This document shows, piece by piece, positions 1-39,996 of a DNA stretch of 39,996 bases. The notes beneath the pieces are model-generated. The model searched no databases and was not told the origin of the DNA. It was given only the letters and a program-made list of their open reading frames with translations. The stretch is from Nitrospirae bacterium JdFR-81 (GTDB taxonomy: Bacteria; Nitrospirota; Thermodesulfovibrionia; UBA6902). The first letter of the stretch is position 1. Every line of letters starts with the position of its first letter. Both the position numbers and the translations under genes were made by a program. The stretch is from NCBI GenBank assembly GCA_002011735.1, contig MTOQ01000090.1:1-39996 (forward strand), written 5' to 3'.

Positions 1-101
1 AGAGGCTTCTTCTTTATCCCTGGGGACGAAGGGTCTGATATTCCTCCTCTTCCATGGTTTATTATTCGCAGGGTGGATACTATGTCCTAACCGGAAAGAG
101 T
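1..101. repeat. Left copy of 101-bp inverted terminal repeat
   Basis: Bases 1-101 are the reverse complement of 39896-39996 with one mismatch (G at base 22, A in the other copy). Similarity stops abruptly after base 101. The inner side of this copy abuts an RHH antitoxin that has lost its usual N-terminal strand; the other copy abuts a truncated SGNH hydrolase. This is what two oppositely oriented copies of a multi-copy element would look like if they ended an assembly contig. No transposase can be identified in so short a stretch, although two frames are open across most of it. Confidence 0.93.
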
Positions 102-320
102 GATGACCTTGACAGGAATATCTCTGCCATCTCAAAAAGACTGCATCTTAAGCGTTCCGATGTCGTAAGAATGGCCCTGGAGCGATTTCTACAGGAATTC
201 CAGAACCCGATCCTTATGACAAGGTTAAAGGATTAATCGGGGGTATCTCTTCTGGTGTTACTGACCTGGGGGGAGTGCCACAGAAAGTACCTTCTTAAGA
301 AACTGAGAAGGCATGTGTAA
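54..320 (+). pseudogene. Degraded ribbon-helix-helix antitoxin, N-terminus replaced by the repeat
   Basis: Residues after the repeat (DDLDRNISAISKRL and on to ALERFLQEF) match the helix-turn-helix part of a CopG/RHH antitoxin. The only start codon, ATG 54, lies inside the terminal repeat, so the DNA-binding beta strand is now encoded by repeat sequence. The uninterrupted frame stops at 236. Restoring one missing base near 228 and removing one G from the G-run near 271-276 continues the protein through LIGGISSGVTDLG and CHRKYLLKKLRRHV to a stop at 318-320, overlapping the PIN toxin start as in an intact toxin-antitoxin pair. Both lesions lie at or near short homopolymers, so sequencing error at a contig end is an alternative to true decay. 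Confidence 0.7.
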
Positions 321-722
321 CATCCTTTTAGATACGGGGGTCTTTGTTGCCCTCCTTGACCGTAGTGAGAGGAATCACGAACGGTGTGTCTCTTTCTTCA
401 AAAGCCTTAAAGGTAATATATTCACTACTGAACCCGTCCTGACGGAGGTAATATCTCTACTCGGTCCTGTCCTTCAAAGACAGAGGATATGTATTGAATT
501 TATTCTTAAGGGTGGTCGGCACTTGTACCTCAATCAAGAGAGAGCCTTTCAAGAGCGCTCTCGTTAATGGAAAAGTATAAGAACATCCCAATGGATTTTG
601 CCGATGCAACCCTTGTTGCACTTGCAGAGGAGGCAGGTATTGATGAAGTCCTGACGCTTGATGTGAAAGGCTTCAGTGCCTATCGTATCAACGGCAGAAA
701 CCCATTTAAGATATTGCCATAG
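313..722 (+). pseudogene. PIN-domain toxin (VapC-like), frameshifted
   Basis: The N-terminal part starts at ATG 313 behind an AGAAGG Shine-Dalgarno and has the first PIN acidic residue in LLDTGVFVALLD and the second in TTEPVLTEV. A single-base deficit near 549-552 shifts the frame and gives a stop at 567. The next frame carries the rest: ALSLMEKYKNIPMDFADATL, then LTLDVKGF, ending at 720-722. All four catalytic acids of the family (Mg-dependent RNase toxins) are present across the two frames. The gene overlaps the end of the RHH antitoxin, so together they were a type II toxin-antitoxin module. As read, no active toxin is made. Confidence 0.78.
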
Positions 723-839
723 AATAGAACAAAATAGAGGGGTTTCCGTTTTAATAGGATATCAAGTACAAATACGCTTTGCAATAATTTCACACGAGAA
801 TCGAGAGTGAAATTTACATAAGCCATTTACCATAAATTG

Positions 840-868
840 TTTACTTATTAAGAAAACTTTAATATATA
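840..868 (+). promoter_or_regulatory. Possible sigma70-type promoter for HEPN gene
   Basis: TTTACT (840-845) and TATATA (863-868) are separated by 17 bp. The -10 ends only 5 bp before ATG 874, so a transcript from it would be leaderless or nearly so. The AT-rich 723-873 interval holds nothing else recognisable. Confidence 0.35.
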
Positions 869-873
869 AGTAT

Positions 874-1264
874 ATGAGGAAGGATACAGAAAATTTTCTT
901 CTCTCTTCTGACCACGACCTACAAACTGCCCGTCATATGTTTCAGACAGGCAGATATGTCTATGTTGTATTTATGTGTCACATGGCTATAGAAAAGTTGT
1001 TAAAGGCTATTGTTGCAGAAACAATCGATAGCGTACCCCCCAAAACCTATAATCTTCTGTATCTGGTAAAACTTGCAAATCTTTCTATACCTCAGAATCT
1101 TTTTGATTTTATTGCAAAATTAAACAACGCAAGCGTGGTTACCAGATATCCACAAAGACTTCAGGAGTCTTATAGAAAGTTATCCAAGAGAGGTAGTTGA
1201 AGGTTATCTCAAGAATACAGAAGAGGTTTTAAAGTTGTCATCTCTAATGATTTCAAGGGCATGA
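874..1264 (+). pseudogene. HEPN-domain protein, single frameshift
   Basis: The product starts like small HEPN proteins (SSDHDLQTARHMFQTGRYVY, then MAIEKLLKAIV), an all-helical domain that pairs with MNT nucleotidyltransferases in toxin/antitoxin-like modules. The frame ends at 1200. One extra base near 1150-1153 explains this: the neighbouring frame continues with KDFRSLIESYPREVVEGYL and runs to TGA 1262-1264, giving the expected roughly 130 residues. That stop overlaps the next start as ATGA, the usual coupling in HEPN-MNT pairs. Either a pseudogene or an indel error in a contig-end region. Confidence 0.72.
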
Positions 1265-1395
1265 ACATAAGAGAGAGACTTGAGATTCTTGGACTTGCCG
1301 CAGGAAGGGTATTTGAGCCTATAGAGGCGATTGGGTATACAGAAGAAGAAATAAGGGACGTAAAGGGCACCTTTCTGGAAGAGATACTATCCTGA
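1261..1395 (+). pseudogene. Remnant of MNT-type nucleotidyltransferase (44 codons)
   Basis: A 44-codon frame starts at ATG 1261, overlapping the HEPN stop. Its sequence (RLEILGLAAGRVFEPIEAIG, then YTEEEIRDVKGTFLEEIL) resembles the C-terminal part of minimal nucleotidyltransferases (YTPEEF-like motif). The GSxxRG and DxD catalytic motifs are missing, which suggests an internal deletion of the N-terminal half. Position and overlap support an original HEPN-MNT pair; the family call from so short a piece is tentative. Confidence 0.45.
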
Positions 1396-1471
1396 AAGAT
1401 TTCAGAGCATCAAAAACTTGCACTTGCGAAGTGCAACTTCTCCATATCTAAGGTGTTGGTTGTGTAAATAA

Positions 1472-2791
1472 CTACTTGGCGGTTAATCCGAACATCCTCT
1501 CTATCTCCCCTGATGCCATCTTTGCCTCTTTTTCGATGTCTGAACCGGGGTTGGATATTACTTTGCTGAAGTATCTCTGGAGGATGTTTGAGACAGCAGG
1601 GTAAAGGGGGGTGCGTGGCCTCGGGTAGGCTGTCAGGAAGACCTCCTTCATGCTCGCAAAATGGGGATATGCCTTGAGTATATCCTGATCCTCATAGAGT
1701 CTCTTCCTTGTTGGTGCCCTGCCTGCCTTTAATGCGAGGAGCTTCTGAATCCTCTCACTCGTCAGAAACCTTGCAAATACCAGTGCAGCCTCCTTGTTCT
1801 CAGAATAACTGCTTATACCAACCTGCCATCCACCCAGGGTGGAGTAGCTCCTGCCGCCAGGAAAGTGCGGTAGCCTCGTTATACCAACCTTACCCACAAT
1901 CTTTGAACGATCAGGGTTGTTTGAGACCTCCCACGCATAGGGCCAGTTACGGTGGAAGACCGCCTTACCCTGTATGAAGAGATCGAGTGATTCAGGCTCC
2001 TGGTATGTGAGTACACCACGGGGGGCGACCTCTCCAATGATCCTGTCCCTTACGAACCTGACGGCCTCAATCGCTGCGGGGTCGGCTATCCCTACCCTTC
2101 CACTGTCAGGATCGATTATGTTCCCTCCGTTACTCAGTATATACTCCATCATGTCACAGACAAGCCCTTCGTATTGTTTGAACTGCCCTGAGAATCCGTA
2201 TATCTCATTGCCCCTCTTTGCCTCCTCAGAGACGATCCTCTCCGCCTGTCTCACCATTTCATCCCATGTCTCAGGGGGCTTAAACCCATATTTATCAAGC
2301 AGGTCCTTACGGTAATAAAGCACACCGCTGTCGATGAACAGGGGTATCCCATAAATCCTGCCTTTATATTTATTGGCCAGGATGGTGCCCTCCAGAAACT
2401 CCTTCTGCTCTGATGGGGTGAACACATCGTCAAGTGGCATCGCCCATCCTGCGGCTGCAAACTCGGGTGGCCAGATGACATCCATAAGGAATACATCCAC
2501 ATCCCTGCTCTTGTTCTTCAGCTTCTGCGTCAGTAGATCATGGAAGGCCGTTGAGGAGTGTGGGCCCACCTCCTTTATCACCTTGATATCAGGGTGTTCC
2601 TCTGCAAATATCCTGTATATCTCCTCCCATGCCTCTGGGATATTTGGCTTCCATGTTACAAAGTGGATTACTGTCTCGGCCCTCTCCTGCTTCTCCTCAC
2701 ACCCTGAAAGGGATAAAAGGGGCAGGATGATAAGTGACATAAAAAGAAGCAGGAATGGTTTGATCTTAATTCTGATCTTTAAGGCCAACAT
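1472..2791 (-). CDS. ABC transporter extracellular solute-binding lipoprotein (family 1, sugar type)
   Basis: A 439-residue periplasmic binding protein of the MalE/sugar-binding family 1 type. The N-terminus has a basic stretch, a hydrophobic segment (about 12-29) and a lipobox LSGC with Cys31, so it should be lipid-anchored. Family hallmarks include DVFLMDVIWPPEFAAAGW, GIPLFIDSGVLYYRKDLLDK and LGGWQVGISSYSENKEAA. Length is normal. No permease or ATPase gene lies nearby, so its transporter must be elsewhere or the protein has another role. It follows the SH3b gene by 29 bp and is probably co-transcribed with it. Ligand cannot be told; trehalose/maltose-type oligosaccharides are the nearest guess. 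Confidence 0.88.
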   Translation of the reverse strand: MLALKIRIKIKPFLLLFMSLIILPLLSLSGCEEKQERAETVIHFVTWKPNIPEAWEEIYRIFAEEHPDIKVIKEVGPHSSTAFHDLLTQKLKNKSRDVDVFLMDVIWPPEFAAAGWAMPLDDVFTPSEQKEFLEGTILANKYKGRIYGIPLFIDSGVLYYRKDLLDKYGFKPPETWDEMVRQAERIVSEEAKRGNEIYGFSGQFKQYEGLVCDMMEYILSNGGNIIDPDSGRVGIADPAAIEAVRFVRDRIIGEVAPRGVLTYQEPESLDLFIQGKAVFHRNWPYAWEVSNNPDRSKIVGKVGITRLPHFPGGRSYSTLGGWQVGISSYSENKEAALVFARFLTSERIQKLLALKAGRAPTRKRLYEDQDILKAYPHFASMKEVFLTAYPRPRTPLYPAVSNILQRYFSKVISNPGSDIEKEAKMASGEIERMFGLTAK

Positions 2792-2820
2792 TTATCAATT
2801 CGGTATGCTAACATTGATCT

Positions 2821-3255
2821 TCATTGGATCCAGAGCAATCTCCTGAATATCCATCCTGTATCTCCATACTCATCCTCTACCTTCACCCATGAGCCCTTTA
2901 TCTTCAGGACCTTGAATGAATAATACTTGAACGCCGGACTCAGGATATTCTTTTCATAGTTGGTCCCTGGCCCGCTCCTGACATTGGCCTTATCCACCTT
3001 TACCACCGCACACTTGAACTTATCCGTCACCAGTTTCCTGTAAATCCAGTGGATATCGCCATCCACGTCTATGACCTTGAACCAGTTTCCCTTCCTTGCC
3101 AGTCTCTTAAACGGCATGTATTTGAAGACCTGCCAGGTCCTCTCGTATCTTGTCCCAGGACCACTCCTCAGGTTGGCCTTGGGGACATTTACACACAATG
3201 CGTATGCATCGTTAAGGGTGATAAACAACAGCAACACTATACATAAAATCCTCAC
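2821..3255 (-). CDS. Secreted protein with two bacterial SH3 (SH3b) domains
   Basis: 144 residues: a signal peptide (about 1-19, ending near DAYA) followed by two SH3b repeats. Each has the typical ANLRSGPGTRYE / ANVRSGPGTNYE motif and ends with a WIYRKL / WIFRRL strand. SH3b domains bind peptidoglycan or other envelope ligands. No catalytic domain is attached, so it is likely a cell-wall-binding or adaptor protein in the periplasm. First gene of a probable two-gene unit with the solute-binding lipoprotein. Confidence 0.85.
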   Translation of the reverse strand: MRILCIVLLLFITLNDAYALCVNVPKANLRSGPGTRYERTWQVFKYMPFKRLARKGNWFKVIDVDGDIHWIYRKLVTDKFKCAVVKVDKANVRSGPGTNYEKNILSPAFKYYSFKVLKIKGSWVKVEDEYGDTGWIFRRLLWIQ

Positions 3256-3296
3256 TTAAACCCCCTCGACAGGTTATCGGTAATCCTGACTTCTAT

Positions 3297-3325
3297 ATAT
3301 TACACCATTGTAAGGGTATTTTAAA
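3297..3325 (-). promoter_or_regulatory. Probable promoter of the SH3b/solute-binding unit
   Basis: On the minus strand TTTAAA (3325-3320) and TAATAT (3302-3297) are 17 bp apart, about 40 bp upstream of ATG 3255. A G-rich Shine-Dalgarno-like stretch lies between. Confidence 0.4.
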
Positions 3326-3334
3326 TGGTCTGCG

Positions 3335-3371
3335 GGATAAAAAATTCTTCCCCTCCCTGAGGGAGGGGAAG
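3335..3371 (-). terminator. Rho-independent terminator
   Basis: A perfect 11-bp stem (3347-3357 with 3361-3371) around a TGA loop, followed on the minus strand by AATTTTTTAT. It lies 34 bp after the stop of the B12 radical SAM gene and should end the arsenic-methyltransferase-like operon. Confidence 0.85.
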
Positions 3372-3404
3372 ACCAGGCATTCCTATCAGAGGCACTCAAA
3401 TCCT

Positions 3405-4886
3405 CTAAATGCCTTCGTATTTCTTCATGCGCCAGTATTCTGCGTTGAGAGACTCGACTATATAATCCACCCTCCCTGTCCTTAGGAGCTTTCCTATGGC
3501 CTCCAGAAGGACCTTTGGATGCTTCATCATTATGGTGAAGAGGATGGAGTAGAAGCTTATATTACCTGAACGCCTGAGATAGTTCCTCACAAAGAATGCA
3601 TTCTGGAGCTTTCTGCGGATCTTCTTCAGCTCCTCCTTCTCGAATGTGATGGACATCAGCGGCATCTCCGGCTGCCTGTGTGCCCACACCTCTGAGAATG
3701 GGATGTTTGGATCGAGCCAGCCATTCTTGATCGCCATGTCATAGATCTCTGTACCAGGATAGGGTGTGAGGAAATAGAATGCGGTATAATCTGCCTTTAT
3801 CTCCTTTGCCACCTTGAAACTCTGTTCGATATCCTCCTTTGTCTCTTCTGGATTCCCGATGATAAAGGTCGCGAGTGTCCTGATGCCAACCTTCCTGCAG
3901 AGTTTAAATGAGTTCTTTATCTTCTCGGTCCTGTCGCCATGACCACCCTTGCCAAGTACCTTCAGTATCTTTGGAGAACCACTTTCAACACCAAAGTCGA
4001 GCTGGACAAGCCCTGCGTCTTTCATGAGCCTCAACAGCTCCTCATCGGTCTGATCAACCCTTGACTGGCCTGCCCATTTGATGTCAAGCTTCCTCCTCTT
4101 GAGCTCTTCACAGTATTCCCTCACCCATCGGGAATTGAGGGTGAATGTATCATCGCAGTAGTAGATGCCCTTTATCCCATATGTATTGCGAAGATGCTCT
4201 ATCTCGTCAACGACATTCTTTACAGACCGCCTTCTCGTCTTCCTGCCAAAGATGTTGTGACTACCGCAGTAGATGCATCTATAGGGACAGCCCCTGCTTG
4301 TGACAATGGTCGTCTGCTTATCCGTGGCATATCCCCTGATAATGCCTGGTGGCTTAAGATAGGGCGTCATGTCTATCAGGTGACGGGCCGGGAAGGGTAG
4401 TGTGTCCAGGTCCTGTATCAGTTCCCTCCTTCCGTTGTCCACTATCCTGCCGTTGTCCCTGTACATCACACCCTTAACACCTGCGAGGGACTCATTGTTC
4501 TGGAGCTTCTGACAGACCTCAACCATGGTCTCCTCACCCTCACCGACCACTATAAAGTCGAGGCCGAACTCATTCATCGTCTCAACAGGCTTGACGGTTG
4601 TGTGAACGCCCCCGCTGCAGAACATCGCATTGGGCAGCTCCTTCCTGAGGCTCTTATTGAGCCTGTATGCCCTCTGATAACCGACCGTGAGGAAGCTCAG
4701 ACCAATGAGATCAGGGTCGAAATCCTTGATCTGTCTGATCATGTCTGCCTGATAGTCAGGGTCAGCATCAAAACACTGGACCTGATGGCCGTGTTTTTCA
4801 AGCATTGCAGCCACATATAAAAGACCCAGTGGTGGGACCACATTATTTCCATCCAGTACCTGTGCATTTACCAATGTAACCTTCAT
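3405..4886 (-). CDS. B12-binding-domain radical SAM protein
   Basis: 493 residues. Residues 1-140 form a cobalamin-binding-like Rossmann domain (PPLGLLYVAAMLEKHGH; SGGVHTT; VVGEGEET). The radical SAM core follows with the 4Fe-4S motif CPYRCIYC (Cys200, 204, 207), then the GxESGS-type motif in DFGVESGSPKIL and a GNPEET turn typical of class B enzymes. The C-terminal helical tail is about 130 residues. Family members do methylations, cyclisations and other radical chemistry on unactivated carbon or phosphorus; the substrate is unknown. It starts 19 bp after the ArsM-fusion gene on the same strand and shares its terminator, so the two probably act in one pathway. Confidence 0.88.
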   Translation of the reverse strand: MKVTLVNAQVLDGNNVVPPLGLLYVAAMLEKHGHQVQCFDADPDYQADMIRQIKDFDPDLIGLSFLTVGYQRAYRLNKSLRKELPNAMFCSGGVHTTVKPVETMNEFGLDFIVVGEGEETMVEVCQKLQNNESLAGVKGVMYRDNGRIVDNGRRELIQDLDTLPFPARHLIDMTPYLKPPGIIRGYATDKQTTIVTSRGCPYRCIYCGSHNIFGRKTRRRSVKNVVDEIEHLRNTYGIKGIYYCDDTFTLNSRWVREYCEELKRRKLDIKWAGQSRVDQTDEELLRLMKDAGLVQLDFGVESGSPKILKVLGKGGHGDRTEKIKNSFKLCRKVGIRTLATFIIGNPEETKEDIEQSFKVAKEIKADYTAFYFLTPYPGTEIYDMAIKNGWLDPNIPFSEVWAHRQPEMPLMSITFEKEELKKIRRKLQNAFFVRNYLRRSGNISFYSILFTIMMKHPKVLLEAIGKLLRTGRVDYIVESLNAEYWRMKKYEGI

Positions 4887-4905
4887 AATCCTTACACCTC
4901 TCTTT

Positions 4906-7323
4906 TCACCCGCAACAGGCCTTCCCCTGTTGCAGTGGTTTTGTGCCCTTCAAAGTTACAGAATAGAAACTTATATACTCAACCTTTTTATAGAGATAGT
5001 TCTGCGTGAGGCTCACATCCGAAAATCCGACCTCCTTGACTATCTCGACAAACCTCTTGTCTGTCAATGCACCAGAGATACAGGCGTTCCAGAGTTCCTT
5101 GTCCCTCTTCATATAGCCTGGCACAGGCTTATCAGAGACGATGTCCGAGATGATAAACCTTCCGCCTGGCTTTAAGACCCTGAAGATCTCATCGATAACC
5201 TTTGCCTTATCCTCTGTCAGGTTTATCACACAATTGGAGATCACGAGGTCAATAGAGCCATCCTCTATGGGAAGCTCCATGAGGTTGCCCTTCCTGAATT
5301 CAACCACATTGTAACCGAGGACCTCTGCAACCTTCTTGGCACTCTCCGTCGCCTTCTCTATCATCTCATCCGTCATATCAACCCCTATCACCCTGCCGTT
5401 TCTGCCCACCTTCTTTGCGGCGATGAAGCAGTCGATACCACCACCTGAGCCGAGGTCCAGTATCGTCTCACCCTCCCTGATACCGGCAAGGGCAGCAGGG
5501 TTACCACATCCATAGGAGACCTCGAGCACCTCGTTCGGGATGTGCTCAAGGTCTTTGGGGTCATAACCTGTCGGGCAGTAGTAATCGGTCACCGGATCCT
5601 TGGCAGCCTTTGCAAACTTCAACTTCACCGTCTTTGTAACATGCCCCTTTATCTCTGGCTTACAGACCTCCTCATCGCCCTCCACATTGACAGACAGCAC
5701 GCATGTGCAGTGATGACACCCTACATCAAACCTCCTGTCCTTTGACTTAAAGCCATTGGCAAGGTATGATGGGAGTTTTGCATCCATGGCATTAAAGACA
5801 GTGGGCGTTATGTACCCCTCTGTGCCTTTCTGATAAACCCCCTCGGTGGCAAGGCTCCAGAGGGCGTCTTCATATAATACCTTATATGTTGAGCAATAAG
5901 GGTCCTGTGCCTCTATCGCACCCCTGCCTGTATCCACCTCGCTCGCATAATAGCTATGGGACTGGCAACCACCACCGCAGAGGTATCTAAGATAGCAATC
6001 TCCACATTCCGGCTTATTAAGCACCGTATTCGACCTGCATCTGTTCATAACATCAGAGTTGAGCCATATGTCCTTGAGGGATCGATCCCTTATCGAGCCT
6101 GCATCGAAGTTCTTGTCGCCATTCAATGAGGCACATGGATAGACATGACCATCTGAATTTACACATATCTTGTCCCAGCAATTATGGCATAGGTCGTACT
6201 TCCTCCCCCTCTTCGCCCTGACCCTTGCCTTCATCGCCTCCATATTGTCAACGATCACATCATCCTCTGTAAGGTACTCCTTCTTGAGCTCCCTCATTAT
6301 CTGCGCGATCCTGTCGGATGGCACAAAGAGCTCATTCAGGTTGTTCGCCCCCCTGCCCTTCGCATGCATCCAGAGGATGCTGTGCTCCTTTATACCCAGG
6401 GTGGCAAGAAAATCGGATGTCTCTTTTATATGGCCCTCATTGTATTTGTTAATGGCCGTGGAGACGATCGGGACTATCCCTGCCCCCAGGAGATTTCTTA
6501 TCCCTTTCAGGGCCTTTTCAAAACTGCCATTGCCCCTTAATCTATCGTGTATCTCTGCATTCGGCCCTTCAAGACTCACCTGAAACACAAGCCTTGGTGA
6601 GATGACGGACTTGATGCGGGATATCTTATCCTCGTCAAGGAGCATGGCGTTTGTGAGGATGATCAACTCACGCCCCTTCTTGTTGGTGATGTAGTCTATG
6701 ATCTCAAAGATATCCTCCCTTATGAATGGCTCACCACCGGTGATGTAGAACCTCCTTACACCAAGCCCTGTGGCCTCATCAACAAGCCCTATTATCTCCT
6801 CTGTGGTCAGCTCACCCTCAAGGGATTTACCTGCACTCACCAGACAGTGTTTACACCTGAGGTTGCATGAGAGGGTCACATATATCCAGAGCTCATCGAG
6901 CCTATCAGGTGTGACCGCCTTATCCCTGCCCGAATATGGTGGCCTCAAAAATTCCTTATCAGAGACGAAATCTATCGTCCCTGCTGCATTTACAAACTCC
7001 GCAACCTCCCTGTAGACATCTTCAGCCTTGCCATCCCCTATTCCATATCTCTCAGTGATCGCCTTCTGTATATCGACAAGCCTGTTCTTACCATTACACA
7101 TCTTTATGATCTCTGCACCCGTGCGATTCACACTTATCCAGTTTGGTGACTCAGGATCGATAAAGAGATACACACCGTCTCTCTCCTTGAGGACATACTC
7201 AGGACAATAGAGCACATCATCTGACTTGAAGACCTTGTGTGGGATCTCCCTTATCTTCCACTCATTGATCTGATATTGTTTTATCCTTAAATCCCTTGTT
7301 GGAGAGCAACATGATTCAGCCAT
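4906..7323 (-). CDS. PqqD-like / radical SAM-SPASM / ArsM-like methyltransferase fusion
   Basis: 805 residues in three parts. Residues 35-115 look like a PqqD/peptide-recognition fold (WISVNRTGAEII). Residues 144-480 are a radical SAM-SPASM enzyme: CNLRCKHC (Cys153, 157, 160), ITGGEP, and SPASM cysteines at 379, 382, 387, 397, 429, 440, 443, 449, 453 and 477, enough for two auxiliary clusters. Residues 580-805 match arsenite methyltransferase ArsM: YGCGNP, LDLGSGGGIDCFIAA (SAM motif I), SNCVINL (Cys698) and NACISGAL (Cys748), the two positions known to bind As(III) in ArsM, and a C-terminal ACCG. A linker at 520-560 has its own GCHHCTC motif and further Cys. Separate ArsM enzymes are well known; this joined architecture would combine radical chemistry with S-methyl transfer, perhaps on arsenic. 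Cytoplasmic. No ArsR gene is nearby. Confidence 0.85.
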   Translation of the reverse strand: MAESCCSPTRDLRIKQYQINEWKIREIPHKVFKSDDVLYCPEYVLKERDGVYLFIDPESPNWISVNRTGAEIIKMCNGKNRLVDIQKAITERYGIGDGKAEDVYREVAEFVNAAGTIDFVSDKEFLRPPYSGRDKAVTPDRLDELWIYVTLSCNLRCKHCLVSAGKSLEGELTTEEIIGLVDEATGLGVRRFYITGGEPFIREDIFEIIDYITNKKGRELIILTNAMLLDEDKISRIKSVISPRLVFQVSLEGPNAEIHDRLRGNGSFEKALKGIRNLLGAGIVPIVSTAINKYNEGHIKETSDFLATLGIKEHSILWMHAKGRGANNLNELFVPSDRIAQIMRELKKEYLTEDDVIVDNMEAMKARVRAKRGRKYDLCHNCWDKICVNSDGHVYPCASLNGDKNFDAGSIRDRSLKDIWLNSDVMNRCRSNTVLNKPECGDCYLRYLCGGGCQSHSYYASEVDTGRGAIEAQDPYCSTYKVLYEDALWSLATEGVYQKGTEGYITPTVFNAMDAKLPSYLANGFKSKDRRFDVGCHHCTCVLSVNVEGDEEVCKPEIKGHVTKTVKLKFAKAAKDPVTDYYCPTGYDPKDLEHIPNEVLEVSYGCGNPAALAGIREGETILDLGSGGGIDCFIAAKKVGRNGRVIGVDMTDEMIEKATESAKKVAEVLGYNVVEFRKGNLMELPIEDGSIDLVISNCVINLTEDKAKVIDEIFRVLKPGGRFIISDIVSDKPVPGYMKRDKELWNACISGALTDKRFVEIVKEVGFSDVSLTQNYLYKKVEYISFYSVTLKGTKPLQQGKACCG

Positions 7324-7380
7324 CTTCGCACCCCTTCTACTTAATTTAAGGTAGATATATCAAAGACTGGATAATACAAC

Positions 7381-7402
7381 ATAATAAATGTTTTTATATT
7401 AT
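7381..7402. promoter_or_regulatory. AT-rich dyad in divergent intergenic region
   Basis: ATAATA (7381-7386) and TATTAT (7397-7402) form an inverted repeat in the 184-bp divergent region between the ArsM-fusion gene (minus) and the MobB-like gene (plus). AT-rich dyads of this sort are common operators, including for ArsR-type repressors, but the 6-bp arms are short and could occur by chance. A TTGACT on the minus strand lies upstream of it. Confidence 0.25.
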
Positions 7403-7507
7403 AAAACTTACACCTAATCATCATAAAAGTCAAGGCCGCACAACCTGGACATCTCAACCCCTAACGACTTGCAGACAGAACGCCCTATCCTGTATCCTTA
7501 AGTTTTG

Positions 7508-8068
7508 ATGTCAGGGGTATTCAGGATAATCTCTGTAGCAGGTGCACACAGCGGGGTGGGCAAGACCACACTGTGCTCCCTCCTTCTCAGGGAACTAAGG
7601 GACTATGGTGCCATTAAGTTCACAAAGGAGGCCTTCGGCACGCCATTGATTGACAGTGAGGAGATAATCCTCCAGAAGGGGAAGGACACGGCCATAATGG
7701 TGTCCTCAGGTGCCAAGAAGGTCATACTCATAGGTGGCCAGGGGGAGACGCTGAGGGATGCACTTGAGAGAGCCATCGGTATGATGAGGCCATTCCGTGG
7801 CGTGATTATAGAGGGCAACGGCCCGATAGAATTCCTCAGGCCTGATCTATTAATATTTGTCATAGGCCCTGACAGGAAGATCAAGGCCCCTGCCATGGGA
7901 ATACTGGAGAGGGCGGATATAGTGGTCGTCAACTCCGAGGGCGGTGAGAGGGACACATCACTTATGGATAGACTGCGGACAGGGGCAAGGATATTCTTTG
8001 TTGACCTGAAGAATAAGGGACAGGAGACAGAGGCACTGCTCTCCTGTATAAAGGAGGCCATTGTCTGA
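7508..8068 (+). CDS. MobB-like P-loop nucleotide-binding protein
   Basis: 186 residues from ATG 7508 (an in-frame TTG sits just before it). The N-terminal Walker A is GAHSGVGKTT, typical of MobB, the GTP-binding partner in molybdopterin guanine dinucleotide formation and of related SIMIBI proteins. VIIEGNGPIEFLRPDLLIFV corresponds to the MobB strand carrying the E-G motif, and DIVVVNSEG to the guanine-binding region. No mobA or molybdoenzyme is adjacent. It precedes ccsA-hemA-hemC on the same strand. Function inferred only from the P-loop family. Confidence 0.7.
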   Translation: MSGVFRIISVAGAHSGVGKTTLCSLLLRELRDYGAIKFTKEAFGTPLIDSEEIILQKGKDTAIMVSSGAKKVILIGGQGETLRDALERAIGMMRPFRGVIIEGNGPIEFLRPDLLIFVIGPDRKIKAPAMGILERADIVVVNSEGGERDTSLMDRLRTGARIFFVDLKNKGQETEALLSCIKEAIV

Positions 8069-8129
8069 GATTTGGTATCCCATATAATGTTATAATTGAA
8101 AATATATCTTCATTAATTGGCAAGAATAG

Positions 8130-8951
8130 ATGGAGATAAATGTCCTTTTATTTGAACTGGCCCTTACATTCTACCTCCTCTCCACCATCACAGGTGTCAT
8201 AGAGCTGTTCAGGAGGAGGAAGGCCACCTCGAACGCAACACGATATCTGGCGATTATCGGGTTTCTATTCCACTCGGCAAACATCGTTGTCAGATACATC
8301 CAGGGAGGCCATATACCCATCATGACCATCCACGAGGCGTCCTCATTCTTCTCGTGGTGCATACTGTTGCTCTTCTTCTTCCACGAGTATCGTTACAGGC
8401 TGGGACTGTTGGGATCATTCATAATGCCCATTGTGTTTATACTTATGCTTTCATCATCCATCTTTCCAAGAGAGATCAAGGCCCTGAGCCCCGTGCTCAA
8501 GAGTTACTGGTTCGGTATCCATGTGACACTGGCCTTTGTCGGCGATGCTGCATTTGCCATGGCATGTGGCATCGGCATCATGTATCTCGTCCAGGAGAGA
8601 TACGTCAAATCAAAACACCTGAGCAGACTGTTCCAGAAGCTACCAAGCCTTGAGACACTCGATGCCATAAACTATCACCTAATCACACTCGGTTTCCCGC
8701 TCTTAACCCTTGCGATAATCACAGGTGCAATATGGGCGAACACCGCCTGGGGGACATTCTGGCGATGGGACCCCAAGGAGGTATGGTCATTGATAACATG
8801 GCTGATATATGCCTTGCTCCTGCACCTGAGACTCTCATACGGCTGGAGGGGTAGAAAGGCCTCTATCCTCTCAATAGGGGGGTTTTTATTTATCCTGTTT
8901 ACATTCTTCGGTGTAAGCCTGGTGATGAAGGGATTCCATGTCTTCGGGTAG
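8130..8951 (+). CDS. ccsA: Cytochrome c biogenesis protein CcsA/CcsB (heme handling)
   Basis: 273 residues with about eight membrane segments. The tryptophan-rich heme-handling (WWD) motif WGTFWRWDPKEVWS is at 207-220, and conserved His residues lie at 131, 183 and 232. Together with ResB/CcsB this protein moves heme across the membrane and attaches it to CxxCH motifs (system II). It sits 9 bp before hemA, a common pairing of heme synthesis with heme delivery. The matching ResB-like gene and a second CcsA paralog are at 32172-33599. Confidence 0.92.
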   Translation: MEINVLLFELALTFYLLSTITGVIELFRRRKATSNATRYLAIIGFLFHSANIVVRYIQGGHIPIMTIHEASSFFSWCILLLFFFHEYRYRLGLLGSFIMPIVFILMLSSSIFPREIKALSPVLKSYWFGIHVTLAFVGDAAFAMACGIGIMYLVQERYVKSKHLSRLFQKLPSLETLDAINYHLITLGFPLLTLAIITGAIWANTAWGTFWRWDPKEVWSLITWLIYALLLHLRLSYGWRGRKASILSIGGFLFILFTFFGVSLVMKGFHVFG

Positions 8952-8960
8952 AGACTCGTC

Positions 8961-10229
8961 ATGGAGATATTAGTTGTTGGTCTGAATCATAAGACAGCGC
9001 CCATAGAGATCAGGGAAAGGGTCGCATTTGATGGGCAGAAGATATTTGATGCCCTGAGGATACTGAGGGAGTCCGAGGTTGTGAGGGAGAGCATCATCCT
9101 GTCGACATGCAACAGGGTGGAGGTCTATGCAGGCGTAAAGGATGGGGAGGACGGGGCAGAGTTTATAAAGGGCTTCTTCTCGGACTTCCACAATATCCCG
9201 AGAGAGCTACTTGACAAAAGCCTGTATGTATACCACGGAGCAGAGGCGATAAGGCACATATTCAGGGTCTCCTCCAGCCTTGATTCGATGATCGTGGGTG
9301 AGCCACAGATACTGGGCCAGGTGAAGGATGCCTTCAGCCTCTCCTTGAAGAGCAAGAATACCGGTGTGGTGCTCAACAGATTGATGGAGAAGGCATCGTC
9401 CGTTGCAAAACGCATAAGGACAGAGACAAGGATCGCCGAGAGTGCCGTGAGCATAAGCTTTGCCGCTGTTGAGCTTGCAAAGAAGATATTCGGAGACCTC
9501 TCTGTCAAGAGCTTTATGCTCATAGGTGCCGGTGAGATGGCAGAGCTTGCCACCCGACACCTTATAAACAACGGAGTGAAGGATGTCTCTGTGACAAACC
9601 GCACATATGAGAGGGCAGAGGAACTTGCGAGGGAGTTTGGGGGGAGACCTGTAAGGTTCGATAACCTGCTGGATGAGCTCAAACATATTGACATAGTGAT
9701 ATGCTCCACAGGCGCACCCAACTACATCCTCACAAAACAGGACCTCCAGAGGATAATGAAACAGAGGAAACAGAAGCCCATGTTTATAATAGACATCTCC
9801 GTCCCGAGGAACATAGACCCCAAAATAAATGACCTTGATAATGTCTATCTCTATGATATAGATGACCTTCAGGGTGTGATAGAGCTGAATATCCAGGCCA
9901 GAAACAGGGAGGCACAGAAGGCCGAAGAGATCGTCACGGCAGAGGTCGAGTCATTCCTGAGGTGGAAGGCATCTCTCTCAGCCGTCCCCACGATCGTGGC
10001 ACTCAGGGATAAGGCAGAGATGATCAGGAAGGGCGAGCTTGAGAAGGCCCTCAGAAAGCTTGGACCCCTTGGTGAGGAGCAGATAAAGACCATCGATTAC
10101 CTGACAAAGGCGATCGTGAACAAACTCGTCCACCCTCCAACCGTTGCCCTCAAATTTGAACAGGAGGATAAAGACGAACTGATCGCCACGATCAGGAAGC
10201 TCTATGGCCTAAATAGTGAAAAGGGATAG
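8961..10229 (+). CDS. hemA: Glutamyl-tRNA reductase
   Basis: 422 residues, normal length. It makes glutamate-1-semialdehyde from Glu-tRNA(Glu), the first committed step of the C5 tetrapyrrole pathway. Visible signature: VVGLNHKTAPIEIRE at the start, catalytic Cys50 in LSTCNRVEVY, GEPQILGQVKDA, the NADPH-binding segment LIGAGEMAELATRHL and the C-terminal dimerisation helix. Upstream ccsA and downstream hemC make a heme/cytochrome locus. Confidence 0.97.
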   Translation: MEILVVGLNHKTAPIEIRERVAFDGQKIFDALRILRESEVVRESIILSTCNRVEVYAGVKDGEDGAEFIKGFFSDFHNIPRELLDKSLYVYHGAEAIRHIFRVSSSLDSMIVGEPQILGQVKDAFSLSLKSKNTGVVLNRLMEKASSVAKRIRTETRIAESAVSISFAAVELAKKIFGDLSVKSFMLIGAGEMAELATRHLINNGVKDVSVTNRTYERAEELAREFGGRPVRFDNLLDELKHIDIVICSTGAPNYILTKQDLQRIMKQRKQKPMFIIDISVPRNIDPKINDLDNVYLYDIDDLQGVIELNIQARNREAQKAEEIVTAEVESFLRWKASLSAVPTIVALRDKAEMIRKGELEKALRKLGPLGEEQIKTIDYLTKAIVNKLVHPPTVALKFEQEDKDELIATIRKLYGLNSEKG

Positions 10230-10237
10230 TGACTACC

Positions 10238-10267
10238 TTGACAACCCATCCAGCCTGAGGATAGTAT
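10238..10267 (+). promoter_or_regulatory. Probable hemC promoter
   Basis: TTGACA (10238-10243) and TAGTAT (10262-10267) are 18 bp apart, just after the hemA stop. This gives a leader of about 130 nt before hemC. Confidence 0.5.
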
Positions 10268-10290
10268 AACCTTCGGAAAGTTGGAGATAA

Positions 10291-10368
10291 ATGTGGTTAT
10301 CAAAATGGCAGGGAGAGGCGGCTATACTCAAAAAGATACTTCCTGCCTGTAGGAGCACATCAACATAA
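10291..10368 (+). CDS. Possible 25-codon leader ORF upstream of hemC
   Basis: ATG 10291 follows GGAG by 4 nt and opens a 25-codon frame (MWLSKWQGEAAILKKI...) ending at TAA 10366-10368, inside the hemC leader. It is positively charged and mildly amphipathic. No homolog is recognised. It may be a translated leader or chance. Confidence 0.25.
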   Translation: MWLSKWQGEAAILKKILPACRSTST

Positions 10369-10402
10369 GATCCCTGGGAATAAGCAAGACCGGAGATATA
10401 CC

Positions 10403-11374
10403 GTGAAGGAAAGGATCATCATCGCAACCCGTGGTAGCAAGCTTGCGATGTGGCAGGCAGAGTGGGTAAGGGGAGAGCTGCTGAGGAGGCACCCCGAGCT
10501 CAGGATAGAGTTCCTCAAGGTCAAGACGACAGGTGACAAGATCCTTGATGTCCCCCTTGCAAAGATAGGTGGTAAGGGGCTCTTTGTAAAGGAGATAGAG
10601 GAGGCCCTGCTGAGGGGGGATGCTGATCTTGCAGTGCACAGTATGAAGGATGTGCCAGTGATCCTGCCAGAGGGACTGCATATATCGGCCGTCTGTAAAA
10701 GGGAAGACCCCAGGGATGCCTTTGTGACCCAGATCCAAGATTCAAGATTCAAGATTCAAAGCTTCAATGGCCTGCCAAGAGGTGCAACGGTGGGGACAAG
10801 CAGTCTGAGGAGGGCGTGCCAGATACGTGCAAGAAGGCCTGACCTGGTGATAAAACAACTACGGGGAAACCTCGACACCCGAATAAGAAAGCTCGATGAG
10901 GGCCAGTTTGATGCCATAATAGTCGCCTCTGCCGGTATAAGGAGGCTCGGCATGGAGGAGAGGATTACAGAGCTGCTCTCAACAGATATAAGCCTCCCTG
11001 CAATAGGACAGGGTGCCATCGGTATAGAATGCAGGAAGGATGATGATCTTATAAATGACCTCCTTAGAGGCCTCAACCACAAGGAGACATCCATCTGTGT
11101 CAGGGCAGAGAGGGCCTTCTTAAAGAGGCTCGAAGGTGGCTGTCAGGTCCCGATTGCAGCATATGCAAGGATAAATCCATCATCCGATAGCCGTCAACAG
11201 TCACTGACCATTGAGGGACTTGTGGGAAGCATATCAGGTGATACCATCATAAGGGGATCCATGGAGGGGGTGGTTGAAGATCCTGAGGCAGTTGGAATGG
11301 CACTTGCCGAGGACCTCCTCTCAAGGGGTGCGGACAGGATACTCTCTGAGGTATACGGTAATCCAGAGGGTTGA
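10403..11374 (+). CDS. hemC: Hydroxymethylbilane synthase (porphobilinogen deaminase)
   Basis: 323 residues from GTG 10403, which has a GGAG about 8 nt upstream. It polymerises four porphobilinogens into hydroxymethylbilane. Seen: ATRGSKLAMWQAE, catalytic Asp83 in VHSMKDVP, VGTSSLRRACQ, LRGNLDTR and the dipyrromethane-cofactor Cys247 in EGGCQVPIAAY. Residues 110-121 between AFVTQ and GLPRG are longer than usual and are encoded by a 3x7-bp tandem repeat. The distance from hemA and the promoter in the gap suggest its own transcription start. Confidence 0.96.
   Translation: MKERIIIATRGSKLAMWQAEWVRGELLRRHPELRIEFLKVKTTGDKILDVPLAKIGGKGLFVKEIEEALLRGDADLAVHSMKDVPVILPEGLHISAVCKREDPRDAFVTQIQDSRFKIQSFNGLPRGATVGTSSLRRACQIRARRPDLVIKQLRGNLDTRIRKLDEGQFDAIIVASAGIRRLGMEERITELLSTDISLPAIGQGAIGIECRKDDDLINDLLRGLNHKETSICVRAERAFLKRLEGGCQVPIAAYARINPSSDSRQQSLTIEGLVGSISGDTIIRGSMEGVVEDPEAVGMALAEDLLSRGADRILSEVYGNPEG
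10737..10757 (+). repeat. Heptanucleotide tandem repeat inside hemC
   Basis: AAGATTC is repeated three times without error. It encodes part of a loop (QDSRFKIQS) that is short in other HemC proteins. 21 bp keeps the frame; gain or loss of one unit would shift it. Confidence 0.85.
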
Positions 11375-11414
11375 TATCCTTGCCCTTTTCCGTGTCTTTA
11401 GGATATATTAGAGC

Positions 11415-12083
11415 ATGCTTGAATTGATGCGCAGTCATAAATTCTTCAGCTTCTTCCTCCTGTCAGCCATCACCTTCATGATAATAATCACCTTTGTCTT
11501 CTGGGGCATAGGCCCAAAGGATAATCCGACCACCGGCATTGTTGCAGAGGTGGAGAATAAAAGGCTGACCATTGATGAATACTGGAGGGCGTATGATAAT
11601 GAGTACAAACGGCTGAGAGAGATCTATCAGAACGAAGATGACATAAAGAAACTCGATATCAGCGAGAAGGTCCTTGGATCATTGATAGACAGGATGGTCC
11701 TGACGGTAGCAGCCGAAAAGGCTGGAATAAGGGTGTCTGAAGAAGAGCTACAGAAGGAGATAATGAAGATGCCATACTTTCAGAGGAATGGGGTGTTTGA
11801 CCCTGATGTCTATAGAAGGGCTCTCAAGCTCAACCGTCTCACCCCCCAGATATTTGAAGAACAGTTAAGAGAAGACCTCATCTTTATAAAGATGAGCAGG
11901 CTGATAAAAGAGGCCTCTGACCTCACTGTAGATGAGAAGGAACTGATAGAGTCCCTGAAGGAGAAGAACCCCCAGATAGCAGAGGCGATCCTCTCAAGCA
12001 AGGGGAATCAGGCCCTAAAGGCATATATAGAGGCCATGAAGAAGAGGATGAAGATCAAGATAAACAGAGACCTCATCTCCTAA
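11415..12083 (+). CDS. SurA/PpiD N-terminal-domain membrane-anchored protein
   Basis: 222 residues. A short cytoplasmic start, one membrane anchor (about 10-30, ending FVFWGIG) and a periplasmic helical domain of the SurA_N/PpiD chaperone type (AEVENKRLTIDEYWRAY; LGSLIDRMVLTVAAEKAGI; FDPDVYRRAL). The parvulin peptidyl-prolyl isomerase domain that follows in PpiD (about 600 residues) is absent, so this is a chaperone domain alone. Possibly helps fold exported proteins. Confidence 0.75.
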   Translation: MLELMRSHKFFSFFLLSAITFMIIITFVFWGIGPKDNPTTGIVAEVENKRLTIDEYWRAYDNEYKRLREIYQNEDDIKKLDISEKVLGSLIDRMVLTVAAEKAGIRVSEEELQKEIMKMPYFQRNGVFDPDVYRRALKLNRLTPQIFEEQLREDLIFIKMSRLIKEASDLTVDEKELIESLKEKNPQIAEAILSSKGNQALKAYIEAMKKRMKIKINRDLIS

Positions 12084-12093
12084 GACCCCTGAG

Positions 12094-12681
12094 ATGATGG
12101 AGATACTGAAGTCTCTGCCCCTAACCTTTATCCCCCTGTTCGTTGCAATAGATATATTTGGTATATTACCGATCTTCACATCCCTGACAGTGGAGATGTC
12201 CCCAGATGAAAAAAGGACTGTTATCAGAGACTCAACCATAACCGCCCTTATAGTGAGCATGGTATTTGTTGCGCTCGGTGAAGGGGTCTTCAGTATCCTC
12301 GGGATCACTGTTGATGACTTCAAGATTGCAGGGGGTCTCGTCCTCCTTGTGCTTGCCATAATAGAGCTCATAAAGCCATCAGGGCTGAGGAGGGACCATG
12401 AGGATACCATAGGTGTGGTCCCAATAGGTGTCCCACTCATCGTTGGGCCTGCCGTGCTTACCACATTGATAGTCCTGATAGACCACTATGGTATAGCGCC
12501 CACGGTGATCTCGCTTGTGATCAACCTCGTGATCGTCTGGATCGGACTGAACGCCTCCAGGGAGATAACAAGATTCATCGGTAAGAATGGGATCCTCGCA
12601 ATCTCAAAGGTGATGGCACTGCTACTTGCCGCAATAGCGGTGATGATGATAAGACTCGGGATAGAGGGCTTAACTTCTTGA
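12094..12681 (+). CDS. MarC-family integral membrane protein
   Basis: 195 residues with six predicted membrane helices and the MarC/UPF0056 pattern: FVAIDIFGILPIF near the N-terminus, GGLVLLVLAI, and PIGVPLIVGPAVLTTLIVL. The family's function is not established. It starts 10 bp after the preceding gene, so probably co-transcribed. Confidence 0.88.
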   Translation: MMEILKSLPLTFIPLFVAIDIFGILPIFTSLTVEMSPDEKRTVIRDSTITALIVSMVFVALGEGVFSILGITVDDFKIAGGLVLLVLAIIELIKPSGLRRDHEDTIGVVPIGVPLIVGPAVLTTLIVLIDHYGIAPTVISLVINLVIVWIGLNASREITRFIGKNGILAISKVMALLLAAIAVMMIRLGIEGLTS

Positions 12682-12777
12682 GGATGATCAACCCCATATT
12701 ACAAAACCCGGCTCAACCTTGAAGGTGCTATAGAGATCTTGACTTTCATACTGTCAACACACTACTCTTATCCTCAG

Positions 12778-13200
12778 ATGGCAGGCCGAACCCTCAAGAT
12801 AAGACTCGAAGACGATGGATACTGCTTTGTGTGTGGTAAGAGGAACCCCATCGGCCTTGGACTTGATTTCTCCTTTGATGGAGAGACTATAAAGACAGAG
12901 TTTGTCCCGCGCAAGGAGCATCAGGGATATATGGACATCGTGCACGGTGGTATAATCTCGACACTCCTTGATGAGGCTATGGTAAAACTGGCTATCGCCA
13001 TGAAGATGCCTGCCGTTACCGCTCATATAGAGGTGCGCCTTCGTAGACCGGCAAGGGTGGGCGAGAGGATAAAGGTCTCAGCAGAGGTGCTGAAGAAGAC
13101 AGGAAGGGTCATACAGGCCTATGCCAAGGCTGTCACGGACAGGGCTGTTATTGCTGACGCAAGGGGGAAGCTGGTAAGGGTCCCCATGAGTGACACTTAG
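12778..13200 (+). CDS. PaaI-type hotdog thioesterase
   Basis: 140 residues from ATG 12778; a TTG 39 bp upstream is in frame but less likely. The opening [18 protein letters not shown] and the hotdog helix [13 protein letters not shown] (HGG motif) mark the acyl-CoA thioesterase superfamily. The enzyme hydrolyses acyl-CoA thioesters; substrate unknown. Its last codons overlap the end of the convergent NUDIX gene by 4 bp. Confidence 0.85.
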
Positions 13201-13601
13201 TATCTGTTATTAAAATAGTCCTCCAGTATCTGCCTGTGGTCAAAGGCGATATCCTCGGGGAGATTGTCCCTCGTGAATATCCCCACCTCTTTTGCGTCAT
13301 CACCTGCCACGGGCTTGCCCGAGGCCCTGGCTATGAATATGGTTGAGACTGTATGATGCCTTGGATCCCTCCTGGGATCTGAATATGTATGGAACTGCCT
13401 CACAATCTCTATATCAAGCCCTGTCTCCTCCTTTGCCTCCCTGACCACCGCCTCCTCCAGGGTCTCGCCGTAATCAACAAAACCGCCTGGTATTGCCCAG
13501 CCAGGTGGCGGGTTCTTCCTCTTGATGAGTATTATCCCTCCATCGATCTCGATAATGGCATCAACCGTAAGATAAGGACCCCGTGGCTTTGTGCTCATCA
13601 T
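13197..13601 (-). CDS. NUDIX hydrolase
   Basis: 134 residues with a perfect Nudix box: Gly40, Glu46, then REAKEETGL at 54-62 (GX5EX7REUXEEXGU). [12 protein letters not shown] before it is typical of ADP-ribose or nucleotide-diphosphate pyrophosphatases. An AAGGAGG Shine-Dalgarno precedes the first of two ATGs. Starts 20 bp beyond the 3' end of miaA on the same strand. Confidence 0.9.
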
Positions 13602-13621
13602 ATTCCTCCTTCAAACCATTA

Positions 13622-14563
13622 TTATCCTTGAGGGTAAATTATTCTCCTCAGAATTTCAACCTCTTTGACGACCTTTGAGAAGATATCCTCTGGAGCCATG
13701 AGCCCTGTGACATCAACCCAGTGCACCCCTGGCTCCTTCTTGAACCATGTAAACTGTCTCTTCGCATACATCTTTGTCCGTCTCTTCAACAGCCTCTTTG
13801 CCTCATCAAGACTGACCGTGCCATTGAGATACAGCGCCATCTCTTTATATCCCAGCGCCTGAAGGGGTATCCTGTGGGGATTCATCCTGAGGAGCCTCTC
13901 TGTCTCCTCTATCAATCCATCCTGTATCATCCTCTCAACCCTATCCTCTATCAACCTATAGAGCTCCCTCCTCTGCCTTGTGAGACCTATCTTTATAAAG
14001 TCATATGGAAGAGGGGCTGTCTGTATGCGCTGGAGTTCGGTAATCCTCTCCTTGGTCTTCAACGACACCTCGATCGCCCTTATGATCCTCCTCAGGTCAT
14101 TGGGCTCAATCCTCTCAGAGGCGGCAGGATCGAGCCTCTGAAGATAGCCATGCAGATACCCCCTGCCCTTCTCCCTCTCCATCTGCATCAATCGTTCCCT
14201 GAGCGACCAGTCAGCTGGGGGTGCCTCAAAGAGTCCCCTTGTAATCGACCTTATATAGAGTCCTGTTCCACCAACTATCACGGGTATCCTCTCCTGACCG
14301 TGCAGATCATCTATCACCTCCACCGCCCTCCTCTTGAATTCACCTGCACTGAAGGACTCCTGGGGAGAGAGGATATTGATAAGATGATGTTTGACCTCAC
14401 TCAACTCTCTGATAGAGGGTTTCGCCGTGCCGATATCCATATGTCTGTAGACCTGCATGGAATCAGCACTTATAATCTCGGTCTTCAGGGCCTTTGCGAG
14501 CAATATGGAGACCCCTGTCTTACCAACACATGTCGGCCCCATAATGATGATCACCTTATTCAT
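13622..14563 (-). CDS. miaA: tRNA dimethylallyltransferase
   Basis: 313 residues from ATG 14563 (a TTG two codons earlier is less likely). It adds the dimethylallyl group to A37 of tRNAs reading UNN codons. P-loop GPTCVGKTGVS, ISADSMQVYRHMDIGTAKP, the GGTGLYIRS motif, LGYKEM and the C-terminal KRRTKMYAKRQFTWF are all typical. Possible promoter just upstream: TTGACA at 14600-14595 with a weak -10 close to the start codon. Confidence 0.96.
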   Translation of the reverse strand: MNKVIIIMGPTCVGKTGVSILLAKALKTEIISADSMQVYRHMDIGTAKPSIRELSEVKHHLINILSPQESFSAGEFKRRAVEVIDDLHGQERIPVIVGGTGLYIRSITRGLFEAPPADWSLRERLMQMEREKGRGYLHGYLQRLDPAASERIEPNDLRRIIRAIEVSLKTKERITELQRIQTAPLPYDFIKIGLTRQRRELYRLIEDRVERMIQDGLIEETERLLRMNPHRIPLQALGYKEMALYLNGTVSLDEAKRLLKRRTKMYAKRQFTWFKKEPGVHWVDVTGLMAPEDIFSKVVKEVEILRRIIYPQG

Positions 14564-14670
14564 CGGCAATATTTTCAGGTCAAATGGATGGTATTGTCAA
14601 GGAACAGGGCCTGTGTGCATTGATCGGATCTGATCACAACACCGGTTAGAAGAGGGGGGTTTTTTATAAG

Positions 14671-14708
14671 AAAGGGCCCTCTTCCTTCCCTTTATGACAG
14701 GGCCCTTT
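14671..14708 (-). terminator. Inverted repeat after the multiheme operon
   Basis: AAAGGGCCCT (14671-14680) and AGGGCCCTTT (14699-14708) form a perfect 10-bp stem with an 18-nt loop, 10 bp past the stop of the 11-heme cytochrome. A proper U-run does not follow on the minus strand, so termination is plausible but not certain. Confidence 0.5.
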
Positions 14709-14718
14709 CAGGGGCTCC

Positions 14719-15789
14719 TCAGGCACCTATGAATGTTAATGGGTTCCTGTATTCATGGCACTGGGTGCAGACCTTTCTGGCAACCTCTTTTGTCACCCTC
14801 CATGAATGCTCTTTATGGCACTGGGTGCATTCAAGCCCAACGGTCTGGATATGTAGCTTGTGTTTACCGACATTCACTATCTGTGGATGACAGCTCAGGC
14901 ATGTCCCATAATCAGGCCTCACCTTTTTGTGGGGCCTGTGGCACTGGTAGCAGAAGAACTGCATGGGCGCATCCTTTGGTCTGTTTATCTTTATCGCCCT
15001 CTTGATGAGCTCCTCTGGTGGCTGGAAGTGCTTCACATCGATGGTCGCGTCAAGGATCAGCTCCTTCCTCACCGATTCGTCCCCATGACAGAAGAGGCAC
15101 TTCTTCGGCCCTGGCAGGAGGGTCGGGGTCCTGTCTGTATGACAGTTGAGGCAGGGCAGATCCACCATGCCCTTGCCATGCACCTCCCTGTCCTTGTGGC
15201 ATGTGATACAGTATCTCTCTTCAAGGGTGAACTGATGGACACGGTATCCATGGCACTTGGAACATTCGATCTTCTCCATGAAGTAGTGTCTTGCATGGAG
15301 CCTTGAGTTGTTGATCTTCTTTGCGGCAGGATACTCGGGATTCTCCTCCCAGTGGCATCCAACACAGTATTTCCACGGGACTATGATCTTCCCGTATCTC
15401 ACAGGGACCTTCTCGATCCTCCTGATAAAGGCACTGACCATCAGAGTGTTGAGTTCCTTTATTGTGAGGTGATGGCACTCGTGGCAATTTATATCCTTAT
15501 GTTCAGACTTCTTCCATGCCTCAAAGGCAGGCTCCATTATATGGCAGCTCTTGCAGAACTTGGGATTGTTCTGTGTGAAGTTATATGTTGTGAAGGCGGT
15601 AAAGCTTGCACCTATAATACTGATGAAGATCAGGATCGCTATTATCGCCTTTGCCAGTGTGGGTGTCCTGTCTCTGAAGTCCTTCCATCTGTCACACAGG
15701 CCCCTGATACCCTTTCGGAATTGCTTCTTTTGAGGCCTCTCCTCCTGGACCTCTTCCTTTTCCAATTTGGCCTTTTCCTTCTCCTCCAT
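14719..15789 (-). CDS. Membrane-anchored 11-heme c-type cytochrome (NapC/NirT-like N-terminus)
   Basis: 356 residues. A charged N-terminal tail, one membrane helix at about 45-67, then a NapC/NirT-like start (PKFCKSCHIMEPAFEAWKKS) and a long periplasmic part. I count eleven CxxCH motifs: CKSCH, CHECH, CVGCH, CSKCH, CITCH, CLNCH, CLFCH, CYQCH, CLSCH and two CTQCH. NapC-type proteins take electrons from menaquinol; the extra hemes make this a wire into or across the periplasm. Last gene of a four-gene operon with a NrfD-type quinone module, so the complex probably moves electrons between menaquinone and periplasmic acceptors. The redox partner is not visible. Confidence 0.9.
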   Translation of the reverse strand: MEEKEKAKLEKEEVQEERPQKKQFRKGIRGLCDRWKDFRDRTPTLAKAIIAILIFISIIGASFTAFTTYNFTQNNPKFCKSCHIMEPAFEAWKKSEHKDINCHECHHLTIKELNTLMVSAFIRRIEKVPVRYGKIIVPWKYCVGCHWEENPEYPAAKKINNSRLHARHYFMEKIECSKCHGYRVHQFTLEERYCITCHKDREVHGKGMVDLPCLNCHTDRTPTLLPGPKKCLFCHGDESVRKELILDATIDVKHFQPPEELIKRAIKINRPKDAPMQFFCYQCHRPHKKVRPDYGTCLSCHPQIVNVGKHKLHIQTVGLECTQCHKEHSWRVTKEVARKVCTQCHEYRNPLTFIGA

Positions 15790-15827
15790 CTGTCACCCTC
15801 CTGCCACGATGCTGGTCGTGGCTTGAA

Positions 15828-17075
15828 TTATTTATATCTTAAAGAAGGAATTATCTTGTTAAAGAAGTAGAAGAATATAAAGGGTAGAATCATTACCGTG
15901 AGGGCACCAACAAGCCCCTCTTTTGCCGTCTCAAGGTTATGTGGGATCAAAGGCATATGATACTCCATATACCCTGCAAATGTAAGGGAAAAGGCCTGCC
16001 CCCCGATCACCACATTCCACCTCATCATGAATACGCCAAAGAGGACGAGTATGAGGGCGATCACTGTCCTCTTAAGGTTAACACCTGGTATGAGGAGCAT
16101 GATGAAAGGCAGGAGGTTACCTATCCCGTACTGGAGGATGAATATATTCCTGAAGTCCTTCCCGTAGATGACCGAACGGAGTATATCCCAGGACTTCACA
16201 GCAGTGTATCCCCTGAATATGAGGTCAAGGAGCTCAAGGGTTATAGCAGCAATCATGAATCCAATGAGATACTTCGTGGCCTTCCTGACAAGGTCAATCT
16301 CGGCACCCTTCACCTCCTCCTCCGTCATATGCCAGTGCCTCCTTGCATGTCTGTGGATCTTCATCTTCTGCCATTCCATGATCACTATATACGTAAGGAG
16401 GCAGAGGGCGATCCCCGAGACAATGGCGGACATGATAAATATAACAGGCATCAGGGGTGTCATCCACAGGGCATTTGCCTTCACCGAACCGAATATAAAA
16501 CCAGCATATCCATGGAGAAAGCATGCAACCGGTATACCAAAGCCTGCAAGGAACTTCGATACCTTCTCATCTTTATGAAGGGCCTCTGGACTTATATCAT
16601 AGGCACCAAGTGTAAGGACCCTGTAGATATTCCTCTTTATCGCATTCCCGAGTCCCTCCTTATTCTTCAGCTCATTGACCTGCTCCACAAAGAACTTCCT
16701 GTATACAAACCATATCTCTGTTGCAACCACAGCGGTGTAAAAGGAGAAGACTATCCCAAATGCCGAGATTGCAGATGTGAAATGTGGTGTGACCAGGACA
16801 TGGAAGTTCCTCTCAGGGTGTTGGAGATGGAGCATAAGGGGCATTGGTGCACCGAGCAGGAGGGCAAAGGAGAAGACAAGGGCAAATTTTGCTATATCCT
16901 CAAGGTCTTTCTGTCCAAAGACATGGTACAGGGATGACAGAACAAATGCACCTGCCACAAGTCCTGTCAGATACGGATACATGACTATCTGGATGGTCCA
17001 GTATATAAATTCATTCGGATATGTGAATAGTTCTTTTACCGTCCATTCAAGACCATGCACATACGTCTCATGCAT
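15828..17075 (-). CDS. NrfD/PsrC-type quinone-interacting membrane subunit
   Basis: 415 residues with about ten predicted helices and the NrfD/PsrC family pattern (NEFIYWTIQIVMYPYLTGLV; LLLGAPMPLMLHLQHPER; GFIFGSVKANALWMTPLMPV). Family members bind menaquinone and pair with a four-cluster Fe-S subunit, as here. It is 7 bp after the Fe-S gene and 38 bp before the 11-heme cytochrome gene. It lacks heme ligands of its own so far as can be seen. Confidence 0.9.
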   Translation of the reverse strand: MHETYVHGLEWTVKELFTYPNEFIYWTIQIVMYPYLTGLVAGAFVLSSLYHVFGQKDLEDIAKFALVFSFALLLGAPMPLMLHLQHPERNFHVLVTPHFTSAISAFGIVFSFYTAVVATEIWFVYRKFFVEQVNELKNKEGLGNAIKRNIYRVLTLGAYDISPEALHKDEKVSKFLAGFGIPVACFLHGYAGFIFGSVKANALWMTPLMPVIFIMSAIVSGIALCLLTYIVIMEWQKMKIHRHARRHWHMTEEEVKGAEIDLVRKATKYLIGFMIAAITLELLDLIFRGYTAVKSWDILRSVIYGKDFRNIFILQYGIGNLLPFIMLLIPGVNLKRTVIALILVLFGVFMMRWNVVIGGQAFSLTFAGYMEYHMPLIPHNLETAKEGLVGALTVMILPFIFFYFFNKIIPSLRYK

Positions 17076-17082
17076 ATCTTCC

Positions 17083-17859
17083 CTACCTCACATTCTCATC
17101 TAATCCAAGATAGTATACCTGAGGTTTCGTCCCATATTCATCTTTTAATACACTGACCCTCTTTGTCAAGACCGTTATGGTCACAGGATCATTCGGATCC
17201 TTCAGGTTCCCTATCTGCCTTGCACCAAACGGGCAGGCCTGGACACATGCGGTCTTCAGGCCCTTCGTAATCCGATGATAGCAGAAGGTGCATTTCTCAG
17301 CAGTCCTGTATACAGGATGGAAGAACCTCGCACCATATGGACACGCCATTATGCAATAACCACACCCTATACACCATGATCTATCAACAAGCACCGCCCC
17401 ATCTGCAGTCTGATATGTCGCACCAACAGGGCAGACCTGCACACACGGGGGCCTCTCACAGTGATTGCATAACTTCGGGACAAAAAACGCCTTTGCTATG
17501 TCCTTTGGATTGACCACCTTCTCCTGTACCTTCTGGTCCGTAAACCCATCCCTTGCTCCCATTGGTGTATCTGCGAGCATCTTTCCATCCTTCAGTATCA
17601 CATACCTCTCAACCCATGTCCTTGTGACAGGTGTGTCATATGGAACCTCATTCTCTAACTTGCATGCCTTGACACAGAACCCACAGCCAACGCATTTACG
17701 TGTATCTACAAGAAAACCCCATCTGACCCTGGTCTTCTTGACCGCAGCCATTGCCTCATCAGGGGTCAGTAACTTAAAAGCGCTCATCGGGAGTGCGGTT
17801 ACTATGGCACCCTTAACAGCGGTTATCAGAAACTCTCTCCTTGTAAATCTCATTGCCAT
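17083..17859 (-). CDS. Tat-exported four-cluster ferredoxin-like subunit (NrfC/PsrB type)
   Basis: 258 residues. The N-terminus has a twin-arginine motif TRREFL and a hydrophobic stretch, so it is probably exported folded by Tat. Four [4Fe-4S] sites are visible: CVGCGFCVKAC, CNHCERPPCVQVC, CIGCGYCIMAC and CTFC with CVQAC. Such subunits pass electrons between a NrfD-type quinone protein and a periplasmic partner. Its start overlaps the tetraheme cytochrome gene by 10 bp. No molybdopterin catalytic subunit is in the operon. Confidence 0.92.
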   Translation of the reverse strand: MAMRFTRREFLITAVKGAIVTALPMSAFKLLTPDEAMAAVKKTRVRWGFLVDTRKCVGCGFCVKACKLENEVPYDTPVTRTWVERYVILKDGKMLADTPMGARDGFTDQKVQEKVVNPKDIAKAFFVPKLCNHCERPPCVQVCPVGATYQTADGAVLVDRSWCIGCGYCIMACPYGARFFHPVYRTAEKCTFCYHRITKGLKTACVQACPFGARQIGNLKDPNDPVTITVLTKRVSVLKDEYGTKPQVYYLGLDENVR

Positions 17860-18323
17860 CCCTCCAGGTCAGGCTCATGGGGGTCATGACACATAACGCA
17901 TTCCATATCAGGATTGTGCTCTTCTGGGATAAATCCCTTGATCTTTGACCTGTAGCTCTGTTTATATGGGAGATAGGAATGGCACCTCAGGCACAGTGCC
18001 CTCCTTGTATCAATGGTCAACTTCTCAGGGTCCTCGGGATGATCGATTGCAGGCCCATGACAGTTCTCACACTGTATTATCTTGTGTTTTGAATCCATGA
18101 TGCTGCTGTATTTATCATCATGGCATTCCTTACAATACTCTCGAGACCTGTATTTGACCTTGAATGCCTTCCATTCCTCCTCGTTGCTCTTTCTATGGAA
18201 GCTATACATAAAACCCCTTTCACCAACCCCAAAGTCAGAAGGCACTATGAACTGCCTCGCTATAAGGCTGAGCACAACAACACCCAGTATAATCCATAAT
18301 GGTCTGAATACGTGACTTTTCAT
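17850..18323 (-). CDS. Membrane-anchored tetraheme c-type cytochrome
   Basis: 157 residues: an N-terminal membrane anchor or uncleaved signal (about 8-27) and four heme motifs, CKECH, CENCH, CLRCH and CVMCH. The protein ends soon after MCHDPHEP. First gene of the NrfD-type operon; likely an electron carrier between the Fe-S subunit and the larger cytochrome or an external partner. Confidence 0.88.
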   Translation of the reverse strand: MKSHVFRPLWIILGVVVLSLIARQFIVPSDFGVGERGFMYSFHRKSNEEEWKAFKVKYRSREYCKECHDDKYSSIMDSKHKIIQCENCHGPAIDHPEDPEKLTIDTRRALCLRCHSYLPYKQSYRSKIKGFIPEEHNPDMECVMCHDPHEPDLEGWQ

Positions 18324-18365
18324 AATTTAAATGAGGATTAAATTAAAGAAAAAAGTTGACTAATA

Positions 18366-18394
18366 GATTAACCTATAAAACCCCTTTATGTCAA
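18366..18394 (-). promoter_or_regulatory. Possible promoter of the multiheme operon
   Basis: TTGACA (18394-18389) on the minus strand with a weak -10 (TTAATC, 18371-18366) at 17 bp spacing, in the 90-bp AT-rich gap before the tetraheme gene. The -35 is perfect, the -10 is poor. Confidence 0.3.
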
Positions 18395-18413
18395 AACAAA
18401 AATAATTATCGAA

Positions 18414-18944
18414 TTATAATTTTTGCTTATAAGCGTTGATCTTACCCTCGATGACCCCTGACCAGACCGCATAACCGCTCTCGCTCAGATGGACCCCGTC
18501 ATCAAGGAGGTATTCCCTTATCGGCCTTCCATCACTGTCGATAAAGAGATCATATATATCGATATACTCAACGCCTGTATCAAGGGCGAGCTTCTGGATA
18601 GAGTCATTGACCTCTTTTATGGTCTCGTTATCAATAAACTCCACTATTGTGGGAAGCAGGCTGTGGATATAGATTATCGTATCAGGGTATGCGGTCTTTA
18701 GTCGTTCGATGACCTCCCTGTAGGTCTCGATAAAACCTGTCTCCTCCATTGCCACATCGTTCAACCCTGTCATCAGAAAGATCATGTCTGCAGATGGGTG
18801 ATCCGTCACTATGGAGTCAATCCTCGACAGAAGGCCCCTCACCATCTCACCTGCCACACCAAGGTTTATCACCCTCTCAGCAGGGAACCTCTCTTGCCAG
18901 TCGAAGAACTCAATAAGTGAATGCCCTATAAAGAGTATATCCAT
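18414..18944 (-). CDS. SGNH/GDSL-family hydrolase with GHS in block I
   Basis: 176 residues. The SGNH blocks are present: block I LFIGHSLIEF (Ser is the nucleophile position), block II Gly in NLGVAG, block III GLNDVA and block V DGVHLSESGY with catalytic Asp and His. Block I has His where most relatives have Asp (GDS). No signal peptide, so cytoplasmic. Substrate unknown; family members are esterases, acetylhydrolases or lysophospholipases. Confidence 0.8.
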   Translation of the reverse strand: MDILFIGHSLIEFFDWQERFPAERVINLGVAGEMVRGLLSRIDSIVTDHPSADMIFLMTGLNDVAMEETGFIETYREVIERLKTAYPDTIIYIHSLLPTIVEFIDNETIKEVNDSIQKLALDTGVEYIDIYDLFIDSDGRPIREYLLDDGVHLSESGYAVWSGVIEGKINAYKQKL

Positions 18945-18951
18945 ATGGCCT

Positions 18952-18980
18952 TTAAAATCTCTCTAAAAATAGAATATAAT
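18952..18980 (+). promoter_or_regulatory. Probable promoter of slp-like gene
   Basis: TTAAAA (18952-18957) and a perfect TATAAT (18975-18980) at 17-bp spacing. The -10 ends 6 bp before ATG 18987, which has no Shine-Dalgarno, so the mRNA is probably leaderless. Confidence 0.45.
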
Positions 18981-18986
18981 ATTTTT

Positions 18987-19514
18987 ATGAGAAAGTCTCT
19001 TTCCCTGCTACTTCTCCTTCTCCTTACTTCATGCGCACCTGTGCTCAGGTATGACCTGATGAAGTCAGGTATACGTGATGTCCCTCCATCTGCGGTCAGG
19101 GAGAACCCGGATGCCTACAGGGGCATGCTCTTCATCCTTGGTGGTATCATTGTTGATACAAAGGTGACCGATGAGGGGACACTCATAGAGGCCATTTATG
19201 TCCCTGTGGATTCATATGGCTATCTCAAAGGCGTGAGCCCTGTTGACGGTAGATACCTCGCCCTTTATGAGGGCTTCCTGGACCCACTGATCTTTCAGAA
19301 GGACAGGGAGATAACGATTGCAGGAGAGTTTATAGGGAATCGGATGGGGAAGATAGGTGAGATGGATTATCTCTATCCCCTCTTCAGGATAAAACAGATC
19401 TACCTGTGGGAGGAGAGGAGGTATTACTATTTTCCACCTCCACCCCCTCCATGGTATTACCCTCCATGGTGGTATGACCCCTGGTGGTATGATCCATGGT
19501 GGAGATACTACTGA
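18987..19514 (+). CDS. Slp-family outer-membrane lipoprotein
   Basis: 175 residues from ATG 18987. Short basic start, Leu-rich segment and lipobox LTSC, so a lipoprotein. PPSAVRENPDAYRGMLFILGGIIVDTKV and later REITIAGEF match the Slp (starvation-inducible outer-membrane lipoprotein) family. The last 28 residues are an unusual tail of Pro, Trp and Tyr with near-repeats (PWWYDPWWYDPWW). A longer in-frame start at 18921 would place sequence before the signal peptide and is unlikely. LapA follows 9 bp later. Confidence 0.8.
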   Translation: MRKSLSLLLLLLLTSCAPVLRYDLMKSGIRDVPPSAVRENPDAYRGMLFILGGIIVDTKVTDEGTLIEAIYVPVDSYGYLKGVSPVDGRYLALYEGFLDPLIFQKDREITIAGEFIGNRMGKIGEMDYLYPLFRIKQIYLWEERRYYYFPPPPPPWYYPPWWYDPWWYDPWWRYY

Positions 19515-19523
19515 GGGAGGCCT

Positions 19524-19808
19524 ATGCAATTATTCCTGTTTCTTGCCCTTATAATCACGATCCTCCTGGCCATTCTCGCCTTTCAAAACCCTGAGCTCAT
19601 TACGATCAGGTTTGTCAAATGGAGCCTCTCAGGCTCTCTCGCCTTTGTCCTTGCAACCACATTCCTCACAGGCATACTCACAGGTATATTCCTCTTCATC
19701 CCCTTCTTCTGGAGGAAGGCCAGGACAGCAAGGGCACAAAAGAGGCAGATAAGGGAGCTCGAAAAGAGGCTCACCTCCTCTACAGGAGAGGATGGAGGGC
19801 TTGAATAG
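19524..19808 (+). CDS. LapA-domain (DUF1049) inner-membrane protein
   Basis: 94 residues with two membrane helices and the family signature FQNPELITIRFVKWSLSGSL, followed by a basic coiled-coil tail (RAQKRQIRELEKRL). LapA-family proteins assist lipopolysaccharide assembly in enterobacteria. The family is widespread and the role here is inferred. Confidence 0.8.
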   Translation: MQLFLFLALIITILLAILAFQNPELITIRFVKWSLSGSLAFVLATTFLTGILTGIFLFIPFFWRKARTARAQKRQIRELEKRLTSSTGEDGGLE

Positions 19809-19816
19809 AGGAGGCC

Positions 19817-20284
19817 CTACATACAATCAAGGGTGATAAAGTCCCTCCTGTCCTTATCCCACTTATAACATCTCACACCCCTGACCTCACCCTTAACAAC
19901 CGAAACGACGATGTGGATGGCGTCAGGAAACTCAGGCTCTCCAAACACGGTCTGAGCAGCCACATCGGTCTCGGAGAAGTATGCGTCACAATCTATGTGG
20001 GAGTGATAGAAGGCCAGTATGGCCTCCCCCTTCTCCCTCGCCGTTGCGTAGATCCTCTCGGCCTCTCTGCGATCAATGGTATAGGCCGTCCTTGCATCCC
20101 TCGGATATCTATCAGGGTCTTGCAGGTGGAGTTCGTTCTGAACATTCCTGCACCTGTGGACGGTTTGATGATCTGCATCACCTGTCACAATACCGCAACA
20201 CTCATGAGGATACTCATCAATTGCATGTTTATATATCTCTCCGATAACCCCCCTTATCACCCATTGCCTCCTGTCCATTGCCAT
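19817..20284 (-). CDS. JAMM/MPN+ metallopeptidase, Mec-like
   Basis: 155 residues with the complete JAMM zinc site: Glu28 in HECCGIV, then His94, His96 and Asp107 in HSHIDCDAYFSETD (HxHx10D). In actinobacteria the homolog Mec cleaves cysteine from the C-terminus of the sulfur carrier CysO after CysM has built it there. This gene follows cysM by 7 bp, and cysK lies before that, so the same protein-bound cysteine route is likely. No CysO/ThiS-like carrier gene with a C-terminal GG is found in the window. Cytoplasmic. Confidence 0.85.
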   Translation of the reverse strand: MAMDRRQWVIRGVIGEIYKHAIDEYPHECCGIVTGDADHQTVHRCRNVQNELHLQDPDRYPRDARTAYTIDRREAERIYATAREKGEAILAFYHSHIDCDAYFSETDVAAQTVFGEPEFPDAIHIVVSVVKGEVRGVRCYKWDKDRRDFITLDCM

Positions 20285-20291
20285 AAGCGTT

Positions 20292-21203
20292 TTATATCTC
20301 GTGACTCAGATACCTGTCTCCACCATCAGGGAATATCACCACGATCGTGCCTTCATCCAGACCCTCTGCCACCCTGAGCGCTGCAAACATCGCAGCGCCT
20401 GAGGAATGTCCCACCGCAAGTCCCTCCATGGTTATGAGCCTCTTCACCATATCATATGCATCCTCTGTATTGACATAGATGGTCTCATCAGGAAAACCTG
20501 TATCATAAATGCCAGGGACTATAGAGGACTTCATATGCTTCAGGCCCTCTATACCGTGCATTGCATCATCAGGCTGGACAGCGATGATCCGTATATTACG
20601 ATTAAACTCCCTCAGTGCCCTTCCTGCCCCTGTGATCGTCCCCCCTGTCCCGACACCTGCGACAAGATGCGTTATCCTCCCCTTTGTCTGCCTGATTATC
20701 TCAGGCCCTGTGGTCAGATAATGGGCCTTTGGGTTTGAAGGGTTGTTATACTGGTCTGGCATAAAGTATCTATCAGGCGATTCATCATATATCTTCCTTG
20801 CAAGCCTTATGGCCCCGTCAGCCCCCTCAAATGGACTCGAATAGACGATCTCGGCCCCGAAGCCTGCTATTATCCTCTTCCTCTCTATGCTCGCATTCTC
20901 AGGCAGGATGATCTTCAACCTGTAGCCCTTTACAGCGGCGATCATGGCATAGGCGATGCCTGTATTGCCTGATGTTGAATCGATTATGATCTTATCAGGG
21001 GTGAGTAGCCCTGCCTCCTCGGCATCCTTTATCATCTGGTATGCAGCACGATCCTTTACAGAGCCCCCTGGATTGTATCTCTCAAGCTTTGCATAGATGG
21101 TTACACCCCTCTTCAGATGAGATGTGATCCTGTTCAGACGCAGAAGAGGCGTCCTGCCTATTGTGCCGAGTATGTCCCTTTCAACCCTGTCAATGAGCCT
21201 CAT
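20292..21203 (-). CDS. cysM: Cysteine synthase, CysM type
   Basis: 303 residues from ATG 21203 (in-frame TTG at 21215). A PLP-dependent enzyme with the lysine in NPGGSVKDRAAYQMI, the substrate loop STSGNTGIAYA and the phosphate loop GVGTGGTITG. VQPDDAMHGIEGLKHM resembles CysO-dependent or phosphoserine-using CysM rather than ordinary CysK. The adjacent Mec-like JAMM protease supports sulfur transfer from a thiocarboxylated carrier protein. Second of three genes (cysK-cysM-mec). Confidence 0.88.
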   Translation of the reverse strand: MRLIDRVERDILGTIGRTPLLRLNRITSHLKRGVTIYAKLERYNPGGSVKDRAAYQMIKDAEEAGLLTPDKIIIDSTSGNTGIAYAMIAAVKGYRLKIILPENASIERKRIIAGFGAEIVYSSPFEGADGAIRLARKIYDESPDRYFMPDQYNNPSNPKAHYLTTGPEIIRQTKGRITHLVAGVGTGGTITGAGRALREFNRNIRIIAVQPDDAMHGIEGLKHMKSSIVPGIYDTGFPDETIYVNTEDAYDMVKRLITMEGLAVGHSSGAAMFAALRVAEGLDEGTIVVIFPDGGDRYLSHEI

Positions 21204-21233
21204 ATTCCTGATCAAACCCGTTTAAGCCTTGAA

Positions 21234-22169
21234 TTATCTAAACAGCCTCGTGCTTATATACCTCTCCCCTGTATCCGGGAAGATGGTCACCACCCTCCTG
21301 CCCCTGCCCAATCCCCTTGCCACCTTCATCGAGGCAAACAGGTTCGCCCCTGATGATATACCGCAGAGTATCCCCTCCTCCCTTATAATCCTCCTTGCCG
21401 TCTCATATGCGTCTTCATCCGTGACCTGTATCACCTCGTCTATGATATCCAAGTTCAGTATCTCGGGCACAAACCCTGCACCTATCCCCTGAATATCGTG
21501 CAGTCCCTGCCTCCCGCCTGAGAGCACAGGGCTCTTGGCAGGCTCAACAGCAACGATCCTCACCCTCTCACCAAACCTCTCCCTGAGCACCTCACCAACC
21601 CCTGTAATCGTCCCTCCTGTCCCGACACCTGCGACAAAGGCATCTATCTCCTCCAGCTGCTCCAGTATCTCCATGGCCGTGCTCCTCCTGTGAGATTCGG
21701 GATTCATCGGGTTCTTGAACTGTTGTGGCTGAAAGTATCCTTTCTCATCCGCAAGCTCCTGTGCCTTCTCAACGGCCCCTGCCATATCCCTCTCACCAGG
21801 CGTCAGGATCAGCTCCGCACCAAATGCCTTGAGCATATTCCGCCGTTCTATACTCATGGTCTCTGGCATGGTGAGGACAAGCCTGTAGCCCTTTGCAGCA
21901 CATACAAACGCAAGCCCTATCCCTGTATTACCTGAGGTGGGCTCCACAATCGTATCGCCAGGCCTGATCCTGCCCTGCCTCTCGGCCTCCTCAATCATCA
22001 GGAGACATATCCTGTCCTTCACAGAGCCACAGGGGTTGAAGAACTCCACCTTGGCGTATATCTCTGCAGAGTCAGGATCGCCCAGTTTATTGATCCTCAC
22101 CATAGGTGTATTGCCTATGAGCTCAAGGACCGACTCCACAGGCTCGGAATAAAAGAGGGCCTCTTCCAT
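21234..22169 (-). CDS. cysK: Cysteine synthase A
   Basis: 311 residues; GAGGAGG Shine-Dalgarno before ATG 22169. PLP lysine Lys51 in NPCGSVKDRICLLMI, PTSGNTGIGLAF, GVGTGGTITGVGEVL and GISSGANLFAS are classic for O-acetylserine sulfhydrylase. HDIQGIGAGFVPEIL fits CysK specificity. The downstream cysM differs in these loops, so the two probably use different acceptors or sulfur donors. Confidence 0.93.
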   Translation of the reverse strand: MEEALFYSEPVESVLELIGNTPMVRINKLGDPDSAEIYAKVEFFNPCGSVKDRICLLMIEEAERQGRIRPGDTIVEPTSGNTGIGLAFVCAAKGYRLVLTMPETMSIERRNMLKAFGAELILTPGERDMAGAVEKAQELADEKGYFQPQQFKNPMNPESHRRSTAMEILEQLEEIDAFVAGVGTGGTITGVGEVLRERFGERVRIVAVEPAKSPVLSGGRQGLHDIQGIGAGFVPEILNLDIIDEVIQVTDEDAYETARRIIREEGILCGISSGANLFASMKVARGLGRGRRVVTIFPDTGERYISTRLFR

Positions 22170-22195
22170 CGTTCCTCCTCAATTAAGTGAGTATT

Positions 22196-23059
22196 TTACC
22201 ATATCCGGCCACCCCTTATTGTTATGATGCCAGAATATAAGATCAATAAACCGCCAACAAGGGCCGTGATTCCTGGGACCTCCTGAAGAAACACCATTGC
22301 AAGGAGCACCGCACCAACAGGCTCAAGATATCCAAGGATCGCGGCCTCACTCGCCCTCACACCCCTCATCCCGTCTATATAAAGCAGGGGTGCAAGGGTC
22401 GAATGTATGACCCCCATTATGAGCATATAGGGTAGTATATTCAGGGGATGGGGTGTATTTATAACAAATGGTAGCAGGATAATGGATACGATACTGTTCT
22501 GCACGAATAGGATGAAGAGGGGAGAGAACGCATGTGCGATCTTCCTTATAATCAGTATCAGGAAGGCATATGCAACACCTGATAGCAGCCCTGCGACTAT
22601 GCCTGCCACCTCTCTATGATCGAAAGGGCTATCCCCGTTTGATGCCACCGTGCCGACCATAAGCCACAGACCGATGGAGGAGAGTATGATGGCGATCCAT
22701 ACCCCTTTATTTATGCCCTCTTTGAGGAATACAGGGGCAAGCAATGCAACAAAGATCGGTGCGGTGTAGTGGGTGAAGACCGCATTGGCGATGGTGGTAT
22801 GCCTGAAGGCAAAGAAGAAGAGGAACATGTTTGCGAGGAAGAATACAGGAAGGAGGAGAAGATAGACAAGGTGCCTGCTTTCCATTGGGCCGTGGTGTTT
22901 GACCCCCTTGGTGCCCAGTGATAAAAGGAGGAGCTGAAAGATGCCTGCGACAGTCGCAGGGTAAAAGATGATCCTTATCGTCGGGACCCCTATCTTTCTG
23001 ACGAATATGCCAAGCGAACTCCATATGAGGATGGCGGTGATTATCTTTAGATGGCCCAT
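22196..23059 (-). CDS. EamA-family (DMT) transporter
   Basis: 287 residues, ten predicted helices made of two EamA repeats of about 140 residues each (IWSSLGIFVRKIG in the first, LLSGVAYAFLILIIRKIAH in the second). Family members export metabolites such as amino acids; the position between pncB and cysK does not settle the substrate, but cysteine-pathway thiols are one possibility. Confidence 0.85.
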   Translation of the reverse strand: MGHLKIITAILIWSSLGIFVRKIGVPTIRIIFYPATVAGIFQLLLLSLGTKGVKHHGPMESRHLVYLLLLPVFFLANMFLFFFAFRHTTIANAVFTHYTAPIFVALLAPVFLKEGINKGVWIAIILSSIGLWLMVGTVASNGDSPFDHREVAGIVAGLLSGVAYAFLILIIRKIAHAFSPLFILFVQNSIVSIILLPFVINTPHPLNILPYMLIMGVIHSTLAPLLYIDGMRGVRASEAAILGYLEPVGAVLLAMVFLQEVPGITALVGGLLILYSGIITIRGGRIW

Positions 23060-23073
23060 GAATAGTTGATTGG

Positions 23074-24231
23074 CTACAGATCCAATCCCTTGACCTGCTT
23101 CAACACATATCCCCTTATATCCCTTGGAGAGCGGAGGGGCCTGAGTATCCTCCCATCCTCAGCAAAGGGAAGGAGCAGATCCCTCATCTGACCACCACAA
23201 TGGCACCTCTGGCTCCTCCTCTGCATAGGGACTATGAGGGCCGAGTTACACCTCTTGCATCTGAGAACCCTCTTGCTACCTGACCACTTACCCCTCTTGG
23301 CGACCGGCCTTCCCTCAACCTCCATTATATCCATGGCAAAGTCCACCACAGGTGCATTTGTTATGGATGTGCCGATGCCATAGGCATCAACCAGTGGATT
23401 GAGGACAGGGAGGTCCTCTTCTCTTATACCTCCGCTGACAAAGAGCTTCACATCCCTGTATCCCCTCAGATCAAGCTCCCACCTCACCTCTTCAAGGATA
23501 CGGTAAAAGTCCCCACGCCTTGAGGAGGGTGTATCAAGCCTCACGGCAAAGAGCCTCCTGCCCAGGGCCTCTGCGACATTGATGGCCTCAAACTTCTCGT
23601 CAAGCAGGGTATCTATAAGGGCAACACGCTTGAGCCTCGGCTCAAGCACCTCATCATACGCCCTCATGGCCTCAACGGTTGAGCCAAAGCATAGTATCAG
23701 TGCATGTGGCATTGTGCCCATCGGATCCTCACCTATGATCTCTGCAGACCTGATGACAGCCACTCCATCACATCCACCGATATAGGCGTTCCTCTCAAGC
23801 ATGGGCGCAATAACAGGATGCATCCTCCTCGCACCGAAGCTGACAACAAGGCGATCCCCTGCGAGTTTCTTGAACCTCGCTGCCTTTGTAGCAACACCTG
23901 TTGCCTGACACAGCAGACCCAGCAGGGCGGTCTCATAAACACAGAAGTCCTGATACCTCCCTTCGATCTCCATCACGGGCTCATACGGATAAAAGACCGT
24001 CCCTTCATCCATTGCCCTCACCCTGACAGGCAGGTGCCTGAGGAGATGGGCAACCTCCTCCATGCCTGCAAGCACAGCCCACCTCCATCCATCAGGGAGG
24101 CTCTTCGCGATAAACTCGGCCTTGACAACAGGGTTAACCCCCTTTGCCCTGAGTATCTTCAGGGCACGCTCAAAGTAGACGTCTGTGATCTTCCCATCAA
24201 TTATGTCCTTTGGGTCAGCAGTATGAAACAT
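23074..24231 (-). CDS. pncB: Nicotinate phosphoribosyltransferase with C-terminal zinc ribbon
   Basis: 385 residues. Makes nicotinate mononucleotide from nicotinate and PRPP for NAD salvage. Seen: GTVFYPYEPVMEIEG, YETALLGLLCQATG, SFGARRMHP, VRLDTPSSRRGDF and SGGIREEDLP, the short archaeal-type NAPRTase. Residues about 327-352 form a zinc ribbon (CKRCNSALIV... CHCGG). The start overlaps the stop of a decayed nucleotidyltransferase (TAATG), and pncA lies just beyond, so the set is a salvage operon. Confidence 0.9.
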   Translation of the reverse strand: MFHTADPKDIIDGKITDVYFERALKILRAKGVNPVVKAEFIAKSLPDGWRWAVLAGMEEVAHLLRHLPVRVRAMDEGTVFYPYEPVMEIEGRYQDFCVYETALLGLLCQATGVATKAARFKKLAGDRLVVSFGARRMHPVIAPMLERNAYIGGCDGVAVIRSAEIIGEDPMGTMPHALILCFGSTVEAMRAYDEVLEPRLKRVALIDTLLDEKFEAINVAEALGRRLFAVRLDTPSSRRGDFYRILEEVRWELDLRGYRDVKLFVSGGIREEDLPVLNPLVDAYGIGTSITNAPVVDFAMDIMEVEGRPVAKRGKWSGSKRVLRCKRCNSALIVPMQRRSQRCHCGGQMRDLLLPFAEDGRILRPLRSPRDIRGYVLKQVKGLDL

Positions 24232-24693
24232 TACCAGTCCTCCGTTATCTTAATCCTTCTCCTCCTTATGGTCTTCCTGCATCCTCCAAACCCGAGTCTG
24301 TCCCTCTGGAACAGTCCACCCCTGACCTCCGCCGTTACAGGCATTCAGGCGATCTATTATTAAGCCCTCTATGCCTATAACATGACTCTGGAGGTCACAC
24401 CCCTATCTCGACCACTTCACCAGGGAACCCTTCCTCTACCAATCCAGAGGTTGGGACTTCTACAGCCATCTTGATACCCTCACTGATCCCGTATCTGCCT
24501 TCCTTTTTAAATCCTATATCGCTCAACACCTCATCCAGTGCCTCTCTATCGGATAGGCAAGGTCTATATCCGATGTGAAATAGACCTTCCTTAAATAGCC
24601 CTGTTTGAGGAGCCGTAATCTCAGAGTCACCATAAGGGGCTGTCTCTTAAACGGGGACTCTGTCCGTCTTATCCTGTTGAGAATATCCTGCAT
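24231..24693 (-). pseudogene. Decayed nucleotidyltransferase (DUF6036-like)
   Basis: This 470-bp gap between pncA and pncB carries one gene split over frames. Starting at ATG 24693 the first frame reads to YFTSDIDLAYP, the DxD-type motif of the family. The next frame has EALDEVLSDIGFKKEGRY and MAVEVPTSGLV. The third has SHVIGIEGLIIDRLNAC, the conserved IEDLIIDRL-like helix. A last frame gives RRRRIKITEDW with a TAA overlapping the pncB start. At least three indels and an apparently damaged N-terminus mean no functional product. These proteins are often antitoxin or toxin partners. Confidence 0.65.
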
Positions 24694-24702
24694 CTATGTG
24701 AC

Positions 24703-25227
24703 CTATGCGATATTTACGCCCAGCACATCCTTCATTATCCTGAGGCCTGCCTCATGATCCTCCCTTGATAGGCCTGCAACCCCATCCTTAACCACTGTGA
24801 CCTTATAATCCCTCAATACCGCATCTGAGGCAGTGAACATGATACATATATGTGTAACGCACCCTGTAAGTCTCAGGCTGTCAACACCTAACCTCTTCAG
24901 TGTTTCATCAAGCCCTGTGTTATAAAAACCCGAGTATGTGGTCTTCTCAATGACGATATCTCCCTCCTGCGGCTCAAGCTCCCTGACCACCTTTGCCCCC
25001 TCGGTCCCCTTCACTGCATGGGGAGGCCAGCCAAACTTCCTGAACTCCTTATCATCCCTGTCATGGGCATCACATACGTAGATGACAGGATCCCCTGCTT
25101 TCCTTGCCCGCTCGATCTCCCTCTTTATTGCCGGGATGACCTTCCTCGTCTCAGGCACCTCAAGAGGGGCACCCTCAAGGACAAAGTCATTGAGCATGTC
25201 TATTACAAGCAGTGCCTCTCTTCCCAT
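24703..25227 (-). CDS. pncA: Nicotinamidase-type cysteine hydrolase (isochorismatase fold)
   Basis: 174 residues with the full catalytic triad: Asp10 in VIDMLNDFV, Lys95 in EKTTYSGF and Cys128 in TGCVTHICIM. Asp53 and His55 (VCDAHDRDDKEF) with His70 fit the nicotinamidase metal site. It turns nicotinamide into nicotinate, the substrate of the pncB product two genes downstream. AAGGAGGT lies before the ATG; 6 bp after coaD. Confidence 0.82.
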   Translation of the reverse strand: MGREALLVIDMLNDFVLEGAPLEVPETRKVIPAIKREIERARKAGDPVIYVCDAHDRDDKEFRKFGWPPHAVKGTEGAKVVRELEPQEGDIVIEKTTYSGFYNTGLDETLKRLGVDSLRLTGCVTHICIMFTASDAVLRDYKVTVVKDGVAGLSREDHEAGLRIMKDVLGVNIA

Positions 25228-25233
25228 AATGAC

Positions 25234-25716
25234 CTACCTCCTTAGCTTCTCCTTCAGTGCCTTCTCCACCACCTCTGGCACAAGACCCTTTATGTTTCCA
25301 CCGAATGAGGCGACCTCTTTGATGATGGTGGAGGACAGGAATGTATATTCCTCACTCGGCATCATAAAGACCGTCTCGATCTCTGCATCAAGCCTCCTGT
25401 TCATCAAAGCCATCTGGAGCTCATATTCGAAGTCAGATACCGCCCTTAAACCCCGTATTATTGCAACACCGTCCCTGCTCTTTGTATACTCCACAAGGAG
25501 GCTATCAAACGCCTCAACCCTCGCACCTTTGAGGTCCTTAACAACATCCCTTATCAACTCGACCCTCTCCTCCACGGTAAAGAGTGGAGACTTCCTCTGG
25601 CTCTTGGCAACAGCGATTATGACCTCATCAAATATCTTCAATGACCTCTTGATGAGGTCCACGTGCCCGTTTGTTATTGGATCGAAAGTGCCAGGATAGA
25701 TGGCTATCTTGTTCAT
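25234..25716 (-). CDS. coaD: Phosphopantetheine adenylyltransferase
   Basis: 160 residues. ATG 25716 is chosen over the adjacent TTG because GGAGGT lies 6 nt upstream. It makes dephospho-CoA from 4'-phosphopantetheine and ATP. YPGTFDPITNGHVDLIKRS carries the HxGH-type nucleotidyltransferase motif (TNGH), and IIRGLRAVSDFEYELQMA and FLSSTIIKEVA complete the signature. Follows rsmD, a frequent bacterial pair. Confidence 0.96.
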   Translation of the reverse strand: MNKIAIYPGTFDPITNGHVDLIKRSLKIFDEVIIAVAKSQRKSPLFTVEERVELIRDVVKDLKGARVEAFDSLLVEYTKSRDGVAIIRGLRAVSDFEYELQMALMNRRLDAEIETVFMMPSEEYTFLSSTIIKEVASFGGNIKGLVPEVVEKALKEKLRR

Positions 25717-25745
25717 CAAAAACCTCCGTTAAAACTCCTTACCCA

Positions 25746-26315
25746 TTACGCATTACCCATCACATATGACTTTTTATATACAGTCAGAACCGTATCACCG
25801 TATCTATAATCCCTGACCTTCTGTAGTGTATCAAACCTCCTGGGCAATTGCCTTTTATAAAAATGTTCAGCTATCACAACCCCTTCCTCCCTCAGTATCC
25901 CCCATCTATCAATAGCCTCAAGGGCCTTTATAACCTCGTCTGTGTGATAGGGTGGATCAAGGAATATTATATCAAAACCCCTATCCTTTGCCCCTGCCCA
26001 CTGGATAAAGGATAGTGCATTCTTATTAGACACCTCTGCCCTCTCTGAAAGCCCCTCTTTAAGGAGTAACCTCTGTATCCCCCTTGCAAGGGCCCTGCTT
26101 GACTCTACAAACACAACCTCTGAGGCACCCATCCTCAATGCCTCCACCCCTATGGCACCTGTGCCTGCATAAAGGTCAAGAAAACAGGCCCCCTTGATAT
26201 CCTCCCTGAGGATGTTGAACAAGGCATCCCTAACCTTCCCCGTGGTCGGCCTCAACCCCTTCATCTTCCCATCAATAAACAGACCCCAACGCCATCCTCT
26301 CAATAGTTTAATCAT
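25746..26315 (-). CDS. rsmD: 16S rRNA (guanine966-N2)-methyltransferase
   Basis: 189 residues. SAM-binding motif FLDLYAGTGAIGVEALRMG and the catalytic DPPY in DIIFLDPPYHTDEVI mark RsmD. The N-terminal region LRPTTGKVRDALFNIL is also typical. Upstream of coaD on the same strand with 29 bp between them. Confidence 0.94.
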   Translation of the reverse strand: MIKLLRGWRWGLFIDGKMKGLRPTTGKVRDALFNILREDIKGACFLDLYAGTGAIGVEALRMGASEVVFVESSRALARGIQRLLLKEGLSERAEVSNKNALSFIQWAGAKDRGFDIIFLDPPYHTDEVIKALEAIDRWGILREEGVVIAEHFYKRQLPRRFDTLQKVRDYRYGDTVLTVYKKSYVMGNA

Positions 26316-26430
26316 TTTTCATTGTTAGTCAACTTCTCTTGAGGGTGCCACCGCATAAATCCCCACAGAGACCTTTGATAACCAGCATGTTACAATAGGG
26401 TAATACCAGGGGATATAACGCTTAAAGCCA

Positions 26431-27309
26431 ATGAGAAGGCTCCTCATTACAGGTATCAGTGGCTTCCTCGGATGGAACCTCTCACAGATCGCAAAGGGAC
26501 AATGGCAGGTATTCGGGACATACCTCTCGCATCCTGTAGAGATTGAAGGTGTTAAGACCTTCAAGCTGGATCTGAGGGACTTCAGAGGGCTGAGGAAGGT
26601 CTTCAAGGAGATAATGCCTGATGCCGTAATCCACACGGCAGGCATAACGAACCTTAATTACTGCCAGACACACAGGATGGAGACACAGAGGATAAATGTA
26701 GATGCCTCAATAAATATAGCGTGCCTATGTGCTGATCATGGCATACCCTGCGTCTTTACATCCACTGATTGTGTGTTTGATGGCCTCAATCCACCATATA
26801 AGGAGGATGATCCTGTCTGCCCAGTTAATCATTATGGTGAACAGAAGGTCATGGCAGAGAAGGGCATGCTCAGATATTATCCTGATGTTACGATCTGTCG
26901 TATGCCCTTGATGTTCGGGGTCCCTGGACCTGTTGCCTCAAGCTTCATCCAGCCAATGATAAGGGCCATGAGGGAGGGAAGGGAGCTGAGATTATTCACC
27001 GATGAGTTCAGGACCCCTGTCAGTGGTGAGACAGCAGCAAGGGGCCTGCTCCTTGCGATCGAGAAGGTCAGGGGGATAATCCATCTTGGAGGCATTGAAC
27101 GCATCTCACGCTATGACTTCGGGGTGTTGTTGTGCCACACCCTTGGTATCAGGGATGCAAGACTGATAGCCTGTAAACAGAGGGACCTGCCGATGCCCGC
27201 ACCCAGGCCCCCTGACATCTCCCTGGATAGTTCAAAGGCGTTCTCACTGGGTTATAATCCCCTGCCTCTATCAGAAGAACTGAAGAGGACGATAGAGAGG
27301 CTGGGTTGA
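26431..27309 (+). CDS. RmlD-like NAD(P)-dependent sugar reductase/epimerase
   Basis: 292 residues, extended SDR fold. Cofactor motif TGISGFLG (GxxGxxG), acidic DLRD, and the active site Tyr135-x3-Lys139 (HYGEQK) with the TSTDCVFDG stretch, as in dTDP-4-dehydrorhamnose reductase. No other rhamnose genes sit beside it, so substrate specificity is open. Single gene, divergent from rsmD and convergent with the SRPBCC gene (9-bp gap). Confidence 0.82.
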   Translation: MRRLLITGISGFLGWNLSQIAKGQWQVFGTYLSHPVEIEGVKTFKLDLRDFRGLRKVFKEIMPDAVIHTAGITNLNYCQTHRMETQRINVDASINIACLCADHGIPCVFTSTDCVFDGLNPPYKEDDPVCPVNHYGEQKVMAEKGMLRYYPDVTICRMPLMFGVPGPVASSFIQPMIRAMREGRELRLFTDEFRTPVSGETAARGLLLAIEKVRGIIHLGGIERISRYDFGVLLCHTLGIRDARLIACKQRDLPMPAPRPPDISLDSSKAFSLGYNPLPLSEELKRTIERLG

Positions 27310-27318
27310 GGGAGCACC

Positions 27319-27765
27319 TCAGGTGGTCTCTGCCTCACACAGATCCTTCAACCTCTTTATAACCTCGCCTGCCTCCCTTGAATGGACCCTCTCGATGACA
27401 GGCATCTTTGACACAACGCTGAGGACCTTGCCAGGCAATTCATAACTGACCTCAAAGGACAGCCTCGTGGAATCACCCTCTGCCTCAAACAGGAATGTCT
27501 CTGTGATGGGGAAGGCACCATGCATCTGGATGGCGAACTTCCTGTCCTTGACATAGGCGCTCACCGTGCCCTTACCCCTGAAGTTCATACCCAAGACCCT
27601 GTAGGTCCAGTCAAATGTCGTGCCCTTCACAGGTGGATCGTTTGAGATGTTCTTCACGCTGATGAGGCTCGGCACATATCTGGTCCAGTTTTCAGGGTTT
27701 GTAACATATGCGAAGACCTTTGGTAATGGGGCCTTGATCTTTATCGACTTACTTATCTGTCCCAT
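27319..27765 (-). CDS. SRPBCC/CoxG-like lipid- or ligand-binding protein
   Basis: 148 residues from ATG 27765, which has AGGAGGT 5 nt upstream. SISIKIKAPLPKVFAYVTNPENW-type opening (here KSIKIKAPLPKVFAYV) and a helix-grip pattern are typical of polyketide cyclase/START-like proteins. It binds a hydrophobic ligand of unknown identity. Last gene of the long operon that starts at 33985. Confidence 0.78.
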   Translation of the reverse strand: MGQISKSIKIKAPLPKVFAYVTNPENWTRYVPSLISVKNISNDPPVKGTTFDWTYRVLGMNFRGKGTVSAYVKDRKFAIQMHGAFPITETFLFEAEGDSTRLSFEVSYELPGKVLSVVSKMPVIERVHSREAGEVIKRLKDLCEAETT

Positions 27766-27787
27766 AACCCACCTCCTGTCCTCTAAA

Positions 27788-28726
27788 CTATAATTTAAAG
27801 GTCTTATAAAGTTCAAGTGGATAGAGGATCAAGCCGATAAGGAATAGGGCGATTGAGGGATAAAGGAGGGGCACCATCGCATCCCTCACAAAAACCACCT
27901 CTATCCATTTCCGTGTCCTTCCAGCCTTAAGGAGTAAGCTATTACCCTCCAGGGTCTGATTATCGCTGAGCAGGCCGTCAAGGATCACCTCCCCTCCCCT
28001 CGTAACCCTCACCGCATATGAGGGGCTGTTGAGCCTGTAGTGTATAGGCCCTATATCCCTGCCTCCGTCCCTCCTGTAGCCTGCAAGCCGTATGGTGAGG
28101 GAGTATCCATCATTAAGGGGTATCGTCCTCTCCCTGCCTGGCGGGAGCATCCTGATCTTTGGCAGGACAAAGACCCCTGAATCTGAGATAACCTCAAGCG
28201 TTGGGGATATATTCGCATCGTTTATATATGCATAGCCTGAGGAGGTCATCGTGAACGGGAATGTCCTGATGGCAAGCCTCCTCCCCCTGTCATTAATGGT
28301 GGCCTCAACACCCCTGACCAAGATACCGGAGGCCTCGCCAACAACGGCTATCTCATCAGGTATATCCATCCTTATATCCACAAGAACCTGGCCATCACCT
28401 GTGCTTTCAGAGGCGGCCATTCTGTATACAGTCTCATCCCTTAAGATGTGTGAAAGATATACACCTCCTATGAGGACAGACAGGGACAGGAGCATGATGG
28501 TTGATGGAAGGGCATTGAACCTGGAGGACGAGAACCTCCTGAGCCCCTTCAGTAGGATGTGTATGGAAAACAGGACCACGGGTAGGGCGTAAAGGGGCTC
28601 TGTCCCTGCAAGGTTCAGGAAGGCGTGTAACGGCTCATCATATTTAAAACTCAGTTGAAGATACATGCCAGAAAGCGATGCAATGAGTATCAGTGTAAGC
28701 CTTCCTGATGTCAAGGTTCTTATCAT
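27788..28726 (-). CDS. Membrane protein of unknown function
   Basis: 312 residues from ATG 28726, which overlaps the stop of the FTR1-DUF2318 gene (TGATG). Three N-terminal membrane helices (about 5-25, 45-65, 80-95), a soluble beta-rich region at about 105-275 that is probably periplasmic, and one C-terminal helix. The layout of helices around a periplasmic domain recalls ResB-like proteins, but no ResB motif or heme ligand is evident. Context suggests a partner of the iron-permease-like fusion upstream. Confidence 0.6.
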   Translation of the reverse strand: MIRTLTSGRLTLILIASLSGMYLQLSFKYDEPLHAFLNLAGTEPLYALPVVLFSIHILLKGLRRFSSSRFNALPSTIMLLSLSVLIGGVYLSHILRDETVYRMAASESTGDGQVLVDIRMDIPDEIAVVGEASGILVRGVEATINDRGRRLAIRTFPFTMTSSGYAYINDANISPTLEVISDSGVFVLPKIRMLPPGRERTIPLNDGYSLTIRLAGYRRDGGRDIGPIHYRLNSPSYAVRVTRGGEVILDGLLSDNQTLEGNSLLLKAGRTRKWIEVVFVRDAMVPLLYPSIALFLIGLILYPLELYKTFKL

Positions 28727-30003
28727 CAATCCCCCACCCATCTCTCATAGGTCTTTATGATATGTGATCTCCTGAGGATCAACCTGTCATCCTCAAGCCT
28801 GTATTCAAGGGGGATGGGATTACATCCCCCTGACTCTCCCATTGACTGGACCGGTATGGGTGTCCCGCAGTATTTACACACTATATATCCTCCCCTCTGG
28901 ATGTAACCCTCTGGCGGACATATATCACATGCATCAAGCGCTGCAATGACCTTGCCATCAGGCCTCATCATGATGAGGAACCTGTATGTCTCACCCTTAT
29001 AGTCAAAGGAATACTTTCTGATCCGTCCATCAGAGATGTCGCCGTCCTGGCCTGTCAGGGGGATCTCTATCTCATCGCCTTCCACTATAATCGGCATTGG
29101 CTCAGGATCATAGACCGGGTTGAGTCGCAGGTTTGCTGAATGTAAAAGGACAATCGATATAAACAGGGACAGGACAACAGGTGTGCCCCTCCTTATAAGC
29201 TCATCTATGTAGGTTGAGATGACCTTCCTCCTCTCTGCCTTCTTCTCTATCCCCTCTGTGGATGGCTCAGGGCTGAGCATGAGCCTGAGGAACACATAGA
29301 TCATGGGCATAAATATGATGATCGCTGTGATGGCCATCGCCACCCTCTGTGAACCGAGATAATCAAAGAACCCAGCACACGGGGGCCTCACGATCCCTCC
29401 GTGTGGTATGAGGAAAGTGCCTTCAAGAAATGGGATGAGGGATGACAGGAGGTGGTATATGCCACGCTGTAGTGAGACAATGACAGGCGTGTCGTCAAAC
29501 TCGTTCATACCACCAAAGAGGAAACAGAGGGTGGCGATGATGATCATGACACTCCTGTGGTCAATAAACCTCCTCAGGTCCAATCCTGACAGGGACCGCG
29601 TGGCAACGATGAACACCACCACACCCATCAGGGCCCCTGTAGCTGCATATAAATAGACACCACCTCCCCTCAGGGATACACCATCCATCACCACCTCTGT
29701 GAGGATGGCCGATGGCAGAAGGAGTGCGAGTATCACGCCTATAAGCGGATATACAATGCCTCCTGTTGATACAAGGGACAGGAGGAGTATCATGATGAAT
29801 GAATAAAATAGGAAGCCTGAATACATCTTTTCTGCAAGCCCTGTGACAGGGTGATTTATTAAGGTTAAGAGGACTCCGGCAAGGATGGTGATGGCAGCAG
29901 ACAGTATGAGGGCCTTTCTGTGTTCTTTATAGACGCCTGTTATGAGGAAAAGGATTAACGAATATTCCAGGAACTCTCTTAAGGTTATGAGTAACAGGGC
30001 CAT
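28726..30003 (-). CDS. FTR1-like permease fused to DUF2318 Fe-S/metal domain
   Basis: 425 residues from ATG 30003. The N-terminal ~240 residues are a polytopic membrane region starting with TLREFLEYS, the REXXE iron-ligand motif of FTR1-type iron permeases (only one such motif is visible). After a further helix near 275-290 comes a periplasmic DUF2318 domain with Cys pairs at about 360/363 and 377/380 (CDICPPEG, CKYCGTPI) and GGCNPIPL. DUF2318 proteins are linked to iron or copper uptake (Ftr-type systems). It follows the B12 radical SAM gene by 4 bp and overlaps the next gene. Probably imports iron for cytochromes or Fe-S proteins. Confidence 0.8.
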   Translation of the reverse strand: MALLLITLREFLEYSLILFLITGVYKEHRKALILSAAITILAGVLLTLINHPVTGLAEKMYSGFLFYSFIMILLLSLVSTGGIVYPLIGVILALLLPSAILTEVVMDGVSLRGGGVYLYAATGALMGVVVFIVATRSLSGLDLRRFIDHRSVMIIIATLCFLFGGMNEFDDTPVIVSLQRGIYHLLSSLIPFLEGTFLIPHGGIVRPPCAGFFDYLGSQRVAMAITAIIIFMPMIYVFLRLMLSPEPSTEGIEKKAERRKVISTYIDELIRRGTPVVLSLFISIVLLHSANLRLNPVYDPEPMPIIVEGDEIEIPLTGQDGDISDGRIRKYSFDYKGETYRFLIMMRPDGKVIAALDACDICPPEGYIQRGGYIVCKYCGTPIPVQSMGESGGCNPIPLEYRLEDDRLILRRSHIIKTYERWVGD

Positions 30004-30007
30004 CAAG

Positions 30008-31456
30008 TTATGGTGTGGACTCTATGATCCTCTTTACCTCCTCTGGCATCTGTCCTATATCACCGATCTTCTTCTTGATGAATGAGTTGCTCATCATCAG
30101 CTTCATGGATGTCATCATGTACTCCTTCTTGAATGTGTCCTGCTTTTCTTCCTGCATCTCTGCGTATTTGTGCATATAGAACCCCCTGTAACAGTCAACA
30201 ATAGCCCTGTCGAGCTCCTCAAGGGTCATGGCCTTTGGTTTTATTATCGGGTCAATGAGGTTATACTTCCTGTAATCCGTCACGACTATATAATCCTTCA
30301 CCTCCTCATATATGTCTGAATATGGCCATGGAGCGATGGCAAGGAAGTGTGCGAAGTCGGGATTGAACTCTATCGCAAGCTCAAGGGTCCTGGCAATCCG
30401 CTCCTCTGTCTCGTCAGGGTATCCAAGGATCATGGAGGTCTCTGTTATTATACCCACCTCCCTGAGCAGGGAGAGGGCCTTCTTCGACTCCTCAACACTC
30501 AGATCCTTCCTCATATGATCCAGGCTCTCCTGCTCTGCGGCCTCTGTGCCAACATATATATGTATAATCCCTGCCTCCTTGTATTTATCAAGTATATCCT
30601 CATCACGCACTATATCAGGGGCCCTGGTCTCCATCAGGATCCTCATGTCAATCTGTCTCTCTATCACAAGGTCAAGGAGCCTCTCCCACCTCTGACGGTC
30701 TGCAGTTGGATATTCATCGGTAAAGAGCACGAGATTGACCCCGAAGTCCCTGTTTAACACCTCCATCTCATCCACTATATCCTCAGGGCTCCTCGCCCTC
30801 CACTTCCTCAGCCAGTATTTCTGCTGGGAACAGAAGGTGCACTCCTTGTCACATCCCCTTGATGTGGAGATGGCCCCAAGCCTTGAATCAGGGATGATAA
30901 AGTATCTATAATCCTCCCAGTCAAGAAGGTCCCACGCCATTGGAAGGGCATCAAGGCTATGAAGGAGTGGCCTTGAAGGGGTGACCCTTATTGTATCTCC
31001 ATCCCTATACACTATGCCCTCAACCCTGCTCAGGTCCCCTCCATCTTGAATCGTCCTGAGCAGCTCCACTATCGTCCTCTCCCCCTCGCCCCTTATGATG
31101 AAGTCGATGGCCCTGCTCGTGGAGAAGACCTCATCATACATAAAAGAGGCATGGACCCCACCCATGATGGTTATTATCTCCGGGTCTATCCTCTTTGCTA
31201 ACTCCACGACCTTGATCGCATCAACCACCGTGCATGTGATCGCTGAGACAGCCACAAAATCAGGCCTTGATTCTACGATCTTCTCCTCTATCTCCTTATA
31301 TCCAACAAACTTTGTCATGGCATCATATATCTCGGCATCAAAGCCCGCAGTCCTCACGACCCCTGCAAGATAGACATAGTAAAGCGGCACCCATCTTCCG
31401 GCAACCTCGACCACCCCTGCATGAAATGGTGGTGTTATGAACAGTATCTTCTTCAC
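30008..31456 (-). CDS. B12-binding-domain radical SAM protein (BchE-like class)
   Basis: 482 residues from GTG 31456, overlapping the previous stop as GTGA. Residues 1-140 have the cobalamin-binding Rossmann pattern (GGVHASFMYDEVF; IRGEGERTIVELL); the radical SAM core has CDKECTFC (Cys202, 206, 209), and YVGTEAAEQESLDHM and MILGYPDETEERI follow. The C-terminal extension is helical. Reaction unknown; BchE-like enzymes act on tetrapyrroles and lipids, and its place among heme-delivery and iron genes makes a tetrapyrrole or lipid substrate worth testing. Confidence 0.85.
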   Translation of the reverse strand: MKKILFITPPFHAGVVEVAGRWVPLYYVYLAGVVRTAGFDAEIYDAMTKFVGYKEIEEKIVESRPDFVAVSAITCTVVDAIKVVELAKRIDPEIITIMGGVHASFMYDEVFSTSRAIDFIIRGEGERTIVELLRTIQDGGDLSRVEGIVYRDGDTIRVTPSRPLLHSLDALPMAWDLLDWEDYRYFIIPDSRLGAISTSRGCDKECTFCSQQKYWLRKWRARSPEDIVDEMEVLNRDFGVNLVLFTDEYPTADRQRWERLLDLVIERQIDMRILMETRAPDIVRDEDILDKYKEAGIIHIYVGTEAAEQESLDHMRKDLSVEESKKALSLLREVGIITETSMILGYPDETEERIARTLELAIEFNPDFAHFLAIAPWPYSDIYEEVKDYIVVTDYRKYNLIDPIIKPKAMTLEELDRAIVDCYRGFYMHKYAEMQEEKQDTFKKEYMMTSMKLMMSNSFIKKKIGDIGQMPEEVKRIIESTP

Positions 31457-31983
31457 CTCTCCTTATCCTCCCCGATCCCTTCCTGTGTGGCAGGTTTATT
31501 AAGGACATATTCGATGGCCTTTATGAGCTCATCCTCTGTAAACCCCCTTGGGACCTTCTTCTGAACTATCCCATCCCTGTCTATCACCACTAATCCCGCA
31601 CCATAGACTATCCCGTATTTGCTCGCTATAAGGTTCCCCTTATCATACCCAACACCTGACTCTATCTCATGCTTTATCATAAAGTCAATTATCCTGTCCC
31701 TCCTGTCCTGAAATCCAAGCCACACAACCTTCAGGCCCTCCTTGCTGTATCTATCCTCGAGCCTCTTCACGAGAGGCACCTCCTTATCGCATCGCCTTCA
31801 CCAGCTTGCGAAGAAATATAGGATTATGGGCCTGCCGATCAGATCTTCAAGGTGTATCTCCTCACCTGTGAAGAGGTCTTCCACGGTAAAGTCAAAGGCA
31901 GGGAAGGGGACAGGTGGCCCCTTTGTGCATGAGGCGGCAAGGATAATAAGGATGGACAGATATATAACCCCTCTTTTTAACAC
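31453..31983 (-). CDS. TlpA/ResA-like thioredoxin lipoprotein, predicted selenoprotein (Sec62)
   Basis: 176 residues if UGA 31800-31798 is read as selenocysteine. GTG 31983 follows GGAG and lies 8 bp after the previous stop. Residues 1-19 are a lipoprotein signal (LAASC, Cys19), so it is anchored outside the inner membrane. Residues 28-60 show the TlpA fold start (DFTVEDLFTGEEIHLEDLIG, ILYFFASW). The codon after ASW is TGA, and the same frame goes on RRCDKEVPLVKRLE to residue 176, so the redox motif is W-U-R-R-C where relatives have WCxxC. A hairpin suited to a bacterial SECIS lies 26 nt after the TGA. The usual cis-Pro loop reads YGAGLVVID, without Pro. In an operon with ccsA and resB, the likely role is reduction of apocytochrome CxxCH cysteines. 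Confidence 0.82.
31761..31777 (-). promoter_or_regulatory. Candidate bacterial SECIS hairpin
   Basis: On the minus strand GCCTCT (31777-31772), loop CGTGA, AGAGGC (31766-31761): a perfect 6-bp stem with a 5-nt loop. The loop begins 27 nt after the UGA and has G at its second position, matching the known bSECIS pattern of a short stem-loop 16-37 nt downstream with an early loop G. Confidence 0.6.
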
Positions 31984-31991
31984 CCCTCTCC

Positions 31992-32171
31992 TTATCTCCT
32001 GGTCTTATACAGTCCTGATATCCACCCTATCAGAAACCCTAACAGGGCGCCTGAGGCCTCGTGAATATAGGCCATGGGCGTGGTAAGCTGCATCTCGCCA
32101 AAATAGAGTATGGAGAATATTATCCCTCCAACAAAACCAAGGATGGTCCCTATCACGATCCTCTTCCTCAT
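31992..32171 (-). CDS. Small membrane protein (59 aa)
   Basis: ATG 32171 directly follows the resB stop; the frame ends at TAA 31994-31992. The product has two hydrophobic segments (IGTILGFVGGIIFSILYF and ALLGFLIGWISGL) and a basic end. No homolog recognised. Its place between resB and the TlpA-like gene suggests a small partner in cytochrome maturation. Confidence 0.7.
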   Translation of the reverse strand: MRKRIVIGTILGFVGGIIFSILYFGEMQLTTPMAYIHEASGALLGFLIGWISGLYKTRR

Positions 32172-32870
32172 TCACTCCTCCTTCCCTATCTTTGTATAAA
32201 ATATCCCCACTGCCCCTATCACAAATAAAACCGCCCCGGCCACCTCCCAACCGGCACCTGGATCGTTAACAAGCCCTATGATGGCCTTCTTCCTCTTCCT
32301 GTAGGCGGATTTTGCAAAGAAACCCACACCTTTGTAAAAGGAGGGCCTGCCAACCTCGATTATATGGGGCTTGTCATCTATGCTTATATGAATCCTCCAG
32401 GTTGTTGAACTCTGGTCAGGCCTCTTGAAGAACTCTATATCATCGAGCCTGATGGTGAAGCCCCTCACCCTGTAAAGATTGCCTGGCTTTAGTGTCACAT
32501 CCTCCTTATACCCTGTCAGTGCGCTTATACCATGTCCAAGGAGCACGATCAGTATTGATATATGTATTATCTGTGGAGACAAGACCCTGACAAGTCCCCT
32601 CAACCTCGTCTTCTTTATAATAGCATCAACAGTACATACAAGCATATTAACGGACATCAGTCCCATCAGGAGTATCAGTATATATATCCAGTATATCTTA
32701 TCAAGGTAATCACTGTTCTTATTGAGCCATCCAAACAGTGGCATCTCGTTTATCTCTGAAAAGATATCAAGGTTCTGCGGTATATATAACGACCCTGCCA
32801 GGAAGACCACTATACTCAGGCCTGCAAGCCAGAGAAAGGTCTTTATGGAGAGGAAGAACCTCAGCATCAT
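32172..32870 (-). CDS. resB: ResB-like cytochrome c biogenesis protein
   Basis: 232 residues. Helices at about 12-30, 60-80 and 100-118, a periplasmic domain to about 200 and a last helix near 207-225. SIKTFLWLAGLSIVVFLAGS and the helix with IIHISILIVLLGHG (His103, His113) are ResB/CcsB features. It is shorter than the usual 400-500 residues, a compact form seen in some anaerobes. Directly follows the CcsA paralog (TAG then ATG). With it, it forms the heme-delivery and ligation complex. Confidence 0.85.
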   Translation of the reverse strand: MMLRFFLSIKTFLWLAGLSIVVFLAGSLYIPQNLDIFSEINEMPLFGWLNKNSDYLDKIYWIYILILLMGLMSVNMLVCTVDAIIKKTRLRGLVRVLSPQIIHISILIVLLGHGISALTGYKEDVTLKPGNLYRVRGFTIRLDDIEFFKRPDQSSTTWRIHISIDDKPHIIEVGRPSFYKGVGFFAKSAYRKRKKAIIGLVNDPGAGWEVAGAVLFVIGAVGIFYTKIGKEE

Positions 32871-33599
32871 CTAAAACTGTGTCCAGGGACTGCCGATTAT
32901 TGGCATCACGCCTAAATAGGCAAAGATCAATACCGGAAATCCAGCCACACCAAGGACCACCGAGACCCTGCCTGAAAGCGCCTTCACCTGCCTTCCATGC
33001 AGATAGAAACCATAATAGAACCAGACTATGGTTATCCACAGCTCCTTCGCTGTCCAGAGCCAGTAGGAGCCATAGGTATAATAGAACCAGAAGCTTCCAC
33101 CTATCAAGGAGAAGGAGAAGAACAGCCACCCAAAGAGTGCCAGTCTGTACTGGAGCGTCTCATGAGTCAGGGCCTTCCCCCTGAGATAAGAGATGCCAGC
33201 AACCGAGCTGAGGATAAAGAAAGCATAACCGATTATGAGAAAGACTATATGCATATAAAACCACTTTGACTCCATATAGGGCTCTATCGAATCCATCCTT
33301 ATCTGGAAGACCGCAAAGAAACAGAGGAGGATGACAAATAGCGGGAGTGTGTCAAGGAGCATATTCAGTGGGATCCTCTTGTTCAGGTAGAAAAAACCAC
33401 CTGCGACTATTAAACCCATGATAAGGAGTATGTCGTGCCTCTCTGTAACAGGGACCCACCCAAGATACAGACCCCTGTATACCATATAGCCGACATGGAG
33501 TAATAGACCTGCTATAAAGAGGTTCCTTCCTTTCCTGTCCCCAGTTAATGAGAGGCTGTATAGGGCAATAAATGCCAGTATCCAGGGGGCATTTATCAT
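32871..33599 (-). CDS. ccsA: Second CcsA-family cytochrome c assembly protein, divergent WWD motif
   Basis: 242 residues, about seven or eight helices. The heme-handling motif at 176-188 reads YGSYWLWTAKELW, where the usual form (as in the paralog at 8130) is W..FWRWDPKEVW: Asp and Pro are replaced by Thr and Ala. His45-type and His117/His201-type ligands remain possible (HVGYM, YMHIVF, FYLHGR). Overlaps the preceding membrane gene by 4 bp and is followed at once by resB. May serve a particular cytochrome set. Confidence 0.85.
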   Translation of the reverse strand: MINAPWILAFIALYSLSLTGDRKGRNLFIAGLLLHVGYMVYRGLYLGWVPVTERHDILLIMGLIVAGGFFYLNKRIPLNMLLDTLPLFVILLCFFAVFQIRMDSIEPYMESKWFYMHIVFLIIGYAFFILSSVAGISYLRGKALTHETLQYRLALFGWLFFSFSLIGGSFWFYYTYGSYWLWTAKELWITIVWFYYGFYLHGRQVKALSGRVSVVLGVAGFPVLIFAYLGVMPIIGSPWTQF

Positions 33600-33985
33600 C
33601 GGGGCATACTTTCTCTTACTTCCTTGGCCTTAGCCCTTATCTTCAACCAGATATATGCTCCACTTCCAACAAAGATAAAGGCAAGCACATGCTTGACAAT
33701 AAGGGCAGGGACCTGTCCCTTCCCTGCATACTGCGCCCACTCAAACTCCTTGTAAAAATAGGTCCTCGGTATCCCGCCAAGGATTATCCATGCAAGGGAG
33801 AATCGGGCAAGGGATGTGATGCTCCTGTAAAGCCTCAGAAAATAGGCCCTCACCTCGGGGTTTTCTGAATTGCCAAACCTCTTATAAATGACCCACATGG
33901 AGACACCACTTGCAAGTAACAGGGCAGTGGCAACATCATGAAAATAGTTATTCATCATCAACATGATCCCTGCTCCCTGGCTCAT
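33596..33985 (-). CDS. Conserved small membrane protein at head of Ccs operon
   Basis: 129 residues from ATG 33985 (GGGGTG upstream; a GTG nine bases earlier is also in frame). Three or four helices, with NNYFHDVATALLLASGV at the first and a conserved-looking ARFSLAWIILGGIPRTYFYKEFEW between the middle ones. No family name comes to mind. First gene of the operon, overlapping ccsA, so a cytochrome-maturation accessory role is likely. Confidence 0.7.
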   Translation of the reverse strand: MSQGAGIMLMMNNYFHDVATALLLASGVSMWVIYKRFGNSENPEVRAYFLRLYRSITSLARFSLAWIILGGIPRTYFYKEFEWAQYAGKGQVPALIVKHVLAFIFVGSGAYIWLKIRAKAKEVRESMPR

Positions 33986-34042
33986 CTTACACACCCCACA
34001 GGACAGTCCGTCACTATTTTTAACGGATTATTAAAAACAGTA

Positions 34043-34056
34043 TTGATAATAATCAA
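34043..34056. promoter_or_regulatory. Perfect FNR-type binding site
   Basis: TTGATAATAATCAA matches the FNR consensus TTGATNNNNATCAA in full. It lies in the 92-bp divergent gap. For the minus operon, an activator centred at -41.5 from here would place the transcription start near 34008, about 22 nt before ATG 33985. For the plus-strand yedF-like gene it would overlap the promoter. Confidence 0.6.
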
Positions 34057-34077
34057 TATCTATGCTAAATTTCAATT

Positions 34078-34482
34078 ATGGAAGGCCTGGAATGTAAAGG
34101 GGAGAGGATAAAGAAAGGCCTGAGGAGGTTCCTCGGACTCCCCTCAAAGAGAGACACGCTCCTTGTCATCAGCACCGATACAATAGGCAAGGAGGAGGAG
34201 ATCGGCAGGATACTGATGAAGGGTTTCCTCCAGACCATGAGGGATACAAAGGAGCTACCCCACACCATCTTCTTCATCAACGCAGGTGTAAAACTCACAA
34301 CCATAAACGAAGAGACCATCCCGATACTCAAGGAGATCGAGTCCCTCGGTGTGGAGATATTCTCCTGCGGGACATGCCTTAAATACTACAACCTTGAAGA
34401 CAAGCTCAGGGTGGGTTACAGGGGGACGACAAACCACATTGTTGAAGGCATGCAGGACTTTAAGAGGACGGTGTGGATTTAA
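34078..34482 (+). CDS. yedF: YedF-like DsrE-domain protein (selenium metabolism associated)
   Basis: 134 residues. LLVISTDTIGKEEEIGRILM, then FINAGVKLTT and FSCGTCLKYYNLEDKLRVG match the C-terminal DsrE-like domain of YedF, a protein whose distribution follows the selenium-use trait. The N-terminal TusA-like domain (CPxP) of full YedF is missing; an in-frame TAA lies just before the start, so it is not merely unannotated. Cys in CGTC is kept. Divergent from the operon holding the predicted selenoprotein and sharing the FNR-type site. Confidence 0.8.
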   Translation: MEGLECKGERIKKGLRRFLGLPSKRDTLLVISTDTIGKEEEIGRILMKGFLQTMRDTKELPHTIFFINAGVKLTTINEETIPILKEIESLGVEIFSCGTCLKYYNLEDKLRVGYRGTTNHIVEGMQDFKRTVWI

Positions 34483-34534
34483 TATTTTCTAATAGTTGGA
34501 GGGAGAACCATACTTCAGAATCAACGGAGGACTG

Positions 34535-35065
34535 ATGGGTAATCTAAAGGATCGTATAATCAGGGCGGCAAAGCTGGATCCAGAGCTATACGAGGAGGTA
34601 GAGGCTGACAAGACCGCTATGGGACAGGCAATGGGTGTTGTTGTGCTCTCCAGTGTGGCCGCTGGCCTGGGAGGCATCACCAAAGGGCTCGGTACGATCA
34701 TCCTTGGAACCATCCTGGCCCTTATCAGCTGGTATATATGGGCCTATCTTACATACCTTATCGGAACAAAGCTCCTCCCAGAGCCCCAGACAAAGGCAGA
34801 CCCGGGGGAACTACTGAGGACAATAGGCTTTTCAAGTGCACCAGGTCTTATAAGAATCCTTGGTATCATCGCCCCCCTTCGGGGGATCGTCTTTATCGTT
34901 GCCTCTGTCTGGATGCTTGTTGCAATGGTTATTGCTGTAAGGGTTGCCCTTGATTACCAGAGCACCATGCGTGCGGTTGGGGTGTGTCTGATCGGATGGA
35001 TTATCCAGGCTATTGTGTTTGCCATGCTCCTGGCAGTATTTGTAGGGATGTCAAGGCCTGCTTGA
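34535..35065 (+). CDS. Yip1-domain membrane protein
   Basis: 176 residues from ATG 34535, preceded by GGAGG. Five hydrophobic segments, with LKDRIIRAAKLDPELYEEVE at the cytoplasmic start and a Yip1-like pattern (ISWYIWAYLTYLIGTKLL; LLRTIGFSSAPGLIRILGI). Function unknown in bacteria. 9 bp before folD. Confidence 0.8.
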   Translation: MGNLKDRIIRAAKLDPELYEEVEADKTAMGQAMGVVVLSSVAAGLGGITKGLGTIILGTILALISWYIWAYLTYLIGTKLLPEPQTKADPGELLRTIGFSSAPGLIRILGIIAPLRGIVFIVASVWMLVAMVIAVRVALDYQSTMRAVGVCLIGWIIQAIVFAMLLAVFVGMSRPA

Positions 35066-35074
35066 GTCTCTGCC

Positions 35075-36010
35075 ATGGCTAAGATAATGGATGGCCATAA
35101 ACTCTCTGAAGAGATCAAGACCGGGGTAAGGAGGGATGTAGAGGCCCTTGGAGCCATGGGCGTAGAGGTGGGTCTTGGACTACTGATGGTTGGCGAAAAT
35201 CCCTCATCGAGACAATACCTCCTTGCCACGATAAAGGCATGTAAAAAGGTGGGCATTATCCCCCACCAATTCAACCTGCCTGAGGATGCCTCAATAAACG
35301 AGATACTCAACGTTGTGCACACCATAAACCGTGACGAGAGGATCAACGGCCTCCTCGTCCTTTTCCCGCTCCCACGGAGGATAAACCCACGCAGGGTCGT
35401 TAACGAGATCCTCCCTGAGAAGGATGTGGATGGACTCGGCTCGCTATCGGTAGGAAGGCTCGCTGCTGAGGAGTCCACATTCCAGATCTTCACATACAAC
35501 TCATCAGAGGACCACTGGGTCAGGGGTATGCCAGCGATATCAGGTTACCTGCCATGCACACCATATGGTGTCATAAGGCTCCTTGAATACTACGGGGTCG
35601 AGTTAAAGGGTAAACATGCCGTTGTCGTGGGGAAGAGCCTCGCTGTTGGCAAACCCCTGTCACTCATGCTACTTGCAAAGGAGGCAACGGTGACCGTATG
35701 CCACAGGGCAACAGATGATCTTGCATATTTTACAAGGCAGGCTGATATCCTGTGCACTGCCACAGGTGTCAAGGGACTGATCAGGGAGGATATGGTAAAA
35801 GACGGGGTGGTAGTGGTGGATATCGGGATAAATGTGATAGAGGACGGAAGGATAGTGGGAGATGTGGATTTCGAGGGCGTGAAGAACAAGGCATCCCTCA
35901 TAACGCCCGTTCCCGGAGGCGTTGGCCCTGTTACGATAGCCATGCTCCTTGAGAACACGGTGAAGTCCGCACAGCGGAACCATCTGTTGAAGAGCCCGCT
36001 TATAACTTGA
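35075..36010 (+). CDS. folD: FolD-family methylene-THF dehydrogenase, cyclohydrolase residues lost
   Basis: 311 residues. Fold signature is clear: [21 protein letters not shown] (Asp119), [25 protein letters not shown] (NAD(P) site) and [16 protein letters not shown]. The catalytic Lys, four residues after the conserved Tyr in FolD (YVxxK), is Thr52 here (Tyr48-LLA-Thr52), and the Gln of VQLPLP is Leu96 (VLFPLP). Both are needed for the cyclohydrolase step, so a dehydrogenase-only enzyme is likely, as in yeast Mtd1, which also lacks that Lys. An insertion of about 20 residues precedes LPCTP. Normal bifunctional FolD would be expected elsewhere in the genome. Confidence 0.88.
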
Positions 36011-36059
36011 AAATTTTTGTTTTTTGCGTTATATTTTTCACTCCATCAGGTTTTTTATC

Positions 36060-36608
36060 ATGGATATGATCCCGACAAAGATGTTCTTCACCAAGGGTGT
36101 TGGTATCCACGAGGACAAGCTCGCCTCCTTCGAGCTTGCCCTGAGGCGGGCAGGGATAGAGAAGTGCAACCTTGTATATGTATCGAGCATATTCCCATCC
36201 CAGTGCAAGATAATCAGCAAGGAGAAGGGCCTGAGCCTGATCAAGCCCGGGCAGATCACATACTGTGTGATGTCAAAGAATCAGACCAATGAACCCAACA
36301 GATTGATCTCGGCAGCGATAGGGCTCGCTGTCCCAAAGGACAGGAAGAGCTATGGCTATATCTCTGAATACCACTCCTTTGGGGAGACCGCCCGAAAATC
36401 AGGTGACTATGCCGAGGACCTTGCAGCCACGATGCTCGCCACAACACTCGGCCTCCAGTTCGACCCTGACCTTGCATGGGACGCAAGGAGGCAGGTCTAC
36501 AAGACGAGCAAATACATCTTCAAGACCCGCAATATCTGCCAGTCTGCAGAGGGCAATAAACACGGCAAATGGACAACGGTCATTGCTGCTGCAGTAATGT
36601 TATTTTAA
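36060..36608 (+). CDS. pdaD: Pyruvoyl-dependent arginine decarboxylase
   Basis: 182 residues from ATG 36060 (an upstream TTG frame adds 12 residues that do not resemble the family). The proenzyme cleaves itself between two serines in YVSSIFP (Ser42-Ser43) to form the pyruvoyl group. [22 protein letters not shown] and [21 protein letters not shown] are characteristic. Converts arginine to agmatine, the substrate of the next gene product. The type is common in archaea and some anaerobic bacteria. Confidence 0.93.
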
Positions 36609-37487
36609 TTGCATAGAGTGGCCAGGCATAACTTCTGTAACCTCCCCAGGGAATTCTCGGACTACAAAGGTGCAAGGATAGTGATCCTTCCCGTCCCATT
36701 TGATAAGACGAGTTCATGGATGAAGGGCTCTGTTAGAGGCCCTGGCGCCATCATCAGCGCATCGAAACACCTTGAGCTATATGACATCGAGACACACTCA
36801 GAGGTCTACAGAGAGGGCATCCATACACTGAAGGCCGTATCCGCCAATGACTCAAAAGGGATGATCGAGAAGGTATACACAAGGGTAAAGGCCCTGTTAA
36901 GGGATGGGAAGTTCGTTGTCTTGCTTGGCGGAGAGCATATGGTCTCGCTCGGCTCTATCATGGCCCATGTGGAGCACTACCCAGGGCTATCGATACTCCA
37001 TCTTGACGCCCACACAGATATGAGGGACTCCTATGAGGGCAATAGATACAGCCATGCATGTGTCATGGCAAGGGCAAGGGAGATCACCAGGGATATAGTC
37101 TCTGTGGGGATAAGGAGTATGGATCACTCTGAACTCCCCTATCTCAATAAAAGGAGGATATTTTATGCATCCTCCATCAAAAAGGACAAGAATTGGATTG
37201 AGAAGACGGTCAAGAGGCTCACAGATAATGTATATGTGACCATAGATGTGGATGTCTTTGACCCCTCGATCATTCCCTCAACAGGCACCCCAGAGCCTGG
37301 AGGCCTTGACTGGTATGAGGTCACGGGTCTGCTGAGGATGGCCTCTCTGAAGAAGAGGGTGGTGGGCTTTGATGTGGTCGAGCTCCGCCCCTCAGGAAAC
37401 AGGGCACCTGACTTCACTATTGCAAAACTTATATACACATTCCTAAGCTATATCTTCAGAAAAGATGAGAAGGCTCCAGAATTATAG
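36609..37487 (+). CDS. speB: Agmatinase (ureohydrolase)
   Basis: 292 residues from TTG 36609, directly after the decarboxylase stop; GTG 36618 is an equal candidate and neither has a clear Shine-Dalgarno. Two-manganese site residues are all present: GGEHMVSLG, LDAHTDMRD, SHACVM and TIDVDVFDPS. Cuts agmatine to putrescine and urea. Together with the preceding gene it gives a two-step route from arginine to putrescine. Its 3' end overlaps the next gene by 23 bp. Confidence 0.93.
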   Translation: MHRVARHNFCNLPREFSDYKGARIVILPVPFDKTSSWMKGSVRGPGAIISASKHLELYDIETHSEVYREGIHTLKAVSANDSKGMIEKVYTRVKALLRDGKFVVLLGGEHMVSLGSIMAHVEHYPGLSILHLDAHTDMRDSYEGNRYSHACVMARAREITRDIVSVGIRSMDHSELPYLNKRRIFYASSIKKDKNWIEKTVKRLTDNVYVTIDVDVFDPSIIPSTGTPEPGGLDWYEVTGLLRMASLKKRVVGFDVVELRPSGNRAPDFTIAKLIYTFLSYIFRKDEKAPEL

Positions 37488-38229
37488 AGACCTCCTGATC
37501 GTCCTCACACAGAAAGAGCTGAAGGTGAGATACAAGAACAATATACTCGGCTACCTCTGGTCCATAGCCAACCCCCTCGCCTTTGCATTTGTATTCTTCA
37601 TCGCCTTTAAGGTGGTCATGAAGATCCAGATGGAGGATTATGCCCTCTTCCTCATCTCAGGCCTGTTCCCCTGGCAGTGGTTTGCCAATTCTGTGACCGA
37701 ATCACCAACGGTATTCCTTGGGAACGCATCGATCATAAAGAAGGTGAACTTCCCAAGAGGCATCATCCCCCTGACCATAGTGCTCCAGGACATGATCCAC
37801 TTCATCCTGTCAGTACCAGTAATAGTATTATTCCTGATCATCTATCATAAGGCCCCTTCGATCTCCTGGGCCTATGGGATACCCCTTTTACTGCTCATAC
37901 AGCTCCTCCTTACCTATGGGGTCTCATTGATCATATCATCAATAAACCTGTTCTTCAGGGACATAAAGCATCTGACCGTCATCCTTGTCACACTCCTCTT
38001 CTACCTCACACCCATCATCTATCCTGAGACCATGGTGCCTGAGAGATACAAACAATTGATCAACCTCAACCCGATGGCACCATTGATGATAAGCTGGCGA
38101 GGCCTCTTTTTAAGGGGCGGTCTCGATCCACCCTATCTGCTATCTTCTTTTATCTATAGCATCCTCATCTTTATGTGTGGATATATAATCTACAGAAGAC
38201 TATCATGGAGATTTGCCGAGGTCTTATGA
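37465..38229 (+). CDS. wzm: ABC-2 polysaccharide exporter permease (Wzm type)
   Basis: 254 residues, six predicted helices. RDLLIVLTQKELKVRYKNN and LGYLWSIANPLAFAFVFF are the classic start of O-antigen/teichoic-acid export permeases, and LINLNPMAPLMISWRGLF the conserved C-terminal part. Pairs with the ATPase that follows. Confidence 0.92.
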   Translation: MRRLQNYRDLLIVLTQKELKVRYKNNILGYLWSIANPLAFAFVFFIAFKVVMKIQMEDYALFLISGLFPWQWFANSVTESPTVFLGNASIIKKVNFPRGIIPLTIVLQDMIHFILSVPVIVLFLIIYHKAPSISWAYGIPLLLLIQLLLTYGVSLIISSINLFFRDIKHLTVILVTLLFYLTPIIYPETMVPERYKQLINLNPMAPLMISWRGLFLRGGLDPPYLLSSFIYSILIFMCGYIIYRRLSWRFAEVL

Positions 38230-38960
38230 GTGAGAAGGCGATTGTATTCGACAGGGTGAGCAAGTCCTATCCCCGTTATCATCAGATAATGGGCATCAAG
38301 AACTTCCTGTTCCACCTCCCCACGGCGATCAGATCCCTAAAGAATGCAAGATACGAGGTCCTGAACGGGATATCCTTTGAGGTCTATAGGGGCGAGTCTT
38401 TCGGCATTATAGGCAGAAACGGCGTCGGCAAGAGCACCACACTTGGCCTTATCGCAGGGGTCCTCAGACCTGACAGTGGCAGGGTCATCGTTAACGGAAG
38501 GATATCACCGTTGCTTGAGCTTGGTGGAGGATTTCATCCCGAACTGACAGGCAGGGAGAACATAATACTCAATGGCGTGCTCCTTGGGATGACCAGGGCA
38601 GAGGTCTTGAAGAGGATGGACGAGATTATAGAGTTCTCAGAACTTGGTGAATTCATAGACCAGCCCCTGAGGACATACTCTTCAGGTATGTATGCAAGGC
38701 TTGGATTCTCCGTGATTGCACATCTTGATCCCGAAATCCTGCTCATAGACGAGGTCCTTGCAGTTGGAGATATAGGGTTCCAGAAGAAGTGCCTCGATAA
38801 GATGCTCGGCTTCAAGAGAATGGGGGTAACCATCGTCTTTGTCTCCCATTCAATGGGTGACATAGAGAAGATATGTGACAGGGTGATGTGGCTTGAAGAT
38901 AAGAGGGTAAGGGAGGTCAATGAATCAAAAAAGGTCATAACCGATTACATCAATCGATAA
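38226..38960 (+). CDS. wzt: ABC polysaccharide exporter ATPase (Wzt type)
   Basis: 244 residues from ATG 38226, which overlaps the permease stop (ATGA). Walker A GRNGVGKST, signature YSSGMYARLGFS, Walker B LLIDEVLAVGD and switch VSHSM. GRISPLLELGGGFHPELTGREN is the Wzt/TagH hallmark. It lacks the long C-terminal carbohydrate-binding domain of many Wzt proteins, ending at about 244. A polysaccharide locus probably continues past the contig end. Confidence 0.92.
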   Translation: MSEKAIVFDRVSKSYPRYHQIMGIKNFLFHLPTAIRSLKNARYEVLNGISFEVYRGESFGIIGRNGVGKSTTLGLIAGVLRPDSGRVIVNGRISPLLELGGGFHPELTGRENIILNGVLLGMTRAEVLKRMDEIIEFSELGEFIDQPLRTYSSGMYARLGFSVIAHLDPEILLIDEVLAVGDIGFQKKCLDKMLGFKRMGVTIVFVSHSMGDIEKICDRVMWLEDKRVREVNESKKVITDYINR

Positions 38961-38982
38961 TCCTACCCCACCTATACCAAGA

Positions 38983-39996
38983 TCAGCCTCCCGAATCTTT
39001 GATTATATGCATCTCCATAAGTCTCCTGTAGATATAGTCTGCTATTATTTTTTGACCTTTTGCATTTGGATGCCAAGGATCATACCAAGGTGTTTTACTA
39101 TGTAAACTTATATCCTCAGGATTATAGGGCCTGAAGGCATTTAATAAATCTAACGGTATAAGGCCTGCTTTCAACGCAGCATCTTTTAATCTATTATGCA
39201 GTGGCACCAGGCTATACGAGTTAAAACTTTTATCCTTTTCAAACACGGGATGGATAAGAAAAATCACCGGGATACCATGTTGCATAGATATCTGACCAAG
39301 CTGATCAATATATGACTCTACCTGATCCCGATATACACGGTGCAGGAATTTATGGTACTCCTTATCACAACCCTTCCCTTTAATCTTCTCTCTCAATTGA
39401 AATAATCTCTTCGAGATAAAATGTGCTATGTGAAGTCTTGGTTTAAAAAATATCGTCCCTTTTCCCCATTTGCATCATGATAGACTGGATGAGCAGGATC
39501 GTTCAAAATAACTCCATATAATTAGATCGGGATCATAATCGAAGGCCTCATCTTTCAAGAGTACCAGCTCCTGAGAGGTGGAATACCCATCACGGGCCAG
39601 TATAATAACCTCTGCTTTCTTGCCAAGTGAATTATTTAATTTCTTCTCAAGGAGCTTACCAAAAGATTCCTCCAATCTGACCCCCAACCCTGCAGCAATA
39701 GAGTCACCAATGAGTATTATTCTAAAAGTGCCCTCCCCTTTTTATAATCATGTTCATAATCACGATAGCCATGAGAGTTATTTCCACACTTGTTTGGTAT
39801 CACTACTGTCCGCTTAAAATAGAGAGTGTTGTAAGTCAGGTTCTCTCGCCTTGGAAATATTGTAGTGTCTACAAGAAAGCAAGTCAATAAGACTGACTCT
39901 TTCCGGTTAGGACATAGTATCCACCCTGCGAATAATAAACCATGGAAGAGGAGGAATATCAGACCCTTCGTCCCTAGGGATAAAGAAGAAGCCTCT
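38983..39996 (-). pseudogene. SGNH hydrolase, frameshifted and N-terminally truncated
   Basis: Read on the minus strand from the repeat inward. Successive frames give RRENLTYNTLYFKRTVVIP, CGNNSHGYRDYEHDYKKG, then RIILIGDSIAAGLGVRLEE (block I), LARDGYSTSQELVLLKDE, DPDLIIWSY, NDPAHPVYHDANGEKG, and finally the intact 138-codon end with FLIHPVF and block V WHPNAKGQ. Breaks lie near 39734-39741, 39502-39508 and 39446-39460, at short homopolymers. The sequence upstream of VDTTIFPRREN comes from the terminal repeat; that frame stays open into it, so either the repeat encodes the N-terminal anchor or it replaced it. Such hydrolases are common in polysaccharide clusters, matching wzm-wzt. Confidence 0.78.
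39896..39996. repeat. Right copy of 101-bp inverted terminal repeat
   Basis: Reverse complement of 1-101 with one mismatch. The single difference (CTA versus CTG) is a silent Leu change in the frame that runs on into the SGNH hydrolase. Homology with the left end stops at 39896. Confidence 0.93.

Follow-up and report, generated by a model that had tools for sequence, protein, structure and literature searches.

The four genes at 14719-18323 of the window (the whole stretch of DNA analysed, 39,996 nucleotides) probably move electrons from the quinone pool to a fifteen-heme chain outside the cell membrane. The bacterium that carries them is a relative of sulfate-reducing Nitrospirota. They form a tight minus-strand set in the order C4, FeS, NrfD, C11 (Table 1). 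The only new part of the set is the undecaheme cytochrome C11, whereas the three-gene core without it, C4-FeS-NrfD (hereafter the triad), is of a known kind.

Table 1. Genes of the operon and heme-related genes elsewhere in the window
Feature	Position	Strand	Length	Remark
C4, tetraheme c-type cytochrome	17850..18323	-	157 aa	one N-terminal membrane anchor
FeS, NrfC/PsrB-type ferredoxin subunit	17083..17859	-	258 aa	N-terminal TRREFL (Tat-like)
NrfD-family quinone-reactive membrane subunit	15828..17075	-	415 aa	ActC-like fold
C11, undecaheme c-type cytochrome	14719..15789	-	356 aa	N-terminal anchor
Cytochrome c assembly protein, glutamyl-tRNA reductase and porphobilinogen deaminase genes	8130..11374	+		heme supply, outside operon

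The operon and its subunits

FeS and C4 overlap by 10 nt, and gaps of 7 and 38 nt separate FeS from NrfD and NrfD from C11. Four CXXCH sites in C4 and eleven in C11 give fifteen hemes together, and no other stop-to-stop frame of the window has more than one such motif; in 20,000 shuffles per protein, chance produced a mean of 0.09 (maximum 3) for C11 and 0.02 (maximum 2) for C4. The operon proteins match the Pfam families Fer4_11, Cytochrom_c3_2 and Cytochrome_C7. The gene order, the 4 + 11 heme sites and the four Fe-S clusters given by a first-pass annotation of this DNA agree with the open reading frames and the CXXCH and Cys counts, and, as it had also claimed, no reductase or other catalytic subunit was found among the genes adjoining the set. 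Promoter and terminator scans gave hits at chance level only.

NrfD scored 122.9 bits against Pfam PF03916 (NrfD/PsrC family; cut-off 25.8). Residues Y33, H83, S101, Y113, Y190 and R352 are invariant in 18 relatives and align with Y21, H74, S92, Y104, Y162 and R306 of E. coli NrfD, which are quinone-binding or ion-path positions (PMC8076601). Quinone chemistry of the operon is well supported by these alignments, and the conserved quinone site lends substance to the menaquinone-cytochrome conduit envisaged earlier. Searching PDB chains with the NrfD sequence gave no match, but a fold search with the predicted model (pLDDT 74) matched ActC of four alternative complex III (ACIII) structures (Z 29.4-30.2, 361-364 residues, rmsd 3.5), and PsrC at Z 16.8. 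In the NrfD tree, where long branches were flagged, the window NrfD falls in a clade apart from DsrP, which has Asp and Lys at the positions of His83 and Arg352; QrcD and DsrP1 likewise have Asp at the position of H83. By sequence, the window NrfD is assigned to a discrete, widespread NrfD subfamily and not to DsrP.

The four proximal His of C4 are all invariant (15 sequences), and the same sequences share exactly four invariant non-motif His (80, 95, 136, 149), the number of hemes, which supports hexacoordinate, non-catalytic hemes. The 16 Cys of FeS form four groups, each of four residues, a motif predicted to hold four [4Fe-4S] clusters; FeS is likely exported, and its best-scoring families are TtrB and DsrO. 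In C11 all eleven proximal His are invariant (16 sequences), and the first heme site, CKSCHIM, follows the CXXCHxM pattern seen in NrfH, with Met85 in 15/16. The label 'NapC-type' given earlier to C11 was only partly upheld: it resembles NrfH (PDB profile 2j7a_C, E 2.8e-10) but falls below the cut-offs of both Pfam PF03264 Cytochrom_NNT (NapC/NirT; 22.5 bits against 24.1) and NrfH TIGR03153 (52.7 against 134.2). The AlphaFold2 model of C11 (pLDDT 51) was unusable for fold search.

Distribution among relatives

The triad occurs in Nitrospirota, Desulfobacterota (including Geobacter-type MAGs and Desulfobulbales) and Gammaproteobacteria, and a tblastn tally placed NrfD at 80/80 triad loci. Among 61 relatives, C11 orthologues were found in 19 and a close NrfD in 22; 15 genomes have both (Fisher p 5e-6 over genomes, 0.004 over genera), and in 12 of these the two adjoin, in two gene orders. 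C11 also adjoins the triad at 22/28 Nitrospirota-titled triad loci, although named-locus and G-genome counts are not additive because some contigs are in both sets (L086/G028, L133/G034, L138/G056, L139/G050). The linkage is conserved, yet C11 and the triad are separable: 7/22 triad genomes have no C11 and 4/19 C11 genomes no close NrfD, with C11 beside a Psr-like FeS-NrfD-molybdoenzyme set in two of the latter (G037 and G051), and in G047, G050 and G056 the two lie on different contigs. A gene of ~430 aa before C11 in relatives was rejected as a partner, since it reads, from sequence alone, as hemL, glutamate-1-semialdehyde aminotransferase; hemL is linked to C11 in 14/22 C11-bearing named Nitrospirota loci.

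Across the relatives and named triad genomes searched, C11 matches were confined to Nitrospirota; among named triad genomes from outside Nitrospirota, 34 were searched (34 of 51 such loci), a set with no positive genome in it, and the query that did match in the 61 relatives gave 0 matches there. C11 looks specific to this phylum. The comparison of gene order suggested by the first-pass annotation thus places the triad in both Nitrospirota and Desulfobacterota, with C11 alongside in Nitrospirota only. Outside Nitrospirota a DUF2339-like membrane protein often adjoins the triad, and at the triad loci, where this was judged, it is absent in Nitrospirota. Geobacter-titled MAGs carry the triad with an NrfD identity of 64-66%; in Geobacter-type loci a tandem h4-FeS-NrfD stands ahead of it, and these MAGs have two h4-FeS-NrfD kinds.

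In the genome that carries the window, an MtrB_PioB barrel (41.6 bits, cut-off 23) has as its neighbour a cytochrome that scores 255.9 bits against the DmsE family (cut-off 192.2). An MtrB-like match was found in 10/19 relatives with C11 and 5/42 without (p 0.0012 over genomes, 0.02 over genera), an association that was one of ten tested pairs and comprises mostly weak partial barrel matches in related genomes. The triad does not track the MtrB-like porin (8/22 with triad, 7/39 without; p 0.13). The extracellular role suggested earlier therefore receives indirect support from the MtrAB-like pair and the C11-MtrB association, but not from the triad, which also occurs without C11; the suggestion of syntrophy gained no finding in its favour.

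Comparison with known complexes

The triad matches the published composition of CbcSTU (Cbc4) of Geobacter, described as a four-heme c cytochrome, a 4Fe-4S protein and an integral membrane subunit and proposed there as a menaquinol:cytochrome c oxidoreductase (PMC10989804, PMC11434368); the two are likened by published description, and CbcSTU has no C11. Similar in make-up, again by description, is the cable-bacteria pACIII or TMH1-dsrOhPh-tetrahaem, presented as a locus or 'candidate ACIII' of tetrahaem, FeS and NrfD-family subunits and proposed to send quinone-pool electrons to the periplasm (PMC13047784, PMC11976967). TMH1 is said to occur in cable bacteria alone, and dsrOhPh-tetrahaem is reported in Desulfobulbales and Gamma-/Betaproteobacteria (PMC13047784); the triad was found in Desulfobulbales and Gammaproteobacteria. 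The cable-bacteria tetrahaem is described with His-His hemes; the window C4 has four invariant spare His. This locus also has no C11, and as DsrPh is described as near DsrP (PMC13047784) but the window NrfD is far from it, the cable-bacteria locus may be another h4-FeS-NrfD kind. Of the operon only C11 is new; its triad is not unusual but widespread and of the kind published under these two names.

The ActC fold of NrfD (Z about 30) and the combination of FeS, NrfD and multiheme c are shared with ACIII, but the window operon is without the ActB1-B2 fusion, second NrfD and ActA pentaheme. NrfABCD and MccACD also combine an NrfC-type FeS, NrfD and a multiheme cytochrome, whereas NrfA, the NrfB pentaheme and MccA are absent alongside the window operon. 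NrfA was rejected as a partner: it is found in 12/22 relatives with the triad against 8/39 without (weak), but PF02335 gave 0 matches at E 1e-30 in the operon's own genome. Against Qrc, which consists of hexaheme QrcA with QrcB, QrcC and QrcD, the operon reached 23.2 bits of 570 for QrcD and 102.7 of 400 for QrcC and has no QrcB-like gene. Membership in DsrMKJOP was rejected on the separate NrfD clade and on H83/R352 against Asp/Lys; moreover, the window cytochrome is tetraheme, unlike triheme DsrJ, and the same genome has a separate DsrMKJOP. Composition, tree and site residues thus bear out the claimed distinction from Nrf, Psr and Qrc sets, and extend it to Dsr. Clusters of NrfD, 4Fe-4S protein and multiheme cytochromes described in Methanoperedenaceae, proposed as menaquinone:cytochrome c oxidoreductases sending electrons outwards (PMC7327174, PMC7082337), are alike in component types, being compared by composition, but are archaeal with other heme numbers. 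C11 shares an N-terminal anchor and CXXCHxM with CymA/NrfH (NapC/NirT), but these have four hemes rather than eleven, and C11 is below the family cut-offs.

Proposed function and alternatives

With moderate confidence, we read the operon as an NrfD-type menaquinol:multiheme-cytochrome oxidoreductase whose electrons go to C11 and onward to carriers in the periplasm or outer membrane. Menaquinol would dock at the outer face of NrfD, and its electrons would pass through the four clusters of exported FeS to membrane-anchored C4 and, in Nitrospirota, on to C11, a putative long anchored heme wire. C11 would be able to pass them to periplasmic carriers and, at the outer membrane, to a porin module through its DmsE/MtrA-like cytochrome; C11 may also be fed by other quinone modules. 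We infer that the four proteins form one complex, and that electrons flow outwards to an extracellular final acceptor. A bolder and rather doubtful version is that C4-FeS-NrfD-C11 is a distinct inner-membrane EET gateway, in which an energy-coupling NrfD and an undecaheme wire lead to an MtrA/DmsE-like cytochrome in the slot of CymA, ImcH or CbcL; if true, that slot would be filled for Nitrospirota. For the Nitrospirae, a 2018 survey found a single CbcL homologue and neither CymA nor ImcH (PMC6295460). C11 may supply the missing link for electron export, as a named conserved candidate linking the quinone pool to the outside in Nitrospirota with porin-cytochrome modules. The triad is found in three phyla, accompanied by a fourth gene that is particular to the lineage (C11 or the DUF2339-like protein); this distribution offers a handle on a common uncharacterised NrfD complex, which extends to the cable-bacteria complex if that is the same as the triad.

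C11 could instead be an independent NrfH/NapC-like menaquinol dehydrogenase, with C11 and the triad as parallel exits from the quinone pool; its anchor, NrfH-like first heme, hemL linkage and separate occurrence in some genomes fit this. However, C11 mostly adjoins the triad where both occur, it is under the curated cut-offs and its quinol-site match is limited to CXXCHxM, and we regard this as possible though somewhat unlikely. We are more sceptical of a reading in which the triad joins a Rieske-cytochrome b-pentaheme-tetraheme-FeS-NrfD set, as a supercomplex or a substitute for complex III, to feed periplasmic cytochromes. The Rieske-set cytochrome b, counted at >=58% identity, is in 9/22 triad genomes against 1/39 others (p 2.2e-4; genera p 2.6e-4), and 7 of these 9 have it no more than 8 kb from the triad; as 9/10 genomes with the set also have the triad, this points to a complex III-type role, against our preferred reading. 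The tandem in Geobacter-type loci and a Rieske-cytochrome b set in the operon's own genome also fit this alternative. Yet that set lies on another contig (C49), 13/22 triad genomes are missing the cytochrome b, and 10/11 gammaproteobacterial triad genomes gave no match to the companion NrfD, the eleventh being weak (21%).

Inward, Qrc-like flow, in which donors in the periplasm or outside the cell would reduce menaquinone by way of C11 and C4, is unlikely in our view: H83 is as in quinol-oxidising E. coli NrfD and not Asp as in QrcD and DsrP1, and triad presence is independent of DsrA (p 1.0). Such flow would nevertheless suit the DsrMKJOP and DsrA of this genome, which would need electrons; Qrc, also of FeS and NrfD type, is described as reducing menaquinone (PMC13059093), and EET quinone enzymes as bidirectional (PMC6295460). 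A DsrJOP-like or Mcc-like module for respiring sulfite, thiosulfate or polysulfide is improbable, even with the TtrB and DsrO scores of FeS, the dsr genes in the same genome and the Psr-like genes adjoining C11 in G037 and G051. Against it stand the NrfD tree and site residues, the lack of a catalytic subunit, a candidate His ligand for every C4 heme, and the occurrence of DsrA in 19/22 relatives with the triad and 33/39 without.

The four-gene operon and its surroundings

The four genes that the first-pass annotation had claimed, encoding a tetraheme cytochrome (C4), a Tat-type ferredoxin-like subunit (FeS), an NrfD-family protein and an 11-heme NrfH-like anchored cytochrome (C11), were all recovered, at the positions it gave, as a tight minus-strand operon, which is real and conserved. 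The fifteen heme sites it had counted were borne out by the motifs, with four CXXCH in C4 and eleven in C11 (means in shuffled proteins 0.02 and 0.09, respectively), and the sixteen cysteines of FeS, in four groups of four, would accommodate the four Fe-S clusters it had proposed. At the sequence level we could establish the parts of the operon, their motifs, site residues and linkage.

Genes of the operon in the window
Gene	Position	Strand	Remark
C4	17850-18323	minus	ORF
FeS	17083-17859	minus	ORF; 10-nt overlap with C4
NrfD	15828-17075	minus	ORF
C11	14719-15789	minus	ORF

As had also been stated, a Pfam scan, which covered a subset of the window ORFs, yielded neither a molybdoenzyme nor a terminal reductase. 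By Pfam, the minus-strand neighbours on the two sides look like miaA, with an IPP transferase domain, and a gene for a GDSL-type hydrolase. The window also contains hemA, hemC and a gene for cytochrome c assembly, the nearest of which ends ~3.3 kb from C11. Upstream of the operon, at 19817-22169, lie a gene for a JAB-domain protein and two for cysteine synthase; at 28726-30006 and 32871-33599 the window encodes an iron-sulfur membrane protein resembling FtrD and a second protein for cytochrome c assembly. In the relatives G050, G056 and G047 a cysM-like gene lies directly 3' of C4-FeS-NrfD (L075:9292-10224; L077:7113-8030).

The C4-FeS-NrfD triad

The triad C4-FeS-NrfD is a common quinone-cytochrome module. 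NrfD relatives (≥52% identity) occur in 22/61 near genomes, and among the best 80 loci of a larger number of matches in the named-genome scan, tblastn detected NrfD and FeS in 80/80 and C4 in 76/80. By title, 28 of these belong to Nitrospirota, 12 to Gammaproteobacteria (Woeseiaceae, Chromatiales, unclassified) and 39 to other groups, for the most part Desulfobulbales, Desulfuromonadales or 'Deltaproteobacteria'; the title of one, L085, names no phylum. The make-up of the triad is already known, being that of CbcSTU as described in PMC10989804 and PMC11434368; the cable-bacteria tetrahaem-DsrOhPh locus (PMC13047784 and PMC11976967) and Methanoperedenaceae clusters also resemble it. What is new is the apparently phylum-specific undecaheme partner, C11.

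A maximum-likelihood phylogeny built from 43 NrfD sequences placed triad NrfD in one clade (100/99) and DsrP in a separate one (100/100) with the NrfD of a companion Rieske-cytochrome b-pentaheme-tetraheme-FeS-NrfD cluster (BC); treekit gave a long-branch warning for the outer groups. By alignment, Y33, H83, S101, Y113, Y190 and R352 match E. coli NrfD positions; in the DsrP and BC-NrfD of the own genome, Asp and Lys stand where the triad protein has H83 and R352. NrfD-family features were drawn from PMC8076601 and PMC13059093. The NrfD model (pLDDT 74) gave Z ~30 against ActC of alternative complex III, versus 16.8 against PsrC. Since C4 has four invariant non-motif histidines for its four hemes, it looks like an electron wire rather than an enzyme.

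A DUF2339-like multi-helix protein is encoded no more than 4.5 kb from the triad in 12/12 gammaproteobacterial loci (same strand), in 23/39 other loci (8 same strand, 15 opposite) and in 0/28 Nitrospirota loci, all among the best 80; only one of three representatives scanned passed the Pfam cut-off, and another had no match. These proteins of 560-635 aa (L107:10054-11736, L096:6479-8287, L137:11376-13199) occur in 35/51 non-Nitrospirota loci of the best 80, often on the opposite strand in Desulfobulbales.

C11, a probable undecaheme partner in Nitrospirota

C11 is a probable undecaheme triad partner that looks specific to phylum Nitrospirota. Orthologues were found in 19/61 near genomes, and its profile (E ≤ 1e-60) matched 105 of the 395 genomes in the phylum, with only partial coverage (~200 of 335 positions) in some of the lowest-scoring matches. 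Within Nitrospirota, 22/28 loci have C11 no more than 4.5 kb from the triad; in the gammaproteobacterial and other loci it was that close in 0/51 (both among the best 80), and 34 genomes from this group, searched whole, had no C11 match. Among near genomes with both, 12/15 carry them side by side, as triad-C11 in 4 and C11-triad in 8. hemL, named from sequence, adjoins C11 in 14/22 C11-bearing Nitrospirota loci of the best 80.

Invariant histidines of C11 number eleven proximal and at least eight outside motifs, with a ninth non-motif His in 15/16; the first heme site is CXXCHxM, with Met85. Some orthologues have only 10 CXXCH (ninth site CX3CH in L047; sixth broken in L051). In the literature searched, which misses most subscription journals, we found no description of the four-gene set, nor of any undecaheme NapC-type cytochrome in Nitrospirota; PMC13264449 mentions undecaheme cytochromes in a different setting, porin clusters of other bacteria.

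Proposed electron route, rival readings and host genome

We infer complex formation, the direction of electron transfer and the acceptor: NrfD would oxidise menaquinol at the periplasmic face, electrons would pass through FeS to C4 and, in Nitrospirota, from C4 to C11 and onward. Flow through the operon might instead run inwards. Alternatively, C11 could be a separate NrfH-like dehydrogenase; beside the frequent adjacency, the triad occurs without C11 in 7/22 near genomes and C11 without a close NrfD in 4/19, adjoining Psr-like FeS-NrfD-molybdoenzyme genes in two of these four (L056:8645-15375 and L057:8630-15398 show this set with a 12-heme cytochrome).

The triad could also team with the Rieske-cytochrome b set, which lies within 8 kb of it in 7/9 genomes with both. 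In co-occurrence statistics covering ten pairs in related genomes, most barrel matches being weak, this set was present in 9/22 triad genomes vs 1/39 others (p 2.2e-4), and MtrB_PioB matches in 10/19 genomes with C11 vs 5/42 without (p 0.0012; genera p 0.02); MtrB_PioB against the triad was not significant (8/22 vs 7/39, p 0.13). A further reading is that the operon serves sulfur respiration. DsrA scored above the cut-off in the host's own genome, a 2.05-Mb draft (95 contigs, 96% complete, no 16S match; the window is contig C18) assigned to class Thermodesulfovibrionia of Nitrospirota, and DsrMKJOP-like genes lie on its contig C6, so the host is likely a sulfate or sulfite reducer, judged by gene content.

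Contig C6 also holds a 10-heme paralogue of C11 (L010:1290-2102), near which lie genes for a third pair of FeS and NrfD proteins together with a triheme cytochrome (L010:5514-7959). Contig C49 groups Rieske, cytochrome b, 5-heme, 4-heme, FeS, NrfD and 3-heme cytochrome genes (L011:8284-13803), a cytochrome bc/NrfD hybrid co-occurring with the triad. A nine-CXXCH ORF adjoins a 640-690-aa barrel ORF in 11/11 barrel places inspected, of 19. On contig C57 of the own genome (L171:160-3104), a DmsE/MtrA-family cytochrome with nine CXXCH and one CX3CH (DmsE-family decaheme, 255.9 bits, cut-off 192.2) overlaps an MtrB/PioB-like barrel (MtrB_PioB 41.6, cut-off 23; NCBIfam MtrB 33.1, short of its cut-off of 240), likely a porin-cytochrome module; two substrate-binding protein genes follow downstream. 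In Desulfobulbales/Desulfobacterales, a ~770-840-aa, weakly PsrA-like protein clusters with two tetraheme cytochromes, FeS and NrfD (L162:864-6946, L163:1846-7781, L164:1608-7509, L165:935-6861).

Follow-up and report, generated by a model that had tools for sequence, protein, structure and literature searches.

A predicted selenocysteine-containing, ResA-like protein without cis-proline in Thermodesulfovibrionia, encoded near cytochrome c assembly genes

What is to be made of a gene whose only internal stop codon falls exactly on the active site of the protein that it would encode? Such a gene, here called sec-resA, lies on the minus strand at positions 31453-31983 of the window, by which we mean the whole stretch of 39,996 nucleotides that was analysed. 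It starts with GTG at 31983, ends with TGA at 31455-31453 and, with an internal TGA translated as U, gives a protein of 176 residues. The single internal stop is the TGA at 31798-31800 (minus strand), codon 62 of 176, in the context ASW-TGA-RRC, and the protein sequence around it reads ...YFFASW-U-RRCDKEVPLVKR.... An initial annotation, made from the sequence, described a lone TGA in an otherwise open frame at the first Cys of a WCxxC motif and predicted a selenium-containing lipoprotein of the TlpA kind. The description of the frame was borne out, with the gene on the minus strand; a plus-strand reading of the same interval was rejected, as it has stops in frame. Under the standard code sec-resA is split into two pieces of 61 and 108 residues, and it is therefore likely to be mis-annotated in public genomes.

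Conservation of the TGA codon and the selenocysteine machinery

In ResA, the residue that aligns with the internal TGA is the first Cys of the active site, in agreement with the proposal that Sec (Sec62) takes the place of that redox residue. Protein and profile searches identified 18 orthologs of sec-resA, 17 in Thermodesulfovibrionia and one elsewhere in Nitrospirota. All 19 members, which are spread over eight families, have TGA at the Sec62 codon, and Cys, Ser or any other residue is found in none. The random stops or substituted residues among relatives that the initial annotation had named as counter-evidence do not occur, and where its suggested alignment of homologs does place a Cys at residue 62, this is solely in distant ResA homologs. 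The orthologs score 186-301 bits, with one member clipped by a contig end at 164, and the next matches in the class reach at most 81 bits; those that we read are ResA-like proteins of the ordinary sort, which with few exceptions carry Cys and cis-proline.

No Cys ortholog was found at any taxonomic depth that we searched. In 230 genomes of the class, stop-free sequences score no more than 81 bits, barring one C-terminal fragment that was split off a Sec member. A search through 396 genomes of the phylum, and a scan of the genomes of 84,980 species whose reach is limited by the two peptide patterns that it used, yielded nothing but further Sec members, each of them from Nitrospirota. In a maximum-likelihood tree 18 members form one clade (support 100/100) on a long stem of 0.96 changes per column, with zero Cys sequences inside it, and this clade is separate from two other clades of UxxC selenoproteins.

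The sequence beyond the TGA also behaves as coding sequence. For the closest pair of genes, the 108 codons 3' of the TGA give a dN of 0.046 and a dS of 0.93 (dN/dS about 0.05); dN is low in other pairs too, and their dS approaches or exceeds saturation. The pattern is that of selection on a protein that is produced by read-through. These observations bear on the alternative that the TGA is a nonsense mutation in a pseudogene, or a Cys codon miscalled in sequencing. The codon is indeed a single base away from TGT and TGC, and a good number of the genomes were assembled from metagenomes. However, an identical TGA across eight families and 19 genomes, purifying selection beyond it, a covarying hairpin (see below) and a complete selenocysteine machinery all stand against such an error; the conservation of the TGA refutes it, and we give it a negligible probability.

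The initial annotation had set, beforehand, the presence or absence of this machinery as a point on which its prediction should be judged, and selA, selB, tRNA-Sec and selD were all found. In the genome carrying sec-resA (2.05 Mb, 96% complete), contig C16 bears selA (619 bits), selB (364 bits) and tRNA-Sec side by side; the tRNA matches Rfam with 73 bits and is called tRNA-SeC, anticodon TCA, by ARAGORN. The selD gene (318 bits; L052, G000:C61:7913-8827) is on contig C61 and has one in-frame TGA. The SelD of this genome is thus probably a selenoprotein as well, as selenophosphate synthetase is known to be elsewhere. SelA is present in 202 of 230 genomes of the class Thermodesulfovibrionia, including 17 of the 18 in-class genomes that carry sec-resA; the exception, G112, is fragmented into 300 contigs.

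A changed genetic code, or suppression, by which TGA would stand for tryptophan or some other standard residue, would also keep the frame open, which is all that speaks for it. Set against this are the TGA with which sec-resA itself ends, the Cys, not Trp, that homologs carry at residue 62, and the presence in this genome of the selenocysteine machinery and other selenoprotein genes. We consider this reading extremely improbable.

A covarying hairpin downstream of the TGA

A bacterial Sec codon should be followed by a bSECIS element, and the initial annotation described a hairpin with a 6-bp stem, a 5-nt loop and G at loop position 2, some 26 nt after the TGA. The shape was confirmed. The hairpin occupies positions 31761-31777 (minus strand), with the stem formed by 31777-31772 and 31766-31761 and the loop, CGUGA, at 31771-31767. 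The distance of 26 nt is correct for the start of the loop but not for the stem, which begins 20 nt after the TGA. In the window sequence alone, however, the hairpin is not significant (z = 0.08), with 106 of 200 shuffles folding equally well; the hairpin as first described is therefore, by itself, no evidence.

Its significance arises only across the 19 orthologs. In their ungapped alignment, columns 24-29 pair with columns 35-40 in 93.9% of cells, and two-sided changes are seen in five of the six stem pairs. The covariation is 0.449, compared with 0.160 in shuffles, none of 500 being as high, and it is destroyed when the partner columns are slid by one to three. Furthermore, RNAalifold returns the identical stem when given no structure as input.

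Because the stem falls within the codons for PLVKR, we also used a control in which synonymous codons were swapped among the sequences within each column, while every protein was held fixed. The observed 107 of 114 paired cells compare with 92.8 ± 2.4 under this shuffling, for which the maximum in 2000 trials was 102. The mean minimum free energy is -7.9 kcal/mol, against -5.6 kcal/mol for the synonymous shuffles, and the observed value beats all 300 that were scored. The most telling pair joins the third base of the Pro70 codon with the first base of the Arg74 codon, and is found as U-A, G-C and C-G. Loop positions 2-3 are G-U in all 19 sequences. Among 18 Cys homologs, the same columns form a mean of only 1.9 of the 6 pairs.

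The published bSECIS model has an apical loop of 3-9 nt with G in the first two positions, often as G-U or G-G, at 16-37 nt from the UGA (PMC13188914). The sec-resA hairpin agrees with it in loop size, G-U placement and distance, and a search of the window at Rfam gathering level gave no match. With the machinery, the TGA in 19 of 19 members and the covarying hairpin in place, the prediction of a Sec-containing TlpA-like protein is well supported. The sequence evidence indicates that the UGA is almost certainly decoded as selenocysteine and, short of experiment, the selenoprotein reading of sec-resA is near certain.

Fold, gene neighbourhood and proposed function

If sec-resA encodes a selenoprotein, of which kind is it and what might it do? 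The read-through product matches the Pfam families AhpC-TSA (58 bits), Redoxin and Thioredoxin_8, as expected for the TlpA/ResA kind. The best NCBIfam model is ResA (NF002854), at 68.2 bits and below the cut-off of 170; none of the curated NCBIfam models covers the sec-resA clade at its cut-off. When a profile of seven orthologs is compared with the PDB, ResA structures rank first, and the best solved-structure match of an AlphaFold2 model (pLDDT 85, pTM 0.78) is Bacillus subtilis ResA (TM 0.91, normalised to 1st9; 1.7 Å). In the alignment of 18 members, Sec62, Cys65 (31789-31791, minus strand), the Trp preceding Sec62 and Glu68 are all invariant. Cys65 is the resolving Cys of the U-R-R-C motif, and Glu68, three residues past it, presumably stands at the place of ResA Glu80. 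As to the predicted lipoprotein, the signal peptide of this protein ends in a lipobox-like ...AASC, and a lipobox-like Cys is present in 16 of the 18 aligned members, this one included, and missing from L076 and L084.

The initial annotation also noted a missing cis-proline, a residue that is otherwise strongly conserved, and this proved to be a character of the whole clade. Where ResA has PLP, the members have YG[AG]G, so that cis-proline is replaced by Ala or Gly in 18 of 18; here it is Ala129 (31597-31599, minus strand), placed by HMM alignment with ResA 4nmu. The loss is meaningful because of what is known of this residue. In the CcmG/ResA-like protein HP0377, the P156T change kept in vitro activity, abolished cytochrome maturation in vivo, did away with the interaction with CcdA and left the protein oxidised, a defect that its authors assigned to contact with CcdA (PMC5909903). 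The cis-proline may also keep metals away from the CxxC (PMC2757866). Within the genome that carries sec-resA (96% complete) no DsbD_TM or CcdA match lies above its cut-off, the best candidate being a DsbD_2 protein.

Since the residue that normally prevents such binding is gone, the selenoprotein might bind metal or haem through Sec62 and Cys65 and act as a metallochaperone, not as a disulfide reductase. The uniform Ala or Gly, and neighbouring genes that handle haem, iron or tetrapyrrole-like substrates, would suit this function, but the Glu past the second Cys and the other surroundings of a reductase are retained, and we regard it as unlikely.

The neighbouring genes in the window are all on the minus strand. 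Upstream of sec-resA they encode, in order, a 132-aa membrane protein (33596-33994) that has no Pfam or NCBIfam match above cut-off, a CcsA-type haem protein (32871-33599; Cytochrom_C_asm, 99.9 bits), a short ResB-like protein of System II cytochrome c assembly (32172-32870; 23.5 bits, Pfam cut-off 24.6) and a 59-aa membrane protein (31992-32171), which is directly upstream of sec-resA in 17 of 18 loci whose sequence reaches that far. The 132-aa protein is likewise next to sec-resA in most relatives. Downstream follow a B12-binding radical SAM protein (30008-31456), the gene start of which overlaps the sec-resA stop by 4 nt, a cysteine-rich DUF2318/FtrD-like membrane protein (28726-30006), with orthologs that have a weak FTR1-like N terminus, and a further membrane protein (27788-28741), which in relatives has larger orthologs with weak ResB matches. 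The radical SAM protein is BchE-like (416.7 bits, cut-off 481), in a host that we do not expect to make chlorophyll, and is kept near sec-resA in several relatives at 65-74% identity. Orthologs of the last two membrane proteins, as a pair, are found at L105, L106, L107 and L137.

CcsA, ResB or both lie within about 8 kb of sec-resA in 11 loci (the window and 10 others), several of them on the opposite strand. Neither is present within 8 kb at L105, L106 and L108, three loci whose flanks are complete, and all three do have the DUF2318 protein. Proteins with paired CxxCH motifs indicate that the genome encodes multihaem c-type cytochromes, and an ordinary Cys-containing ResA-like paralog is encoded elsewhere in it (C7:40562).

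From these data we propose that the ribosome reads the internal UGA as Sec by means of SelB, tRNA-Sec and the bSECIS hairpin. Fold and motif suggest a ResA/TlpA-like thioredoxin-fold product anchored to the outer face of the inner membrane and, with established thioredoxin chemistry, they point to Sec62 as the attacking nucleophile and to Cys65 as the residue that would resolve the mixed selenosulfide. From gene context, the likeliest task, at somewhat better than even odds, is to reduce apocytochromes c at their haem-binding CxxCH cysteines for the upstream CcsA/ResB-type synthetase. With cis-proline gone and no CcdA above cut-off, a different re-reducing partner is probable; speculatively, this could be the cysteine-rich DUF2318 membrane protein of the cassette. 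We put the probability of the whole explanation, a Sec-containing ResA-like reductase that serves apocytochrome c and is re-reduced by a partner other than CcdA, at about 0.65. The role in cytochrome c maturation suggested by the initial annotation is thus plausible, with CcsA and ResB directly upstream; because cis-proline and CcdA are missing, and the DUF2318 protein is a neighbour of no less constancy, we infer this role and do not treat it as established. The three loci without CcsA or ResB, and the Cys-containing paralog, also count against it.

The chief rival, drawn by analogy, is that the selenoprotein serves the DUF2318/FTR1-like membrane protein, by holding the cysteines of the latter, or the iron that it handles, at the proper redox state, and does not serve apocytochrome c. 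The model here is Campylobacter iron uptake, in which the TlpA-like FetE and FetF are linked to FetA, which is a DUF2318 protein. These periplasmic thioredoxins are encoded with a DUF2318 protein (PMC10783030), genes for which nearly always map to clusters of the Fet kind (PMC6083913), and the DUF2318 protein is encoded near sec-resA in 15 of 18 testable loci, even where CcsA and ResB are not nearby. However, the genome has no match to PF10634, the iron-binding P19/FetP family that is the hallmark of such systems, and a Campylobacter-type Fet system was rejected on this ground. In addition, ABC genes of the FetBCD type are not seen beside sec-resA, the FTR1-like similarity is weak, and CcsA/ResB and the ResB-like protein belong to the cassette too. 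A DUF2318 partnership in place of the cytochrome role is a possibility that we rate well below even odds, and the two may be compatible. A joint reading is equally tentative: the Sec-only ResA branch could work in a new selenium-dependent, periplasmic haem or iron pathway, with re-reduction free of CcdA/DsbD and possibly a metal at the Sec/Cys pair. The DUF2318/FTR1-like protein, the ResB-like proteins and the 59-aa membrane protein would be its conceivable partners.

If apocytochrome c reduction is the true role, it would be the first selenium-dependent step in cytochrome c maturation, as far as the literature searched shows, and this in bacteria that make multihaem cytochromes; we found no paper linking selenocysteine to ResA or to the maturation of cytochrome c. 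Few selenoproteins have a known physiological partner. Furthermore, a clade with Sec in 19 of 19 members, no Cys ortholog found and cis-proline lost offers a natural experiment on the retention of Sec and on the purpose of cis-proline.

Comparison with known selenoproteins and ResA-like systems

UxxC selenoproteins of the thioredoxin fold, TlpA-like ones included, are already known. Those in Table 1 of a 2026 review (PMC13188914) include a Prx-like thiol:disulfide oxidoreductase (PF00578), a TlpA-like protein that resembles thiol-disulfide isomerases (cd02966) and a Redoxin protein (PF08534), each with the UxxC motif. The first of these shares with sec-resA the Sec at the first Cys and a TlpA-like fold. 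A second TlpA-like UxxC selenoprotein gene of the same genome (L056, G000:C7:30552-30959) probably belongs to it; this protein has the motif WATWUPWCRKELPSL and the hairpin GGAAGG-AGUUG-CCUUCC, and its family is present in at least eight relatives. Unlike the sec-resA product, this protein has kept its cis-proline, and the WATWUPWC proteins and the sec-resA members form separate clades, each with 100/100 support. A third TlpA-like selenoprotein clade (L030, G047:C23:15845-16300; L034, G050:C189:7271-7675) was seen in just one family of the class, has the motifs ASWUPFC and ASWUSYC and retains cis-proline (TGTPNTF, RGTPNTF). A further TGA-containing TlpA-like protein (L066, G033:C16:8552-8911; FWATWUPTCRSELP) lies on a long branch.

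The known kind that covers sec-resA is the thiol-disulfide isomerase-like selenoprotein (cd02966), also TlpA-like and UxxC, which was described from four marine sequences of the Sargasso Sea set and has widespread Cys homologs (PMC1088965). By description it differs from the sec-resA clade, which has no cis-proline and for which no Cys ortholog was found. The WAxxUGC selenoprotein (NF041054, UGC-containing TlpA) is ResA-like as well, but its Sec is in a UGC motif, and sec-resA scores 32.7 bits against that model's cut-off of 300. Campylobacter jejuni FetE and FetF resemble the sec-resA product as periplasmic TlpA-like proteins encoded with a DUF2318 protein, and differ in their Cys sites (CPSC, CGVC) and in the accompanying ABC transporter and P19, the latter missing here.

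The closest counterpart is B. subtilis ResA (CcmG/CcsX type, cd02966), which the sec-resA product resembles in its fold, active-site position, Glu three residues past the second Cys, membrane anchoring and ResB/CcsA neighbourhood, and from which it differs by Sec for the first Cys and Ala or Gly for cis-proline. What is new, in summary, is a Sec-only ResA-like clade that lacks cis-proline and may overlap with one of the families of PMC13188914, together with the conserved cassette in which its genes lie, which also encodes a DUF2318/FTR1-like protein, proteins resembling ResB and, in most cases, CcsA/ResB.
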